From assembly GCA_003225005.1 (NCBI GenBank), contig QIAN01000002.1, positions 1 through 64,000 of the forward strand: DNA of 64,000 nucleotides, in the 5' to 3' direction. Of the stretch, positions 1 through 64,000 are shown piece by piece. The DNA comes from Acidobacteriota bacterium. GTDB taxonomy: Bacteria > Acidobacteriota > Terriglobia > Terriglobales > Acidobacteriaceae. Both the position numbers and the translations under genes were made by a program. The notes beneath the pieces were generated by a model. That model was not told where the DNA came from and ran no database searches. It was given only the letters and a program-made list of their open reading frames with translations. Position 1 is the first letter of the stretch, and the number at the start of each line of letters is the position of its first letter.

Positions 1-366
1 CCTGAGAAATTCGGCCGTCCGGCATTATAGGGGGGCCTCGGAAAACGTGGCCATGGCGGAATTGTGAACTCACCTCGCAACCGAAAGGGCGAGAGTGTTA
101 ACCCTCCGCCTACCGCAAACGCGTCCGAGTTCTATCCCAACCACTGACCTGGGCCGTGAGTTTATCCTTCCCCGCGCCCGCATGCGGTCGCATCCGACTC
201 GCTCACGCAAATCCGTACGCCCCGCGCGCGAATTTCGGTCTGTTTTCGCGCTCGAACTGCGTTTACTGCATGGTAAACGGGGGGTACTAACTTGATAGAG
301 GCGACAATTCATCCCGCTGAGTTCTAACCCCGTCAACTACATCGCGCGGAGAGTTTTATGTGGGCC
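1..366. other. Left-edge stretch without a confident gene
   Basis: Only short overlapping reading frames on opposite strands are present (under 90 codons). None has a recognisable motif or a convincing ribosome binding site. The stretch holds a 20-bp dyad at 260-279 and an inverted repeat reaching into the end of the DNA polymerase IV gene, listed separately. Confidence 0.5.
260..279. repeat. 20-bp dyad, possible operator or hairpin
   Basis: CGTTTAC at 260-266 and GTAAACG at 273-279 are perfect inverted arms around TGCATG, which is itself palindromic. The symmetry is visible directly. No adjacent gene start is firmly assigned, so an operator role is only a possibility. Confidence 0.35.
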
Positions 367-383
367 TCAGGGGGCTCCGCGCG
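343..383. repeat. Inverted repeat spanning the 3' end of dinB
   Basis: CGCGCGGAG (343-351) pairs with CTCCGCGCG (375-383) around a 23-nt loop that includes the dinB stop codon. No T-run follows on the minus strand, so it is not a standard intrinsic terminator. It could stabilise the transcript end. Confidence 0.3.
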
Positions 384-1620
384 TTTTCCCCTTCCCCGGC
401 AATCCCGCCGGGTTCTCGTGCGTGCGCTCACGGAAGCTGCCTTTCATTCCCGCAGCTAGCGTAATCGTGGACTCCCCAAATTTATCGCGCAGGCGGTCCG
501 CAGCCGAAAGCGCATCCCTCCATCGCTGCTGCCGGCCGCCCTCCAGCAAACTCATCTGATCGGCTTCAGTGGCGAATGACGAAGCCTGCACTCCCAGCAA
601 ACGTATCGGCGCGCCCTGCTTCCAATTCTTGTAAAACAGCAAGCGTACCTGCTCGAAGATCTCCGTATCCAGCTGCGTGGGGGCCGGCAGCGTGCGGGCG
701 CGTGTGATGGTCGTGAAATCCTTGTAGCGCAACTTGAGTTGAATGGTGCGGGCATGGAACTTGCCTTCTCGCAGCCGGCGGCCAACCATTTCGCATAGTC
801 GCATCAGCGTGGACTCAAGCTGTGCGGCGTCGGCACTATCTTCGTTGTAGGTATGCTCGTGGCTGATGGACTTGGCTTCTGTGTCCGCTCCGACTGCGTT
901 GTCAAACCAGCCGCCAGCATCTTCACCGCGAGCTTTGCCCGCGAGCGCCATGCCCCATTTGCCGAAGCGCTCCTCCAATTCGGTTTCTTCCAATCGCGCC
1001 AGATCGCCGACCTTGCTAATGCCGAGCGCGTGTAGATTGCTTTCCATCACTTTGCCCACGCCGGGAATTTCGCGGACGTCAAGCGGCGCTAGAAACTTCG
1101 CTTCTTCTCCGGGAACAATCCAAAGCACCCCGTTGGGCTTCGCCTGAGCCGAGGATACTTTGGCGATCAGCCGTGAGCTGCCGATTCCGACCGAGCAGTT
1201 GAGCAGGGTTTTATCCTTCATGCGCCCGTGCAGGGCATGTGCGGCCTTGAGCGGCGGACCGTGCAGCCGCGCTGTGCCGGTCATGTCGAGATATGCCTCG
1301 TCGATCGAAGCCATCTCCACCTGCGGCGAAAATGAAGTCAGCACTTCGTAGACTTTTTCAGAGCATTCGCGGTAACGCTCCGGATGGCCGTCCACGAAGA
1401 TAGCATGCGGGCAATGCTTGGCGGCGGTGCGAAGCGGCATAGCCGAGTGCACGCCGAATTTACGTGCTTCATACGAAGCTGCCGAAACCACTCCGCGCTC
1501 GTGGCGCTGGCCGCCCACGACCACAGCTTTCCCTTTCAGCGAAGGATCGTAAAGTTCCTCCACCGAGACAAAGAAAGCATCCATGTCGACGTGAAAGATG
1601 GTTTTTAACAGGGAGGGCAT
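367..1620 (-). CDS. dinB: DNA polymerase IV (Y-family translesion polymerase)
   Basis: Error-prone polymerase that copies past damaged template bases. The N-terminus carries the catalytic motif FHVDMDAFFVSVEE, and the palm motif SIDEAYLDM supplies the second acidic pair. Helix-hairpin-helix (REIPGVGKVMESNL) and little-finger regions follow. QMSLL near the C-terminus resembles a beta-clamp binding peptide. I chose the ATG at 1620 because MPSLLKTIFHVDMDAFF matches the family start; in-frame ATGs at 1689 and 1701 would give a longer N-terminus, and no good Shine-Dalgarno decides between them. It lies about 90 bp downstream of glgA on the same strand and may be cotranscribed. About 417 residues, slightly longer than enterobacterial DinB. 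Confidence 0.93.
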   Translation of the reverse strand: MPSLLKTIFHVDMDAFFVSVEELYDPSLKGKAVVVGGQRHERGVVSAASYEARKFGVHSAMPLRTAAKHCPHAIFVDGHPERYRECSEKVYEVLTSFSPQVEMASIDEAYLDMTGTARLHGPPLKAAHALHGRMKDKTLLNCSVGIGSSRLIAKVSSAQAKPNGVLWIVPGEEAKFLAPLDVREIPGVGKVMESNLHALGISKVGDLARLEETELEERFGKWGMALAGKARGEDAGGWFDNAVGADTEAKSISHEHTYNEDSADAAQLESTLMRLCEMVGRRLREGKFHARTIQLKLRYKDFTTITRARTLPAPTQLDTEIFEQVRLLFYKNWKQGAPIRLLGVQASSFATEADQMSLLEGGRQQRWRDALSAADRLRDKFGESTITLAAGMKGSFRERTHENPAGLPGKGKTRGAP

Positions 1621-1711
1621 ACCGTCAGCGAAGCGCCAGTCGCTCTCACCCAGAGTACACCTGCGGAGTTCCCCAGTATGGAGAGGCATTCGCGGGGGCA
1701 TCGAGAGATGG

Positions 1712-3190
1712 CTAGACCAGTACTTTGTCCATAACCTGCGCTGCACTTCTCGACTGCCGTGCTCGCTCGTAGACTTTTCCATATTCCCGCGCCGACGCGT
1801 TCCAGGAGAAATCTTTATTCATGCCGTTACGCATGAGCGCTTGCCAGGAAGTCTGATCGCGAAAGGCCACGAGCGCCTGCTTGATCGTGAGCAGCAGCGA
1901 CTCGCCGTTGTATTCGGCGAACTTAAAGCCGGTACCTTTGCCGGAACGTGCGTCCCAGGGTTCGATGGTATCGTCGAGGCCGCCCGTGGCACGCACGATG
2001 GGCACGGTGCCGTATTTGAGGCTGTAGATCTGGTTCAGACCACAGGGCTCATATCTGGATGGCATGAGGAACATGTCCGAGCCGGCTTCAATCTTGTGAG
2101 CGATGGCATTATCGTAAGCAACCTTCACCGCAATCTTATTGGGGAATTGCTTGTTGAGGCGAACGAACATTTCTTCGTAGGGCTTGTCGCCCCTACCCAG
2201 TGCCACGACCGTCATTTCCTCACGGGCCAGCCGGTCCATGATTTGCGAGATCAGATCGAAGCCTTTTTGCGCCGCAAAGCGCGAGACGATACCGATCACC
2301 GGAAGCTTCAAATCGGCTTTGGGCATGCCAAAAGTGGCCAGCAGATCCTGCTTGCATTTCGCCTTGCCGGAAAGATCTTGGGGCGAGAACTTGGCGACCG
2401 TAAACTCGTCGGTCTGCGGGCTCCATTCATCGTAGTCGACGCCGTTGAGAATGCCGCTTACGGTTGCCGCCCGGTCGCGCAGTACTCCTTCAAGCCCGAA
2501 ACCATATTCCGCCGTCTGGATTTCCTGACTATATTTCTTGCTGACCGTGGTGACATAGTCGGAGTACGTGAGCGCGCCCTTCAGGAAGTTGACCTGTCCG
2601 AAGAACTCCATCCTCGACATGGTAAACAGGTCCCAGGACAGCATGAGCAAGGGCAGTGTCTCGGGAGGAAACAATCCCTGATATCCCACGTTGTGGATCG
2701 TGAATACAGTCGCCGCATCGCGGAATGCCGGATCCTCAGCGTATGCCGTGCGTACGAGCACGGGCAGCAGCGCGGACTGCCAGTCGTGACAGTGAAAAAC
2801 GTCCGGCACGCCTAAGATCTTCGAGGCTTCCAGAACTGCGCGTGAGAACAAGGCAAAGCGTTCGGCGTTGTCAGGATAGTCACCCGCAGGCGTGCCATAG
2901 AGAGCGTCACGATCGAAATATGGCGGATAGTCCACGAAATAAAAGTGCACGCCGGATTGCGTGCCCCCCGTGACTACGGAGGCGAAACGATATTTGTCAT
3001 CGAACGGCACCGTGATGCTGCGAACCACCGTGGCTGCTTCCGAGAGTTTGGTTTGCCGATACCGCGGCAAATAGACGCTTACCTGATGACCTAACGCAGA
3101 CAGGGCGCGCGGCAATGCTCCCACCACGTCCGCCAAGCCACCAGTTTTGGAAAAGGGCACGCCTTCGGAAGCAGCGAATGCAATGTGCAT
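1712..3190 (-). CDS. glgA: Glycogen (starch) synthase, GT5 family
   Basis: Transfers glucose from ADP-glucose to the growing alpha-1,4-glucan in glycogen synthesis; cytoplasmic. The N-terminal Rossmann half shows the ADP-glucose site as SKTGGLADVVGALP, and HCHDWQSALLP follows. The C-terminal half has GIVSRFAAQKGFDL and the glycosyltransferase signature MPSRYEPCGLNQ. The start is the ATG at 3190 (MHIAFAASEG), preceded by GGGAGG about 10 bases upstream; a GTG seven codons earlier is less likely. The length of about 492 residues is normal for bacterial GlgA. It runs divergently from rsmA. No other glycogen gene is nearby. Confidence 0.95.
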   Translation of the reverse strand: MHIAFAASEGVPFSKTGGLADVVGALPRALSALGHQVSVYLPRYRQTKLSEAATVVRSITVPFDDKYRFASVVTGGTQSGVHFYFVDYPPYFDRDALYGTPAGDYPDNAERFALFSRAVLEASKILGVPDVFHCHDWQSALLPVLVRTAYAEDPAFRDAATVFTIHNVGYQGLFPPETLPLLMLSWDLFTMSRMEFFGQVNFLKGALTYSDYVTTVSKKYSQEIQTAEYGFGLEGVLRDRAATVSGILNGVDYDEWSPQTDEFTVAKFSPQDLSGKAKCKQDLLATFGMPKADLKLPVIGIVSRFAAQKGFDLISQIMDRLAREEMTVVALGRGDKPYEEMFVRLNKQFPNKIAVKVAYDNAIAHKIEAGSDMFLMPSRYEPCGLNQIYSLKYGTVPIVRATGGLDDTIEPWDARSGKGTGFKFAEYNGESLLLTIKQALVAFRDQTSWQALMRNGMNKDFSWNASAREYGKVYERARQSRSAAQVMDKVLV

Positions 3191-3297
3191 GAGTCGAAAA
3201 CCTCCCGGCAAACCGAATTCGGCGATGCAGGCTATTATGAATATGTGCCTAACCCGTGATTTTGGGCAAGAGCACGCGGGCTGACCAGTCAGTCTAA

Positions 3298-4185
3298 ATG
3301 TCCGACGAAAAGAGGGTCAACGTGCCGAAGGTCGCCTCCACTCGCCGCCCCAAACAAAAACCCAAACTGGGACAGCATTTTCTTGTCAGCGACAGCGCCG
3401 CCATGCGAATGGCGGACGCCCTCGGTGATGTCTCCGAGAGTACGGTCCTTGAAATCGGGCCAGGACGCGGGGTCATCTCTTCCCTGCTGGCGAAACGTGC
3501 CCGGCGCCTGATTGCGGTCGAAATCGATCGCGTACTGGCCGCTCAACTTCGGCTCAAATTTGGCATGACGCACAACGTCGAAGTCATCGAAGCCGATATT
3601 CTTTCCATCGATTTCGATTCTCTGTTTGGACCCAAACCCGGACTAGGCCGGCCCGGCATCGAACTCAAGCCCATTCCCGTAAGAGTGGTGGGCAATCTGC
3701 CCTACTTCATCACCTCAGACATTTTGTTACGCCTGTTCGCTTTCGCCAAGTACTTCGACACTATCGTGATCATGGTGCAACGGGAAGTCGCTGACCGCCT
3801 CGCAGCCCCACCGGGCGGAAGCGATTATGGCCTGCTCTCCGCAACCGCACAGCTGTATGCCAAGGTGGAAAAGCTCTTCACTCTTCCACCAGAGGCATTT
3901 GAGCCTGCCCCCAAAGTACACTCCACCGTGCTCCGGCTGAACATAGCACCACAAATTGAAAAGCTGGGCGTGGCGGGAGATGGCTTCATCGGATTCCTCA
4001 AACTTTCCTTTGCGCAGAAACGCAAGACACTGTGGAATAACTTGAAATCGAGATATGACGAAGCCGAGCTGCGGCGTGCCATGACGCAAGCGCGGATCAA
4101 TCCGTCGGCACGTGCCGAGACTCTGAGTCTGAAGCAGAGTGCCACTCTGTTCCGCGCCTTGCGCAGTTCAGCAGAGGGCTCGTAA
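3298..4185 (+). CDS. rsmA: 16S rRNA dimethyladenosine transferase
   Basis: Dimethylates two adjacent adenines in the 3' terminal helix of 16S rRNA during small-subunit maturation (KsgA family). The SAM-binding motif is EIGPGRGVISSLL near residue 50, after the family signature KLGQHFL. The catalytic NLPY motif is present in VVGNLPYFITSD. About 295 residues, with a roughly 20-residue basic N-terminal tail before the conserved core. It diverges from glgA, and the MEMO-family gene follows 39 bp downstream on the same strand, suggesting a short operon. Confidence 0.95.
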   Translation: MSDEKRVNVPKVASTRRPKQKPKLGQHFLVSDSAAMRMADALGDVSESTVLEIGPGRGVISSLLAKRARRLIAVEIDRVLAAQLRLKFGMTHNVEVIEADILSIDFDSLFGPKPGLGRPGIELKPIPVRVVGNLPYFITSDILLRLFAFAKYFDTIVIMVQREVADRLAAPPGGSDYGLLSATAQLYAKVEKLFTLPPEAFEPAPKVHSTVLRLNIAPQIEKLGVAGDGFIGFLKLSFAQKRKTLWNNLKSRYDEAELRRAMTQARINPSARAETLSLKQSATLFRALRSSAEGS

Positions 4186-4224
4186 CATTGTCCAGTCGGG
4201 GCAGTGTACAAACCAGGAGCGGCC

Positions 4225-5040
4225 ATGCCTACCGTTCGCCTTCCCGCAGTCGCCGGACGCTTTTATCCCCGCGATTCCGAAACGCTGCGTGAAGAAGTCA
4301 GCTCCTACATTGCCCAATCCCCCAGCAACCAACTTGTTCACGCTCTAGGTTGCGTTGTGCCCCATGCGGGTTACATGTATTCAGGTCACGTGGCCGGCGC
4401 GGTATTCGCCCGCCTGGAGATTCCCGCGTACTGCATTCTCCTGTGCCCCAACCATACTGGTATGGGACAGCCCCTGGCCGTTATGAGCGAAGGCGATTGG
4501 GAAACGCCGCTCGGCAACGTATCGATTGATACCAGTATCGCGGCTATGTTGAAACAGCGTTTTCCACTTCTGCACGAGGATTCCGCCGCGCACCGGGCCG
4601 AGCATGCCGCCGAAGTGGAATTGCCTTTCCTGCAGCTATGTCGGCCTCAACTTAAATTCGTGCCCATCGCACTCGGAACCAGACAGTTCGACACGCTCGA
4701 AAAGCTCGGATATGCCATCGCTGATGTGGTTGCGGCTCTGAAAGAGCCGGCCTTGATTGTCGCCTCCAGTGACATGAACCACTACGAATCCGACACCATA
4801 ACCCGCGTGAAAGATCAGAAAGCCATCGAAAGAATCCTGACGCTCGATCCGCGAGGACTGTACGACGTTGTTACCGACGAGGACATCAGCATGTGCGGCT
4901 TCGGCCCCACTGTCGCTATGCTTACAGCCGCCAGACAACTGGGTGCCACTTCGGCTGAATTGGTCAAGTACGCAACCTCCGGAGACATCTCGGGAGACCG
5001 CGACATGGTTGTGGGTTACGCAGGAGTGATCGTTACGTAA
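4225..5040 (+). CDS. amrB: MEMO-family protein (AmmeMemoRadiSam system protein B)
   Basis: Belongs to the MEMO1 family, structurally related to class III non-haem-iron extradiol dioxygenases; its bacterial reaction is not settled. Conserved pieces seen are VVPHAGYMYSG, LCPNHTGMG, ASSDMNHYE and MCGFGP, which supply the histidines and acidic residues of the presumed metal site. The start at ATG 4225 (MPTVRLPAVAGRFYP) has AGGAG six bases upstream; an upstream in-frame GTG at 4204 has no such support. In many genomes this protein occurs with AMMECR1-like and radical-SAM partners. Neither is in this window, so the gene appears orphaned here. About 271 residues. Confidence 0.88.
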   Translation: MPTVRLPAVAGRFYPRDSETLREEVSSYIAQSPSNQLVHALGCVVPHAGYMYSGHVAGAVFARLEIPAYCILLCPNHTGMGQPLAVMSEGDWETPLGNVSIDTSIAAMLKQRFPLLHEDSAAHRAEHAAEVELPFLQLCRPQLKFVPIALGTRQFDTLEKLGYAIADVVAALKEPALIVASSDMNHYESDTITRVKDQKAIERILTLDPRGLYDVVTDEDISMCGFGPTVAMLTAARQLGATSAELVKYATSGDISGDRDMVVGYAGVIVT

Positions 5041-5132
5041 GTGACGAAATCAAGGGCTACGCGGCTCAAAAGTGGCGCTCGCACAATCAAGATCGCCGTT
5101 GGGCGGCCTTGGTCGATGGCTTTCGCTATTGT

Positions 5133-5459
5133 CTAGTGCTGCTCGTGCTCCTCGTGTTCCTCGTGCTGCTCGTGGCTATGACGCCAATTCCAATAATCCC
5201 TCTGCTCTCTCCGTTTGAGACGGTTGAAGTCGCGATACGCCTCGTGCCGCTCCTGCAGCCAGCGGCGGTACGTGCCGTCTTCGCGATCGTCCCAGTTGTG
5301 GTAATCACGATGTTCGCGGTCGTACATCCGTCTCTCTGCTCGCTCCTGTCTTTCGCGGTCTCGGTCGTCTTGTGGTCGAGCCACGGCGTTAACCGCTATG
5401 GGCGCCGCCAGCGCAGCACTCATAAACAACGAAGCTAGAAGCTTGCTTCCACGATGCAT
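5133..5459 (-). CDS. Small secreted highly charged protein with His/Glu tail
   Basis: 108 residues. Residues 1-27 form a signal peptide (hydrophobic core LLASLFMSAALAAPIAVNAVA). The mature part is almost entirely charged and aromatic: Arg/Asp/Glu-rich with repeated Tyr and Trp, ending in HEQHEEHEEHEQH. The tail could bind metal ions, but that is an inference. The family resembles small periplasmic hypothetical proteins seen in Acidobacteriota and has no known function. It converges on the MEMO gene and diverges from the acetyltransferase gene. The reading frame on the opposite strand is low-complexity and less credible. Confidence 0.7.
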   Translation of the reverse strand: MHRGSKLLASLFMSAALAAPIAVNAVARPQDDRDRERQERAERRMYDREHRDYHNWDDREDGTYRRWLQERHEAYRDFNRLKRREQRDYWNWRHSHEQHEEHEEHEQH

Positions 5460-5603
5460 ATTTCTCCCTCCGCTGGCTGAATAGGATGCTTACCTCACCG
5501 GCGGGGTTGGAATGTAGTTCACCTGCCGCTCAGATGTCCGTGAATATTATTTTCCCGTAATATCAGACAGTTCTCTGGTTGCCGACAAGGCGTCGAGTAA
5601 TTC

Positions 5604-6110
5604 ATGAGCGATATTCGCATTCGCGCGGCGAGCAGAATCGATCTACCGCGCTTGACTGAGATCTACAACCACTACGTGGTGCACACACCGGTTACATTTG
5701 ACGTGGAGCCCTATAGCGTAGAGCGCCGCGCTGCCTGGTTTGACCAATTCTCCGAGAGTGGACGTTATCGTCTGCTGGTCGCGGACGAGGGCCGCGTACT
5801 TGTAGGCTATGCGGGGACGACGCGATTTCGGCCCAAAGCGGCCTACGAAACTACAGTCGAAGCGACAGTTTACTGCGCGCCGGGAACGGAAGGTAGAGGC
5901 ATTGGCACGCGCCTGTACTCAGCTCTATTTGAGGCAATCGCCACCGAGGATATTCATCGCATCCTGGCGGGATACGTTCTGCCGAATCCCGCTTCTGCAG
6001 CGCTTCATGAACGTTTCGGTTTCAAGCTGGTTGGGGTATTCAGCGAAAACGGACGCAAGCTCGATCGCTATTGGGACGTCGCCTGGACGGAGCGGCCTTT
6101 GCGCGTGTAA
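5604..6110 (+). CDS. GNAT N-acetyltransferase, phosphinothricin/methionine-sulfone type
   Basis: 168 residues, full length for the Pat/Bar-MddA branch of the GNAT superfamily, which acetylates small amino-acid-like compounds with acetyl-CoA. The N-terminus IRAASRIDLPRLTEIYNHYV and the following TPVTFD match the family. The acetyl-CoA-binding loop appears as GTEGRGIGTRLYSAL (Q/RxxGxG/A motif). NPASAALHERFGFK and the DRYWDV end complete the fold. The real substrate cannot be read from sequence; phosphinothricin resistance should not be assumed. No strong ribosome binding site precedes the ATG. Confidence 0.88.
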   Translation: MSDIRIRAASRIDLPRLTEIYNHYVVHTPVTFDVEPYSVERRAAWFDQFSESGRYRLLVADEGRVLVGYAGTTRFRPKAAYETTVEATVYCAPGTEGRGIGTRLYSALFEAIATEDIHRILAGYVLPNPASAALHERFGFKLVGVFSENGRKLDRYWDVAWTERPLRV

Positions 6111-6177
6111 TCCATCTTTCGGAGCTATGTTGGCAAGTCTTCACTGCGACTGGCTTCGCTACCTCGCCAGAGAAAAT

Positions 6178-6200
6178 CAGGGCGGCCAATGGCCGCCCTG
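6178..6200 (-). terminator. Intrinsic terminator of the FecR gene
   Basis: A perfect 10-bp GC-rich stem (CAGGGCGGCC / GGCCGCCCTG) with a 3-nt loop is followed on the minus strand by ATTTTCTC. It lies 26 bp past the FecR stop codon. The T-run favours minus-strand use; the plus side has none. Confidence 0.75.
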
Positions 6201-6225
6201 AAACATGCTGTTCCCGATTCGTAGC

Positions 6226-7527
6226 TTAGTTACGCCCGGTGTGCCCTCCGGTGGACGCATGCCCGGTTGGCGCGGCGCTGCGGCCCACCCCCACGCTACT
6301 CGTCGCTGCATGCGACGAATCATGTGCGCCAGTACTCCGAGCGCTGCCCGAAAGCGATGTCGTGGGACGCAGCTCGACGAAGCCCGACTTCGTGACCTGG
6401 CCATTCACATGGCTCAAATTGCTCACGGCGCCACGAGGAATGCCCAAGCCCGCGGAACCACGGTTCACGAACAATGAGGATTGAGCCAGGCTTGAAACTC
6501 CCTGCCCGCTTTTTCCGACGACTACCGTAGCCACCGTTCCGCCAGGCCTCATTGGTGGATGGAAGCGTAGCGGTGCAGTTCCTGCGAACGTCGGGACCGA
6601 ATTCCAGCTACTCCAGCCGCCGGGCTGCCACATCCATCCGAAGCCCGGAACGAACGCCCAGTTTCCATAACGGTAAGGTAGCCAGCCCCAGGGGTAGGCT
6701 GACGCCCACATGTATCCGAAACCCGGGTAGAACGCCCAGGCTCCGTCCATGAACGGATCCCAACCGACACTCGTGAAAAATGGTTGCCACATCATTCCGT
6801 AGCCGCCAATATTTCTGAACGAGCCGTAATAGTTAAGGTCGCTGTAGCCGTATCCGTAGGGCGAAGAGTTCCCTCTGGCGTATTGCTCGTGATATTCCAC
6901 GGAGCGTTTGTCCCACGCGTCAAGGGGATCCTCTTGGAAATTTTTGGCTAGCGTGTATTTATCCTCATCGTTCACATCGAAGATGACCATTTTCTTCTTG
7001 CTCACCCTCACCGTACCCGCAGGGCCAGCCACATCCACATCCCCTTTGAATACCGCGAATGTAGCCTTGTTGGTCGAGGTCTCGACGCGGAAATGTGCGC
7101 CGTGATCGAGTTGAACTTTCTCACGCGAAAAATTCAGCGTAAAATCGTCGCTCTTTCCCAGCCAGTTGACATAAGCCTTGCCCTCTGTAAGGTTGACTTC
7201 CGAGACGCGCTGGCCGGCGTCACTCAGGCCAAGGCGGCTGAAGTCGATCGTGGTGTTCGGAGCCAGGCGGACGGTGCTGCCATCTTCGAATTCAATCTCG
7301 GCGCGGCCGGTGTCGCGGGTCCTGAGCCGCGTCCCCTGCGTGATAGGAAGGTTCAGAAACGCCTTCTCGAATCCCATTCCTGTATTTTTGTCGATCTCGA
7401 CCGATCCTTGTACCTCACTCAAGCGGACAATGCGTGCTTGCGAATCAGCCATGGCGGGCAGCGCTATAAGCGCGCAGGCCAAGGCCACCAGAACGACATG
7501 CACCAACGACGATTTTGGCTGATACAT
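6226..7527 (-). CDS. Secreted FecR-domain protein with Trp/Tyr/Gly-rich tail
   Basis: 433 residues. A signal peptide covers residues 1-27 (VVLVALACALIALPAMA). Residues of about 35-190 form a FecR-type beta domain (ITQGTRLRTRDTGRAEIEFEDGSTVRLAPNT; HGAHFRVETSTNKATFAVFKGDVDV). FecR proteins normally pass signals to an ECF sigma factor, but this one has no membrane anti-sigma segment and no adjacent sigma gene. Residues of about 215-335 are unusually rich in Trp, Tyr, Gly and Pro with repeated GWxP/GFGxMW blocks, and the C-terminus is Ser/Thr/Gly-rich. This suggests an extracellular or envelope structural role rather than signalling. It ends at a clear intrinsic terminator. Confidence 0.8.
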   Translation of the reverse strand: MYQPKSSLVHVVLVALACALIALPAMADSQARIVRLSEVQGSVEIDKNTGMGFEKAFLNLPITQGTRLRTRDTGRAEIEFEDGSTVRLAPNTTIDFSRLGLSDAGQRVSEVNLTEGKAYVNWLGKSDDFTLNFSREKVQLDHGAHFRVETSTNKATFAVFKGDVDVAGPAGTVRVSKKKMVIFDVNDEDKYTLAKNFQEDPLDAWDKRSVEYHEQYARGNSSPYGYGYSDLNYYGSFRNIGGYGMMWQPFFTSVGWDPFMDGAWAFYPGFGYMWASAYPWGWLPYRYGNWAFVPGFGWMWQPGGWSSWNSVPTFAGTAPLRFHPPMRPGGTVATVVVGKSGQGVSSLAQSSLFVNRGSAGLGIPRGAVSNLSHVNGQVTKSGFVELRPTTSLSGSARSTGAHDSSHAATSSVGVGRSAAPTGHASTGGHTGRN

Positions 7528-7668
7528 ACAAAGCCCCCCGGGAAGGACTTCCTTCGCTGGCCATATTAGAGCACGATTTTTGCCCTAAAGTGTCACTAAA
7601 TTCGGAAAGCATCCCTATGAAGGGTTTAGGGCCGGCGGGAAGAAACCATCTCTGGTCTCCTGACCGCT

Positions 7669-8748
7669 CTATCGTCTCACAGCCTCCTTGTCAGAGGCTG
7701 TACTATCAAGAATTCCCTCGGCAACCTGAATGATTTCATCGTCTACCGTGCGGTTGCGGGCAATAGCATCCCTGAGCGGGATGGATACGATCTTATTGGA
7801 ACGTAACGCGGCCATGCATCCGAATTCGCCACGATGGACCATGTCAATGGCGCCAATGCCATAACGCGTTGCTAGAACCCGATCGAAGGCGCTAGGCGAT
7901 CCCCCCCGTTGGATGTGACCGAGCACGACGCTGCGGGCTTCAAATCCTGTTCGCTTTTCAATCTCGCGGGCCAGGATGTTACCGATGCCGCCCAGCTTTG
8001 CGTGACCAAATTCGTCCTTGTCCATGTCCTGTAAAACCGGGGCGCCACGCGAGGGGTCGGTATCAGCGGAAAACTTTGCTCCTTCCGCCACCACGACAAT
8101 GGAAAAATAGCGCCCGCGCTCATGGCGCTGGCGGATAGACTCGGCAACCTTGTCGACGTCGAAAGGACGTTCGGGGATCAGGATTACGTCAGCGCCGCCC
8201 GCGATACCACTGTACATTGCAATCCAGCCTGCATCGCGGCCCATGACTTCAACAACCATCACGCGGTTGTGTGCCTCGGCCGTGGTGTGAACGCGGTCAA
8301 TGGCTTCACAAACCACGCTGACCGCAGTATCAAAGCCGAAGGTGAAGTCGGTCCCGGCGAGATCGTTGTCAATGGTCTTGGGAATGCCGACCACCTTCAC
8401 CCCGCGCTCGTGTAGTTTCTGCGCGACCGATAAGGTGTCATCGCCGCCGATGGCGATGAGCGCGTCGATTTTATGATTCTCAAGAGTGGCCATGCACCGG
8501 TCAATGCCATCAGGCCGCTTCGAAGGATTGGTGCGTGAAGTGCGCAGGATGGTTCCACCGCGCGGGAGAATGCCGGCAACGGCAGCCAAGTCCAGCGGCA
8601 TGTTCTTATCTTCCACCAGGCCACGCCATCCTTCGAGGAAGCCGACGAAATTATCCTGGTAGTGAAAAGTACCTTTGCGTACCACTGCGCGGATGACGGC
8701 ATTCAGGCCGGGACAGTCGCCCCCACCGGTCAACATGCCAACTTTCAT
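7669..8748 (-). CDS. pfp: 6-phosphofructokinase, predicted PPi-dependent
   Basis: Phosphorylates fructose 6-phosphate in glycolysis. Family motifs are MLTGGGDCPGLNAVIR at the N-terminus, IGGDDTLSVAQ, PKTIDND, VEVMGRDAGWIA and GHIQRGGSPSAFDR near the C-terminus. Two residues speak to the phosphate donor. Asp replaces the Gly that follows GGD in ATP enzymes, and Lys replaces the Gly of PGTIDND. In characterised family members this pair marks pyrophosphate use, which makes the reaction reversible. 359 residues, in the short-chain class. It stands alone and is divergent from cstA. Confidence 0.87.
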   Translation of the reverse strand: MKVGMLTGGGDCPGLNAVIRAVVRKGTFHYQDNFVGFLEGWRGLVEDKNMPLDLAAVAGILPRGGTILRTSRTNPSKRPDGIDRCMATLENHKIDALIAIGGDDTLSVAQKLHERGVKVVGIPKTIDNDLAGTDFTFGFDTAVSVVCEAIDRVHTTAEAHNRVMVVEVMGRDAGWIAMYSGIAGGADVILIPERPFDVDKVAESIRQRHERGRYFSIVVVAEGAKFSADTDPSRGAPVLQDMDKDEFGHAKLGGIGNILAREIEKRTGFEARSVVLGHIQRGGSPSAFDRVLATRYGIGAIDMVHRGEFGCMAALRSNKIVSIPLRDAIARNRTVDDEIIQVAEGILDSTASDKEAVRR

Positions 8749-8961
8749 TTCGACTCCTGTGCAAAGATGAAGAAAATTGGAACCGCTTGCCTCGAATGCA
8801 CCCCGGCCACGGGGACTGCGTGGAGAAGTGCGAATGCCGGGCCCTAATCGTTTGGAAAAAGTAGATTACCATTAAATCGGCCTATCCGCAGGCGCTGGCA
8901 AGGCTGAACCAAAAACCGGGATTGCGCGCGAGCAGAAGATTCGCCACAATGCTCGACTGAT

Positions 8962-11007
8962 ATGAAAAAGTCCCTCTTGTTTCTTTTGTGGATTGCAGTG
9001 GCTCTCGTGGGCATGCTCGCGGTTGGGGTGGTCGCCGTACGCCGCGGCGAGCCCATCAATGCGATGTGGCTGGTGGTGGGTGCGGCCTGCTGCTACGCCC
9101 TGGGCTACCGGTTCTACAGCAAGTTCATTGCAGCCAAGATGCTAGCGCTTGACGCCCTTAGGGCTACGCCGGCGGAGCGTCTCGAGAACGGACGAGATTA
9201 TGTGGTCACCAGTAAGTGGGTTGTCTTCGGGCATCATTTTGCGGCTATCGCCGGGCCGGGCCCGCTGGTGGGGCCCGTGCTGGCGGCACAGTTCGGCTAC
9301 CTTCCGGGAACATTGTGGGTGCTGGCGGGAGCAGTTTTCGCGGGCTGCGTGCAGGACTTCGTGATCCTGCTGTTTTCCGTGCGCCGGGATGGCAAATCGC
9401 TCACCGAGATGGCCAAGACAGAGATTGGCCGCGTCGGAGGCTTTGTGGCCTACGCGGCAGTCATGTCCATTTTGGTCATTCTTCTGGCGGTGGCGGCCCT
9501 CATCGTAGTCAACGCGCTGAAAGCCAGTCCGTGGGGCACGTTCACGATTGCGATGACAATCCCGATTGCGCTGCTGATGGGAGTTTATCTGCGGCGCATT
9601 CGTCCGGGCCGGGTGCTGGAAGTCTCCCTGGTTGGATTCATCCTCGTAATGCTGGCGATCTGGGGAGGCCAGTGGGTATCCGAGCATCCGCCAGTGGCGG
9701 GGATATTTACTTTGACCGCACCCGCTTTGGCTCTGCTCATCATCGTCTATGGATTCGCCGCCTCCGCCATGCCGGTGTGGCTGCTGCTCGCGCCCCGGGA
9801 CTACCTGAGCACGTTTGTCAAGTTGGGGACCATCGCCTTGTTGGGTGTCGGAATCGTGGTGCTGCATCCCACGCTGCATATGCCAGCGTTGACACGATTT
9901 GTCGATGGCACGGGCCCGGTGTTCGCGGGGAAGATTTTTCCTTTTGCTTTTATCACGATTGCGTGCGGAGCCATTAGCGGCTTTCATTCTTTGATCTCAA
10001 GCGGGACGACACCCAAGCTCATCGCGCGCGAAACCGAGACTCGAATCGTTGGATACGGCGCCATGATGGCTGAGTCGGCGGTAGCGGTGATGGCGATTAT
10101 CGCGGCTTGTGTAATGCAGCCGGGCGTGTATTTCGCGATAAACAGTCCTGCGGGCATTGTTGGTCAAGCGCCAGCCGCTGCGGCCGCAACCATTTCAGGT
10201 TGGGGATTCCCCGTGACCGCGGCCGATATGCAGGCCCTGGCTCACGCCGTGGGCGAGCAAACGCTCTACAACCGCACCGGCGGTGCGCCGGCATTTGCCG
10301 TGGGTATGGCGAGCATTTTTTCGAACAGCCTGGGAGGACAGGCGCTGATGGCCCTCTGGTATCACTTTGCCATTATGTTCGAGGCGTTATTTATTCTGAC
10401 CGTTCTCGACGCCGGTACGCGCGTCGCCCGCTTCATGCTGCAGGATGCGCTGGCCCATGTTTATAAGCCGCTGGGCAGGACCAGTTGGTATCCCTCGATT
10501 TTGGCAACCAGCGCTCTGGTCGTGGCCGCTTGGGGATATTTCCTGTGGCAAGGAGTTAAGGATCCGCTGGGCGGAATCAATTCTTTGTGGCCGCTGTTTG
10601 GCATTTCCAATCAATTGCTGGCCACGGTGGCGCTGTGCGTGGCTACCACCATCATCGTCAAGATGCACCGCACGAAGTATGTGCTGGTGACGCTGACGCC
10701 TCTGGCATGGCTGGTAGCGATAACCTTCACGGCGTCATGGCATAAAGTGTTCGATCCCAGCCCGCGGATTGGATTTCTGGCACAGGCACGGCAGTTGGCC
10801 GCGGGTCCAACCACCAGCGAGACCGCGCGATTGATCTTCAATAACCGTCTGGACGCGGTCGTCACTGGCATTCTCGTGGTTATGGTTGCGCTTGTTTTGC
10901 TGGAGTCCACGCGGCAGTGGCTCGAGATTTTGCGTGGGAAGAAAGAATCGCGGCTGAGCGAATCGCCCTTCGTGATGACGCGGATAGCGGAGGAGGGTCA
11001 GGGATGA
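8962..11007 (+). CDS. cstA: Carbon starvation protein CstA, pyruvate/peptide transporter family
   Basis: 681 residues, an inner-membrane transporter of the CstA/BtsT family, characterised members of which import pyruvate or peptides. An N-terminal membrane segment ([17 protein letters not shown]) is followed by the signature [24 protein letters not shown] and many hydrophobic helices. The loop [14 protein letters not shown] is also family-typical. The 3' end overlaps the next small gene by ATGA, indicating translational coupling. Length matches the family. Confidence 0.94.
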
Positions 11008-11177
11008 ACCGTCTCCGCAAAATTCTCTGGACTCTGCTCGCTGCCCTGCGAGAGATTTTCGATGAGGCAGCGTACCAGCGGTTCTTGCAGCGGGCGAGCT
11101 TAGCATCTTCGCCTCAGGCCTACGCTGAATTCTTGCGCGAGCAGGAGAGAATATCCACGCGTCCCAGGTGCTGCTGA
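11004..11177 (+). CDS. YbdD/YjiX-family small CstA partner
   Basis: 57 residues starting at the ATG inside the cstA stop (ATGA overlap). Family features are an amphipathic N-terminus ([18 protein letters not shown]), then [25 protein letters not shown] and a terminal RPRCC, equivalent to the RCC end of E. coli YbdD. These small proteins are encoded next to CstA/BtsT transporters and are needed for their function. An in-frame start 29 codons upstream lies wholly inside cstA and is unlikely. Confidence 0.85.
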
Positions 11178-11226
11178 AGGTTGGTTTCCTTAGGATCAAC
11201 TGGGGCATCCGCTGTACACTGCGTTC

Positions 11227-11742
11227 ATGCGCGTTCTGGGTATCGATTGTGGCGGACAGTACACCGGATACGGCGTAGTCGAGATGCACCCCAGCGGACG
11301 GCTGGTGACCTTGGTTTGCGGGGCGATCAAGCTTTCCCCTCGGGAAGCACTGCCGCGTCGCTTGGCGCGCATCTTTGGCGAACTGGGAGCGATTATCGCG
11401 GAGCACCGTCCCGACGAGGTGGCGATCGAAGATGTCTTTTATGCCCTGAATGTGAAGTCAGCTCTCAAGCTGGGGCAGGTACGCGGAGTTGCGATGCTAG
11501 CAGCAGCCGCTGCCGGCCTGGAGGTTGCGGAATATTCGCCGCTTACCATCAAGCTGGCAGTCGTGGGTTATGGCCGGGCCGAGAAACAGCAAGTGCAGCA
11601 CATGGTGACGCGGCTTCTCGAACTGGCGAAACCACCCGAACCGATGGATGCGTCGGATGCGCTGGCGATCGCCATCTGCCATCTCCACACAGCGGGAACT
11701 TTGGATAGGCAGCGGACTGCGGCCAGGCTGGCGGCAGACTGA
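11227..11742 (+). CDS. ruvC: Holliday junction resolvase RuvC
   Basis: Endonuclease that cuts four-way DNA junctions with RuvAB during recombination repair. Acidic catalytic residues are visible: Asp7 in LGIDCGGQYTGYG, Glu in VAIEDVFY, and the paired Asp in DASDALAIAICH. 171 residues, normal length. The usual ruvA and ruvB genes are not adjacent. It begins 49 bp after the YbdD-like gene on the same strand. The N-terminal motif is a variant (GIDCGGQ instead of the common GIDPGLx), but the key Asp is kept. Confidence 0.92.
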   Translation: MRVLGIDCGGQYTGYGVVEMHPSGRLVTLVCGAIKLSPREALPRRLARIFGELGAIIAEHRPDEVAIEDVFYALNVKSALKLGQVRGVAMLAAAAAGLEVAEYSPLTIKLAVVGYGRAEKQQVQHMVTRLLELAKPPEPMDASDALAIAICHLHTAGTLDRQRTAARLAAD

Positions 11743-11882
11743 GGTCAGGTTTTTAGGATGGGTCTCAGTACCGATGCTGATTTGTTTTTGGCATAATTCT
11801 TTGAATGCAGTCTCCTCGGCGGTTCTTCGAAAAAACCCGGCGCTGGGATGCACCTAGGGGATTCCGCTTCAAGCAAGGGCGA

Positions 11883-12563
11883 ATGTCGTTCCAGCGGATG
11901 AGACCGAACCGAGCGCGGTCGACGTTCCTGCTATTGTTCCTCGCTCTGTGCGTGGAAGTCATCCCCAGAAGTGCCGCTCAGACCTCGACCTTAACCTATA
12001 CCCAGGATTTCCCGGGCTCCGATCCCGCGCACTACTCGATCGCGGTCAGCCAAGAGGGTCACGCCAAATATGAGAGTTCAGGCAAACTGCCCGATGACTC
12101 TGATGGGTTCGAGACTTACCAGCACGAGTTCGAACTCTCACCGAAGAGCCGTGGCCGTATTTTCGAGCTGGCAAAACAGGCGAAGTACTTTGCCGGCCGT
12201 GTAGGTTCCGACAATAGCAAACTGGCGTTCACCGGAGCGAAGAAGCTGACTTATCAGGATGGGCAACGGATCCATTCGGCAACCTACAATTATTCTCGCT
12301 TGCCGGCTGTGGAGCAGCTCACTTCGTTTTTCCAAAACCTGTCGGCGACCTTGGAATATGGACGGCGTCTAGTCTACTACCATCGCTATCAGAAGCTGGC
12401 ACTTGACGAAGAATTGAAACGCATGGAAGCGCAAGCCAAAGACGGAACATTAATCGAGTTACAAGCTGTGCAGCGGGTGCTCGAGGAGATTGTTGCGGAT
12501 TCATCAGTTCTCAATGTAGTTCGGGCACGAGCCCAGCGTCTGGTCGCGCTGGGAAACGACTAA
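11883..12563 (+). CDS. Secreted protein of unknown function
   Basis: About 226 residues from the ATG at 11883; a second ATG five codons on is equally possible, and an upstream start at 11805 lacks signal-peptide logic. A signal peptide (STFLLLFLALCVEVIPRSAAQ) precedes a mature region with no motif I recognise. The mature start (TSTLTYTQDFPGSDPAHYSIAV) and the charged helical C-terminal part (LDEELKRMEAQAKDGTLIELQ) are compatible with a periplasmic protein. It lies between ruvC and the GT87 gene on the same strand. Confidence 0.65.
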   Translation: MSFQRMRPNRARSTFLLLFLALCVEVIPRSAAQTSTLTYTQDFPGSDPAHYSIAVSQEGHAKYESSGKLPDDSDGFETYQHEFELSPKSRGRIFELAKQAKYFAGRVGSDNSKLAFTGAKKLTYQDGQRIHSATYNYSRLPAVEQLTSFFQNLSATLEYGRRLVYYHRYQKLALDEELKRMEAQAKDGTLIELQAVQRVLEEIVADSSVLNVVRARAQRLVALGND

Positions 12564-12648
12564 GTTGCGCCAGAGCCGCGGGTGAATTTCGATATTTGTA
12601 GGGAGATGTGTTACAAGCGGACAGCTCGATCTCATACGTACGCCCCCC

Positions 12649-13881
12649 ATGGCCAACCCACTTAACCTTGCCTCGTGGCTTACCGCGAAGCGACTGCGCG
12701 CTCAAGGGCTCGTCCTCGCCCTCTGCTCATGGTCGATCTACGTTTGGGATATTTCCGGCCCCGGACTCCGCGACCGTTACGGACTTCTAAAAGGTACCGA
12801 CTTCGTCCACTTATACACACTGGGCTCCCTGGCGCTCACCCATCGTGGCTCCGATCTCTATGACATGCCGTCCCAGGCAGCGCTAGTTCACGAACGCATC
12901 CCGGGCGGAGCCGACATCGTGTATCTCCCCGTTTACCCGCCCCAGGTTTCTATTTTCTTCGCCCCATTGGCTCGCCTTTCCTATGATTGGGCTATTTTCA
13001 TCTGGCTGACTGTCAGTACGGTGATCTATGTTTACTGCTGCTATGCGGTATGGCGCGTCTGTCCAAATCTACGGGACGAGAAATTTACAATATTTATTCT
13101 TGCTGCCGCCTATCCTGCTTTCTTCCACCTGATACTTTGGGGACAAACCTCCGCCCTCGCGCTCGCGTCGTTCACGCTGGCATATTTTGCGCTACGCGCC
13201 GAAAACCACCTCCTCGCAGGGATCGCCTTCGGCGCATTAGCCTTCAAGCCGCAGTTGGGCCTGGTCGCTGCGATCGTTTTCCTTGCGATGCGTAATTGGA
13301 CGCTGATCGCCGGAGCAATCCTGTCCGCGGCGGCTCAGTTCATCGTGGCTTGGCTCTATTTTGGCCTTGATCCTCTCCGCCAATGGTTCCGCATGCTGCA
13401 AAATCTCCCCAGTGCGCTGGCGTTGCTTGAGCCCAGACCCTACCAAACTCACTCCCTGCTCGCTTTTTGGTCCATGCTTGTCCCGTCACCCACCGTCTGG
13501 CTCGTGCTCTATATCGTCAGCGCAGCGTTCGTGCTCGCGCTTCTCATCCTGTGCTGGCGCAGTCAGTTGTCGCTGGCTATCCGCTATTCGGCGTTACTGG
13601 TAGTGACGGTGCTCGTGGCGCCCCATCTCACGGTCTATGATCTCGTGATTCTGGCGCCCGCCTTTCTTCTGCTGGGCGACTGGGTAGTCGCCCATAGGCA
13701 TCATCACCTTACTTTGCGCCTCGCCGCCCTGCTCTACCTCGTCTACCTTCTGCCGCTGGTTGCCCCAGCGGCGCGCTGGACGCACCTCCAACTTTCTGTC
13801 CTGGCCATGTCAGCAATCATTTGGACGCTGTGGCAACTCGCCAAAACGTCTGTGCCCGAACTGCGTAAGCGCGCTCGATAG
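12649..13881 (+). CDS. Membrane glycosyltransferase, GT87 (DUF2029) family
   Basis: 410 residues with about ten hydrophobic helices. GT87 enzymes use polyprenyl-phosphate sugars on the outer face of the membrane; mycobacterial PimE is the characterised relative. The first extracytoplasmic loop contains GTDFVHLYTLGSLAL, with the conserved Asp typical of the active site in GT-C folds, followed by SDLYDMPSQAAL and YLPVYPPQVSIFFAPLA. WGQTSALALASFTLAYF is also family-like. The acceptor is unknown, and no lipid-linked sugar genes sit next to it. It converges with the esterase gene. Confidence 0.8.
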   Translation: MANPLNLASWLTAKRLRAQGLVLALCSWSIYVWDISGPGLRDRYGLLKGTDFVHLYTLGSLALTHRGSDLYDMPSQAALVHERIPGGADIVYLPVYPPQVSIFFAPLARLSYDWAIFIWLTVSTVIYVYCCYAVWRVCPNLRDEKFTIFILAAAYPAFFHLILWGQTSALALASFTLAYFALRAENHLLAGIAFGALAFKPQLGLVAAIVFLAMRNWTLIAGAILSAAAQFIVAWLYFGLDPLRQWFRMLQNLPSALALLEPRPYQTHSLLAFWSMLVPSPTVWLVLYIVSAAFVLALLILCWRSQLSLAIRYSALLVVTVLVAPHLTVYDLVILAPAFLLLGDWVVAHRHHHLTLRLAALLYLVYLLPLVAPAARWTHLQLSVLAMSAIIWTLWQLAKTSVPELRKRAR

Positions 13882-13912
13882 CCGCAGGACATTTACAGAT
13901 TCCCATGAAATT

Positions 13913-14764
13913 CTACTGACCGAACAAGAATCGTAGCGCCTCGGGAAAGCGTCGTGCCCACGCCGATTCGCTGTGACTCGCACCTTCCTCAATCACTAAA
14001 CGCAAACGCTTTTCATTCAAACCGGCGCGGCACAAGATGCCAGCCAGTTCGCGAACGTCGTCCACCACACTCTGATTTTTGTCTGGTCGTCCGGCCTCGG
14101 CCGTTCCCACTGCGAGGGCCACGCGTTCCGGCCAGCGCCGAACTGTCCGGCTTTCCTTGATGAGCTGCCGATTGGAAGCCCACAGCGACGGACTCTCCAC
14201 CAAGAGTTTCCCGACCAGTCCGGGTCGCTCCATCGCCGTGTAAAGCGCAATGAGCGCGCCCAACGACGAGCCTCCGAGCCCCGTCTGCTCCGACCCTGTG
14301 GCAACTCGGTACCTTGACGCTATGAATGGAATTACCTCGTGGATCAGAAAGCCCGGGTAGCGTTTGCCCTCTGCTCGCAACATCATCGGCTGCAGCGATC
14401 GATGGGGCATGTATTCGCGAAAGCGATCTCTCGTCGAGTTGTCGATGCCCACGATGATCAGCGGAGCTATAGCGTTCTCGCCAATCATCCGATCTGCGGC
14501 CTCGTCGACCTGCCACTCCACTCCGGCAAAAGCCGTAGCACGGTCAAACAGGTTCTGCCCGTCGTTCAAATAGAGAACCGGATATCGGCGGGTTTCATTT
14601 TGCGTATTGTCGTAGCCCGGAGGCAACCACACCCGCAGCCAGCGCTTGTTCCGAAAGATGTGGCTGGTAAATTCATGCAACCGCAAGTCGCCGGTTACGG
14701 CGTCGTTGCCCTCGACGCGTAGGGAGCGCTCGACTGCAGTCTCCGTCTGTTGGATTTGTTCCAT
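13913..14764 (-). CDS. Alpha/beta-hydrolase, esterase D/Fes (IroE) type
   Basis: 283 residues, putative-esterase family. The strand before the active site reads RRYPVLYLNDGQNLFD, the nucleophile elbow is GGSSLGALIAL, and a His is well placed in EGASHSESAWARRFPEAL near the C-terminus. No signal peptide is seen, so it is probably cytoplasmic. Relatives hydrolyse siderophore esters, acyl esters or carbohydrate esters; no siderophore genes are nearby, so the substrate is open. It shares strand with the VKOR/thioredoxin pair and follows it by 34 bp. Confidence 0.82.
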   Translation of the reverse strand: MEQIQQTETAVERSLRVEGNDAVTGDLRLHEFTSHIFRNKRWLRVWLPPGYDNTQNETRRYPVLYLNDGQNLFDRATAFAGVEWQVDEAADRMIGENAIAPLIIVGIDNSTRDRFREYMPHRSLQPMMLRAEGKRYPGFLIHEVIPFIASRYRVATGSEQTGLGGSSLGALIALYTAMERPGLVGKLLVESPSLWASNRQLIKESRTVRRWPERVALAVGTAEAGRPDKNQSVVDDVRELAGILCRAGLNEKRLRLVIEEGASHSESAWARRFPEALRFLFGQ

Positions 14765-14798
14765 CAGGACCGTTTGAAAACTAGCTGAACGACGAGCT

Positions 14799-15269
14799 TC
14801 ACGAATTCGTGGCCAGACGCAACTTCAGCACTCCTGCCAGGGCAGTAATGCTTGCAATCAAGGCCAATGATGTCAGGCATAAGATGCACCAGGCAGTCAG
14901 CACGTAGGCTTCGATGTAAGTCAAATACAGCGCGAATACCAATCCGCCAGCTGCCGCCATCAGCAATCGCGTCGGGGTTTCAGGGCGGGAGCGGCACAGG
15001 GTCGATAGCGTCAAAAGCAGCCCGTACCCGGCGACGCCGATCAACGAAACAGGGATTCCCGCCACGCTCGAATATTCGCTGCGATTGACGATGTCGCAAT
15101 TGAATTTCTCGCCGAACTCACAATATGCGGTGGCCGACTTCGCATAGTGACGCTCGAGGGAAATCGACGAGACGATCATGCCCGCAAGCGACAGGATGGC
15201 GATCCCGACCAGCAGGCTCCTGGACAATTGTGTTTCGACAACTTCGGCATGGGCAGACGGATTCACCAT
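14799..15269 (-). CDS. Vitamin K epoxide reductase (VKOR) family membrane protein
   Basis: 156 residues with four to five membrane helices. VKOR homologues replace DsbB in many bacteria, passing electrons from periplasmic thiol oxidases to quinone. The loop cysteines are in YCEFGEKFNCDIVNRSEYSS and the active-site CxxC is CILC in TAWCILCLTSLALIA. The conserved Ser/Gly stretch SVAGIPVSLIG is present. The thioredoxin-like gene ends 5 bp upstream on the same strand, so the pair very likely works together in disulfide formation. In cyanobacteria and plants the two domains are fused in one protein. Confidence 0.88.
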   Translation of the reverse strand: MVNPSAHAEVVETQLSRSLLVGIAILSLAGMIVSSISLERHYAKSATAYCEFGEKFNCDIVNRSEYSSVAGIPVSLIGVAGYGLLLTLSTLCRSRPETPTRLLMAAAGGLVFALYLTYIEAYVLTAWCILCLTSLALIASITALAGVLKLRLATNS

Positions 15270-15274
15270 TGAAT

Positions 15275-15703
15275 CTATTGTGGTAGAGGGCAGGCGCTCC
15301 GGGCGCTCAGGTCTTCGATCGAGAGAACACCCTCATGCAGTGCGCCCCCATTGAATTGCCAGCTCGGAAAATTCTTTGTCCCGGCGGCCTTGCACTCTGG
15401 CGTCATCTCTCGCGAGCCCTTAACCGCGCACTCGACATAGGGAACGTACTTAAATGAAGCACCAAACATCTCCTTCTGTTCTATGCAATGCGGACACCAG
15501 TACAGCCCGTACATTCGAGCTTGGTGGGTTGCGAGGCATTTGGCAAATGCCTCATAGCGGTGGTTCTTCCAATACCGGCCAGCGGAATAGGCAGCCGCGA
15601 ACAACAGCACGATTACGCCATAGACGATTACCTTCCGTGAGGGGGCCCTACGATCTCTTGTTCCTTCGCGTTCCTGCTTTTTTTTCCGCCGTTCTTCGGA
15701 CAT
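15275..15703 (-). CDS. Membrane-anchored thioredoxin-like protein, VKOR partner
   Basis: About 142 residues from the ATG at 15703 (MSEERRKKKQ); an upstream start adds 16 residues without support. A basic N-terminal tail is followed by one membrane segment (VIVYGVIVLLFAAAYSAG). The outside domain has the redox motif WCPHC in LYWCPHCIEQKEMFG and a cis-Pro region TKNFPSWQFNG. Layout and neighbours point to a DsbA-like oxidase recycled by the adjacent VKOR. Extra cysteines (ECAVKG, PECKAAG, SACPLP) match the thioredoxin domain of VKOR fusions. Confidence 0.82.
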   Translation of the reverse strand: MSEERRKKKQEREGTRDRRAPSRKVIVYGVIVLLFAAAYSAGRYWKNHRYEAFAKCLATHQARMYGLYWCPHCIEQKEMFGASFKYVPYVECAVKGSREMTPECKAAGTKNFPSWQFNGGALHEGVLSIEDLSARSACPLPQ

Positions 15704-15815
15704 GACACATTTTTTATACCATGCTTTCTCGCGGGCTTCGCGGAGGAACAATTTTCAGAGCGCGGTGTCATCTGCCGGCCTGTGGGGTGGAGTGCGGTCA
15801 CCGCGGAGCGTGCCA

Positions 15816-16724
15816 TTACGCAACAACGTTGAGCGCTCGCGGTAACACGCTCAATTTCTCACAATGCAAAGTCAGCACTTCACCATCCACCATGACGTCT
15901 ACTGGCCCCGCAAGATCAAATTCAGCCAATGGGACCGCTTTTCGTTCAGCCAAGGGATGCCGGATGTGCGTACCGTCGTAAAGTCGGGGCAAATTGCGGA
16001 CAAGTCCCAGCCTTCCGATCGGCCCCCAGCGGACATACTCAATCAGACCGCTGTTCACTTCAGCATGCGGCGCGATCATCATTGTCCCGCCGGTGAACTT
16101 GCTGTTATTAAAAGTGAGAAACAGACTGCGCCGCCGGTCGAAATCGGTCTCTCCGTTCAGGCGAACGGGGAATGGCCGCCGCTCGAGTCGTGCCAGCCCC
16201 AGAAAAATCGAAATGATGTACCCCAGCTGTCCCCAGTCATGGAAGCGCCGAGCGCGCAAGGTGGCCACGTCCGCCGTGAACCCCATGCTCAGCAGATTGA
16301 TGTAGTGGATGATCCCTTCGCGGTGCCGCAACCGGAGCACGTCACAAGTTTGTCTTCGCCGCGCCAAGATCGACTCGATGGCATGTTCGACGCCGCGGTG
16401 GCTGAAATCGCGCAGGAATGAATTTCCCGTGCCCAAAGGCAAAAACGCAAGCGTAGGAATTTCCTTCGCGCTGGCCTCCGGGTAAAGTCCATTCACTATT
16501 TCGAATGAAGTCCCATCCCCGCCAACGGCAATAAAGTCGCGCTGGCCTCGGCGGTAGGCCGCTCGCGCAAGATTCGAGGCATCACCCGGAGCATGGGTTT
16601 CTGCCAGCTCTATCTGAATGCCGCCTGCTCTCAACCGTTCCAGTGCCGGCCCTAGCATCTTGCGGCTTCGTCCGCCCCCGGCGGCGGGATTCACAATGGC
16701 CAGAAAGGATTGCCCGGCACTCAC
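15816..16724 (-). CDS. Lipid kinase of the diacylglycerol kinase family
   Basis: 302 residues, DagK/YegS/LCB5 family, which phosphorylates diacylglycerol, sphingoid bases or related lipid alcohols with ATP. Seen are the N-terminal [11 protein letters not shown], the nucleotide-binding [25 protein letters not shown], and a C-terminal VDGEVL. It is the last gene of the lipid operon and its ATG overlaps the stop of the preceding acyl ligase by 4 bp. That coupling suggests it phosphorylates a lipid made by the operon; this is inference. Confidence 0.87.
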
Positions 16725-18430
16725 AACTTCACCACCGCGCTCCGCTCTATAGTATTCCTGATCTCCTCCGCAAGATCGTTCCGCTTGATCTTCATCGAGG
16801 CGGTGCGAGGAAAGTCCTTGCCCCAGACCACACGCCCACCCACCCGCTTGAAGTCCGGCAGACGCCGATTGCGCGCATTCACTTCTTCCAGCAACTTGCT
16901 GTCAAACTGCTGATTTTGCTCAAGCCGCAAGACCAGTACCAGCAGCTCGCGACCCAGCTCCTTCGCAGGCCAGACATAGTTGGCTGCGATCACCGAGTAC
17001 TCCTTGACCGGCAGTCCATCAAAAACCGACTCAATATCCTCCGGGTAGATATTTTTTCCCCCTTCGGTCACGATCATGTTCTTCTTGCGCCCCAATAGTT
17101 GCAAATGCCCGCTTCCATCAAGCCGTCCCAGATCGCCTGTCAGAAGCCAACCTTCGACAATCGTCTCCATCGTCAGCTCGGGATCATCCAGATAATGGGA
17201 CATTACGGTCTGACTGCGTGCTGCCACTTCGCCCACGCCCTCTGCGTCGGGGTTTAAAATCCGCAGTTCCACTCCCGGCAGCGGCTTCCCAACGGTATCG
17301 GCTCGGAACGGCTTCAGGTCGTTCAATGTGAGCGCCGTGCCTGCTTCGGTGAGTCCATAGCCATTCACCACCGGAATTCCCAGATCATAAAAGAACTGCA
17401 TGGTCGATGGCTCCATGAAGGCGCCACCGGTGATCAGCGCCAGCAAGTCTCCTCCAAAGGCACGGTGCACGCCCGGCAACAGCAATCGGCTGAGCTTTAC
17501 TTTCGGCCGCCTGCGCGTCAGCAACTTATTCAGGCCGATCATGCGATCGAGCACAAATCGCTTCGCGGCCCCCAGTTCATCGAACTTGGCCCGAAGCCCG
17601 CGCTCCAGATTCTTCAGAATCATGGGAACCAGGGCCACGTACGTAATGCGGTAACGCATAAAAGCGTCTCGCACAAACTCCGGACGCAGCGTCCTCAAGT
17701 GCACTACACACGCTCCGCACACGAACGGACCGATGAAACCCACCATGAAGTCGATAGCATGGTTCGTGGGCAAAATGCTCAGATACCTCACGCCCGGCCA
17801 GAACGGGTACCATGCCATCAGCGCCCGGCATTGCTCCAAATAATTTTCATGGGTAAGAACGCAACCCTTGGGACGCCCACCGGTGCCGGAGGAATACACA
17901 ATCGAAGCGACATCTTCCCTTTGCCGCATTACGAAGTCCGGCGCACCCTTACGCTTGAAGTCCTCCCATCGGAACCCGCCTAGCAGGTCAGCCCCCAGTG
18001 GCGCCTCCGTCACCAGAACGATTCTCGTGGTTAGGTTCTGGAAATCAGGAGACTGCGTTATCGCCCGCCACAGGTAGTACTCGACGATGAGTACCGTGGC
18101 CTGGGAGTGTGCCAGGAGCTGCAACTGTTCCGCCGCCGTCAGCTTGAAATCCAGCGGCACAAGCACACCGCCACAGTAGAAGATGGCATATGCCGAGACC
18201 AGCCACTTCGACTGGTTGCTCATCACCATCGCTGCCCGGCCCCCCGCATCAAAACCAGCGTCTTCCAAAGCGCGCGCTAAAGGCAACGCAAGTTCTTTAA
18301 AATCAGAATAGCTCAGCTGTGTCTTCTCACGGTCGCGGTCCGCCTCGATCAGGCAGGTCTGTGCGGCAAAGCGGTCAATCGCATCGCGCAGGGCCGCGCC
18401 CAGACAGGTGTATTCTCGAAGATCGAGCAT
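16721..18430 (-). CDS. AMP-forming acyl-CoA/acyl-ACP ligase (first copy)
   Basis: 569 residues, ANL superfamily. It activates a carboxylic acid as acyl-AMP and transfers it to CoA or a carrier protein. The AMP-binding motif is [19 protein letters not shown], with [15 protein letters not shown] and [13 protein letters not shown] further on. The catalytic Lys near the C-terminus is in [10 protein letters not shown], so it looks active. It sits in the lipid operon 150 bp downstream of the ACP gene and overlaps the lipid kinase by 4 bp. It is diverged from the second ligase, so the two probably use different acids or acceptors. Confidence 0.9.
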
Positions 18431-18580
18431 CGAAGGTTTATTTCACCACAGGAAACACGGCGGTCTACCGAAAAGCTTAGTTATCATTTCATTACCCGGC
18501 TTGGGATCGAGGTGTCCCGAATCGTCCCTCATGATCGGCCGGATTTAGCTCTTCTCGGCGCCCTCGGGGCGAAATCCGGG

Positions 18581-18823
18581 TCACAACCTGGCCTGAATGC
18601 GGCTAGCCAACGTTCGGAAATCGCTCACGCCTTCGAGCTCGTAGTCGGGCAGCTCGACGTGAAAGTGATGTTCCAGTCGCGTCAGCAAGTCGAGGGTCTG
18701 CAAGCTGTCAACACCTAATGTCTTGAAGAAGTCGTCATCGGGGCCCAGTGTCTCCCGTGGCACTTTAAAATGGGCCGCCGCGAGGGTCAGGATTTCGTCC
18801 AGAGTCTGATCAGCCGTTTGCAT
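18581..18823 (-). CDS. Acyl carrier protein
   Basis: 80 residues with an ACP four-helix pattern. The phosphopantetheine attachment serine is in TLGVDSLQTLDLL (G-D/V-DSL motif). The acidic helix II region LTRLEHHFHVELPDYEL fits ACPs rather than peptidyl carriers. It is distinct from a housekeeping fatty-acid ACP because it sits between two acyl ligases and an enoyl-CoA hydratase. It is therefore likely a dedicated carrier for the operon's acyl intermediate. Confidence 0.88.
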   Translation of the reverse strand: MQTADQTLDEILTLAAAHFKVPRETLGPDDDFFKTLGVDSLQTLDLLTRLEHHFHVELPDYELEGVSDFRTLASRIQARL

Positions 18824-18866
18824 ATTCTCGCCCTTTTCAATTTACTGCGATTCGCTGTTGGCACTT

Positions 18867-19712
18867 TCACGGCAGGTACGGCTGCGCGTCCGTGCTCTCC
18901 ACAAACTTCTTCAGCCCAGCCTGAACCACAGGTCGCCCAAACAGATCACAAAAAATATCGATTTCCTGCCGCAATTCTTCCTGCGGGACCGGCTTGATAA
19001 AACGCTTCGCCGCAATTGCCGTTTCGCGGTCAAACTTGCTCAATTGCACTGCCGTAGCCCGCGCAACGCGCAAGGCCTCTCCCTCGCCAACCATCTGGCT
19101 CACCAGGCCGACCTGAAGTGCCTTGGTCGCATTAAAGCTCCGCCCGGTTAACAGCAGGTCGCGCACAACCCCATTTCCCAAGTCCCGCTTCAACCGAGGA
19201 ATTCCGCCGAATCCCGGGATCAATCCCAAGCGCAGCTCGGGGAAGCAAAACCGCGCCATTTTATCGGCGATGATCAGGTCGCATGCCAGCGCCAACTCAA
19301 AACCTCCCCCGAAGACGACACCATGCACGGCCGCAATCGTAGTCAGCGGGGCGGCATCGATCGTATTGAGTACCTTGTGAATGCGTTCCAGAAAGTCACG
19401 CACGCCGCGGAGACCTTCCGCCTTCGCCATGCCTTGCCAGCGATGATAAAGCTCGCGTAAATCGGCGCCCGCGCAGAAACCGCACTTCAATTCACTGTAA
19501 ATGATAAGCGCATGCGCTTCCGGCTGAAGGCTTTCAAGCGCTCGGGCGAACTTCTCTAGCTCGTCCAGAGCCAACGACCCCAGCTCATTGCAAGGCTCGC
19601 GGTAGAGCGCCAGTTCGATGGTGCCGTGCTTCAGCTGCCAGGACAGGGCCTGCCCGCGAAACGAGTGGCCGCTGTGCGACTCGCCCCGGGGCTGTTCCTG
19701 TAATGTCCTCAT
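18867..19712 (-). CDS. Enoyl-CoA hydratase/isomerase family protein
   Basis: 281 residues, crotonase fold. The oxyanion-hole segments are KCGFCAGADLREL and HGVVFGGGFELALACD. Both glutamates used by true hydratases are present, one in GGFELA and one in FPELRLGLIPGFGG, so hydration/dehydration chemistry is plausible. About 25 extra residues precede the fold. Its stop overlaps nothing, but its start overlaps the second ligase by 4 bp. In the operon it may act on an acyl-ACP or acyl-CoA; the exact bond chemistry cannot be read. Confidence 0.87.
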   Translation of the reverse strand: MRTLQEQPRGESHSGHSFRGQALSWQLKHGTIELALYREPCNELGSLALDELEKFARALESLQPEAHALIIYSELKCGFCAGADLRELYHRWQGMAKAEGLRGVRDFLERIHKVLNTIDAAPLTTIAAVHGVVFGGGFELALACDLIIADKMARFCFPELRLGLIPGFGGIPRLKRDLGNGVVRDLLLTGRSFNATKALQVGLVSQMVGEGEALRVARATAVQLSKFDRETAIAAKRFIKPVPQEELRQEIDIFCDLFGRPVVQAGLKKFVESTDAQPYLP

Positions 19713-21358
19713 GCCGTTTTGACCGTCTGGTACATCTCTTCGATCTCGCTATTCATCCGAGCTGCAATCACGTCGCGTTTCACCTTCCCGTTTGCCGTCA
19801 AACACCCGTTTTCGATGGAGAATCCCTCGGGCCGCAGGGAAAACGCTCGCACCTGCTTGTAATGCGGGAGGTCAGAATTGACCGCATCCAGAGCGGTTTG
19901 TACCTGCTCCCGGGTCACGCTTCCGGTCACAATCGTTGAAAGATAGCCGCGCCCATTGCCTATCAGTACGACTTGCTGCGCGCCCGGCAGATTCCTCAGA
20001 ATCTGTTCTTCAATCGGCTCGGGAGAAAGCTTGTGCCCGGATCCCAGAACAATCAGATTCTTGATGCGGCCGACAATCCGCCAATTGCCCCCGGCATTCA
20101 CTTCCCCCTGATCGCCGGTATGGAACCATCCCTCACCCCGTGCATTCGCACTCTCCAGCGGCCGGTTCCAGTATCCGGGAAACACATTCGGCCCGCGAAC
20201 CAGAATCTCATCATTCTCCCCCAGCTTCATCTCCACGCCAGGAACCGCCGGACCTACCCGCCCCGGTTGCACATGATGCGGATCATCCATGGTGCAGATC
20301 GCCGTCGTTTCCGTCAACCCGTAGACCTGCAACACTCGGATCCCCAGCATCATGAAATAAAGCTGCGTTTCCGGATTCAGCGGGGCCGACCCGCAAATCA
20401 AGGCCCTCAAATTCGAACCGATCATCTTCTTACGAATGGCTGGAAACACCAGTTTATTCGCCAGCCAAAGCCACACCCTGTCGCCAGCCTGCGGTCGTTT
20501 TTCCGGTCCGCGTGCCCACGCGCCCTTGGCCCGCGAATAAATCACCTGAGCCACGCCGCCCGTCTGCCAGAGCTGCTCGTCCACCGCCCGGCGCATGCGG
20601 TCCAACAATTGCGGCACGTTCAAGAAATAATCTGGACCTACTACGCGCATATCGTTCGCCAGCCTGGCGAGATCCATGTTGAGAATAACCAGGCTTCGCC
20701 GCTTTAAGAATGTAAGCAGTGCAATCCACGAGGCGGCAAAGCTCAGCGGCAGATAGTGCAGAATGCGATCCTGGCCGGCCCGGCCTTCCATCAATTGATC
20801 CAAGCGCGCCGACGTCGATTCCAGCATGAATCCGACATTCGCCGCCGTCAGTACCACGCCCTTGGCTTCCCCGGAGGTTCCCGACGTGTAAATGATCGTG
20901 ACCGCGTCCGACTCTCGGACCTCGGTCTGATCTATGGCCACACCGTCTACTCCGGCAAATATTTCCTCAAACAACACTTGCGATGGAGCTTCCGGCCAGG
21001 CATGAACGATGCCATCCCTGAGCGCCGCGTCACCGCAGCATAGCAATGACGGCGCGCAATCCTTCATCATCGCGACCAGCTCCGCCGGCGCCTGGCGCGC
21101 ATATAGCGGCACTACAATCAGTCCTTCGGCCATCATCGCCAAGTCGAGCGCCACCCACTGGATATTGTTTGGCGCCAGCAACCCGCAACGGTCGCCTTTC
21201 TTCAGGCCCCTTGAGGCAAGAAAAGTTCTCGCCTTCCGCACTAACTCCAGCAACTCAGTTCCACTGACACCGCCAACCGTGCCGTCGTGGCTCTCGGCCA
21301 GCACTCGCATGTCTCCAGCCTCTCTTAACTGCGAAAATGTTTCCTCTACGAAAGCCAT
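19709..21358 (-). CDS. AMP-forming acyl-CoA/acyl-ACP ligase (second copy)
   Basis: 549 residues, ANL superfamily, long-chain fatty-acid ligase-like. AMP-binding motif IIYTSGTSGEAKGVVLTAANV, then QVYGLTETTAICTMDD, WFHTGDQGEVNAGGNW and the catalytic Lys in LTANGKVKRDVIAAR. All core motifs are intact. It lies 30 bp after the pyruvyl-transferase-like gene and overlaps the enoyl-CoA hydratase by 4 bp. Two ligases and one ACP in the same operon suggest one loads the ACP and the other primes a second acyl group, an inference from arrangement only. Confidence 0.9.
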   Translation of the reverse strand: MAFVEETFSQLREAGDMRVLAESHDGTVGGVSGTELLELVRKARTFLASRGLKKGDRCGLLAPNNIQWVALDLAMMAEGLIVVPLYARQAPAELVAMMKDCAPSLLCCGDAALRDGIVHAWPEAPSQVLFEEIFAGVDGVAIDQTEVRESDAVTIIYTSGTSGEAKGVVLTAANVGFMLESTSARLDQLMEGRAGQDRILHYLPLSFAASWIALLTFLKRRSLVILNMDLARLANDMRVVGPDYFLNVPQLLDRMRRAVDEQLWQTGGVAQVIYSRAKGAWARGPEKRPQAGDRVWLWLANKLVFPAIRKKMIGSNLRALICGSAPLNPETQLYFMMLGIRVLQVYGLTETTAICTMDDPHHVQPGRVGPAVPGVEMKLGENDEILVRGPNVFPGYWNRPLESANARGEGWFHTGDQGEVNAGGNWRIVGRIKNLIVLGSGHKLSPEPIEEQILRNLPGAQQVVLIGNGRGYLSTIVTGSVTREQVQTALDAVNSDLPHYKQVRAFSLRPEGFSIENGCLTANGKVKRDVIAARMNSEIEEMYQTVKTA

Positions 21359-21388
21359 GGCTATTTTGGTAAGCGGTGAGCGGTAAGG

Positions 21389-22801
21389 TCAGCTGTACGC
21401 GGCCACCAACCGTTGAAGCGAGGAATTCATCGGTGACAAATAATCTTCCCAACTCCATTCTCCCTTGCGTGTCGGGAACTCCGGATATCTCCGCTGCACT
21501 TCTTCTTCGAAATACACACCCATTCGCGCCATTACCTTCAAATTCTTCACCACGGTACGCGCCATGCCATCCGCGATGCGCTCGCCCTCAGTCGCCAGTT
21601 TATCCAGCGCCGCCAGCAGCTTGGGCTCTAGGTCCAGATCATCCACGTTCATCAACAAATCCAGGTGTCCGCGTTCGCGCATGAGATTGCGAATTCGTTC
21701 ATCCATCGTGATTCCCGCCGACGGCACCAGGGCCGGCATCGACGTGACGATGCCGTGAAAGCGGGAGGAAACCATCATGTGCCCGGCGCGCAGGATACTC
21801 ACCATCTGGTACATGTCACGCTCCTCGGAGGTGAACACGGGCAGTTCACCGCCCAGTTTTTCGGAAATGCCTCGGCAGGCGCGCGCATCCAGTGCCTCGG
21901 TCGCAACCAGAACTGTGAATACTCGGCGCCGCTGCCGGAACCCTTCAACCGCTCTCGCGATCGCAGTCAGATAGCGTTCGAAGGCAGCGTCCACGTCGTG
22001 GCCGGACTTATGGAAGTAAACGGTGCGGTAATGACTGTCCCGGTAAGCGCCGGTTGCAGCGCAAGCAGCATATTTCACCAACGACGGCTTCACCGGCCAC
22101 CAGAACGGATTAATGGGGCAGACGATCAAAACCGGCAGCTTGCCGTCCCATCCAGCGTCGGTCAAAGCCTTGCGCCCATACTCCGGCGGAAGCGGCTCGA
22201 AGGTCCATGCCGTGTCGGTTCCGAGTTCTGTTGGCACCCCGAGCCCCCGGAGAACAGTGCGCGATTCTTCATTGCGCGTGATGATGAGGGAACTCTTGCA
22301 ATAACGGGCACACATTCTGGCGACGAGCGGATCCATCTGTCCCGCCTCTGATCCGTAGCCAACGGCAAGCTTGTTCTGAGCCGCTGCCATCCCTAATGAG
22401 CCAATGATCATTGTGGTCAGCGCATTGGCGAACTTGCTCTTGAAGGCCGAGCCTTCGACCACAACCACCCCGTGGTGCTTTGGGACTTCACGGGACAAGA
22501 ACGGCGGAAAGACATCCGGGAGATGAACCTGCTCTGCGCCGGCGAAATAGCCGCGCGTCAGATCAAAATTCTGGGACATCGCAGTGAACTCGACATTGTC
22601 AGCGCCCAGGATGTGCCGGAGCTGGCGCAGAGTTTCCTCGGGGCGCACGTCGGAGCCCGTGTTGCGGGTTCCGTTGTAGCCGGCAAAAAGCAGTTTCAGC
22701 TTCTCTCCGGGCTGCCATGGCTTCCCGGCTCCTAACACCCAACTGGCCTTGGCGCGCTCGATGGCCGCGCTGACCCAAGCCTCAAGGATGAAATCCATCA
22801 T
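21389..22801 (-). CDS. Polysaccharide pyruvyl transferase family protein
   Basis: 470 residues, PS_pyruv_trans family (CsaB/WcaK-like), which transfers the enolpyruvyl group of PEP to sugars as ketals. The N-terminal half has [20 protein letters not shown], a typical variant of the GYxGxxNxGD start. [13 protein letters not shown] and [12 protein letters not shown] follow, and the C-terminal half has [19 protein letters not shown], the conserved RxH segment. It overlaps the SDR gene by 4 bp. A sugar-modifying enzyme in a lipid operon is unexpected; the product may be a glycolipid, or this member may use another acceptor. Confidence 0.83.
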
Positions 22802-23931
22802 GCCGCAGATCCCCCTGCAGTTCGAGGCCAGGGTTTATAGGTAAAGCTGAAGTTATTTTCCCGGCTGAACTTCAGCAGCGCATAGCTGTATTGAGAAAAC
22901 GGTACTGGCTTCCGTCTCAGTTCCGACACGACTCGCGTGTTATCAAAGATCGTGTTCCAGGTCAGATAAGGCATGAACACTTTCATGAGCGACGCGCTCT
23001 GACCTACAGGCCCCGTACGATTGGCTAACCAGTTCACCGCTCCCGCGAACGGCCGCTCCAGGAGCGGCATGTAGATCGGCCCCCGTCTGTTCTGCGCCGC
23101 CGCCAGCGCAGTTGTCAATTCCCGGAATGTCTGCGATTGTCTTCCTGAGGACAAGTGATAAGTGTCGTGCTGCGGCTGGTCCTTCTGATGCAAAGTTGCA
23201 ATTGCTTCAGCAACAAAATCTACGTTCACAATGTCGATCTTGTCGAAGGGACGAAACGGAAGAACCGGCAGCCCAGCCAGGAAAGCAAATGCCTGCACCA
23301 TCTCGAATTGCGTTGTCTCAGGATAGCGGCTGTCCCCCAGCACAATGCTTGGCCGGAAAATGATCTTGGGGGTGTCCGGGAGAAGTTCTCGCATCATGTG
23401 CTCGGAGAACTTCTTGGTCCGCGCATAGGGATCGTAATCCGACCGGTCCCAGTCGATCGATCTGTCCTCGGTGACAACTTCATTCGTGCGCTTTCCAGCC
23501 ACCGCTACCGTGCTGACTTGACTGAAGCGACGCAATCCGTGATAGTGCTCGACCGCGCGAGCCAGTTGCAATACTTCGAGAGTGCCCCGCAAGTTCACGT
23601 TCAAACAGCTTTTCTCTGATTTCCGGTTCAACGAGGCCGCGCAATGAATCACGGAGTCGGTCGTGTGAATGAGCCGGTCATAATCGTCGGGACCGAGCCC
23701 GAACCGCGGGGATGTCAGGTCTCCACGAAAAATTCGTACTCGTGTTTGCACATATTCATAAAAGAGCGGAAAGTCGAGGTGCAGCTGCAACGCCTGCCAC
23801 AGACGCAGCTCGGCCTCGCGCAGGTCACCCGCCCGCACCAGAAGGTTCAGGGCAGCGCCGTGATCCTCCAGCAGATTGGCGGCCACATGCGCTCCGATGT
23901 AGCCGGTCGACCCGGTCAGGAATATCGCCAC
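22798..23931 (-). CDS. Extended SDR, thioester-reductase-like
   Basis: 377 residues. NAD(P)-binding motif [18 protein letters not shown] at the N-terminus, active-site YARTKK (YxxxK), and [29 protein letters not shown] typical of the Lys2/thioester-reductase and FAR-like branch. Members reduce carrier-bound acyl thioesters to aldehydes or act on sugar/steroid substrates. It overlaps its upstream neighbour, the FAR fusion, by 16 bp and its downstream neighbour by 4 bp, so expression is tightly coupled. Likely a second reductive step of the pathway. Confidence 0.83.
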
Positions 23932-26360
23932 GTTGCTCCGTTAGTCCCCGTCTTCGCCGTTTCACCATTCGCCGGCGCCAGTTTAAAACTGCGCGGCGCG
24001 CGGGCTTCTAGCGGCCGTCCCTCGATCAGCGGATACGTCCACCGCCGGAGTGCGGGAATATGAACGTTGATCCAATATTCCCACCAATCGAGCGAACGGG
24101 TGTGATAGCCGAATCCTGCCTGCTCCTCCGCAACCAGGGCATGCGACAGTTTCTCGATGTTCTCTGCGGTGAAGTCATGTTCGTTCAAGAGTATGAATGG
24201 CTCGAACAGCTGAATGAGTTTTTCCAATCGTTCCAGGTTACGCTCCGTTTTCACCAGTGGCGTCTTTTTCAATGGCAAGGGAGCCATGATTCGCTGGATC
24301 GACTTCACGATCGCTTTCTGCGCCGGCGCCGACATGCGTTCGTACCTCGTCTTCGAAACCGGGATCGCATCAAACCGCAGCCTCAACCAGGATTCCAACC
24401 CTTCCTGTGCGCGGTAGTGCTTGCGGTGTGCCAGAGAAGTCAGCTCAATAGAGCGCCCCATGTCGCATGGATTGGTTGCCGAGGTTGCCAATTGATATAA
24501 GCGGTCGTGTCGCCCCTCGATAATAGCTGCCGCAATTAGCGTCATTCCGTTGCAAACATCGTCCACCGGAATAATGTCCAGCCGCTTGCGCTCGTTCGAG
24601 GGCAATTGACGAAAGTACGTTCCTAACAAATACGAAAGCGAAGCGGAAGTGTTAATGCCTTCATTCCATCCCGCAAAAGGCTTCGCCACCGAGGTTTCGA
24701 CAATGGCTGGACGAACAACCGCGATCGGTAGTCCCGCGCCATGCTTGGCAATCCATGATTCCGCCAGGCTCTTGGTCAGGGTATAGGTGTTGGGCCAGCC
24801 CAACTCCCGAGCTCTTTTCGTCCCGGCTTCGGTGAGATATGTCTTCAGCCAACGAATTCGGTTTTTGCGAATCTGGTTTTCCAGTGCCGCACCACGCAGA
24901 TCTTTGGCTGCATGCTCCTTCTCTTGCGCCCGCGTTTTCAATTCTGCAGTCACTTCCGAGCTCTCCGCCTTCGCCTCCGCCTGCTTCACCAGGTCATGCA
25001 GGCTCCGCCATTCACGCTCGGCATCGAAGCCGGGCAAGTGCCGTGGATTGTAGTCTTCCATCAGCCGTTCGGGCACGCGTCCGTCCTGTTCTCCGGCAAC
25101 ATAGCAGGTGGAAAGATGTAACAATCCAGTGCGTTCCGAACCGCGCACAAATTGCACGATATTCACTGCCGCATCGGTGTTGGTAGCCAGCGCATCACGC
25201 AGATCAGGATTGAAGTCCGTCAAGCCTGAACTATTAATGATGATGTGTAAACTCTTCTGCAGACTCCGTGCGGCATCCCTCTCCAAGCCCAGGCCCGGTT
25301 GGGCGACATCGCCCTCGATGACCTCGACCTTTCCACGAAGGAATTCCGGCAGCCCCCCTCCGTACCGTTCGAACAACGGATCGAATACCGGAGATTCTTC
25401 CACCATCTTTTCAAAGCGCCGCTCCGCCGGATTCGACTTTTGCCGCCGGATGAGCAGATAAATCCGGCCGATCTCGGGCAGATCGAGCAGAGTATTGGCC
25501 AACCACACTTTGCCGATGAACCCGGTCACTCCTATCAGCATGACGTGCTTGCCCGACAATGTCCGGCGCACCGAAAATCGCTCCAGCCGTCGTTGCCCAT
25601 CAAAGTAGACAATCGGACGCTCGAGCACGGGAACACTACGTTCGGCAGGCACCACCGCTGACCGCACTTTCCGAACCTCAAGGTCCAACTCTCGAGCGAT
25701 TGATTCCGCGTCGCGTTGTCCGTCCGGACCACTCCCCGTGATCCTGGCGAACAGCCCGCGCGGGCGGGTTACCGGCTCCAGCAGCCGACCCGTAGCCACA
25801 CCATGACGAAACTCCAGCCGATTCGCTACCAGCCAGCTCACGCCCAAGTGGGCGGCCAGCGGACGCATCACGTGATCCAGGCCTTGACTCACCAAAACAA
25901 CGTCCGCGCCCGAGCTCTCGAGTTCGCGTAACCGCCGCACCCCGTCTGGCTTCAAGTGCGGCTTCAGCTTGTACAGGAAGTATTCCTCGCCCAACAGATC
26001 GAGCCGGTCGCGAGTGATCCCGCGCAGCACGCTATGCACCACTCGTGTGGCAAACTTGCGGTCCGCCGCATAGAGAAACGGTCTCAGCGCTGCCATCAGG
26101 AAGATCAGGCTCCGCCGTACAGACCGCTCCAGAAACGTTTGTGCATTCCACGTGAAGAACGCCACTGGCCGTACAACCGTCAAATCCAGCAGGCTGCCTT
26201 CCACCCGCCAGTAGACTGGCGCGCCGACCTCGGGAACACCGGAAGGTGCGCTCGGCACGCCTCGGATTGCGTCGCAATTGTGAATCGAAGGTTCCAAATT
26301 AGTTAGGCTCAAACAAGGGTTACGCCGCAAGCCTAGGACGAAGTCCTCTATTGTAAACAA
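23916..26360 (-). CDS. Fatty acyl-CoA reductase with degenerate HAD-like N-terminal domain
   Basis: Up to 814 residues. Residues of about 45-235 resemble a HAD-IB domain, but the nucleophile motif is [11 protein letters not shown], with Arg where the catalytic Asp belongs and no GDxxxD motif IV. Only VVLVSQGLD (motif II) is clear, so phosphatase activity is doubtful. From about 270 it is a fatty-acyl-CoA reductase: [18 protein letters not shown] (NADPH site), [10 protein letters not shown], and [13 protein letters not shown] (YxxxK), with a FAR-type C-terminal region. Such enzymes reduce acyl-CoA/ACP to fatty alcohols. The start is uncertain: the longest frame begins with TTG at 26360, and a GTG at 26258 is also possible. 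First gene of the lipid operon. Confidence 0.83.
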
Positions 26361-26674
26361 TCCCTACAAGGGGGCGAGAGTCTCTTACGTCTAACACCCT
26401 CATTTTCCGAACCTTTAAAGAACATAACCCGTAGCCGTAAGCCTCGCTCTTGCCAGCACGTAGGCAACGGAGGCGACGGTGTACGCAGGCTCCCCGAGTT
26501 CCAAAAGTGACTTGAAACCCAGAGCTTCTTTAAGCGGGTGGATGTCCTCGCGTTGCAGGTTCTCGACTTATCTTTAGTCCTGAAAGAGCATTCCACGACG
26601 TACACGACGGTAGAGTGCTGCACGATCGAGCATCGTTATCTGTAGTCGATTCCACGACATGAAATCAGTCTGCG

Positions 26675-26707
26675 TTGGCGCAGTTCAGCGTAGCGAAACT
26701 GCGCCAA
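26675..26707. repeat. Perfect 11-bp inverted repeat
   Basis: TTGGCGCAGTT and AACTGCGCCAA flank an 11-nt loop. No T-run follows on either side. It stands in the debris-rich gap upstream of the lipid operon and could be a hairpin terminator remnant or an operator. Confidence 0.4.
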
Positions 26708-26750
26708 GAAATGATACCCCTCCTCCGGGCGATCCAGCGTTGCGCAAACG

Positions 26751-26870
26751 TCATTCGATCATCAGTTTTCGGATATGTTCCAAAACCTCGCGGAAGTAGC
26801 GACTGTCACGATCGTTGCCGGCGGGGTTGAATATCCGGAACGGATAGACTTGGACCTGAACCCACGGCAT
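26751..26870 (-). pseudogene. Short C-terminal-like coding fragment
   Basis: A 39-codon frame with protein-like composition (VQVQVYPFRIFNPAGN, then SRYFREVLEHIRKLMIE and a stop). It abuts the symporter fragment on the other strand. I cannot name the parent family. It may be the 3' end of a deleted gene, or chance. Confidence 0.3.
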
Positions 26871-27078
26871 GGTATTGGATCGGCGCCATCCCGGCGATGC
26901 CGTTTCTGCCGCTGGTCATAATGCCGTTCTACTATACATTTCCAAGACCCACTCGGTGCCGGGATATTTGAAACGTCGTTTCGGCGAACCTAGCCGCGCC
27001 CTGTCCGCGGTTTCGTTCGCATTCATGACCATGCTCATGAGCGGCGTCAACATGTTTGCCATGGCCAAAGTCGAATTT
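26870..27078 (+). pseudogene. Sodium:solute symporter (SSS family) fragment, frameshifted
   Basis: Translation from 26870 gives WYWIGAIPAMPFLPLVIMPFYY, then the frame shifts near 26935 and continues as SKTHSVPGYLKRRFGEPSRA and FMTMLMSGVNMFAMAKV. Together these match one continuous N-terminal segment of SGLT-type sugar symporters. Both the rest of the transporter and an intact frame are missing, so this is a relic. Its place just before a glycosidase suggests a lost sugar-uptake partner. The rest of 26361-27172 holds no other gene I can support. Confidence 0.72.
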
Positions 27079-27172
27079 CGTTTCCGTGTACGTTGACGAT
27101 GCTATGCTTCATCGCGCTTTTAAACCTCGGCTGCCTGTTCCGAACGATACTGCCGTAAGGAGTTCCGCCCCC

Positions 27173-29830
27173 ATGCACGAATCTCGTGTTCGGATGTTTA
27201 CGTTGCTGATCGTTGTCCTGTTTGTAGCAGTATTCGGTTCGGTCGCGCAAACCACGGGGCCTTCAAACGTCCTGCCTTATCTGAATCCCTCGCTGCCGAT
27301 GAACGAGCGTATTGACGACCTCGTGGGGCGGATGACCCTGGAAGAGAAGGCATCCCAAGTGGTGAACCAGGCGCGAGCAATCCCGCGGCTCCAGGTTCCC
27401 GCGTACGACTGGTGGAGCGAAGCTTTGCATGGAGTCGCCAATGCTGGAACAGCGACTGTGTTTCCGGAGCCGATTGGACTCGCGGCAACCTTTGATGTTC
27501 CTTTGATCCATGACATGGCAGTCGTTATCGGCACCGAAGCGCGAGCCAAACATAACCAGGCGGTACGCGCAGGTCGACGGGACATCATGGAGGGCTTAGA
27601 CTTCTGGTCCCCGAACATCAACATCTTCCGCGATCCGCGCTGGGGGCGCGGGCAGGAAACCTATGGCGAGGACCCATTTCTCAGTGGACGAATGGGAATT
27701 GCGTTCGTCACCGGACTCCAGGGCGATGATCCAAAGTATTATCGCGTGATCTCGACCCCAAAGCATTTTGCAGTACACAGTGGCCCGGAGCCGTCACGGC
27801 ACGCTATCAACGTGGAAGTGTCGAAGCACGACATGGAGGACACTTATTTACCCGCGTTCCGAGCCACCGTTACTGAGGGCAACGCAGGGTCGGTAATGTG
27901 CGCTTACAACAGGATCAACGGTGAACCTGCCTGTGCAAACACATTTCTGCTCAAAGATCAGTTGCGCGGCGCGTGGAAGTTCAATGGGTATGTCGTGTCC
28001 GACTGCGACGCCATCGTTGACGTCGCCAACGGCCACCACTTCACCAAGAGCATGGCCGAAGCCGCCGCGGTTTCGATGAAGACGGGTATGGACAATGAAT
28101 GCGCGGACTTTTTCACCAAGGCCACTGACAACTCCGACTATTTGAAGTATTTGGACGCCGTGAAGCAGGGTCTTCTGAGTGAACAAGATATCGATGTTGC
28201 GCTGAAACGCCTGTTCATGGCTCGCTTCCGGCTGGGATTGTTCGATCCTCCCGGGATGGTGCAGTATGCCCAGACGGCGGATTCGGAGGTCGATAGCGAG
28301 GCGCATCGGGCGCTCGCGCTGAAGACGGCGCGGGAGTCGATTGTGCTGCTGAAAAATGACGGTGTGCTTCCGTTGAGCCCAGATGTCCGGAAGATTGCAG
28401 TCCTTGGGCCGCTCGCCGAATCCGTCCGTGTGCTGCATGGCAACTACAGCGGTACGGCTTCACAGGCGACTACGGCCCTGGAGGGCATCCGCCGGCAGTT
28501 TGCTGCGGCTCAGGTCACTTTCTCACCGGGGATGAATTTCCTGCGGCAACAAACTGTGGTCCCCACTGCGGTACTCTCGACCGACGACGGACAATCTGGT
28601 CTGAAGGCAGAGTACTTCTCGGGCGAAAATTTTTCGGGGACGCCCCAGGCGGTTCGCGTCGACAAGATGGTAGATCTTCAACTCTCCCATCCCGATTCGT
28701 CTGCGCTTACACCGCCTTCCGGCATGAAGGATTTCTCGGTGCGATGGACAGGCTTTCTGACACCCGCCGTGTCGGGAACTTACCAGATAGGTCTTGCCGG
28801 CTCAATGAACCAGCTTTGGCTTGATGGCCAACTGGTTGTGGATGACCTTACGCTGCACGACCCCACGCCCACGACCAAGACACTCCAACTCGAGAAGGAG
28901 CATCGGTATGCCTTGAAACTCGAGTACGTACGCGGGGGTTTTGGTACAAAGCTGGTGTGGCTGAATCTCATTCCCGATCCGATTGCAGAAGCTGTTGCTG
29001 TGGCCAAGCAATCAGATGTGGTCGTGGCGGTTGTCGGCATCACGTCCCAGCTTGAAGGTGAGGAGATGGAGGTGGACGTGCCCGGTTTTAAGGGAGGGGA
29101 TCGCACCAGTCTCGATTTGCCAAAAGACGAAGGGGATCTTCTTGAAGCCTTGAAAGCCGCTGGCAAGCCGCTCATCGTGGTTCTTATGAACGGCAGCGCA
29201 CTCTCAGTCAATTGGGCAAATGAACATGCGAATGCCATTCTCGACGCTTGGTACTCGGGCGAGGAAGGGGGAACTGCCATTGCCCAAACGCTGGCGGGCG
29301 TGAATAATCCGGCTGGCCGACTACCGGTGACGTTTTACAAGAACGTCGAGCAGTTGCCTATGTTTGAAGACTACTCGATGAAGAACCGGACTTACCGGTA
29401 TTTTGCAGGCCAGCCCCTTTATGTCTTCGGCTATGGACTCAGTTATTCGAGATTTGAGTACAGCAATTTGAGGCTCTCTACAACGAATCTGAAGGCAGGC
29501 GACTCCCTGAGCGCGGAAGCGGATGTAAGGAACGTGAGCCAGCGGGAGGGTGACGAGGTCGTGGAGCTATACTTGAGTTTTCCAAAGTCTCCGATCGCCC
29601 CGATTTGTGCGCTGCGCGGGTTCACGCGGATTAGTTTGGGTGCGGGCGAAACCGAGCATGTCCACTTCACACTGGATGCGCGCGACTTGAGCGAAGTGGA
29701 CGAGAACGGAGATCGAATTGTCGCCGACGGGGCCTACCGCATCAGTGTGGGAGGGGGACAGCCGGGAACAGTTGCTCCACAGGCGAAAGCGAAGTTTAGG
29801 ATAAAGGGCAACCAAAGACTGCCAGAGTAG
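27173..29830 (+). CDS. Secreted GH3 beta-glycosidase with PA14 domain (beta-xylosidase/glucosidase type)
   Basis: 885 residues from the ATG at 27173, which has AAGGAG ten bases upstream; an in-frame ATG at 27056 lies in the symporter relic. A signal peptide (FTLLIVVLFVAVFGSVAQ) exports it. The GH3 N-domain has GRMTLEEKASQVVN, DPRWGRGQETYGEDP, STPKHFAVHSG and the nucleophile Asp277 in GYVVSDCDAIVD. A PA14 domain inserts at about 476-605 (GLKAEYFSGENFSG), and a fibronectin-like end closes the protein. The SDCDAI motif and WWSEALHGVAN favour the xylan beta-xylosidase branch. It cuts oligosaccharides from plant polymers in the periplasm. Confidence 0.92.
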   Translation: MHESRVRMFTLLIVVLFVAVFGSVAQTTGPSNVLPYLNPSLPMNERIDDLVGRMTLEEKASQVVNQARAIPRLQVPAYDWWSEALHGVANAGTATVFPEPIGLAATFDVPLIHDMAVVIGTEARAKHNQAVRAGRRDIMEGLDFWSPNINIFRDPRWGRGQETYGEDPFLSGRMGIAFVTGLQGDDPKYYRVISTPKHFAVHSGPEPSRHAINVEVSKHDMEDTYLPAFRATVTEGNAGSVMCAYNRINGEPACANTFLLKDQLRGAWKFNGYVVSDCDAIVDVANGHHFTKSMAEAAAVSMKTGMDNECADFFTKATDNSDYLKYLDAVKQGLLSEQDIDVALKRLFMARFRLGLFDPPGMVQYAQTADSEVDSEAHRALALKTARESIVLLKNDGVLPLSPDVRKIAVLGPLAESVRVLHGNYSGTASQATTALEGIRRQFAAAQVTFSPGMNFLRQQTVVPTAVLSTDDGQSGLKAEYFSGENFSGTPQAVRVDKMVDLQLSHPDSSALTPPSGMKDFSVRWTGFLTPAVSGTYQIGLAGSMNQLWLDGQLVVDDLTLHDPTPTTKTLQLEKEHRYALKLEYVRGGFGTKLVWLNLIPDPIAEAVAVAKQSDVVVAVVGITSQLEGEEMEVDVPGFKGGDRTSLDLPKDEGDLLEALKAAGKPLIVVLMNGSALSVNWANEHANAILDAWYSGEEGGTAIAQTLAGVNNPAGRLPVTFYKNVEQLPMFEDYSMKNRTYRYFAGQPLYVFGYGLSYSRFEYSNLRLSTTNLKAGDSLSAEADVRNVSQREGDEVVELYLSFPKSPIAPICALRGFTRISLGAGETEHVHFTLDARDLSEVDENGDRIVADGAYRISVGGGQPGTVAPQAKAKFRIKGNQRLPE

Positions 29831-29961
29831 CCACGATACAATCACGTTACCCGCGGCCAGTTTGTGATGCCATCCATTCCAAAACGCTGGAAGGTTGGTT
29901 GCTCCCCGTTGAGGGTTGCCGCTTCAACAGGCCAAAGACGATCTGTAAGTTTCCCGCCTTC

Positions 29962-30172
29962 TCATCGCGCGAGTGTTCCAAACCGGGCCAGCGGACAGCG
30001 TCGGCCTTCAAAATACGTCGAGCTCACATCGTAGAGCACCAACGAGGCCTCCTCCAGATGTCGTCGTGCCAGCCCCTTCTCGATCTTCTCTTGCCGCTCG
30101 AAAATCCAGTCCATGGCTTGGGACACCGAGGCTTCCTGGGGCATTGATCTCATGGCTCTAAGCAGGGGGCAA
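29962..30172 (-). pseudogene. Transposase fragment, IS1634/IS4-like
   Basis: About 70 codons reading CPLLRAMRSMPQEASVSQAM, then DWIFERQEKIEKGLARRHLE and LVLYDVSSTYFEGRRCPLAR match the DDE transposase core of IS1634-type elements around the LYDVSSxYFEG motif. Neither end of the gene is present. It directly joins a glycosidase fragment at about 30170 in another frame, marking a rearrangement scar. Confidence 0.7.
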
Positions 30173-30443
30173 GTATGTTCAAGATATCTTCAGGAGGATA
30201 CGGCGTGCTACAGCAAGGCGGATATCCATGGAATGCCACGGCATCAGCATAGCCCTTGCCGCCGTTACTGAAAAAAGCCCTCACCTCGTCCGCAGGCCCA
30301 TTCGGAGATCCCACCCCACTCGGTGAAAGCACAACCGCCGACGGTTGCAGGCTGCGGACAATGTCGTACATGTCTTGGCACATGGTTACCAGCTTTCCAA
30401 TCGTATCCGACCAATACTCTGGCTGGTTCTTGGGAGCGTCCTC
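30150..30443 (-). pseudogene. Glycoside hydrolase fragment (TIM-barrel type)
   Basis: An open frame reading APKNQPEYWSDTIGKLVTMC, then DMYDIVRSLQPSAVVLSPS and GGKGYADAVAFHGYPP resembles the middle of clan-A-like glycosidases common in Acidobacteriota, just after the WNEPN acid/base strand. The start and the C-terminal half are gone. The frame runs into the transposase relic and stops. Between 29831 and 30674 there is otherwise no gene I can support. Confidence 0.6.
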
Positions 30444-30674
30444 GTGTTACCGCGGTAGATGCCCTCTAGACGTTACGCATTTTGTTCGCACTTTATAAGC
30501 ACTGCGAGAAAGCAGGTACACTTCCGTAGCGCAGCTGAGGATCATATTGTTCCGCCTCGCCTGAACGTGTATGAAACTCGGTGGAAATGTCTTGCCAGCG
30601 ACAGGGTCATAGAGATCGATCCCAAGCTTTTTTCTTGTCTGGATTCGCGCAATTCATGGAAGCAGGAGTGGAAG

Positions 30675-31442
30675 ATGGAAAAAATGACACGACGAGACAT
30701 GTTGGGACGCTCTTCCCTCCTTGTGGCGTCGTTGGGAGGAGGACTCCCGTTGGTCAGCACGATCGACGAGCTTGGCGGAACAAACCGCAAGCTGAAGGTA
30801 GTCGTCGCGGGAGCACACCCTGATGATCCTGAGTCCGGATGTGGTGGCACCATCGCGCTCTATTCTGATCGGGGACATGAGGTTGTGATTCTCTATCTGA
30901 CCCGCGGAGAAGCCGGCATACAGGGGACGTCAACGCAGGAGGCTGCCGCCATACGGACGGCAGAATGCCAGAAAGCCTGTGCCATCTTGAAAGCGCGGCC
31001 CGCGTACGCAGGCCAAATCGACGGCAATACGGAAGTGAATCGCTCGCGATATGACAACTTTCGAAAGATTCTGGGAGCCGAGCATCCTGACGTGGTATTC
31101 ACGCACTGGCCGATTGACACTCATCGTGACCACCGTGCCGCATCTCTGCTCGTTTACGATGCTTGGCTCGAGAGTGGCAGGAAATTCGCGCTTTATTATT
31201 TCGAAGTAGATCAGGGCGAACAGACTCAGGTTTTCCACCCGACCCACTACGTCAATATTTCTCTGACGGAGAGCCGCAAGCGGGCTGCGTGTTTCGCTCA
31301 TGCCAGCCAACAACCTGAAACAACGTTCTACCCCCTCCACGAAATGATGAATCGCTTCCGCGGGATGGAATGTGGTGTCGGACTTGCCGAAGGATTCGTC
31401 CGGCATTATCAGAATCATGAAACAGGAGTTCCAGAACCGTGA
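30675..31442 (+). CDS. PIG-L (LmbE-like) deacetylase with Tat-type leader
   Basis: 255 residues from the ATG at 30675, with AGGAG six bases upstream; a longer frame from 30459 has no support. The leader TRRDMLGRSSLLVASLGGG looks like a twin-arginine signal. The zinc-site motif is AGAHPDDPESGCGGT, and HRDHRAA supplies the second His cluster. PIG-L enzymes remove acetyl groups from N-acetylglucosamine conjugates or related amides. It lies between glycosidase relics and the fucose cluster and may act on exported sugar conjugates. Confidence 0.87.
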   Translation: MEKMTRRDMLGRSSLLVASLGGGLPLVSTIDELGGTNRKLKVVVAGAHPDDPESGCGGTIALYSDRGHEVVILYLTRGEAGIQGTSTQEAAAIRTAECQKACAILKARPAYAGQIDGNTEVNRSRYDNFRKILGAEHPDVVFTHWPIDTHRDHRAASLLVYDAWLESGRKFALYYFEVDQGEQTQVFHPTHYVNISLTESRKRAACFAHASQQPETTFYPLHEMMNRFRGMECGVGLAEGFVRHYQNHETGVPEP

Positions 31443-31488
31443 TACCTCATCACGAATTCCACTCGGTACACCACTCATCTGTGAAATG

Positions 31489-31535
31489 TAGTGGCCAAGA
31501 TTCTTGATCCCCAGGACAAAGCATCTTGGCCACTA
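31489..31535. repeat. 13-bp perfect inverted repeat
   Basis: TAGTGGCCAAGAT (31489-31501) and ATCTTGGCCACTA (31523-31535) flank 21 nt. It lies 46 bp past the PIG-L stop. It could be a terminator stem without a T-run or the trace of a mobile-element end. A shorter dyad, ACTAGTT-CC-AACTAGT, follows at 31580-31595 before a T-rich run. Confidence 0.45.
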
Positions 31536-31656
31536 TGGGGACACGAAAGTCCGCAGTAACGAACTCACTGCGACCGGCCACTAGTTCCAACTAGTTCGTT
31601 TTTCTGGCAACGATTAATCGTGTAACATCAGAGCTCCTGACATAGTATGTGAATAC

Positions 31657-32298
31657 TCACAACAACAACCTGGCTTTAAGGGGAAAGGTTACGGTCCGGC
31701 TGGACCCAGCCCGAAGACCGACTCGCGGACAATCAACCAAGTAATTCTGGCCCAGAATCCGATTTGCCTCGGTGGAGTCTTCACACATGACTTTCACAGA
31801 TGCCTCGAATTGGGTGGGATTGGTGATCGTTAGCGTGAGTTCTCTTCCCTTTCGCTCGCAAACCGAAACATCAATGTGGTCGATCGCACAGAAAAAACCA
31901 GTATCAGGTTGCACATACAGGCCGGGAACATCGACGTAGGTCAACATGTTTGATACCTCAGGCCATGTGGACTCAAAGAAGATTTCGCCGATTGGCTCGA
32001 GCCAGTCACGAAGCTGTACGCGCTCATTCATCCAACCCGCTGGTATCTCCCCTACTGGACGATCCGAACGCGACAGATACGGTGGCAAGTTGTGGGCCAA
32101 TTCCTGGATCATTTCCAGGTACAGTTTACGGCCTGTGTGGCGATAGAGTTTGAAAAGGGAGCTTCCGGAAAGAGTGCAAATCGCGGGAGCGCCGTGCTCT
32201 GGACCCGTAGGATCGACAATTATTCGTCTCTGCACCACGCGTGTTCTACAATGCCATGGCGAAAGCGCGGCGAAATTCACCCTCGCCGATGATCCCAA
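31657..32298 (-). pseudogene. C-terminal remnant of a glycosidase-like protein
   Basis: About 200 codons stay open, but there is no credible start: the frame opens with a TTG in sequence unlike the rest, right at the edge of the UxaA gene. The body (DPTGPEHGAPAICTLSG, LFKLYRHTGRKLYLEMIQEL, DWLEPIGEIFFESTWPE) looks like the helical end of an alpha/alpha-barrel glycosidase followed by a small beta domain (TLTITNPTQFEASVKVMC). I do not recognise the exact family. It probably lost its N-terminal part when the fucose cluster arrived or was rearranged. Confidence 0.55.
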
Positions 32299-32313
32299 TC
32301 CAAGAGCGGCGTG

Positions 32314-33963
32314 ATGCAGAATAACGTTCTACAACTCGATCCGAGAGACAACGTCCTGATCGCCCTGACTGACTTGCCGAAAGGCGATTCGATCAACTTT
32401 TCCGGGCGCAGTTATACATTGTCTTCCAACGTTCCTGCCAAACACAAATTTGCAACCGCAGATCTCGAGATAGGTGCAGATGTTGTCATGTACGGTGTGC
32501 TGGTGGGCAAAGCCGTGAAGTCGATACCGCGAGGGGGGCTGCTGAGCATTAACAATATTCACCATGAGGCAGCGGCCTTCCACGAGAAGTCAGAAGAACT
32601 TCGTTGGACTCCGCCAGACGTTTCGCGATGGAAGCAGCGGACTTTTCTGGGTTATCACCGGACCGATGGTCAAGTAGGTACACGGAACTACTGGCTTGTC
32701 GTGCCGCTGGTGTTTTGTGAGAACAAGAACATTAACGTTCTAAAGCAGGCATTCGAAGAGGAATTAGGTTTTGCCCGGCCCCAGCTCTATCGCCACCAGG
32801 TTGCCGAGTTGGCCAAGCTCTACCGCGAAGGAAAAAGCGAAGAGATCAAGACCCGCGGATTCGCACAAGATGTTGCCTCGCCGCAACCTCAACGAGTGTT
32901 TGGAAATATCGATGGCATCAAATTCCTGCTGCACGAAGGAGGTTGTGGAGGAACGCGCGAAGACTCCGATAATCTCTGTGGGCTGATCGCAGGCTACATC
33001 CATCATCCGAATGTGGCCGGGGCCACGGTCTTAAGCCTCGGCTGTCAGCATGCTCAGGCGGGGATCTTGCGTCAAAAGATCAACCAACGCAATCCAGCGT
33101 TCGATAAACCACTCGTCATACTTGAGCAGCAGCAGAGCGGCTCGGAACTAGCTCTGCTGACGGATGCGATTCGGCAAACCTTCTCAGGCTTGGTCGAAGC
33201 CAATAAATCCAAGCGTTCACCAGCCTTGCTTACCAAGCTGTGTGTGGGCCTTAAATGCGGAGGATCGGACGGATTCTCCGGCCTGACGGCGAATCCTGCT
33301 ATCGGACACGCTTCCGATCTGCTCGTGGCCCTTGGCGGAAGAACAATTCTTTCCGAATTTCCTGAGCTATGCGGAGTGGAACAGGAACTCATCAACCGCA
33401 GTACGCGAAAAGAAGTAGGAGACCGCTTTATTCAGCTCATGCGAGACTATGCCGCCCGGGCACAAGCGGTTCGCTCAGGCTTTGACATGAATCCTTCTCC
33501 TGGGAACATGCGCGACGGATTATTGACCGATGCCATGAAATCAGCCGGAGCGGCGAAAAAAGGCGGTACATCTCCGGTCACGGCAGTGCTTGACTATCCG
33601 GAATACTCGAGCGAGCCGGGACTAAATCTTCAGTGCACACCGGGCAACGATGTGGAGTGCGTCACCGCACAAGTGGGAGCCGGAGCGAGTGTGGTCCTAT
33701 TCACCACTGGGCTTGGAACGCCGACGGGGAATCCCATCACGCCTGTGGTGAAGCTTTCCACGAATACCAGCCTGGCCGAGCGGATGCATGACATTATCGA
33801 TATCGACACGGGTGGCATCATCTCGGGCGAGACGACGATCGAAAAGACGGGAGAAGACATCCTGGAACTGGTCGTTCAAGTTGCCAGCGGTGAGGTGCGG
33901 ACCAAAGCCGAGTTGAGGGCACAGGAAGATTTTATTCCCTGGAAAAGAGGGGTCTCGCTCTGA
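32314..33963 (+). CDS. UxaA-family sugar-acid dehydratase (probable L-fuconate dehydratase)
   Basis: 549 residues in one chain combining the N-terminal SAF-like domain (LDPRDNVLIAL, PRGGLLSINN) and the large UxaA domain (GYHRTDGQVGTRNYWLVVPL, HEGGCGGTREDS, GLKCGGSDGFSGLTANPA). UxaA enzymes dehydrate altronate-type sugar acids with an iron/manganese centre. Here the neighbours (two SDRs, FucP, a mutarotase) match the C. jejuni L-fucose locus, where the UxaA pair is split as Cj0482/Cj0483. L-fuconate is thus a better guess than altronate. An alternative GTG start lies one codon earlier. Confidence 0.85.
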   Translation: MQNNVLQLDPRDNVLIALTDLPKGDSINFSGRSYTLSSNVPAKHKFATADLEIGADVVMYGVLVGKAVKSIPRGGLLSINNIHHEAAAFHEKSEELRWTPPDVSRWKQRTFLGYHRTDGQVGTRNYWLVVPLVFCENKNINVLKQAFEEELGFARPQLYRHQVAELAKLYREGKSEEIKTRGFAQDVASPQPQRVFGNIDGIKFLLHEGGCGGTREDSDNLCGLIAGYIHHPNVAGATVLSLGCQHAQAGILRQKINQRNPAFDKPLVILEQQQSGSELALLTDAIRQTFSGLVEANKSKRSPALLTKLCVGLKCGGSDGFSGLTANPAIGHASDLLVALGGRTILSEFPELCGVEQELINRSTRKEVGDRFIQLMRDYAARAQAVRSGFDMNPSPGNMRDGLLTDAMKSAGAAKKGGTSPVTAVLDYPEYSSEPGLNLQCTPGNDVECVTAQVGAGASVVLFTTGLGTPTGNPITPVVKLSTNTSLAERMHDIIDIDTGGIISGETTIEKTGEDILELVVQVASGEVRTKAELRAQEDFIPWKRGVSL

Positions 33964-33989
33964 AAAACAACCTAAGGAAAGACTTCGGG

Positions 33990-35569
<1,580 letters not shown>

Positions 35570-35579
35570 GGAAGGCTGA

Positions 35580-36872
35580 ATGGGTGCATCTGCGCCAATT
35601 ACCGAAAGGCGATACGTTGTGCCATTTGCCCTGGTGACAAGTTTGTTTTTCTTGTGGGCAATCGGAGTCAATTTAAATGACATCCTGATCCAGCACCTCA
35701 AGAAAGCATTCGGCCTCACAGACTTTCAGTCTTCGCTCATCCAATCGGCTTTTTTTGGTGGCTATTTTCTTGCTGCGTTGCCTGCGGGCTGGCTCATGCA
35801 GCGGTTGGGCTACAAAAGAGGCATCCTCACCGGGTTGCTGATTTGCGCCACCGGTGCATTCCTCTTTATTCCGGCCGCTTCTATCCGTGTTTATGGTTTC
35901 TTCTTATTTGCTTTGTTCCTGATGGCCTGTGGTCAGTCGTTTCTGGAAGTGGCCGCCAATCCATATGTGATCACCCTGGGCCCAGCGGAAAGCTCCGAAA
36001 GACGGCTGAACCTTGCCCAGTCTTTTAACGCAATGGGCGCCGTGATGATCGCGCTCCTCGGTTCCAGATTCATCCTCTCAGGAATCGAGCATGCTCCGGC
36101 TGAGTTGACGGCCATGACTCAGGAACAATTGCTGAAGTACAGCGTGTCGGAAGCCAACATGGTGAAGACGCCTTACCTTGTCATCACCGGGATCTTCCTG
36201 TTTGTCGCGCTGCTCATCTTTCTGACAAAATTGCCTGAAATCAAGGAGACCGGCGGCACCGAACAATCTGTAGCTTCGGATGTGAAACTGAGTGGCACAT
36301 TGGCCTTTGGGCATTTGATCAAAGGAGTAGTGGCCCAGTTTTTCTATGTGGGCGCCCAGGTGGGTGTAGCGAGCTTCATCATCCGCTTTGCCGAATACAC
36401 GCTGTCCGGCACTCACGAAAAGGCAGCAGCCCGCTATCTGCAGGCCCACCTCGCAGGCTTCATGATCGGGCGCTTTGCAGGTTCAGCCATCATGCAGAAA
36501 GTCCCAGCGCCCAGACTGCTCAGCTTGTTTGCCGGCGGATCGCTGGTTTGTCTGCTTGTGGTTTTGCTCGCGTCGGGCCAGGCTCCTGTCTGGGCGATTG
36601 TACTGATTGGGCTCTTCCATTCCATCATGTTTCCCACAATCTTTGCCCTGAGCCTGAAGAACCTGGGATCGTACACGAAACTGGGATCTTCCCTGCTGGT
36701 GATGTCGATTATCGGGGGCGCGATCGTCCCCGCCATCATGGGCAGGATCTCGGACGCATGGAACATTCAACGGGCTTTCGTGGTCCCGCTGATTTGTCAC
36801 GGATACGTGTTTTATTTCGCTATGCGAGCCTATAGGCCCTCTGTGGTTGCGCCCGCGAGTGAGGTCCAATGA
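35580..36872 (+). CDS. fucP: L-fucose:proton symporter, FucP family
   Basis: 430 residues, MFS with about 12 helices. The N-terminal helix region LVTSLFFLWAIGVNLNDILIQ and the following HLKKAFGLTDFQSSLIQSAF are typical of FucP, as are GYKRGILTGLL and FLEVAANPYVITLGP, which carries the conserved Glu/Asn-Pro segment. AAGGAAGG precedes the ATG. It imports L-fucose, and often D-arabinose or L-galactose, for the enzymes encoded just upstream, and its stop overlaps the mutarotase start by ATGA. Confidence 0.93.
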   Translation: MGASAPITERRYVVPFALVTSLFFLWAIGVNLNDILIQHLKKAFGLTDFQSSLIQSAFFGGYFLAALPAGWLMQRLGYKRGILTGLLICATGAFLFIPAASIRVYGFFLFALFLMACGQSFLEVAANPYVITLGPAESSERRLNLAQSFNAMGAVMIALLGSRFILSGIEHAPAELTAMTQEQLLKYSVSEANMVKTPYLVITGIFLFVALLIFLTKLPEIKETGGTEQSVASDVKLSGTLAFGHLIKGVVAQFFYVGAQVGVASFIIRFAEYTLSGTHEKAAARYLQAHLAGFMIGRFAGSAIMQKVPAPRLLSLFAGGSLVCLLVVLLASGQAPVWAIVLIGLFHSIMFPTIFALSLKNLGSYTKLGSSLLVMSIIGGAIVPAIMGRISDAWNIQRAFVVPLICHGYVFYFAMRAYRPSVVAPASEVQ

Positions 36873-37207
36873 GGCGACGATACTGTCTGACCCTGGACCT
36901 GAAAGACGACCCCAAGCTGATTGCCGAATACAAACGGCATCACCAGAAAATCTGGCCGGAGATAACGAAGAGCATCAAAGACTCTGGCATTGAAGACTTG
37001 GAGATCTATTCACTCGGGACGCGCATGTTCATGATCATGGAGGTGAACGAGAGCTTCGCGTTTGAGAAAAAAGCCCAAGCCGACCAGTGTGATCCAAGAG
37101 TACAGGAGTGGGAGAAACTCATGTGGAAGTTTCAGGAGCCGTTGCCGGAAGCGGCACCGGGTGAGAAATGGTTGTTGATGGATAGAATTTTCAAGCTAGA
37201 ACCCTGA
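36869..37207 (+). CDS. L-rhamnose/L-fucose mutarotase family protein
   Basis: 112 residues, RhaM-like dimeric alpha/beta fold that interconverts sugar anomers. Seen are the N-terminal CLTLDLKDDPKLIAEYKRHH with the catalytic-region His, then WPEITKSIKDSGIEDLEIYS and, in the second half, WEKLMWKFQEPLP. It is translationally coupled to fucP by ATGA. In C. jejuni a member of this family (Cj0488) sits in the fucose locus, so an L-fucose mutarotase role is likely here. It ends the cluster. Confidence 0.88.
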   Translation: MRRRYCLTLDLKDDPKLIAEYKRHHQKIWPEITKSIKDSGIEDLEIYSLGTRMFMIMEVNESFAFEKKAQADQCDPRVQEWEKLMWKFQEPLPEAAPGEKWLLMDRIFKLEP

Positions 37208-37818
37208 TTTTTACAGCCGTGACCCCTGCTGAAGGTTTGCTCAGTAGTTGTTCTCTGAGTACAAGCCAGCGGAAGCCGAGAGCACTAAAATCCTGGGCTG
37301 CATCGGCGGTTTGGGGATGGCGTCTCGTAAGCTGGTGGGCATGATAAAACCTGCATCCAGCAGGTCGTCGGCATCACTGCCCACAAGTTCGAGACCTGTT
37401 CCATCATGGTCATCAGGAACCCGGACGCCCGATTGGGAGGCGCGTTTTGGAACTGAGACGAATGCCCAGCTTGCCGAGCGCGACGGCCAATTGCCTGACG
37501 CGATCACCCGTAGCTGACACAATCTTCTTTCGGTTCTTCCAAGTATCTTTTCCCGCTTCCTTATATTATTTCCGCGACGTACGGTCCCACGGACAGTTCC
37601 AGCAACTGGATCAGCCAGTCAGGGTTTGCGAAAAATACCACCCAGATAAGGAGGAATTCCCCCCCTTATAAAACATCTGGGCTTCATCAACTTGCATTTG
37701 GAAATCAGCTCATTGCTTCAGTACGCAGGGAGACCTAGACAGGGAACAGGGCTGGTGCGTAGCATCGCAAACCACGACGCCCCAACCCCCCGCGACCCGT
37801 GGTGAACCGCGCGCAATC
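37208..37818. other. 610-bp gap with no supported gene
   Basis: Reading frames of up to 93 codons exist on both strands but carry no motif I recognise. A short minus-strand tail at about 37561-37630 (ANPDWLIQLLELSVGPYVAE) looks protein-like and may be the end of a lost gene. A purine-rich partial dyad lies near 37646-37670. The rest looks like decayed sequence. Confidence 0.45.
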
Positions 37819-38304
37819 CTACGTCAGGCCGAGTCTCCTACGGATTTCCGCAGCTATATCTTCAGGTAACTTTTCCGCTCGGACGGTAATGGCGTCCTGT
37901 GGCTCTTCGAGTGTATCGAATTGACTGGCCCCGAGAAGCGGGTTGGCGAAATGGCCTCGCCGCGAAAGCAGTCGCTGAGAAATCAATTCCCTGCTTGCTT
38001 TCAGGTAGACGAATCTCACTTCGGGTCCGATATCCAGCTTCTCGCGGTAAGCGTGCCGTAGCGCCGAACACGCCAATACCACATCTTGCTGTTCGGAAGT
38101 CCACCGCAGCTCGGCCGTACGGATGGCCTCTAGCCACGGCTCACGGTCCGACTCATCGAGCGCGGTTCCCTGCCTGATTTTTTCAATGTTCGCGGCTGAG
38201 TGAAAATCGTCCGCGTCCACGAACCTCCATCCCAGTTGCTCGGCTAGTAATTTCCCGATCGTTGTCTTGCCTGCCCCCGCCACACCCATCACGACAACAA
38301 TCAA
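37819..38304 (-). CDS. gntK: Gluconokinase (GntK family)
   Basis: About 162 residues. Phosphorylates gluconate to 6-phosphogluconate. P-loop GVAGAGKTTIG, then DADDFHSAANIEKI with the substrate-binding DDFH, RQGTALDESDREPWL, SALRHAYREKL and SRRGHFANPLLGASQFDTLE all match thermoresistant GntK. The best start is the TTG at 38304, with GGGAG six bases upstream, giving LIVVVMGVAG; an ATG at 38391 adds 29 residues with no family match. It stands near the sugar-acid cluster but on the opposite strand. Confidence 0.88.
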   Translation of the reverse strand: MIVVVMGVAGAGKTTIGKLLAEQLGWRFVDADDFHSAANIEKIRQGTALDESDREPWLEAIRTAELRWTSEQQDVVLACSALRHAYREKLDIGPEVRFVYLKASRELISQRLLSRRGHFANPLLGASQFDTLEEPQDAITVRAEKLPEDIAAEIRRRLGLT

Positions 38305-38434
38305 AAGGAACTCCCACCGTCCTGCGCAACTTGATCTAAGCCGTAACTTACCACGCGCAGTCCGAGCTGGTTTCTCTTTATATCTCCACATATCTCCACG
38401 GCAGGCGCGCCGCGGCTTCGGGGAGGGGTCCTAG

Positions 38435-39270
38435 CTCATAAATACCTGAGAGGCGAATTCGTGCGATCCTGGGGTTGCTCTGGGATAACCGCGAAGCGCC
38501 GTGACAGGACGCTGGGAACTGAACGATGAACAGTGGGCCATGGTGGAGCCGGTGCTGCGGCCAGTTCGGCGGGCGGATAATCGCGGCCGCCCGTGGCATG
38601 ATACGCGGGCGGTGCTGAACGGTGTGCTCTGGGTTCTGGGAACCGGGGCACAGTGGCGCGAGATGCCGGAGAAATATCCTCCGTACCAGACGTGCCACCG
38701 CCGGCTCCAACAGTGGGTGCGGAGCGGCAAGCTGGACGAGGCACTGAAGCAGCTGGCCCCACGAGCGGGGACAGCTAAATCTGGAAGAGGCGTTCGTCGA
38801 TGCCACCTTCGCGAGCGCCAAAAAGGGGTCTTCGCCGTTGGTCCCACCCGTCGCGGCAAGGGCACGAAAATCATTGCTATCGCCGCTGATAACAGTCTTC
38901 CTCTCGCCGTATCTGTCGACAGCGCTTCGCCGGCCGAGTGCCAGCTTGTGGAATGCGTTCTGGCCGGAAGCTTCCTCGACCATCTCCCCGCCCGGCTCAT
39001 CGGTGACAAGGCCTACGACTCGGACCCGCTCGACCGCAGGCTCCATGAGGAATACGGCATCGAGATGATCGCGCCCCAACCGGCGCAACCGGAGCAGTAG
39101 TCAGGATGGCCGCAAACTGCGCCGCTACTGCAGGCGCTTGAAAGTCGAGAGCCTCTTTACATGGCTGCGCAACTTCCGCCGCCTTGTCACCCGATGGGAA
39201 TATCACATCGAGAATTTCCTCGGCTTCGTCCACCTTGCCTGCCTCCACATGCTGCTCAGGCATTTATGAG
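38435..39270 (+). mobile_element. Decayed IS5-family insertion sequence
   Basis: Terminal inverted repeats CTCATAAATACCTGAG (38435-38450) and CTCAGGCATTTATGAG (39255-39270) match at 15 of 16 positions. They enclose a frameshifted transposase gene. Total length is about 836 bp. The right repeat contains the transposase stop codon. Flanking target duplications are not obvious, and the outer flank sequences remain partly similar, so the true ends could lie a little farther out. Confidence 0.75.
38501..39269 (+). pseudogene. IS5-family transposase, at least three frameshifts
   Basis: Begins with GTG at 38501 (WELNDEQWAMVEPVL, then VLNGVLWVLGTGAQWREMP). The frame leaves the transposase near 38760; LNLEEAFVDATFASAKKG is then read in a second frame. 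It returns near 38826 (GPTRRGKGTKIIAIAADN, RLIGDKAYDSDPLD). It breaks again near 39080, after which [20 protein letters not shown] and the C-terminal LLRHL complete the gene. The DDE residues are encoded but not in one chain, so the element cannot make active transposase. Confidence 0.8.
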
Positions 39271-39368
39271 GCCAGTTCCAGAACCCTGGGAGTACATTTC
39301 GTCCCGACATCGAAAATCACTCTCACTCCCGGCGGAACTGCCTCCGTCCACAATTCGTATCTTTATCT

Positions 39369-40355
39369 ATGAAAAAGCAACTTGCTCTCGGCGCCGTTGG
39401 TGCGATCCTCATTGCTCTTGCAGCATTCTTTCTTGGCTTGAGGTTGAATTTTCATCCGGAGAACCAGAAGCCAGGCAAATTCCCGGAGCAGTTGGTCTAC
39501 GTTCGCTCCGCAGACGATGTTGTCGGCGGCGGTGTCCTCTTTGCTTCCACGAGCTCGCCATCGAAGCCTCTGGCGATCATCTGGGTGCACGGTTGGGGAG
39601 CGAATTTCTATACCCCGAGCTACGTTGGAATCGGGCGGGAGCTGGCGGAGCGAGGGTTTCCAACCATCTCGGTCAATACGCGCATGCACGACATAGGGAA
39701 CGTTGAGAAATACACACTCCTCGGGAAGCGAGTGCGGGGCGGCGGGTACTGGGGCATCACCAGCGAGGACGCGCGAGATATCGCCGCTTGGATTGATTAC
39801 GCTCAGCAGTTGGGATACAGCCGGGTCGTCCTGGTGGGCCACAGCGCCGGCTGGGCCAGTGTCGCCCGTTATCAGGCCGATTCGCAGGACCGCCGCGTCG
39901 CCGGATTAGTCTTTGGTTCCCCGGGCGTAGGATACTCGCCCCAACCAGACGACCCGCAACTGCTTGCCCAAGCGAAGAAGCTCGTGGACGAAGGCGCCGG
40001 TGAGGACCTGATCCGGCTGCCCCACCGTTCTACGCCTTCGTTTGTCAGTGCTGCGACAGGGCTTGACATCGCCAACACACCGCGTCAGTACAAGGACTTC
40101 TTTGGAACCCAGACTCCGGATGCTGCCATCACCAGAGTCACGTGTCCGGTACTGGCTTTCTTCGGATCGAAGGATGACATCGGAGGCGAAAAGGACCTCG
40201 CACTGCTTACATCTTCGGTTCGGCGGCTGGCCCATGGTCCAGCCAGGGTAGATACCGCCATGATCGCAAATGGTAACCACGAGTACGTGGGAGAAGAGGC
40301 ACAGGTTGCCCAAGTAATCACGCGGTGGATTGAAACAGAAGTGGAGGGCCACTGA
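39369..40355 (+). CDS. Membrane-anchored alpha/beta hydrolase
   Basis: 328 residues. An N-terminal membrane segment (LALGAVGAILIALAAFFLGL) anchors a periplasmic or cytoplasmic-face domain. IIWVHGWGANFYTPSY is the oxyanion strand, GHSAGWASVARY the nucleophile elbow, FFGSKDDIGGEKD holds a candidate Asp, and NGNHEYVGEE the His. All triad members are present. The substrate is unknown. It lies between the decayed IS element and a solitary copy of the IS end at 40535. Confidence 0.8.
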   Translation: MKKQLALGAVGAILIALAAFFLGLRLNFHPENQKPGKFPEQLVYVRSADDVVGGGVLFASTSSPSKPLAIIWVHGWGANFYTPSYVGIGRELAERGFPTISVNTRMHDIGNVEKYTLLGKRVRGGGYWGITSEDARDIAAWIDYAQQLGYSRVVLVGHSAGWASVARYQADSQDRRVAGLVFGSPGVGYSPQPDDPQLLAQAKKLVDEGAGEDLIRLPHRSTPSFVSAATGLDIANTPRQYKDFFGTQTPDAAITRVTCPVLAFFGSKDDIGGEKDLALLTSSVRRLAHGPARVDTAMIANGNHEYVGEEAQVAQVITRWIETEVEGH

Positions 40356-40371
40356 GTTGCTGCCCACGCCC

Positions 40372-40452
40372 TCACGACCGTCGTTTAGAACGCCGACGCA
40401 GGAAGAGGACTCCGATGACAAGCACAATCAGGGCTCCTAGAACTTGTCTCAT
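40372..40452 (-). CDS. Possible 26-residue membrane peptide
   Basis: ATG at 40452 opens a frame with one hydrophobic helix (VLGALIVLVIGVLFL) and a strongly basic end (RRRSKRRS), with GAGGGG a few bases upstream. Composition fits a small membrane protein or the anchor of a lost gene. No homology can be claimed. Confidence 0.3.
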   Translation of the reverse strand: MRQVLGALIVLVIGVLFLRRRSKRRS

Positions 40453-40534
40453 GAACCCCTCTGAGCCCGGTGAGGCCGCGCATGGAACCGACCCCATGAG
40501 CGGGGCTCATGCTGTCTATGGGAGCCGCTGATCT

Positions 40535-40558
40535 ATTTATGAGACCAGTTGTAGACCC
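40535..40558. repeat. Solitary copy of the IS right-end sequence
   Basis: ATTTATGAGACCAGTTGTAG here is close to ATTTATGAGGCCAGTTCCAG at 39262, the right end and flank of the decayed IS element. It has no transposase of its own. It may be a solo end left by deletion, making 38435-40558 a possible composite segment. Confidence 0.45.
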
Positions 40559-40561
40559 CAA

Positions 40562-43543
40562 TCATGAAGACAGTCTCTGCGGCTTGAAGATCATTCCCTG
40601 ACTGCTTCTGCTGTTCATGATTACGAGTAGAGGTTCTGTGAATTGGAGGTGCCGAACGCAGCCCTGTTCTTCAACCGCGGGTTGCGCAGTCAGCCACTTC
40701 CAATCCACCGAACCCTCCCCTGCATCTGGGTTCGCCGTGAAGTAGCCGATGCGAAATGCCGTCAGGTTTTGGAAAAAATGACTCCCTTGCGAAGGAGTGA
40801 CGCGAAAGTCGCGGAATCCCGCTTCCACAATCACTCGAGCTCCTGAGATTTCGTCCCACTCCACCGGAATTCCCAGCCACGGGTCGTTCGATCCCCACCT
40901 CCCTACTCCAATCAACAAGTAAGGACGGTTCTGTTGGTTCAGCGTGCCGTTGAAATGTGCCACTGCTTTGGCCACCTCCTGACTGCGACCGCGCTCAAAG
41001 CGGTGGGAGTCCACAACTACGAGGTCGTGCAGGTTCTCGAGTCTTCCATTGCCCAGGACCTTCGTGCTCCGGCAAATCAGCATCTCTGGGTCGACGTTCT
41101 CGATCGCTAATTCTTCGCGGTCGTGCGAGAGCGTGAGTGGCCGGATCTGCAGAAATCCAAATTCCGCTGCTTCTTGTCCCGTACGCGGCAGGCGAACGGC
41201 AAATTCAATCTCTACGGGATGACCTAAAGCGTCCTCACCGGACTTCACCAGAAGCTCCAGAATCGCAGCCAGCGGAAACACTCCGTGCTTGAGCATGGGC
41301 GCAAAGCTCACAATGCGCGTCCCCGTGCGGCTGAGGCCGTCATAGACAGCGTGGTTATCGGCCGAATACGTGGAGCCGACGGATTGCAACGTGCCATCCT
41401 CTTCGGCCATCTCGAGCCCGAATCGCACTTCGCGCAGCTCGCTGGATCCGCCGTGCTGGCCGCCATGGACTGCCAGCGCCCAAAACTCCGACTGGGAGTT
41501 GGCTAGAATGTCCTCCACCGACGAGAATTGCACGAGATTTTTCGGATAGCGTGGACAAAACATCAAGCACTTTCCTCCGTCCACCACCGTCCGCCCCAGC
41601 CCCAACGCAACCGCCGCAATTCCATCTGCAAAAGTCATTGGTGGCACGGGATAGAAATTGTGGGACCGCACGACTCCCGAGAAATCCGGGTAAAACCGTT
41701 GCCCATGCATCGACCCCACAACCTGCTGCAGGATGACTGCCATTTTCTCTTCTTCCAGGCGAAATGGCGTGGCTCGTACATAGGCCTTCGCATGCGTGCT
41801 GAATGTCGAAGCGTAGATGCGCTTAATGGCCTCGCTGAGTTGCTCTAAGCGCAGTCGATCATCCTGTTGCCAGTTGCCCAACATAAAGGTCTCGTATACG
41901 CCAGTGAAGGGTTGATATTGTGAGTCCTCCAGCAGGCTCGAGGAACGCACGGCCAGCGGATAGTGCACCTCGGCAAGAAATGCCTTCAGGTCAGCCTCGA
42001 GCGACGCCGGCAACGCGGCGGACAGGAACCGCTGCTGAAGCTCACATTCATCATCACAATGCAAGGCGAAATCCTGGAGGTTGTTTTCGCCGAGAAATTG
42101 ATCGAACACATCTGTAGCCAAAACCACTGCCGGCGGTACTGCAACCCGAACTCCCGGAAAACGGCGCGTGATGCGGAGCGTCCGCAAGAGATGGCGCACG
42201 AATGCCAAGCCGCGCGCCTTGCCGCCGAGCGACCCGGAGCCGATTCTCAGGAAGCCTGATTCCGAAGGCTTGAACGTATCGGCCTTGAAGTCCCCGATCA
42301 GTACGTCACTTTGCTCCCGCCGGTATTCATTGATGGATTCAATCAAATTCTGTCGTAAGTGCTCGATGGTTCGGAAGTCGCTGACCTTGCGAGGGCGTAG
42401 CTTGGCGGCCAGCGCAAACTCGGTCCGCGCCATGAGCCAGTGGGAGAAGTGGTTGCGCTGTGCATGGAAGGCGATACTCTCCGCCGGGACGCTCTGCAGC
42501 TGTTCTTCAAGCGTATTCAGGTCGCTCGCCCGCCCCACTTCGGTTTGGTCTGGCATGCGAAACACAAAGTCGCCGAAGCCCAGTTGCTCGGTGAGGATCC
42601 GCCGCAAATCGCGAAGCAGCGTTGGCGAACGCTTGCGCAGAAAGGAGTATCCCTCAGCATGCGCTCGCGGTCGGAATTCAGTGCGGCTGGTTTGTAAAAC
42701 CACAGGCACGTCCGGTACCAGGCTCTTCACGGTGCGCGCCAGCTCAAAACCGGCCTCGGGACTGAGTCTGCCATCCCATGGGAACTCTACGTCCGAGACA
42801 ACGCCGAACAGGTAATCACGATATTGCTGGACTAGCTCCGAAGCGTCTTCATAATTCGAGCTGAGCAGAATCTTGGGGCGGGCTTGCATTCGCACCAGCT
42901 TGTGGGCAATGTTGACGCCCTCCTGGATCACCCGTCGCGATTGCTTGATGAGTTCGGTGTAAATCACCGGCAGAAACGCGGAATAATAGCGGATATTGTC
43001 TTCCACAACCAGCAAGACCGGCACACCCATGGCTTGCGTGTCATGCAAGACATTGCGCTTGTCTTCGATGTATTTGACGATCGCGATCAGGATGCGGGCA
43101 TTCCCCTGCCACAAGAAAATCCGTTCGATATGAGTGATTGGATTGCGTGCGATGAAATTTTTTACTTCCCGGTAATCGTAGGCCAGCACTACTACAGGGA
43201 CATCCAAACCCGCGCTTCTGACCTCGGCAGCCAGCTGGGCGGCGTTCATATTACCGACCGCGAAATTGGTGACAATCAAATTGAACTGCGGTTGCGATCG
43301 CGCCAGGGCTAGCGCTTCAGCGCAACTCGAAACATGTGTAATTCCAGGAATCTGCTGCGGACTCAGTTCGAGCGATTCGTCGATCAACAACTCGTTGAGC
43401 CGTCCATCTTCCCGCAGAATGAAAGAGTCGTATAGGCTCGACACCAGAAGGATGTTATGCACTTTGAAGGGCATCAGGTTTTCGAAGCCTTCAAAGCGTT
43501 CTTCGGCGTCGAGAATCCGCTCGGCCATCTGCGGCAAATTCAT
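40562..43543 (-). CDS. Receiver-domain protein with PEP/pyruvate-dikinase ATP-binding domain
   Basis: 993 residues. Residues of about 27-160 (VHNILLVSSLYDSFILREDG) and about 173-320 (VPVLLVVEDN, GVVSDVEFPWDG with candidate phospho-acceptor Asp251, VVLQTS) form two receiver-like domains. From about 435 (GSGSLGGKARGLAFV) to about 800 lies the ATP-grasp half of PEP synthase/PPDK, including PLAVRSSSLLEDSQYQPFTG and LQIRPLT. The swivelling phospho-His domain and the PEP/pyruvate barrel are absent, so it cannot be a normal PEP synthase. Similar proteins are annotated as PEP synthase in other phyla. The role is unknown; signal-controlled phosphotransfer is a guess. The neighbour gdhA is 104 bp upstream on the same strand. 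Confidence 0.8.
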   Translation of the reverse strand: MNLPQMAERILDAEERFEGFENLMPFKVHNILLVSSLYDSFILREDGRLNELLIDESLELSPQQIPGITHVSSCAEALALARSQPQFNLIVTNFAVGNMNAAQLAAEVRSAGLDVPVVVLAYDYREVKNFIARNPITHIERIFLWQGNARILIAIVKYIEDKRNVLHDTQAMGVPVLLVVEDNIRYYSAFLPVIYTELIKQSRRVIQEGVNIAHKLVRMQARPKILLSSNYEDASELVQQYRDYLFGVVSDVEFPWDGRLSPEAGFELARTVKSLVPDVPVVLQTSRTEFRPRAHAEGYSFLRKRSPTLLRDLRRILTEQLGFGDFVFRMPDQTEVGRASDLNTLEEQLQSVPAESIAFHAQRNHFSHWLMARTEFALAAKLRPRKVSDFRTIEHLRQNLIESINEYRREQSDVLIGDFKADTFKPSESGFLRIGSGSLGGKARGLAFVRHLLRTLRITRRFPGVRVAVPPAVVLATDVFDQFLGENNLQDFALHCDDECELQQRFLSAALPASLEADLKAFLAEVHYPLAVRSSSLLEDSQYQPFTGVYETFMLGNWQQDDRLRLEQLSEAIKRIYASTFSTHAKAYVRATPFRLEEEKMAVILQQVVGSMHGQRFYPDFSGVVRSHNFYPVPPMTFADGIAAVALGLGRTVVDGGKCLMFCPRYPKNLVQFSSVEDILANSQSEFWALAVHGGQHGGSSELREVRFGLEMAEEDGTLQSVGSTYSADNHAVYDGLSRTGTRIVSFAPMLKHGVFPLAAILELLVKSGEDALGHPVEIEFAVRLPRTGQEAAEFGFLQIRPLTLSHDREELAIENVDPEMLICRSTKVLGNGRLENLHDLVVVDSHRFERGRSQEVAKAVAHFNGTLNQQNRPYLLIGVGRWGSNDPWLGIPVEWDEISGARVIVEAGFRDFRVTPSQGSHFFQNLTAFRIGYFTANPDAGEGSVDWKWLTAQPAVEEQGCVRHLQFTEPLLVIMNSRSSQGMIFKPQRLSS

Positions 43544-43646
43544 GTGTTAATCTCCGGCCTTAATTTCCGAGATTGCAAAAAACGATACGGGATGGATTTC
43601 GTCCACCCCGTAGCTCACATCGCTGATCAAACTCCTGAACCGAGGC

Positions 43647-45113
<1,467 letters not shown>

Positions 45114-45276
45114 TTACAGATTTATCGGAATTCAATATCAGCCGCCACCGTGTGTGGCAGAGCCCGGTGGTGGTATACACCCAGGAGCGGTGAGATTCAA
45201 GATGTTTGGGGATTAAGAACCTGGACCAGTTGGACTGGACCAACCTGACGTTCAGGGAATCCGTGAGTGGAGGAAA

Positions 45277-45303
45277 GGTGAGCGGGAGACGGGGTTCGAA
45301 CCC
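45277..45303 (-). other. 3' fragment of a tRNA-Gly gene
   Basis: The 24 bases at 45280-45303 match the T-arm end and acceptor strand of the intact tRNA-Gly at 49223-49297 with one mismatch. The 5' two thirds of the tRNA is missing, and CCA is replaced. Such fragments are typical attachment-site copies left by integrative elements. Confidence 0.6.
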
Positions 45304-46000
45304 AAAGCTCACCAGGCGCGGGACGCCAGAAGTTGCCTGCGCCGCAGGTGTCATTACCTGAGCGGTGGAGCTGTTGTCCGGCGGAACCGCGGCCGCCACT
45401 GAGTTCGTAATCAGAGACAAGACCAGGACTGTCCCACAGCGCGCCGCCGTTATCTCGACCGGCTGCACGCAGTGCCTCGGGAGGCCGCCGCGCAGGCGGC
45501 CTTTCGTCAGGGCGCCGGTGCTCATGCGGGTGCTGCTGGTGGTGCCGGTGGGGGTGAACGATGATCATCATGATGATGATCGCGATGACCGATAGATTCC
45601 CCTGGCCGTGCTGATCGCCGCCGTCATCAGCAGTAACATTTGAATTGTTATTGTATATTTCAATAGCTCATAGCCTGTTGTTCCATGCTCGTAAGTAGGC
45701 TATAGCCTATCAGTCTGGCGACGTGGGCAGATACACCGCATCATTGCGGTAGCCAGCGAGCGCTCCAGCGGGAATGAGACCCGCGGCCACGCAGGGCTTG
45801 AACAATTCGCGCCCACCTACGAGAATCTTCTGCAAGAGCTGGCCAAAACGAAGCCGTTCAAACAGGTATTCCCGCGACGGTGATCGCAACCCGAATGATA
45901 TTCCTGGCCTGTTTCATTACGAGATGCAGGTCAGCGGATGGCACCAAGGCCATGAAAAGCAGTGGAAGGCACGCAAGCAAAGCGCAACGTTTTGCGGAAC

Positions 46001-46055
46001 GTCCGACGTGGAGACTCGAACCCCAGACCTCTAACGTGTCCATTGTGAGGTCAAT
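46001..46055 (-). other. tRNA-like remnant with intact T-arm
   Basis: On the minus strand 46009-46025 folds as a T-arm (TGGGG-TTCGAGT-CTCCA). Upstream sequence keeps traces of an anticodon arm but with mismatches, and no 5' acceptor strand pairs. It looks like a second, more decayed tRNA piece. Confidence 0.4.
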
Positions 46056-46200
46056 AACCTAGAACCCTTTGTCCGCATTGTTTTTCCGCACTTCGCTATA
46101 TGCAACAACGCCTTAACGGGTTTGGTGACGAATTGGTGACGAGTTTTTCTGCTTGTGCGAAGCGAAATGGTTTCGACACACAACCGCGAATGCTGAAGCT

Positions 46201-46752
46201 TCAAGTCCGAGCGGCCTTTCGCGCGGCCTCCATCACGGTTTTCTTCATCCGGTTTTCGCCTGCCCAATACAAGCTGATCTCGTGGCCATCGGGATCATTG
46301 AGATAGGCGTGCCGCCAGCCCCAAGGCATCATGCGTGGCAGTTGGGTGATGTAGAACCCTCGTTTCTGGAGCTTCCGGCAGAAGTTGTCGAGATCGCGGA
46401 CTTCGAAGTACAGGCGCAAACCTTCGCTCGAAACAGAAACCGCCGGACCGGCCTGATGCAGCGCGATGGTTCCATCGCCACCTGGCGCGCGCAGGCGCGC
46501 ATACACCTGCGTACCTTCATAGCGGAAGTCTTCAATGAGTTTGAATCCAAGCAAATCACGGTAGAAACGAAGTCCGCGATCCACGTCTTTAACGTAGATC
46601 ATGGCGTGGTTGAAGGTAAGCTTTCCTTCAGTATCCATGGGGACGGAAACCTTGTTCCGTCGCGGTCTGGTTTGCCTGGCAGACGACCTCTTCGCGGCGC
46701 GCGGATTCTGAGTCTTTTTCGCGGAGGCTTTCCTTGCTGTTGGTTTCTTCAT
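46201..46752 (-). CDS. VOC-fold (glyoxalase/bleomycin-resistance family) protein
   Basis: 183 residues. The first 35 are Lys/Arg/Ala-rich and probably disordered. The VOC fold follows: NHAMIYVKDVDRGLRFYRDLLGF, then LYFEVRDLDNFCRKLQKRGF and LNDPDGHEISLYW with the usual metal-ligand Glu. Family members act on small electrophiles or antibiotics, or are dioxygenases; nothing in the neighbourhood points to one. The basic tail is reminiscent of DNA-associated proteins but proves nothing. Confidence 0.8.
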   Translation of the reverse strand: MKKPTARKASAKKTQNPRAAKRSSARQTRPRRNKVSVPMDTEGKLTFNHAMIYVKDVDRGLRFYRDLLGFKLIEDFRYEGTQVYARLRAPGGDGTIALHQAGPAVSVSSEGLRLYFEVRDLDNFCRKLQKRGFYITQLPRMMPWGWRHAYLNDPDGHEISLYWAGENRMKKTVMEAARKAART

Positions 46753-46819
46753 CGAGTCGTCAGCTGATATCGCTTAGGTTGGGCAACGCAAGTATCGGCG
46801 GGGGTACAGCAACTGTCAA

Positions 46820-46857
46820 GTCTGTGAGCCATCGAGGAGTCTGTGAACCATCAAGGT
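46820..46857. repeat. 19-bp imperfect tandem duplication
   Basis: GTCTGTGAGCCATCGAGGA (46820-46838) is followed at once by GTCTGTGAACCATCAAGGT (46839-46857), 16 of 19 matching. It lies upstream of the VOC gene. A recent slippage event or a paired protein site. Confidence 0.4.
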
Positions 46858-47028
46858 AGTTATCAGTCTTGAAGCCTTCATGCTCGTCAGATTACGCTTG
46901 AATGATTTCAGTTGCGTGGGTCTATGCTTTTTTGTCCTGTACTGGGCAAATCCACGCCAGATTTGTATTGCCAGCCTAGCAGCCCGTGGTGAAGGTCGCG
47001 AAAGCGACGGCCAATACTACGCCGAACG

Positions 47029-47604
47029 CTAGCGCTTGATCGTCGTGCCAGCCACGCCTCCGATGGTGCCGAGCACCGCTCCGGGGAGAATCATCATTAT
47101 GGGTAACTCGAACACTTCAGGGAGGCCGCCACTGGCGCGGATTGCCGCCATCGTATCCGCGTCGTGCCGGATCGCCAGAAGGCCCGCGGCGCCGATAGCG
47201 CTGATAACAGCGCCGATGGCAGTCGCTGCAACACCGGTGAGCGTGCCCGCGAAGAGCGAACCAGAGCGCAAGGATGCCCAAAGCCCCGCTGCCACCAGGA
47301 TCCCGGCGCCAAGGAACGTCGACACGGTCGATCGAGCGTGGAAATCCACCGGCGGCGCAAGCCAATCGAGGGCCGTTCGGGTGACGAACGCCGCACCGAA
47401 GAGAACTGCCCATACGCGGGCGCTGCGCGATACGAATCCGAGCACCTGCATCACGTACCATGCGTCCGCTCCTCGCTGTCCGCGGACTGGATGAATACTG
47501 TCTCGGTATTCTTCAAGAAGATCTCCCGACACGCTGTCGAAATCGGCAGGTTTGAGGAACACTCGCAGCAACGCTTCAGCCCAACTGGGAGGTGTCGCAG
47601 TCAT
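47029..47604 (-). CDS. Permease-prefix-type membrane protein
   Basis: About 191 residues from the ATG at 47604, whose first bases overlap the PadR stop (ATGA). The N-terminal segment WAEALLRVFLKPADFDSVSG, LLEEYRDSIHP and DAWYVMQVLGFVSR matches the prefix found before MacB/FtsX-like permeases in Acidobacteriota, where PadR genes are usually next door. Four membrane helices follow, but the large permease body is absent, so this is a stand-alone prefix protein or a truncated relative. The function is unknown. Confidence 0.72.
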   Translation of the reverse strand: MTATPPSWAEALLRVFLKPADFDSVSGDLLEEYRDSIHPVRGQRGADAWYVMQVLGFVSRSARVWAVLFGAAFVTRTALDWLAPPVDFHARSTVSTFLGAGILVAAGLWASLRSGSLFAGTLTGVAATAIGAVISAIGAAGLLAIRHDADTMAAIRASGGLPEVFELPIMMILPGAVLGTIGGVAGTTIKR

Positions 47605-48050
47605 ACGCATCCTTTCAGTGGCCACTTGAGGCCTTGCCACGAACTGTCGATGGCGGCTCGCGCGTCGTTGAGTGCGCGCACACCCTTGGGCTGCAGATGG
47701 TAGAAACGTCGCGCCCGGCCGCCACGCACCGGCGTACCGGGTCCGAGTCGAGACGAAACGACTCTCTTCCTCTCGAGTCGTTCCAGGGTTGCGTGAACAG
47801 CGCCAGCCGCGCCGTCGCGCTCCAGTCGTGTCTGCACCTCTTTCAGAATCGCACGACCGTACGCGTTTTCCCCGAGCCTAACGACCGCGAGCAGGAAGTC
47901 GCGGGTGTGATCCAAAGTCATCAAAATCATAATCACACCTCGCAAGACATCCACCGAATCGAGGCGAACCCGCACCAGCGGGATTGCCCTGCCCTCCTCC
48001 ACGGCAGCATTGTTGGCGTTGGTGATGGCCAGCATCGTTGTAGCTTCCAT
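47601..48050 (-). CDS. PadR-family regulator with acyltransferase-derived N-terminus (chimera)
   Basis: 149 residues from the ATG at 48050, with GGGGAG eight bases upstream. Residues 1-52 (RVRLDSVDVLRGVIMILMTL ending DHTRDF) match the first helix of DUF1624/heparan N-acetyltransferase-type membrane proteins. From residue 53 (LLAVVRLGENAYGRAILKEV) it is a PadR winged helix: GAVHATLERLERKRVVSSRLG and GGRARRFYHLQPKGVRAL. PadR proteins normally begin just before this point. The junction near 47897 therefore looks like a deletion that fused two genes in frame. The PadR part regulates the coupled downstream gene in typical operons; whether the chimera still works is unknown. Confidence 0.75.
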   Translation of the reverse strand: MEATTMLAITNANNAAVEEGRAIPLVRVRLDSVDVLRGVIMILMTLDHTRDFLLAVVRLGENAYGRAILKEVQTRLERDGAAGAVHATLERLERKRVVSSRLGPGTPVRGGRARRFYHLQPKGVRALNDARAAIDSSWQGLKWPLKGCV

Positions 48051-48156
48051 CGCTCTAGCTCCCCGAGTTAACTGCGTGCCCTGCTTGGCAAATGGAACTC
48101 GCACTCCTGGAAAAGATTCCGGAGTTGTAGGAAAACCATTGGGCGGGGTCCCGCGC

Positions 48157-48801
48157 CTACTTGCTTTCGCTCGTAGCCAAGTACGTTCCCAGTCCGATCA
48201 TCATGGCCCCACTCACTGTTCTCTGCCTGCGGCGGAATATTGCCGAGGATCGAATCTTCATCCCCAACGGCCAGGCGAGTAGGATCACGATCAGATCCGC
48301 GGAGGTATTCAGAGCCACCGAAACAGTCCCCAGCAGGATGAACTGCAGGAACACATTTCCGGTCTCTCGGTTGACGAACTGCGGGATGAAGGAGAGAAAG
48401 AACAACGCGGTCTTGGGATTGAGCACTTCCGTCGCCACGCCCTGCCAGAGCGGATTTCGAGCTGCAGCGCCGGTCGCCGCCGGGACATCGTCTGTGGAGA
48501 ATCTCTCTTGCCTTCGCGCATCAAGGATCATTCTCACACCTAAGAAGCAGAGGTAAGCCGCACCCACATACTTCACGGTTGAGAACGCCAGAGCAGATCG
48601 GTTCAGGATGACGGAAACTCCGAGGGCCGCTGCAAAAACGTGTACCATGCCCCCAAGAAACGTGCCCAGCGCGGAGAGCACTCCTTCACGTTTCCCTCCG
48701 GCTAGACTTCTGGCCAGCACGTAAAGCATTCCCGCTCCCGGGGCCACGGCAAGCAATACCGCTGCCGTCAGAAATAACAACAGTCGCGCGGAATCGAACA
48801 T
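48157..48801 (-). CDS. LysE/RhtB-family amino-acid exporter
   Basis: About 214 residues from the ATG at 48801 (MFDSARLLLFLTAAVLLAVA); the longer upstream frame has no hydrophobic start and is unlikely. The signature APGAGMLYVLARSLAGGKREG matches the conserved PGP-type loop, and ATEVLNPKTALFFLSFIPQFV the N-P-K segment. Five to six helices. Exports amino acids or analogues such as homoserine lactone. No substrate clue in neighbours. Confidence 0.88.
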   Translation of the reverse strand: MFDSARLLLFLTAAVLLAVAPGAGMLYVLARSLAGGKREGVLSALGTFLGGMVHVFAAALGVSVILNRSALAFSTVKYVGAAYLCFLGVRMILDARRQERFSTDDVPAATGAAARNPLWQGVATEVLNPKTALFFLSFIPQFVNRETGNVFLQFILLGTVSVALNTSADLIVILLAWPLGMKIRSSAIFRRRQRTVSGAMMIGLGTYLATSESK

Positions 48802-49222
48802 GATGAAAAGATTGTACGACAGGAGGTTATAGCCGGCGCCAGGTTGCTGCTCCAGCGACGTCATCTCCGTCGGCGAGGTATTCATGTAGTCGCATACCGA
48901 AAAAATCGGGGATCCGGCGTGATGCGGCAAAAGCCGTGGCTCTCCTAGAATCGCATCGCACGGGTTACTGGCTCCGTCGTATCCGGGGTCACGTAACTGC
49001 ACCTGCATTTCAGAAGTTCGCTTTCAGCCGCCCTGAGCACCAACGCACACCCGCTCCTCGCCAGCCGGGGAAAACCAATTATCGAAGACGAACCGGTGGG
49101 CGGTCAGGACCGGTTCTTCATTTCTTAGTAAGTGAGAGTCAATTCTTGGTTCGTTTTTCCACAGGATCTTGGACAGTTACGGACATTAACCCTTCGGCGC
49201 AGGGAAAGCATTCGGGAAATTG

Positions 49223-49297
49223 TGGAGCGGGAGACGGGGATCGAACCCGCAACCACCGGCTTGGGAAGCCGATGCTCTACCATTGAGCTACTCCCGC
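49223..49297 (-). tRNA. tRNA-Gly (anticodon CCC)
   Basis: A full cloverleaf folds on the minus strand: acceptor GCGGGAG/CTCCCGC, D-arm GCTC-AATGGTA-GAGC, anticodon arm TCGGC-TTCCCAA-GCCGG with CCC at positions 34-36, and T-arm GCGGG-TTCGATC-CCCGT. Discriminator T and an encoded CCA (49223-49225) follow. A 24-base copy of its 3' end lies at 45280-45303. Confidence 0.95.
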
Positions 49298-49535
49298 TCT
49301 GCTGGCAGAGTATATCGCAAAGTCCCCTAACACCTCCCCAATCTGTTCCGACAAAAGGGTGCGCGGTTGCCGAACAGGGATCGTAGATCCTGAGCCCTTT
49401 ATTGACAGTGAATCGGACTTTTCCCGTTCATCAAACAATGTCATACGCTCGCGAATTGCTCCTTGATAACAACCGCCCTGCATGGCACCCGGTGAAAAAC
49501 GTCCCCGAAACAAAGTACAAACTCGCGTCAATTGC

Positions 49536-49835
49536 TTACTGCGCGAATGCTTTAGCCGAGAGTTGCCGCTCTCGTTCCAATAGCAAACTACTCGCCCGCT
49601 GACGAGCTCTCGCGATCTGCTCCGGTTTCAAGACCGTTTCCAGGATTGCAGCGCGACGACGCACGGGGTCATTTTCGCCAAATACGTCGTTCAGATTACG
49701 AAGCAGCAAGGTCGATACGCTATAAGGCATGGCCTGTCTCCTTTCGCCGTCGTGTGCGGAGCAATTCACAAAGGGTCTTGCCAAGCCGAAGAGTCCGAGA
49801 AAAATCGCGGCGAGTACAACGGGTATCGTTTGCAT
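49536..49835 (-). pseudogene. Truncated SnoaL-like gene, chimeric frame
   Basis: From 49727 the frame reads MPYSVSTLLLRNLNDVFGE, then NDPVRRRAAI, the usual N-terminus of acidobacterial SnoaL/NTF2-like proteins, which continue for about 100 more residues with an acidic core. Here the frame instead runs into LKPEQIARARQRASSLLLER and stops, a segment resembling the helical end of an unrelated protein. Upstream a signal-like stretch (VVLAAIFLGLFGLA) is in frame. It looks like a deletion product. The rest of 49298-50122 holds no gene I can support. Confidence 0.45.
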
Positions 49836-50122
49836 TTTATCTCCGCTCCAAGCTGCCTACTGTAAAGCTACAGTCGCCGAGATCCACTCGATTTGCGGCA
49901 TTTCCTTAGGGAGTCTAATGCAGAATCAGGCAGTGCGTGCGTTGGCAGGGTTCATGAAAGATTCCGCTGGGCAGATGACGGACTACTCTTCCCTGGTCGG
50001 ATTGAGCAAGAGCTGCCGACCAACCGCTAACTAGATCCTTGATGATTGGCTTGTCGAAATGTCGGCCTCCTGCACGTCATGCGTTCAGGGATATGCAAAA
50101 CAGGGTTCGAAAGGAAAAAATC

Positions 50123-50491
50123 ATGCAATTCGCGTTGCTGATCTACGAATCGCGCGAAGCTTTCGCGTCACGCAAAGGCGAAGGGAGTAATTCCTATACC
50201 GGCGCCTGGCGCGCCTACCACAAGGCTCTGGTCGAGTCGGGCGTCTTTGTCGGGGGCGATCCGCTGGAACTGCCGGAAACGGGAACCACCATAAGAATTA
50301 AGGAAGGAAAGCGGGGCGTACAGGATGGTCCCTATGCTGACACCAAAGAGCAGCTGGGAGGATTCACCATCTTGGAGCTTCCGTCGGTGGATGCAGCCCT
50401 CGAGTGGGCAGCACGCTGTCCGGCCGCCTCGTACGGTGCGGTCGAGGTGCGTCCGCTCGCGCCTGAAACCAAGCGCAGGATCGTGGAATGA
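50123..50491 (+). CDS. YCII/DGPF-domain protein, ECF42 partner
   Basis: 122 residues from the ATG at 50123, with AAGGA eight bases upstream. The fold is the YCII-like ferredoxin barrel: MQFALLIYESREAF, VQDGPYADTKEQLGGF with the DGP(F/Y) motif, and a helix DAALEWAARCPAA ahead of VEVRPL. Such proteins are encoded beside ECF42-type sigma factors. The stop overlaps the sigma start by ATGA, so the two are made together. The biochemical role of DGPF proteins is not established. Confidence 0.9.
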   Translation: MQFALLIYESREAFASRKGEGSNSYTGAWRAYHKALVESGVFVGGDPLELPETGTTIRIKEGKRGVQDGPYADTKEQLGGFTILELPSVDAALEWAARCPAASYGAVEVRPLAPETKRRIVE

Positions 50492-51720
50492 GTGGAAGTA
50501 AGGATGAGAAGGCTCATCGGGCAGTCGAGCGAGTGGCACGCGAGTCATACGGTCGGCTGGTGGCCTATCTGTCCGTCCATACCCGGGACTTGGCAGGTGC
50601 CGAAGATGCGCTGAGTGAGGCATTGCTCAAGGCGCTGACTGCCTGGCCGCGAGAGGGCGTGCCTCAAAATCCTGAGGCTTGGTTGCTCACGACGGCGCGC
50701 CACTCGCTGATCGATTTGTTTCGTCATCAACGAGTAGTGTCCGACAAAGAACCTGACTTCTTGCTTTTAACCCGAGACTCAGTGGAGACCTCTTTGGAAA
50801 CGAACTATCCAGACGAACGCCTCAAATTACTTTTCGTCTGCGCACATCCTGCGATTGATCCCGCTATGCACACACCGCTGATGCTGCAAACCGTGCTCGG
50901 CCTCAATGCAGAGCGCATCGCCGGCAGTTTCCTCGTGTCACCGAAAACCATGGGACAGCGTTTGAGTCGCGCCAAGACGAAGATTCGGGATGGCGGTATC
51001 CGGTTCGAAGTGCCGGAACAGAACCAACTGCCACAGAGGCTGGATGCGGTCCTTGAAGCGATTTACGCCGCCTTTGGCATTGGGTGGGACGACATGGCGG
51101 GCGCCGAGCAGCCCGGCCGCGGTCTAGCAGAAGAAGCCATCTGGCTGGCGCGAGTGCTTCTTCAGCTCATGCCCGGCGAAGCAGAGGTTCGGGGCCTGCT
51201 GGCGCTCATGCTCCACTGTGAAGCGCGACGCGCCGCCCGGCGTGATCGTCATGGCCGTTACGTTCCCCTCTCCGAGCAGGACCCGAAACTGTGGTCACTA
51301 ACACTAGTAGAAGAGGCGGAGCGCCATCTCGCAGAGGCGGCCAAATATGGACGTCTAGGGCGCTTTCAACTGGAAGCTGCAATTCAGTCAGTACATGCCG
51401 AGCGGGCACGCAGTGGCAGGATTGAATGGACCGCGATCACGCGATTCTACGAACAGCTGAACCATATTTCGCCCACAATCGGCGGCCGGACTGGATACGC
51501 CGCCGCCATCGCGGAGGCGAGCGGAGCGGAACGTGGATTAGCAGTTCTGGATGCAATCGATCAGGACGCAGTCCCTGATTATCAGCCTTACTGGGCGGTT
51601 CGCGCGCACCTGCTACAACGCTTGGGAAGATCTCCTGAAGCATCAGATGCTTACGACCGGGCGATCGGACTGGCTGAAGATCCTGCAATAAGGGAGTTCC
51701 TGCTTCAAAGACGGGGCTGA
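50488..51720 (+). CDS. ECF42-type sigma factor with TPR-like extension
   Basis: 410 residues. The sigma2 region is AHRAVERVARESYGRLVAYL with AEDALSEALLKAL, and the sigma4 helix-turn-helix is ERIAGSFLVSPKTMGQRLSRA. About 220 further residues, rich in helix pairs (LEEAERHLAEAAKYGRLGRF, YAAAIAEASGAERGLAVLDAI), form the TPR-like C-terminal domain typical of ECF42, which replaces a separate anti-sigma factor. No anti-sigma gene is present nearby. It likely controls its own DGPF operon. Confidence 0.9.
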   Translation: MSGSKDEKAHRAVERVARESYGRLVAYLSVHTRDLAGAEDALSEALLKALTAWPREGVPQNPEAWLLTTARHSLIDLFRHQRVVSDKEPDFLLLTRDSVETSLETNYPDERLKLLFVCAHPAIDPAMHTPLMLQTVLGLNAERIAGSFLVSPKTMGQRLSRAKTKIRDGGIRFEVPEQNQLPQRLDAVLEAIYAAFGIGWDDMAGAEQPGRGLAEEAIWLARVLLQLMPGEAEVRGLLALMLHCEARRAARRDRHGRYVPLSEQDPKLWSLTLVEEAERHLAEAAKYGRLGRFQLEAAIQSVHAERARSGRIEWTAITRFYEQLNHISPTIGGRTGYAAAIAEASGAERGLAVLDAIDQDAVPDYQPYWAVRAHLLQRLGRSPEASDAYDRAIGLAEDPAIREFLLQRRG

Positions 51721-51775
51721 TTTTTTCTCTTGGTCCTGTAGAAATTCCTCCAACTCACCCGTCATCCATATAGAA

Positions 51776-51802
51776 GCGGCTTAACCATCAAAGCTAAGCC
51801 GC
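51776..51802. repeat. 8-bp hairpin in the leader of the CxxC gene
   Basis: GCGGCTTA and TAAGCCGC pair around an 11-nt loop, starting 55 bp past the sigma-factor stop and ending 15 bp before the next start. No T-run follows. It may slow transcription or shape the leader. Confidence 0.35.
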
Positions 51803-51816
51803 CTGAGAGGTGACCG

Positions 51817-51981
51817 ATGTGCCCATTCTGTGTTTCAACCCTGGGATTTGTCGTGGCCGGTTCAGTCTCCACGGGAGGACTGGCGGCGTTGGCCGTGAAG
51901 CTTTCCCGAAAGAAGAACAATATGAGCGAAGTCACTAGAGATCAAAATGAAAGGAGCGTTTCCGATGTCAACCCGCAATGA
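51817..51981 (+). CDS. Small CxxC membrane protein
   Basis: 54 residues, with GAGAGGTG just upstream of the ATG. It starts MCPFC, then one membrane helix (TLGFVVAGSVSTGGLAALAV) and a short basic/polar tail (KLSRKKNNMSEVTRDQ). Small proteins with this MCPxC-helix layout recur in soil bacteria and have no known function; the vicinal cysteines could bind metal or carry redox. Its last 17 bases overlap the start of the DUF899 gene in another frame, so the two are probably coupled. Confidence 0.65.
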   Translation: MCPFCVSTLGFVVAGSVSTGGLAALAVKLSRKKNNMSEVTRDQNERSVSDVNPQ

Positions 51982-52786
51982 GGTGGCAACCAGCAAAGAG
52001 AGAAACAAGGAGCACCCGAAAGGGCACCTCGCGATGAAGACACCCTCGATCGTGTCGCAGCAGGAGTGGGAGGCTGCGCAACGGCAGATGCTCGCGAAGG
52101 AGAAGGCCTTCACCCGCTCCCGTGATGCGCTGGCCGCCGAACGCCGGCGGATGCCGTGGATGGCGGTGGAGAAGAAGTACGAGTTCGACGGGCCCAACGG
52201 TAAGGTTACCCTACTCGATCTGTTCGAAGGGCGCCGCCAGTTGATCGTCTATCGCGCCTTCTTCGAGCCCGGGGTGTTCGGCTGGCCCGAGCACGCCTGC
52301 CGCGGCTGCTCCCTGGGCGCCGATCAGGTCTCCCACCTCGCGCATCTGAACGCTCGCGATACCACCCTCGCCTACGCCTCACGCGCGTCGCAGGCGGACA
52401 TCGCGCGCTTGAAGGAGCGGATGGGCTGGGAGATGCCCTGGTACACCATCACGGACAGTTTCGATAAGGACTTCGGCGTCGATGAATGGCACGGCCACAA
52501 TGTGTTCTTCCGCGACGGCGAGCGAGTGTTCCGCACATACTTCATTAATAACCGCGGCGACGAGGCGATGGGGACTATCTGGAGTTACCTCGACATCACG
52601 CCGCTCGGCCGTCAGGAGACGTGGGAGGACTCGCCAGAGGGTTATCCCCAGACCCCGCCGTACAAGTGGTGGAACTGGCACGACAACTACGACGCGGAGG
52701 CCTCGCCTGACCTGAAGTGGGTCGAGGTGTCTGAGGCTGGAGAAGCCGCCTTCCGAAAGCGCGACGCTGAGGCGAAAGCGAGCTGA
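51965..52786 (+). CDS. DUF899 thioredoxin-like protein
   Basis: 273 residues from the ATG at 51965, with AAGGAG nine bases upstream. DUF899 proteins adopt a thioredoxin-like fold. Seen are QEWEAAQRQMLAKEKAFTR, RRRMPWMAVEKKYEFDGPNG, LLDLFEGRRQLIVYRAFFEP and HACRGCSLGAD with a CxxC in the redox position. The C-terminal WWNWHDNYD is also typical. No catalytic function is proven. The overlap with the preceding CxxC membrane protein suggests a shared thiol-related task. Confidence 0.87.
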   Translation: MSTRNEVATSKERNKEHPKGHLAMKTPSIVSQQEWEAAQRQMLAKEKAFTRSRDALAAERRRMPWMAVEKKYEFDGPNGKVTLLDLFEGRRQLIVYRAFFEPGVFGWPEHACRGCSLGADQVSHLAHLNARDTTLAYASRASQADIARLKERMGWEMPWYTITDSFDKDFGVDEWHGHNVFFRDGERVFRTYFINNRGDEAMGTIWSYLDITPLGRQETWEDSPEGYPQTPPYKWWNWHDNYDAEASPDLKWVEVSEAGEAAFRKRDAEAKAS

Positions 52787-52844
52787 AGAATGGCGACCAC
52801 TTCGTCGCCGTTTGAGAACCGTTCAATATTTGGGCGGTGGAGTG

Positions 52845-53294
52845 TTACTCCTGGAGTCCGTCCCATGACCAGTGTGGGATGCTGAGGCCGTCGGGCACAT
52901 CATCAGCGGACTGGTGGTAGCGGGACATCGTTGTCGTGGTCGCCCAGGCGAAATAGTCGTGCAGCACTTGTCGCAAACTATCGTCGTTGGCTAGTCCGAC
53001 ATCGGCCAGAGCCCGGTCGAAGCAGGCAATTGCACGGCGATTCATTTCATCGTGCTCCCCGTTTCCGCTGTGCATCTTGACGACCGTGGTTTCGTCACCA
53101 TAGGAATCGGAATACGTAGTCGGGCCACCGAGTGCCTCGGCCCAATAAGCGGCGAGTCGCTCGACATGCTGGGGGTGGAAGCCATGGCTGAACGCATGGG
53201 CCACGACGTCGTCGGCCATCACCCGCTTATGCCAGGCGTAAGCAAGACGCCACAGTCCTTCGTTGCCACCCGCTGCCTCGAAGACAGTTTGCAT
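52845..53294 (-). CDS. Truncated-haemoglobin-like globin
   Basis: 149 residues. The pattern GGNEGLWRLAYAWHKRVMAD (A-B helices), AFSHGFHPQHVERLAAYWAE, then a Gly-Pro/Tyr turn and MHSGNGEHDEMNRRAIACFD with the proximal-region His matches group II-type truncated globins, which bind oxygen or nitric oxide. The C-terminal extension DGLSIPHWSWDG is also seen in this branch. It converges on DUF899 and lies just left of the metal island. Confidence 0.82.
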   Translation of the reverse strand: MQTVFEAAGGNEGLWRLAYAWHKRVMADDVVAHAFSHGFHPQHVERLAAYWAEALGGPTTYSDSYGDETTVVKMHSGNGEHDEMNRRAIACFDRALADVGLANDDSLRQVLHDYFAWATTTTMSRYHQSADDVPDGLSIPHWSWDGLQE

Positions 53295-53475
53295 GTACCC
53301 ATGATGACAATCCTTTCGCGCCTAAGCAAGACACTGACGCCGGCGGGTTCACGGGGCCGCGACATCCGATGGGGCACTAAGTGTGGCTCCTTTGTCACCC
53401 ACCGTTTAGAGATGGACGTTTCCGGATTCCGATCGGATCACGAGCTACTCGGAAGTCTGCCACTGCACTAGCCAG

Positions 53476-53598
53476 AAAAAATCACCTGTGATCGTCACCT
53501 GTGGTGTTTCCGTTTTACAGGGCTTATGACGTACTAAGGCAGTCCTCGGCGGCTTGTAAAGCGTTGTAAGTACTCAAAACCACGGTTCTGAAAAGGCT
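53476..53598. repeat. Direct repeat R1, left edge of the metal island
   Basis: Shares a 39-bp identical core (53531-53569) and flanking similarity with R3 at 62659-62779. It begins with two CACCTGTG units spaced 13 bp apart. The 53295-53804 gap holds R1, R2 and no gene that I can support. Confidence 0.75.
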
Positions 53599-53663
53599 TG
53601 GAGTCAGCCCTCAGGGGATGTAATTATTGCCAGCGATTTCAGCAACTTACAAAAAGCGCTCGA

Positions 53664-53760
53664 ATTTCTCACCTGTGATCTTCACCTGTGGTGTTGTCCA
53701 TTTCCACGGGACTAAGGCGGTCCCCGGCAGCTTAAACGTTTCGAGTTCTCAAAAGTGAAG
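53664..53760. repeat. Direct repeat R2, diverged copy
   Basis: Also begins with paired CACCTGTG units 13 bp apart and keeps ACTAAGGCGGTCC in place of the core's ACTAAGGCAGTCC, but has more changes than R1 and R3. It lies about 45 bp before the ATPase start, so it could double as promoter or operator sequence. Confidence 0.6.
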
Positions 53761-53804
53761 GCGGTTCAACTCCGCCCCTTGGCCACATATTCCTATAAAT
53801 TGAA

Positions 53805-55862
53805 ATGGTTCACATGAGGCATCAAGGTGCGCAAACGGCGGATCCACGTGTCGATCACAAGATATCCCAGCCTCACGCGAGTCGTGACCGCCATGCCGGC
53901 CACTCTGTGGCCATGTTTCGTGACAAATTTTGGTTGAGCTTCGCTCTTACAATTCCAGTCGTCTTCTGGTCGGTCGACGTCCAACATTGGCTAGGTTACA
54001 CAGCGCCGTCCTTTCCGGGCTCGAAATTTATCCCACCGGTTCTCGGAGCTGTTGTCTTCTTTTACGGCGGCCTCGTTTTCATCCGTGGGGCATGGAACGA
54101 GCTTGCCGACCACAAGCCCGGCATGATGACTCTCATCAGTCTGGCTATTACAGTCGCCTTTGGTACATCGCTCGCTGCGACATTCGGCGTCTTCGAGATC
54201 GATGTCTGGTGGGAACTCTCATCTCTCATTACGATTATGGTTTTGGGCCATTGGCTGGAAATGCGCGCAATTTCCCAGGCTCGTGGCGCACTGAACGCGT
54301 TAGCAGCGCTGCTCCCCGACACTGCCGAACGTGTAAGCGGTGCGGAAATTAAAACCGTTCCGCTCTCCGAGTTGCGCGTGGGCGACATAGTGCTTGTCCG
54401 GCCCGGAACCCGCGTCCCGGCAGATGGCGTGGTCGTCGAGGGCGCCGCCGATGTGGACGAGTCGATGATTACCGGCGAATCCCGGCCAGTCTCGAAGGGA
54501 CCGGGTGCGACCGTCATCGCCGGAACGGTCGTTAGTGGCGGAAGCCTTCGAGTGCGCATTACGGCACTTGGGGAGGAGACCGCGCTGTCCGCGATAATGC
54601 GGCTCGTTGCCGCAGCGCAGGCTTCTGGTTCTCGCACCCAAGCTCTCGCTGACCGTGCGGCCGCAATCCTTTTCTATGTTGCAGTCGCGTCTGGGGCGCT
54701 TACCTTCGCCTACTGGTGGTTCTCGGGAGACAACGAACACGCTCTGATCAGGTCGACAACCGTCCTTATTATTGCTTGCCCGCACGCGCTGGGACTTGCG
54801 ATTCCACTGGTAATTGCAATTTCGACATCGCTTGGGGCTCAGAATGGTCTCCTCGTCAAGGATAGACTCGCACTCGAACGTGCCCGCAATCTGGACACGG
54901 CGATCTTCGACAAGACCGGGACGCTTACACGCGGCTCCCCCGCACTATCGGGAGTCGTCGCTGTGCTCGGCAGCAACGAGAGCGATCTGCTTGCCTATGC
55001 GGCTGCCGTCGAAGCCAACTCCGAACACCCGCTTGCTAAAGCAGTTATGGCCGAGGCCAAGCACCGAAATCTGCCCATGTTGCAAGCCACCGGCTTTGAA
55101 GCATTGCCTGGTCGAGGGGCACAGGCAGTCGTGAATGGCAAAAGGGTTGCAATCGGCGGGCCTCGTTTGTTGAGTGAGGCCACGATAACAGTGCCGCCCG
55201 AAGTTAAAGAGTCGACCGGCGCGTCGGCATCCGAGGGAAAGACGGTTCTATATGTTGTCGTCGAAGGGAGACTGTTCGGCGCCTTAGCCGTCGAAGATGA
55301 GATTCGGCCCGAGTCCAATGAAGCCGTCGCAGAACTTCATCGGCTTGGCATTCGGGTCGCAATGATCACCGGGGACTCCAGGGCGGTTGCCGATTCGGTG
55401 GCCCGACGCATCGGCATAGATGAGGTCGCGGCCGAGGTTGTCCCTGCCGACAAGGCGTCGGCAGTAAAGCGCTTTCAGATGGGAGGCAAGAGGGTCGCAA
55501 TGGTTGGCGATGGCGTGAACGATGCACCGGCGCTGGCAACTGCGGACGTCGGAATCGCAATTGGCGCGGGCACGGATGTGGCGATTGAGTCAGCTGGAAT
55601 CGTGCTCGTACGTAGCGATCCGCGCGACGTTGTGGGAGCGATCAAGCTATCTCGGGCCACATATCGAAAGATGATTCAAAATCTCGTTTGGGCGACCGCC
55701 TATAACCTTATCGCCATACCTGTCGCAGGAGGGCTTCTCGTCCGCTGGGGACTCGATCTCCCCATGAGCGTTGGCGCGATCGCAATGAGCCTCTCCACCA
55801 TTATCGTGGCTGCGAATGCACAGTTATTGCGCCGAGTGAAGCTGCGGCCTGTGGCGTTATGA
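53805..55862 (+). CDS. copB: Heavy-metal P1B-type ATPase, CopB (CPH) class
   Basis: 685 residues. Exports copper or silver from the cytoplasm using ATP. The transmembrane metal site is Cys325-Pro-His327 in IIACPHALGLAIPL, the CPH form linked to CopB-type pumps. DKTGTLT carries the phosphorylated Asp369, GDGVNDAPALATADVG the hinge, and ITGESRPV the actuator loop. The N-terminus has no CxxC metal domain but is His-rich (several His in the first 35 residues), as usual for CopB. No clear ribosome binding site; TATAAAT sits just upstream, so a short leader is possible. Confidence 0.93.
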   Translation: MVHMRHQGAQTADPRVDHKISQPHASRDRHAGHSVAMFRDKFWLSFALTIPVVFWSVDVQHWLGYTAPSFPGSKFIPPVLGAVVFFYGGLVFIRGAWNELADHKPGMMTLISLAITVAFGTSLAATFGVFEIDVWWELSSLITIMVLGHWLEMRAISQARGALNALAALLPDTAERVSGAEIKTVPLSELRVGDIVLVRPGTRVPADGVVVEGAADVDESMITGESRPVSKGPGATVIAGTVVSGGSLRVRITALGEETALSAIMRLVAAAQASGSRTQALADRAAAILFYVAVASGALTFAYWWFSGDNEHALIRSTTVLIIACPHALGLAIPLVIAISTSLGAQNGLLVKDRLALERARNLDTAIFDKTGTLTRGSPALSGVVAVLGSNESDLLAYAAAVEANSEHPLAKAVMAEAKHRNLPMLQATGFEALPGRGAQAVVNGKRVAIGGPRLLSEATITVPPEVKESTGASASEGKTVLYVVVEGRLFGALAVEDEIRPESNEAVAELHRLGIRVAMITGDSRAVADSVARRIGIDEVAAEVVPADKASAVKRFQMGGKRVAMVGDGVNDAPALATADVGIAIGAGTDVAIESAGIVLVRSDPRDVVGAIKLSRATYRKMIQNLVWATAYNLIAIPVAGGLLVRWGLDLPMSVGAIAMSLSTIIVAANAQLLRRVKLRPVAL

Positions 55863-55963
55863 GAGAGTGTTTTCTGTGGACAAAGAAATTTGTCGGCGAT
55901 TCAACGGACTCCTGTGCCGTCGGGCCTCGTGATTGCGAGCATTGTGAGGATGAGTACGTACAC

Positions 55964-55981
55964 CTGTGACTTCCATCACAG
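55964..55981. promoter_or_regulatory. CRP/FNR-like operator upstream of the metal-protein operon
   Basis: CTGTGACTTCCATCACAG is a perfect dyad containing TGTGA-N6-TCACA, the consensus arrangement for CRP-family regulators. It lies 39 bp before the start at 56020. The left part also overlaps a CACCTGTG unit like those in the flanking repeats. The regulator is not in this window. Confidence 0.5.
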
Positions 55982-56019
55982 CGAGTCGGTGTGCTACTCG
56001 GTATGATCATTTCAGCAGC

Positions 56020-56223
56020 ATGACTCCATATTCCAAACTCGTAGCAGCGGGACTTGCGATTGCGCTACCTTTGTTACCAGCTGCGGCGCTTGCTTCCTGC
56101 TCGCAACATATGTCTGGAATGGGGAGAAGCAGCAGTGAATTAAGTGCAAGGGTCGCCTCCTGGCAGTTACGCGCTGGGAAGGCGACCTGCATTGAAAGCG
56201 ATCTTTTTGGCGTAGTGCGGTAA
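56020..56223 (+). CDS. Small secreted Met/Cys-containing protein
   Basis: 67 residues from the ATG at 56020 (an upstream in-frame ATG lacks signal features). Signal peptide KLVAAGLAIALPLLPAAALA, then SCSQHMSGMGRSSSE with Cys, His and two Met in a row that could bind Cu(I). The rest has no motif. It opens a plus-strand series toward the efflux genes. A periplasmic metal carrier is a reasonable guess. Confidence 0.5.
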   Translation: MTPYSKLVAAGLAIALPLLPAAALASCSQHMSGMGRSSSELSARVASWQLRAGKATCIESDLFGVVR

Positions 56224-56230
56224 AATCACA

Positions 56231-56596
56231 ATGTTGAGCAAAGCTTCAAAAATCATCGCTGCAACGCTGATGCTACTGCTTTGGGGGCAGCCACTTGTAG
56301 CCTGCGTGACGGCTGGACAAGAGATGACTGAGGACGAGCACAACTGCTGCTTGAAGATGGCGAGCATGTGTGAAACCTCCGCCATGCCAGCTTCGCACTC
56401 GTGCTGTAAGCATGCCTTGTCGCCGCAGGTGGTTGCTGTCTCTAAAGCGCGCAACGGTGATCTTGCCGCTCCTCCTGCTGTTTTACTTTTCGAACGGGGT
56501 GCGCCCCTTCCAACACCGCTGTTTCGAAGCAGCATGCGCACCTCGGAGTCCCCGCCCGAGAGTCCTCCAAAAATAAGCACTGTCCTAAGAATCTGA
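56231..56596 (+). CDS. Secreted Cys/Met/His-rich protein, probable copper binder
   Basis: 121 residues. Signal peptide KIIAATLMLLLWGQPLVA, then a cluster CCLKMASMCETSAM followed by HSCCKHA: five Cys, three Met and two His within about 30 residues. The second half is Pro/Ser-rich. It lies 7 bp after the previous small gene and 84 bp before the TolC-like gene. Composition and place fit periplasmic copper or silver binding ahead of export. No family name can be given. Confidence 0.65.
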   Translation: MLSKASKIIAATLMLLLWGQPLVACVTAGQEMTEDEHNCCLKMASMCETSAMPASHSCCKHALSPQVVAVSKARNGDLAAPPAVLLFERGAPLPTPLFRSSMRTSESPPESPPKISTVLRI

Positions 56597-56680
56597 TCCT
56601 CTCTTCGTCGCAATAGAACTGCGAGGGCATCGTGGTGTGTCTTCGCGTGACCTCATCCTCAGAAACGTGTGCGAGGAGAA

Positions 56681-57922
56681 ATGACGAAGATCAGAAATCT
56701 ATGTGTATTTGTCTTTCTGGCGGGTGCCGCTTTTGCGCAGAGCACTGCCACCAGCTTGCAGTCATTGATCGCGGAGGCGCGTCAGAACAACGCCGCGATT
56801 AAGGCTGCCGAAAGCGCGATTCAGACATCCCGCTACATGCCCAAGCAGGCATCTGCGCTGCCCGACACCGAAGTGATGGTGCAGCATTTCACGGTTGGAA
56901 GTCCGCGGCCTTTCGCCGGATACAGCAACAGTGATTTCGCGTACATCGGGTTCGGAGCGTCACAGGAGCTTCCTTATCCCGGCAAGCGCGCATTGCGGGC
57001 GAACGTGGCCCAGCACGAAATTGCAATTTCAGGTGCGGAGAGGAATTCTGTCGTCTGGAATGTGCTCAACCGGCTTAAGCTCGCGTACTTCCAGCTCGCG
57101 GCTTCGCAAAGCATTATTTCTGTGCTCGGAAAGAATCAGCAAGTCGCAGATCAGATCGAGCAAGGCGCCGAGGCCCGCTACCGTGTGGGAGAAGGGATGC
57201 AGCAGGACGTACTTCGGGCCCAACTCGAACGCACCAAGCTGCTGAACGGACTCTCGATGCAGCGACGCGAAAGCGCCCAGGCGCAGGTTGTCCTCAAAGC
57301 TTTGCTCAATCGTCCTGCAGAGTCACCTGATCTTATCCCCGAGGCATTGTCTGCGCGCCATATTCCAGGTTCCGACGTACTGATCGCCAAGCTGCGAGAC
57401 AACAACCCTGAGTTACAGGTGAGTGCGGAACAAGTCTCGCAACGGCGCGCAGCCGTTGAACTCGCAAAGCGGGAGAAGAAGCCCGATTTCGGCGTCCAGT
57501 ACATGTGGCAGCACACGGCAGACAACTTCCGCGATTACTACATGGGGACATTCTCGATCAAGCTTCCCAACCGTTCTCGGGTGCGCGCGGCGGAGGGTGA
57601 ATCGCAAGCGAAGCTCGCGCAAGCAGAGGCGGAAAAAGAATCGCGGCTGAAGCAAATGGAGAGTGACTTGGGGGAACAATTCGCGATTGTCCGGACCTCC
57701 GAACAACAACTGAAAGTCTATGAAGAAGGATTAATCCCTCAAAGTGAAGCCGCGTTCAACGCCGGGCTGGCGGGGTACCGCGCCGGAAAACAGGAGTACC
57801 AGGGGCTCTTGGCTTCATTCGCCGATACGCTCCAGCTTTCCATCGATCGTGAACGCACGCTAGCTGAACACGAGGCAGCGATTGCTCGGATCGAAGGCTT
57901 GATCGGGGAGGAACTGCAATGA
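56681..57922 (+). CDS. cusC: TolC-family outer-membrane channel of the metal efflux system
   Basis: 413 residues from the ATG at 56681, with GAGGAG just upstream. Signal peptide NLCVFVFLAGAAFAQ. Two outer-membrane-efflux repeats of long coiled-coil helices (LQSLIAEARQNNAAIKAAES, GAEARYRVGEGMQQDVLRAQ; then GESQAKLAQAEAEKESRLKQ and FNAGLAGYRAGKQEYQGLLA). It forms the trimeric exit duct for the RND pump. Its stop overlaps the adaptor start by ATGA. Confidence 0.88.
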   Translation: MTKIRNLCVFVFLAGAAFAQSTATSLQSLIAEARQNNAAIKAAESAIQTSRYMPKQASALPDTEVMVQHFTVGSPRPFAGYSNSDFAYIGFGASQELPYPGKRALRANVAQHEIAISGAERNSVVWNVLNRLKLAYFQLAASQSIISVLGKNQQVADQIEQGAEARYRVGEGMQQDVLRAQLERTKLLNGLSMQRRESAQAQVVLKALLNRPAESPDLIPEALSARHIPGSDVLIAKLRDNNPELQVSAEQVSQRRAAVELAKREKKPDFGVQYMWQHTADNFRDYYMGTFSIKLPNRSRVRAAEGESQAKLAQAEAEKESRLKQMESDLGEQFAIVRTSEQQLKVYEEGLIPQSEAAFNAGLAGYRAGKQEYQGLLASFADTLQLSIDRERTLAEHEAAIARIEGLIGEELQ

Positions 57923-59460
57923 ACTACCGTAAACTTTTCATCGTCGCTGTAGCGCTCAACGTCGCGCTTGCGCTGGGTGCTTACTGGATTTGGAGATCAT
58001 CGAGGCCGACGCAAAGCTCGACGAGTGCAGTAGAACATCCGCCCATGGAGGGCTTCACCGTCAACACGCCTCCGGAAGGTTCCGCCCCTCCGCTCACGCC
58101 TGTCGAATTATCGCCGGAACGCATGCAAAGCATTGGCGTGCGCACAGGACGGATCGAGTACAAGACCATCAATTCGGATATTCGTGCGACCGGCACTGTG
58201 GACGTGGACGAAAGACGTGTGGCTTACGTGCAGACGCGCTATCCAGGTTGGGTCAAGGACGTTCTCGTGAACGCGACCTATCAATTCGTGAAAAAGGGAC
58301 AGCCTCTCTTTACGATCTACAGTCCGGAACTTGTCGCCAGCGAGCAGGAATACCTGCTTGCCAGGACCAACGCGCAACGCGTGGGCCAGAGTTCGGTACA
58401 AGACGTCTCTTCCGGCGCAGATACGCTGCTGCGCGCGGCAAGGGATCGGTTGTTGCAATGGAATATCTCCGATTCAGACATTTCCAAACTAGAGGCCAGC
58501 GGAAAAACGTTGACAGACTTCACATTCGCCTCGCCGGTTTCTGGCTATGTCATTGAACGCATGGTGTTGCCGAACGGCTATGTGCAACCGGAGACGCGCT
58601 TATACACGATTGCGGATCTGTCGAGCGTCTGGGTCAACGGGCAAGTCTTTCAGGAGGACGCAGGCAAGCTGAAGCCTGGCGTTCCGGCTGAAGTCACAGT
58701 TGACGCGTACCCCAGTCGCACATTTCACGCGCGAGTCGAACAGGTACTACCACAAATTGATCCATCCACGCGCACTCTACGCGTCCGATTGGCAATGCCC
58801 AACCCGAGCCTGCTGCTAAAGCCTGGCATGTTTGTGAATGTCCGCTTGCGCGCTCCACTCGGACGCCAGTTATTTGTTCCGGCCTCGGCGGTGCTGCAGG
58901 GTGGAAGCCGGCAGGTGGTTTTTGTTGCGCGAGGGCATGGTTCTTTCGAGCCGCGCGAAGTCCAACTCGGCACTCGTACCGACGACGGTTTCGTGGTTCT
59001 CAAAGGCTTGCAGGCGGGCGACACGGTAGCAACCTCGGCCAACTTCTTGATCGATTCCGAAAGCCAGCTCCAGGCGGCTGCGGGAGCATACAGTCCGCCT
59101 CCTCCGGGAGCAGGCACCGAAATGAGCACCACAGCGCAGCAGGTCTCGGCTGAACTCACGACTGATCCATCGCCCCCGCACAAAGGTAAAAGCGCGGTTC
59201 AGGTGAAGCTCACCTCAGCGGACGGCAAGCCATTGGCGGGAGCCAAAGTCACCGTCCGATTTCGTATGCCGGGCATGCCGGAGATGGGCATGGCAGAGAT
59301 GAATGCGGTGGCCCAGCTGAACGATCAAGGAAATGGAACCTACACAGGATCGCTCGAACTCGGCTCCGGAGGCACATGGCAGGTCTCAATCAGTGCCGAG
59401 CAAGCCGGAAAACTCGTGTTGACCAAGCGCATGAACGTCACCGCAACGGGAGGGATGTAA
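57919..59460 (+). CDS. cusB: RND periplasmic adaptor with FixH/YtkA-like C-terminal domain
   Basis: 513 residues. One N-terminal membrane anchor (LFIVAVALNVALALGAYWIW), then the CusB-type adaptor: ELSPERMQSIGVRTGRIEYK, lipoyl/hairpin GTVDVDERRVAYVQTRYPGW, YSPELVASEQEYLLARTNAQ, and the beta-barrel LRVRLAMPNPSLLLKPGMFV. From about residue 418 an extra domain resembles FixH/YtkA proteins (KSAVQVKLTSADGKPLAGAK) and contains MPGMPEMGMAEM, five Met in twelve residues. That could hold Cu(I) or Ag(I) and hand it to the pump. Three bases separate it from cusA. Confidence 0.88.
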   Translation: MNYRKLFIVAVALNVALALGAYWIWRSSRPTQSSTSAVEHPPMEGFTVNTPPEGSAPPLTPVELSPERMQSIGVRTGRIEYKTINSDIRATGTVDVDERRVAYVQTRYPGWVKDVLVNATYQFVKKGQPLFTIYSPELVASEQEYLLARTNAQRVGQSSVQDVSSGADTLLRAARDRLLQWNISDSDISKLEASGKTLTDFTFASPVSGYVIERMVLPNGYVQPETRLYTIADLSSVWVNGQVFQEDAGKLKPGVPAEVTVDAYPSRTFHARVEQVLPQIDPSTRTLRVRLAMPNPSLLLKPGMFVNVRLRAPLGRQLFVPASAVLQGGSRQVVFVARGHGSFEPREVQLGTRTDDGFVVLKGLQAGDTVATSANFLIDSESQLQAAAGAYSPPPPGAGTEMSTTAQQVSAELTTDPSPPHKGKSAVQVKLTSADGKPLAGAKVTVRFRMPGMPEMGMAEMNAVAQLNDQGNGTYTGSLELGSGGTWQVSISAEQAGKLVLTKRMNVTATGGM

Positions 59461-59463
59461 GCC

Positions 59464-62400
59464 ATGATCTCTCGTCTGATTGAATGGTGTGCGCGAAACC
59501 GGTTTCTGGTGTTCGCGGGAGTTCTATTTCTGTTGCTCGGCGGCATCTGGTCGCTACAGCGGATACCGCTTGACGCGCTGCCGGATATCTCCGATGTGCA
59601 AGTAATTGTGCATACGCCTTGGCCTGGACGTCCGCCGAATGTCATCGAGGATCAGGTCACGTATCCGATTGTCACGACATTGCTCGCTGCACCGCATGTG
59701 AAAGCCGTGCGTGCCCAAACAATGTTCGGCGACTCCTATGTGTTTGTCGTGTTTCAGGACGGGACGGACCTGTACTGGGCGCGTTCGCGGGTCCTCGAAT
59801 ACATTCAGCAACTTGGCGGACGCTTGCCACAGGGGGCGCAGCCCATGATTGGGCCAGATGCCACCGGAGTGGGTTGGGTTTTCGAGTACGTGTTGGTTGA
59901 CCGCACTCATCAGCACAGCCTGGCCGATTTACGTTCGATACAAGACTGGCAGGTACGCTACCAACTGGAAACGGTACCCGGAGTGGCAGAAGTTGCAACA
60001 ATAGGCGGGTTCGTCAAGCAATATCAAGTGCAGCTTGACCCAAACAAGTTGTTGGCCTATGGCATTTCTCTTTCCACCGTCATTGATCGGGTTCGCGCCA
60101 GCACCAATGAAGTCGGTGGACGGGTGCTGGAGATGAATGGCGCGCGTTACATGGTCAGAGGCCTGGGATATTTGACTTCTCTCAAGGACTTGGAGGAAGT
60201 GTCCGTAAATACAAAAAATGGCACGCCGGTGCTCTTGCGCGACCTCGGCACGGTGACATTTGGACCAGATATTCGCGAAGGCGTGGCGGAATGGCAGGGC
60301 GAGGGAGAAGCCGTAGGCGGCATCATTGTGATGCGCACGGGCGAGAACGCCTTGAACGTGATCAACGGAGTTAAGGCAAGGGTTGCTGAGATCGCATCCA
60401 CCCTGCCCGCCGGAGTTGAGATCCATGCAGGCTACGACCGCTCTGGCCTGATTAGCGAATCCATCCGAACGCTGCAACGCGACTTGGTCGCCGAATGTGT
60501 GATCGTCAGTTTCGTCACGATCATTTTCCTGTTCCACTTCCGCTCGGCGCTCATTCCCATTCTCACGCTGCCGATTGCTTTGCTGGCCGCATTTATTCCG
60601 ATGTATTTCCTGCACATCAGCAGCAACATTATGTCGCTCGGTGGTTTTGCCCTTGCGATCGGTGTGCTAATCGATGCTTCGATTGTGATCGTCGAGAATG
60701 GGTATCGCCACCTCTCAGAAGCCGGTCAGGTCGACGAGAAACAGCGCCGCCGAATTCTGATTGATGCAGCAAAGCAGGTCGGCCCTGCGCTCTTCTTTTC
60801 ACTGCTGGTCATTGTGGTTTCCTTCCTGCCGGTTTTCCTGCTCGAAGCGCAAGAAGGAAGGATGTTCCGGCCACTCGCGTGGACGAAAACCTTGTCGGTT
60901 GCCTTTTCGTCACTGCTCGCCGTGACGGTCGTCCCGGCGTTGATGCTGTTCTTTATTCGCGGGCGATTGCGGCCCGAGTCCCGGAATCCAGTCTCTCGGA
61001 TAACGCAGGCGATCTATCTGCCGATCATTCGTTTCGCGCTGCGTTACCGCTGGCTAACCATCGTGGTCAACCTCGTTTTCCTTGCGGTCACCATTCCGTT
61101 GGCCTTGCGCCTGGGCAGCCAGTTCATGCCGCCGCTATACGAAGGATCGTCGCTGTACATGCCGACCTCGCTGCCAGGAATTGGGATTACTCAGGCCACG
61201 CAGCTTCTGCAAGAGCAGGACAGAATCATTCGGAGCTTTCCTGAAGTGGACAGCGTATTCGGCGTTGTCGGTCGCTCCGACAGCTCAACCGATAACGCAC
61301 CGCTCGATATGTATGACACCACAGTCATGCTGAAGCCGCGGGAACACTGGCGTCCAGGAATGACCTACGACAAACTCATCGCGGAAATGGACTCGAAGCT
61401 CCAATTCCCCGGCCTGTCAAACACCTGGACGACGCCGGTCGAAAACCGCCTGGACATGCAACTCACGGGGATCAAGACGCCCATTGGCATGAAGATCCAG
61501 GGGCGAACCGTCGAGGAGATTCAAGCGGCCGGTTCCCGTATCGAGCAGTTGCTCTCGCGCTTGCCGGAAGTCCGCGCCGTTTTCGCGGAACGAGTGTCAC
61601 AGGGTTTTTATCTAAATATTGACGTGAACCGTTTGGAAGCAGCCCGCTACGGTATGACGGTTGAAGACGTGCAGCGGGCAGTGGAGTCGGGGATCGGCGG
61701 CGAGAATATCGCGGAAAACGTGGAAGGCCGTGAAAGGTATCCGATCAACGTGCGCTACCAGCGAGACTTCCGCGATTCACCAGAAGACCTCGGGCGTGTC
61801 TTGGTTGCCACGCCGTCTGGTGTGCAAGTGCCACTCAATTCCGTGGCCCGCATTTCTTTTTCCCGTGGTCCGGCAATGATTCGCGACGAAGGTGGCCAGC
61901 TCACCGGGTATGTCTTTATCGATCTCAAAACCAATGATTATGGCAGCTTCGTGAACAAAGCGAAGCAGTTGCTGACTCGTGAAATGAGGCTGCCTGCTGG
62001 TTTTAGCTATCAGTGGTCCGGGGAATACGAATTTCAGCTGCGGGCCAAGGAGCGGTTGAAACTGATACTACCCGTTGTGTTCCTTGCGATTTTCATGCTG
62101 CTGTATTTGGTCTTTCGTTCCGTGGCGGAGGCGCTCGTCCTCATCTTTCCAACTTTTTATGCCACGAGCGGCGGCCTATTACTGCAATGGCTGCTTGGCT
62201 ACAACTTCAGCGTGGCAGTCTGGGTTGGCTACATCGCGCTGTTTGGAATTGCCGTTGAGACCGGCGTCGTTATGGTCGTGTATCTGCACGAGGCGCTGGA
62301 TCGCCGTATCCGCAGCGGTGTCGAGCTTACGGAGCAAAACATCGAGCAAGCGGCAATTGAAGGCGCCGTGCAACGCCTCCGACCGAAACTGATGACGGTA

Positions 62401-62634
62401 ACAGCGGTCCTCGCCAGCCTGGTGCCGATCCTCTTGGAAACTGGCATCGGTTCAGACGTGATGAAGCCAATCGCCGCACCCGTCGTAGGCGGCATGATTA
62501 CTTCGACCATTCACGTACTGATCCTCGTGCCCGTCTTTTTCGTGATGATGAAACAGCGCGCCCTGCGCAACGGGACCTTACAAGCAAGTACTGACTCGAG
62601 CGAGACCGGCGCTGTCGACCTCGCCCGTCAATGA
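59464..62634 (+). CDS. cusA: Heavy-metal RND efflux pump, CusA/CzcA family
   Basis: 1056 residues, full length. Family motifs are WPGRPPNVIEDQVTYPI and TMFGDSYVFVVFQDGTDLYW near the N-terminus, the proton-relay helix AIGVLIDASIVIVENG, and the second-half repeat ETGVVMVVYLHEAL. The porter domain keeps APLDM and NRLDMQLTGIKTPIGMKI, where copper-type pumps carry functional methionines, so Cu/Ag is favoured over Co/Zn/Cd, though this needs structural alignment. It takes metal from the periplasm or adaptor and drives it out through the TolC-like channel with proton motive force. Confidence 0.92.
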   Translation: MISRLIEWCARNRFLVFAGVLFLLLGGIWSLQRIPLDALPDISDVQVIVHTPWPGRPPNVIEDQVTYPIVTTLLAAPHVKAVRAQTMFGDSYVFVVFQDGTDLYWARSRVLEYIQQLGGRLPQGAQPMIGPDATGVGWVFEYVLVDRTHQHSLADLRSIQDWQVRYQLETVPGVAEVATIGGFVKQYQVQLDPNKLLAYGISLSTVIDRVRASTNEVGGRVLEMNGARYMVRGLGYLTSLKDLEEVSVNTKNGTPVLLRDLGTVTFGPDIREGVAEWQGEGEAVGGIIVMRTGENALNVINGVKARVAEIASTLPAGVEIHAGYDRSGLISESIRTLQRDLVAECVIVSFVTIIFLFHFRSALIPILTLPIALLAAFIPMYFLHISSNIMSLGGFALAIGVLIDASIVIVENGYRHLSEAGQVDEKQRRRILIDAAKQVGPALFFSLLVIVVSFLPVFLLEAQEGRMFRPLAWTKTLSVAFSSLLAVTVVPALMLFFIRGRLRPESRNPVSRITQAIYLPIIRFALRYRWLTIVVNLVFLAVTIPLALRLGSQFMPPLYEGSSLYMPTSLPGIGITQATQLLQEQDRIIRSFPEVDSVFGVVGRSDSSTDNAPLDMYDTTVMLKPREHWRPGMTYDKLIAEMDSKLQFPGLSNTWTTPVENRLDMQLTGIKTPIGMKIQGRTVEEIQAAGSRIEQLLSRLPEVRAVFAERVSQGFYLNIDVNRLEAARYGMTVEDVQRAVESGIGGENIAENVEGRERYPINVRYQRDFRDSPEDLGRVLVATPSGVQVPLNSVARISFSRGPAMIRDEGGQLTGYVFIDLKTNDYGSFVNKAKQLLTREMRLPAGFSYQWSGEYEFQLRAKERLKLILPVVFLAIFMLLYLVFRSVAEALVLIFPTFYATSGGLLLQWLLGYNFSVAVWVGYIALFGIAVETGVVMVVYLHEALDRRIRSGVELTEQNIEQAAIEGAVQRLRPKLMTVTAVLASLVPILLETGIGSDVMKPIAAPVVGGMITSTIHVLILVPVFFVMMKQRALRNGTLQASTDSSETGAVDLARQ

Positions 62635-62658
62635 GACCGAACAAACGGGATTGCGGCT

Positions 62659-62779
62659 AAAAAATCACCTGTGGTCTACACCTGTGGCATTTCCGTTTTT
62701 CACGTACTTAGAGGTACTAAGGCAGTCCTCGGCGGCTTGTAAAGCGTTGTAAATACTGAAAAGGGGCGTTCTGAAAACA
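62659..62779. repeat. Direct repeat R3, right edge of the metal island
   Basis: Begins with CACCTGTG units 13 bp apart, then a stretch identical to R1 over 39 bp (62714-62752) and a similar tail. It starts 25 bp after the pump stop and ends where the truncated cupin gene begins. Confidence 0.75.
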
Positions 62780-62782
62780 TAC

Positions 62783-63013
62783 GGCTCCGGCTTTGGATGG
62801 ATCCCCGAGCAACACCGCGAATTGCGCGCCCGGCAGTAACTTCGGCGAGGCCGGCCCCCACCTCATGTCCTCCGGCCGGACCACTTCATGGGAACGGTGC
62901 GTGTCGACGGTTGTGGAACTAGCCTTCTTCTCATCTCGGCCTTCTTGAGCAAGGCAGAGGGTGACCAGTGCCATGAAGGCAACCATTAAGCCGAACGGCT
63001 GACACTTTTTCAT
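62783..63013 (-). pseudogene. Cupin-type gene truncated at the island border
   Basis: About 77 codons: signal peptide MKKCQPFGLMVAFMALVTLC ending LAQ, then HEVVRPEDMRWGPASPKLLP and GAQFAVLLGDPSKAG, the standard beginning of secreted cupin proteins, which go on for another 70 to 80 residues with the metal-binding His motif (HxH). That core is missing: the frame runs from GDPSKAG straight into repeat R3. This marks a break caused by insertion or deletion. Confidence 0.72.
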
Positions 63014-63362
63014 ATTCGGCTCGCCTTGATCTGCAGGTTCGGACTTCCGCGCTGTTCTCGATTAGACCGCAAGCCAGCCTACAGATCAAAATAACGTTAT
63101 GGTCTGAACGAGCCAGCCCTCGCGGAAGTAATCGCGAAACCGAGCTTCCTGTATCCTGCGGATTATCCACCAGGCCGGCTCCTCACCAGATCCCCAAATC
63201 GGCTTCTGGCAGGCACAAACACTTCACGCCGAGACGGATTGCAACGTCGTCAGGACCGCTTCGTCTTCTGACCTACAACAGCGGTCATCCTTCAATCTCC
63301 TGACGGGCGCTCTGGGCTCTTCTATCATCATCTTAATGTCAATACCGGCACTCCTGCCCTCG
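63014..63362. other. 350-bp gap without a supported gene
   Basis: Frames here are short and lack motifs or start signals. No tRNA, terminator or repeat stands out. It separates the truncated cupin from the glucoamylase-family gene. Confidence 0.5.
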
Positions 63363-64000
63363 CTATTTTGCTGTGAGCGCGTCAAGCTTACGAAGCATTT
63401 CGGTGATCTCGGGATTTGACATGAAGTTCTTCCAGACCAGGCCAGTCCTGTAGTTCTCAACCATGACGGCGATCGGCGCTTGATTCAGTCCCATGTAGAT
63501 GGGTGAAATCCAGTTGTGCCCAGCATCGAAGGCATCGCGAGGACCGTAGACATCCCACAATTGAGCCCCCAAATCGCGATAGTAGTGCTTGAAGGCCGTC
63601 ATGGAAGGCTCGGGTGTGTACGGAAAAGAAGCGAGCGCCCCGGTGAGGGTGAGTGTCCCGCGATCGTCGGCGTCATCCGGAGCGTGCGGGACGTAGCCCT
63701 GCGGACCGTCGCTCGCGGTTAAACCCCACGCATTGGGCCCGTAGCCTGGGAAGTGTTTCGGATTGGCAATCGAGTACGCGCGATTGATGAGCGCGAGGTT
63801 GCGGTTGTTCTCGAAATAGGAGGACGTATAGCGGTCGTGCAAGCGGTGCGGGTCGAAGCCCAAATAAGAGTAGTGCGTGAAAAACAGTGGACCACCCGTG
63901 CCCACGCCCACGTCGAGTTTGATGCCGTAATAAGTGTGCCCGTTGAAGTAATGATCTCCATCCGTACTGCCGGACCAACCTCCACGATACCCAATCGCCG
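63363..64000 (-). CDS. Glucoamylase-family protein (C-terminal part, cut by window edge)
   Basis: The last 212 residues of a larger protein; the frame stays open to the window end. Pieces such as [69 protein letters not shown] and [20 protein letters not shown] match the C-terminal half of the PF10091-type glucoamylase domain, found in secreted or cyclic-glucan-related proteins. Substrate is likely an alpha- or beta-glucan. The N-terminal part lies beyond 64000. Confidence 0.88.

Follow-up and report, generated by a model that had tools for sequence, protein, structure and literature searches.

A conserved eight-gene operon from Acidobacteriota, related to ElbD and probably dedicated to an alkyl glycerolipid

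Described ether-lipid systems and layout of the operon

The closest described system is the elb cluster of Myxococcus xanthus (VEPE/AEPE, BGC0000871), which includes a HAD protein with a DxD motif (ElbB), a LarA-like ElbC, an epimerase-type SDR (ElbE) and ElbD, a single protein in which a FAR1-type fatty acyl reductase (FAR), an AMP ligase, an ACP and an AGPAT part are fused. ElbD is known mainly from genetics. The accessible part of one account describes its own chemistry as unsettled (PMC9131029), and that of a study of Pontiella reports ElbD homologues and no ether lipids found (PMC11868695). In the portion available, a 2017 paper (PMC5552659) describes as 'yet unknown' the mechanisms by which ether linkages at sn-1 or sn-2 arise. 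Ester-to-ether reduction by Ger/PlsAR would yield the same lipid class, although with other enzyme families. A search for DUF2229, a domain of Ger/PlsA, gave 0 matches in the genome studied here, with a positive Thermotoga control.

The window, that is, the whole stretch of 64,000 nucleotides that was analysed (Acidobacteriota bacterium, contig QIAN01000002.1), carries eight adjoining ORFs at 26360-15816, all on the minus strand. They are joined by overlaps of 16, 4, 4 and 4 bp and gaps of 30, 43 and 150 bp, with one gap above 50 bp, so the one-strand arrangement given in the original prediction is confirmed by the ORF coordinates. Its domain names for the eight genes were reproduced by Pfam, and its remark on the lack of a ketosynthase holds for these eight genes. 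In five relatives, a FabH-type gene was observed inside the operon.

The first gene encodes a fusion of a HAD-like domain with a FAR1-type fatty acyl reductase (Pfam HAD, NAD_binding_4 and Sterile). Since 8 of the 24 relatives listed share a TTG-Glu start corresponding to position 26297, 21 codons inside the ORF, the start was shifted from 26360 to about 26297, and the gene most likely spans 26297-23916 (793 aa). It is followed on the same strand by an SDR of the thioester-reductase type (22798-23931, NAD_binding_4), a polysaccharide-pyruvyl-transferase-like protein (PPT, 21389-22801, PF04230, PS_pyruv_trans), a FadD11-like acyl ligase (LIG1, 19709-21358, AMP-binding and AMP-binding_C_3), a crotonase of the enoyl-CoA hydratase family (ECH, 18867-19712, ECH_1), an acyl carrier protein (ACP, 18581-18823, PP-binding), a second acyl ligase (LIG2, 16721-18430, AMP-binding) and a YegS/DgkB-type lipid kinase (DGK, 15816-16724, DAGK_cat and YegS_C). 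Two further minus-strand neighbours, a gene at 15275-15751 that neither Pfam nor NCBIfam matches at E 0.001 and a VKOR family gene at 14799-15269, are outside the cross-phylum set.

Conservation of the block

Eighty relatives were collected through the PPT gene, and gene order was judged in the 42 loci where the sequence extends 4 kb or more before it and 7.5 kb or more after it, the remaining 38 having too little flank on one side. In 34 of the 42, all eight genes are present with order and strand unchanged. The conserved block occurs in Acidobacteriota, Latescibacterota (L056), Planctomycetota (L086, L229, L230, L232, L233) and Myxococcota, where the carriers include the Nannocystis isolates L080-L083. 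N. exedens and N. pusilla, both available as laboratory strains, have the operon. Synteny thus extends to distant relatives in four phyla, and the earlier label of a lipid-type operon is supported. One locus labelled Alphaproteobacteria (L074) is near-identical to L086 (Phycisphaerae), with flanking clusters common to both; one of the two taxonomic labels is probably wrong, and because of this near identity Alphaproteobacteria were left out of the phylum count. Apparent fusion proteins around the PPT in Planctomycetota (a 1571-aa frame in G1022) were resolved into separate genes by profiles.

Broken blocks were also found. The genome of L060 keeps ACP-LIG2-DGK-PlsC as a second block, and those of L087 and L093 keep ECH-ACP-LIG2-DGK, with LIG1 seen in neither block. 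After the PPT, LIG1 is missing from L096 and L097, and ECH is also missing there from L097. The genes past ECH are lacking in L039 and those past ACP in L025, though 7.4 and 2.4 kb follow, respectively; both loci are outside the 42 judged. In the stretches examined, L234 has the PPT without FAR and SDR and L179 is without DGK, while the profile search did not detect HAD in L237 and L239. The PPTs of L077 and L089 stand alone, showing that this type of transferase can also act in other pathways, and no LIG2 match at 1e-60 was found in the genomes of L077, L089 and L092. A 1614-aa frame next to the lone PPT in L089, considered as an ElbD, is actually a TIR-STAND protein.

Downstream of the block, PlsC was looked for in the 41 loci where the kinase is on the plus strand and followed by 0.9 kb or more of sequence. 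A PlsC acyltransferase gene lies 3' of the kinase in 16 of these, many of them distant relatives. It was not detected in the other 25, and none adjoins the operon in the window. Of 41 loci, 20 have a counterpart of the 15275-15751 gene 3' of the kinase.

Active sites and comparison with ElbD

Catalytic residues were kept in every part checked except the HAD. In the FAR, the Tyr and Lys are present in 67 of 67 rows with letters at these positions. The Sterile domain scored 34.2 bits, just under the Pfam cut-off of 35.4, and the solved FAR 7eoz aligns across both the NAD_binding_4 and Sterile parts. By its sequence, the operon FAR has the features of the FAR1 type (NAD_binding_4 with a Sterile C-domain, and Tyr-Lys), and an alcohol product is predicted. 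In a tree with a single outgroup type, operon FARs and ElbD FARs form sister groups, moderately supported (92/84 and 86/80), and both are separated at 100/100 from FAR-GNPAT proteins, whose counterpart is presumably MXAN_1675 (the GNPAT part was assigned without Pfam). The window's genome has one FAR.

The operon HAD is similar to the one encoded in elb-type clusters, but R/K-x-E replaces DxD in all 61 operon HADs with letters (62 rows, one gap), whereas D-V-D-G was found in 12 of 12 HADs located beside 15 ElbD-type genes. As read from the alignment, the catalytic aspartate is lost and the HAD would be "dead". For the SDR, Tyr and Lys are kept in 74 of 74 rows with letters, and the 10 PDB matches at E 0.001 are without exception PKS, NRPS or CAR reductases, with MxaA among the best solved relatives; the score against the NCBIfam thioester reductase model was 118 bits, under the cut-off of 213. 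Unlike the CAR and NRPS terminal reductase domains, its nearest solved relatives, the operon SDR is free-standing, with no fused carrier or ligase. Both catalytic Glu of ECH, the phosphopantetheine Ser of ACP (61/61) and the GGDGT motif of the kinase (50/50) are kept. In the ligase tree, LIG2 groups weakly with the ElbD ligase domain (91/60); this tree omits the duplicates L202 and L203 as well as seven own-genome ligases that were distant, L192, L204 and L205 did not pass the inclusion limits, and the ElbD loci L172 and L174 were excluded from both trees.

PPT belongs by its PF04230 match with the ketal pyruvyltransferases CsaB and Pvg1p, and the known reaction of this family, in the accessible part of the source, is ketal pyruvylation of saccharides (PMC10435577). 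Four positions inferred to bind PEP are intact in the alignment (R176, R347 and H349 in 84/84 rows each and R369 in 83/83 rows with letters), in line with the Arg, Arg, His and Lys(Arg) of those enzymes; the residues were placed by hhalign to a canonical paralogue, and CsaB numbering was mapped by spacing and motif only. The structure model (pLDDT 92.1) superposes on UDP-GlcNAc 2-epimerase with Z 22.3 and rmsd 4.2 over 330 residues, as expected for a GT-B fold, while Pvg1p (5ax7) was not among the 50 matches listed. Against PDB sequences, phmmer with a single sequence gave no match and the profile search one chance match only, and the NCBIfam CsaB model spans only residues 37-378 of 470. The operon PPT is distinguished from CsaB and Pvg1p by its strong divergence and its lipid-operon setting, and a saccharide acceptor would follow only by analogy. 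An amphipathic N-terminal membrane helix, taken as a hint of a lipid acceptor, was discarded, its moment being no greater than that of shuffles (median fraction 0.545, 42 rows).

Operon and elb thus share a HAD, a FAR1-type reductase, an AMP ligase, an ACP and one SDR. In the ElbD-type proteins of Myxococcota, which stood in for the M. xanthus sequences, FAR, a LIG2-like ligase, ACP and PlsC are fused, whereas the operon has separate genes and PlsC accompanies it in many relatives but is not among the window's eight. Since PlsC in relatives completes the ElbD parts list, the earlier idea of a split ElbD gains support, together with the sister FARs, the HAD likeness and the weak LIG2 grouping. 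Identity with elb was rejected because of the dead HAD, four extra enzymes (PPT, ECH, a second ligase and the lipid kinase), the lack of an adjoining LarA-like ElbC and the other SDR type. Neither a LarA-like ElbC nor an epimerase-type ElbE was found by Pfam among the eight genes; in the elb clusters tested, the gene at the ElbC position is Lar_N in 2/2, which discards PPT as ElbC, and that at the ElbE position is of the Epimerase type in 1/1. Across 235 Myxococcota genomes, PPT was found in 31 and an ElbD-type frame in 57, with both in 1 where 7.5 would be expected, an exclusion confounded by kinship. In the accessible part of a 2025 preprint, Nannocystis and Sandaracinus are listed without a VEPE (elb) cluster (PMC12224551), and two Nannocystis genomes gave no FAR besides that of the operon at 1e-10.

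Proposed pathway and its alternatives

In at least 13 of the 60 FAR-bearing genomes of the family, a radical SAM gene precedes the operon on the same strand at a distance of 0.8-10.4 kb (the 11-kb limit was chosen after the list was inspected), and it was also found upstream in five of the collected loci. Its best NCBIfam match is the tetraether lipid synthase Tes, at 314-315 bits for three full-length proteins, but this is below the equivalog cut-off of 450, and the gene adjoins the operon in some family members without belonging to it. In the window's genome it is apart from the operon (C238 vs C419); it is present in 183 of 200 family genomes, with or without FAR, and 5 of the 12 carriers tested (L086, three Nannocystis and Paraliomyxa) gave no match to it at 1e-20. 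Its upstream position in part of the family gives circumstantial support to the link with ether and membrane-spanning lipids made in the original prediction. A need for the operon in making iso-diabolic acid is not supported: its type of FAR is found in only 60 of the 200 family genomes while, according to the accessible part of a 2026 paper (PMC13274423), 17 cultures from subdivisions 1 and 3 contain the acid in abundance.

Taken as a split and elaborated relative of ElbD, the operon would be a dedicated pathway from fatty acids through fatty alcohols to an alkyl membrane glycerolipid, a reading to which we give a probability of roughly 60%; the alkyl linkage would most likely be an ether. 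Fatty acids would be activated by a ligase with the ACP and reduced by FAR to the alcohol, which the PEP-dependent transferase would couple to a three-carbon unit. This unit would then be completed as glycerol by the hydratase and the thioester reductase, and the kinase and PlsC would give a phosphatidic-acid analogue for normal phospholipid synthesis.

A specific version of these steps, which is a tentative and rather doubtful proposal, would form 2-O-alkylglycerol from a fatty alcohol and PEP as a further bacterial route to ether lipids. PPT would move the enolpyruvyl group of PEP onto the fatty alcohol, as MurA does onto a sugar, and a ligase would load the resulting 2-alkoxyacrylate onto ACP or CoA. 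The crotonase would hydrate the 2-alkoxyacryloyl thioester to 2-O-alkylglyceroyl thioester, the thioester reductase would release 2-O-alkylglycerol, and the kinase would phosphorylate it before acylation by PlsC. The ether would be on the middle carbon, as in the 2-O-monoalkyl glycerols known in bacteria. Since all eight genes and PlsC are employed, the two ligases and two reductases would be explained. No PEP route to ether lipids was found in the titles and abstract openings of the openly licensed papers listed, and the related literature of this kind that was searched had no mention of 'pyruvyl transferase'.

Alternatively, FAR, ligase and ACP would make an alcohol-based lipid, and PPT would add a ketal pyruvate to its sugar or diol head group, much as CsaB acts on wall polymers. 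The known reaction of the family and the conserved putative PEP residues are consistent with this, as is a GT87 glycosyltransferase gene that the window (12649-13881) and ten related loci carry on the other strand, downstream of the operon; it was assigned by Pfam for the window's gene and one of the ten. This alternative is nevertheless unlikely. The GT87 gene is convergent with the operon, is separated from it by several genes and was observed in acidobacterial loci only, the eight or nine cross-phylum genes include no glycosyltransferase, and the hydratase and second reductase would be left without a role.

Fatty acid turnover commonly involves FAR, ligases and ECH; ligases, ECH and reductases could instead shorten, desaturate or reduce chains, with the alcohol stored or esterified as in wax or alkane formation and with PPT and kinase as passengers; the FabH inserted in five relatives would also suit this. 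We consider it improbable, since PPT and kinase are kept with the other genes in 34 of the 42 loci, although these were collected via PPT, and neither thiolase nor 3-hydroxyacyl dehydrogenase is among the eight genes. A sphingolipid-like pathway is very improbable: the Caulobacter ceramide genes do include a dedicated ACP, an acyl-ACP ligase, an SDR and a lipid kinase, and the operon kinase weakly matches sphingosine kinase 1 (2.3e-9), but the eight genes contain no aminotransferase of the serine palmitoyltransferase type, and FAR and PPT have no place in such a pathway.

Under the preferred reading, an alkyl glycerolipid made by a split relative of ElbD, the operon separates ElbD-like functions into single enzymes and does so in cultured Nannocystis, where an ElbD-type reductase was not found (two genomes), while its PEP-type enzyme gives a concrete chemical hypothesis. 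Branched membrane-spanning tetraethers are widely used as climate proxies, and the operon's linkage, in some members of one acidobacterial family, with a Tes-like gene bears on their source. If the reading is true, the operon would provide a gene marker for these lipids in four phyla.

Gene content and conservation of the operon

The eight genes at 15816-26360 and their arrangement were real as originally predicted, being open reading frames on the minus strand. By Pfam and NCBIfam, they encode a HAD domain fused to a fatty acyl reductase (FAR; gene 1), another reductase with an NAD_binding_4 domain (SDR), a pyruvyl transferase that is CsaB-like but divergent (PPT), an acyl ligase closest to FadD11 (LIG1), a crotonase (ECH), an acyl carrier protein (ACP), a further acyl ligase (LIG2) and a lipid kinase of the YegS type (DGK). 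Gene 1 was retained with a corrected start, giving about 793 aa and not 814, since a TTG-Glu start equivalent to 26297 is common to 8 of the 24 relatives listed. Neither DUF2229 nor a second FAR was found in the source genome (7.9 Mb, 550 contigs).

A PPT scan with one genome per species found 110 relatives; 80 were retained, and family profiles built from them were run on all 80 loci. Since the loci were selected via PPT, its own presence is built in. All eight genes were found on one strand and in order at 37 of the 80 loci by profile search, the incomplete ones lying mostly near a contig edge, with breaks also in L039 and L025. The whole-block conservation that the original prediction proposed to check was found across acidobacterial and other genomes of several phyla, with the set complete and ordered at 34 of the 42 loci having at least 4 kb before and at least 7.5 kb after PPT. 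The operon is complete in Planctomycetota (L229, L230, L232, L233) and Myxococcota (L180, L181). The eight exceptions among the 42 are L020, L060, L087, L092, L093, L096, L077 and L089. The genome of L060 carries ACP-LIG2-DGK-PlsC (PlsC, an acyltransferase) as a second block elsewhere, and those of L087 and L093 carry ECH-ACP-LIG2-DGK likewise. LIG1 is in neither block of these last two relatives. It may be dispensable, since two relatives (L096, L097) lack it at its usual place after PPT. At L020 (11433-19400), all eight genes are present with the second half inverted, so that the block from ECH to the kinase faces the first half head-on. L077 (8648-11425) has a same-subfamily PPT directly 3' of a cytochrome P450 gene, with no other operon genes, and a 1614 aa TIR-STAND protein is encoded directly upstream of a stand-alone PPT at L089 (4994-9838, Schlesneria MAG).

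Occurrence across genomes is patchy. Counting the window's genome, 14 of 396 Acidobacteriota have PPT (one a weak 28% match), as do 31 of 235 Myxococcota and 12 of 294 Planctomycetota; within the window's family, FAR turned up in 60 of 200 genomes, the window's again included. This patchiness argues against the operon being required for iso-diabolic acid, which, in 17 cultures from subdivisions 1 and 3, is reported to make up 20-40% of fatty acids (PMC13274423). L074 and L086 have near-identical operons and flanks; their MAGs bear the titles Alphaproteobacteria and Phycisphaerae, respectively, one of them probably wrong.

Relation to ElbD

The M. xanthus elb operon is described as an epimerase-type gene, a HAD gene, ElbC, ElbD and a second epimerase-type gene, ElbD being a FAR-ligase-ACP-acyltransferase protein whose disruption strongly reduced ether lipids (PMC9131029). 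With the window's FAR as query, matches were obtained in 101 of 235 Myxococcota genomes, most of the frames being about 520-890 aa or about 1540-1770 aa long (some reaching 2257) and about a dozen intermediate. All three long frames tested with Pfam contain FAR, AMP ligase, ACP and PlsC, and one has SCP2 above the cut-off. A HAD gene lies about 2 kb upstream of the long-class gene at 12 of 15 loci fetched. The gene between the two, in the position of ElbC (a protein of unknown function according to a review), is LarA-like (Lar_N) in both clusters tested (L168, 5437-7032; L170, 5109-6719), so a 2-hydroxyacid enzyme may be part of the ElbD pathway.

In a tree of 36 reductases with a single outgroup type, the 20 operon FARs were sister to the 13 ElbD-type FARs with moderate support, and three FAR-GNPAT-like proteins split off at 100/100. 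In the ligase tree, LIG2 grouped weakly with the ElbD ligase (91/60), while LIG1 formed a separate lineage, nearest to a ligase of its own genome (L194; 100/99). HAD and FAR, fused in the window, are encoded by separate genes in Nannocystis and further myxobacteria. Active sites were surveyed in the window, in all 80 loci and in six others, counting rows with letters at the site. Kept throughout were the Tyr and Lys of FAR (67/67) and SDR (74/74), the ECH Glu pair (64/64), the ACP serine (61/61) and the DGK GGDGT motif (50/50), and the ligase signatures showed few changes. In the HAD domain, Arg or Lys and Glu replace the two phosphatase aspartates in 61 of 61, which makes it a pseudo-phosphatase by sequence, conserved as such and probably serving in binding or docking, unlike the HADs beside ElbD-type genes, where D-V-D-G is intact in 12 of 12. 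The predicted likeness to ElbD, split into separate genes, is supported moderately by FAR and weakly by LIG2.

Among 235 Myxococcota genomes, the 31 with PPT and the 57 with ElbD-type frames (hand-compiled at 1300 aa or longer, some long frames in GC-rich DNA not being genes) overlap in one, against 7.5 expected (hypergeometric 0.0012, kinship ignored); this genome, G429, has both loci (L178, L179). The VEPE (elb) cluster is listed as absent in Nannocystis and Sandaracinus in a preprint (PMC12224551), and no second FAR was found at 1e-10 in two Nannocystis genomes searched.

Genes around the operon

Among 41 loci with the kinase on the plus strand and at least 0.9 kb beyond, a PlsC-type acyltransferase follows the kinase in 16, a window-like small gene preceding VKOR in 20, and neither in five. 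PlsC also follows it in L180, L181, L229, L230, L232, L233 and L234. In the window, the small gene, without family match, and VKOR occupy 14799-15751 after the operon; the small gene was undetected in non-acidobacterial loci. A FabH-type ketosynthase lies between ECH and ACP in five acidobacterial loci (L053, L055, L058, L059, L066), and an MFS gene upstream is kept in eight related loci. Two adjacent thiol-activated cytolysin domain genes interrupt the PPT-LIG1 interval in an uncultured myxobacterium (L095, 11402-14382).

Upstream of the operon, L057 (4099-6279), L043 (209-2374), L045 (1556-3673), L052 (47-1309) and L071 (34-1344) carry a radical SAM gene that also encodes an HMPTM zinc ribbon, two copies running off the contig edge with the C-terminal part alone visible. 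In NCBIfam it matches 'tetraether lipid synthase Tes' best, at 314-315 bits in the three full-length copies (cut-off 450). Its presence carries little information, since 183 of 200 family genomes carry it (1e-60), the window's genome on a different contig (C238) from the operon; its position says more. In at least 13 of the 60 FAR genomes, it is on the contig and strand of FAR, with 0.8 to 10.4 kb between its end and the downstream FAR domain, whereas random placement would give about 0.1% of genomes, the distance limit being set post hoc. One FAR-bearing family genome has it 249 kb away, and in the remaining FAR genomes listed it is on a separate contig or absent. The operon is independent of this gene, since only 7 of 12 carriers tested have it, L086, three Nannocystis and Paraliomyxa lacking it. 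Solibacter usitatus is described as without ElbD, with Tes homologues proposed for brGDGT synthesis from diethers (PMC10087280).

Pyruvyl transferase and proposed product

PEP contacts of CsaB are reported as R148, H308 and K328 by mutation and R306 by docking, K328R retaining activity at a reduced KM for PEP (PMC10435577). The window PPT aligned with a canonical paralogue of the same genome (hhalign E 4e-6, 23% identity), giving R176, R347, H349 and R369 as counterparts with identical +2 and +20 spacing; the first three are kept in 84 of 84 and R369 in 83 of 83. The confident structure model (pLDDT 92) has a GT-B fold (Z 22.3, rmsd 4.2, 330 residues). PPT thus likely uses PEP.

Among solved structures, SDR has ten relatives at E 0.001; each is the reductase domain of a PKS, an NRPS or a carboxylic acid reductase, and MxaA ranks first. 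The operon thus has two enzymes for activation and two for thioester reduction, as would suit the activation and reduction of two different carboxylic acids. Solved relatives of ECH, a broad family, include 3-hydroxypropionyl-CoA dehydratase, which acts on terminal acrylyl thioesters. In an economical reading, the first acid would be a fatty acid that, as in ElbD, passes from LIG1 or LIG2 with ACP to FAR; the second would derive from PEP. PPT would place an enolpyruvyl group onto the fatty alcohol, giving a carboxylate for activation; the crotonase would hydrate the double bond and SDR would reduce the thioester to 2-O-alkylglycerol, on which DGK and PlsC would act. This PEP route is a tentative and rather improbable proposal.

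No lipid phenotypes of operon carriers were found in the open-licence literature searched. A GT87 glycosyltransferase gene downstream of the operon on the opposite strand (12649-13881), kept in ten related loci, leaves room for a pyruvylated lipid as the product. The broader reading, to which we give a probability of about 0.6, is that the operon would make an alkyl or ether lipid in an ElbD-like manner.
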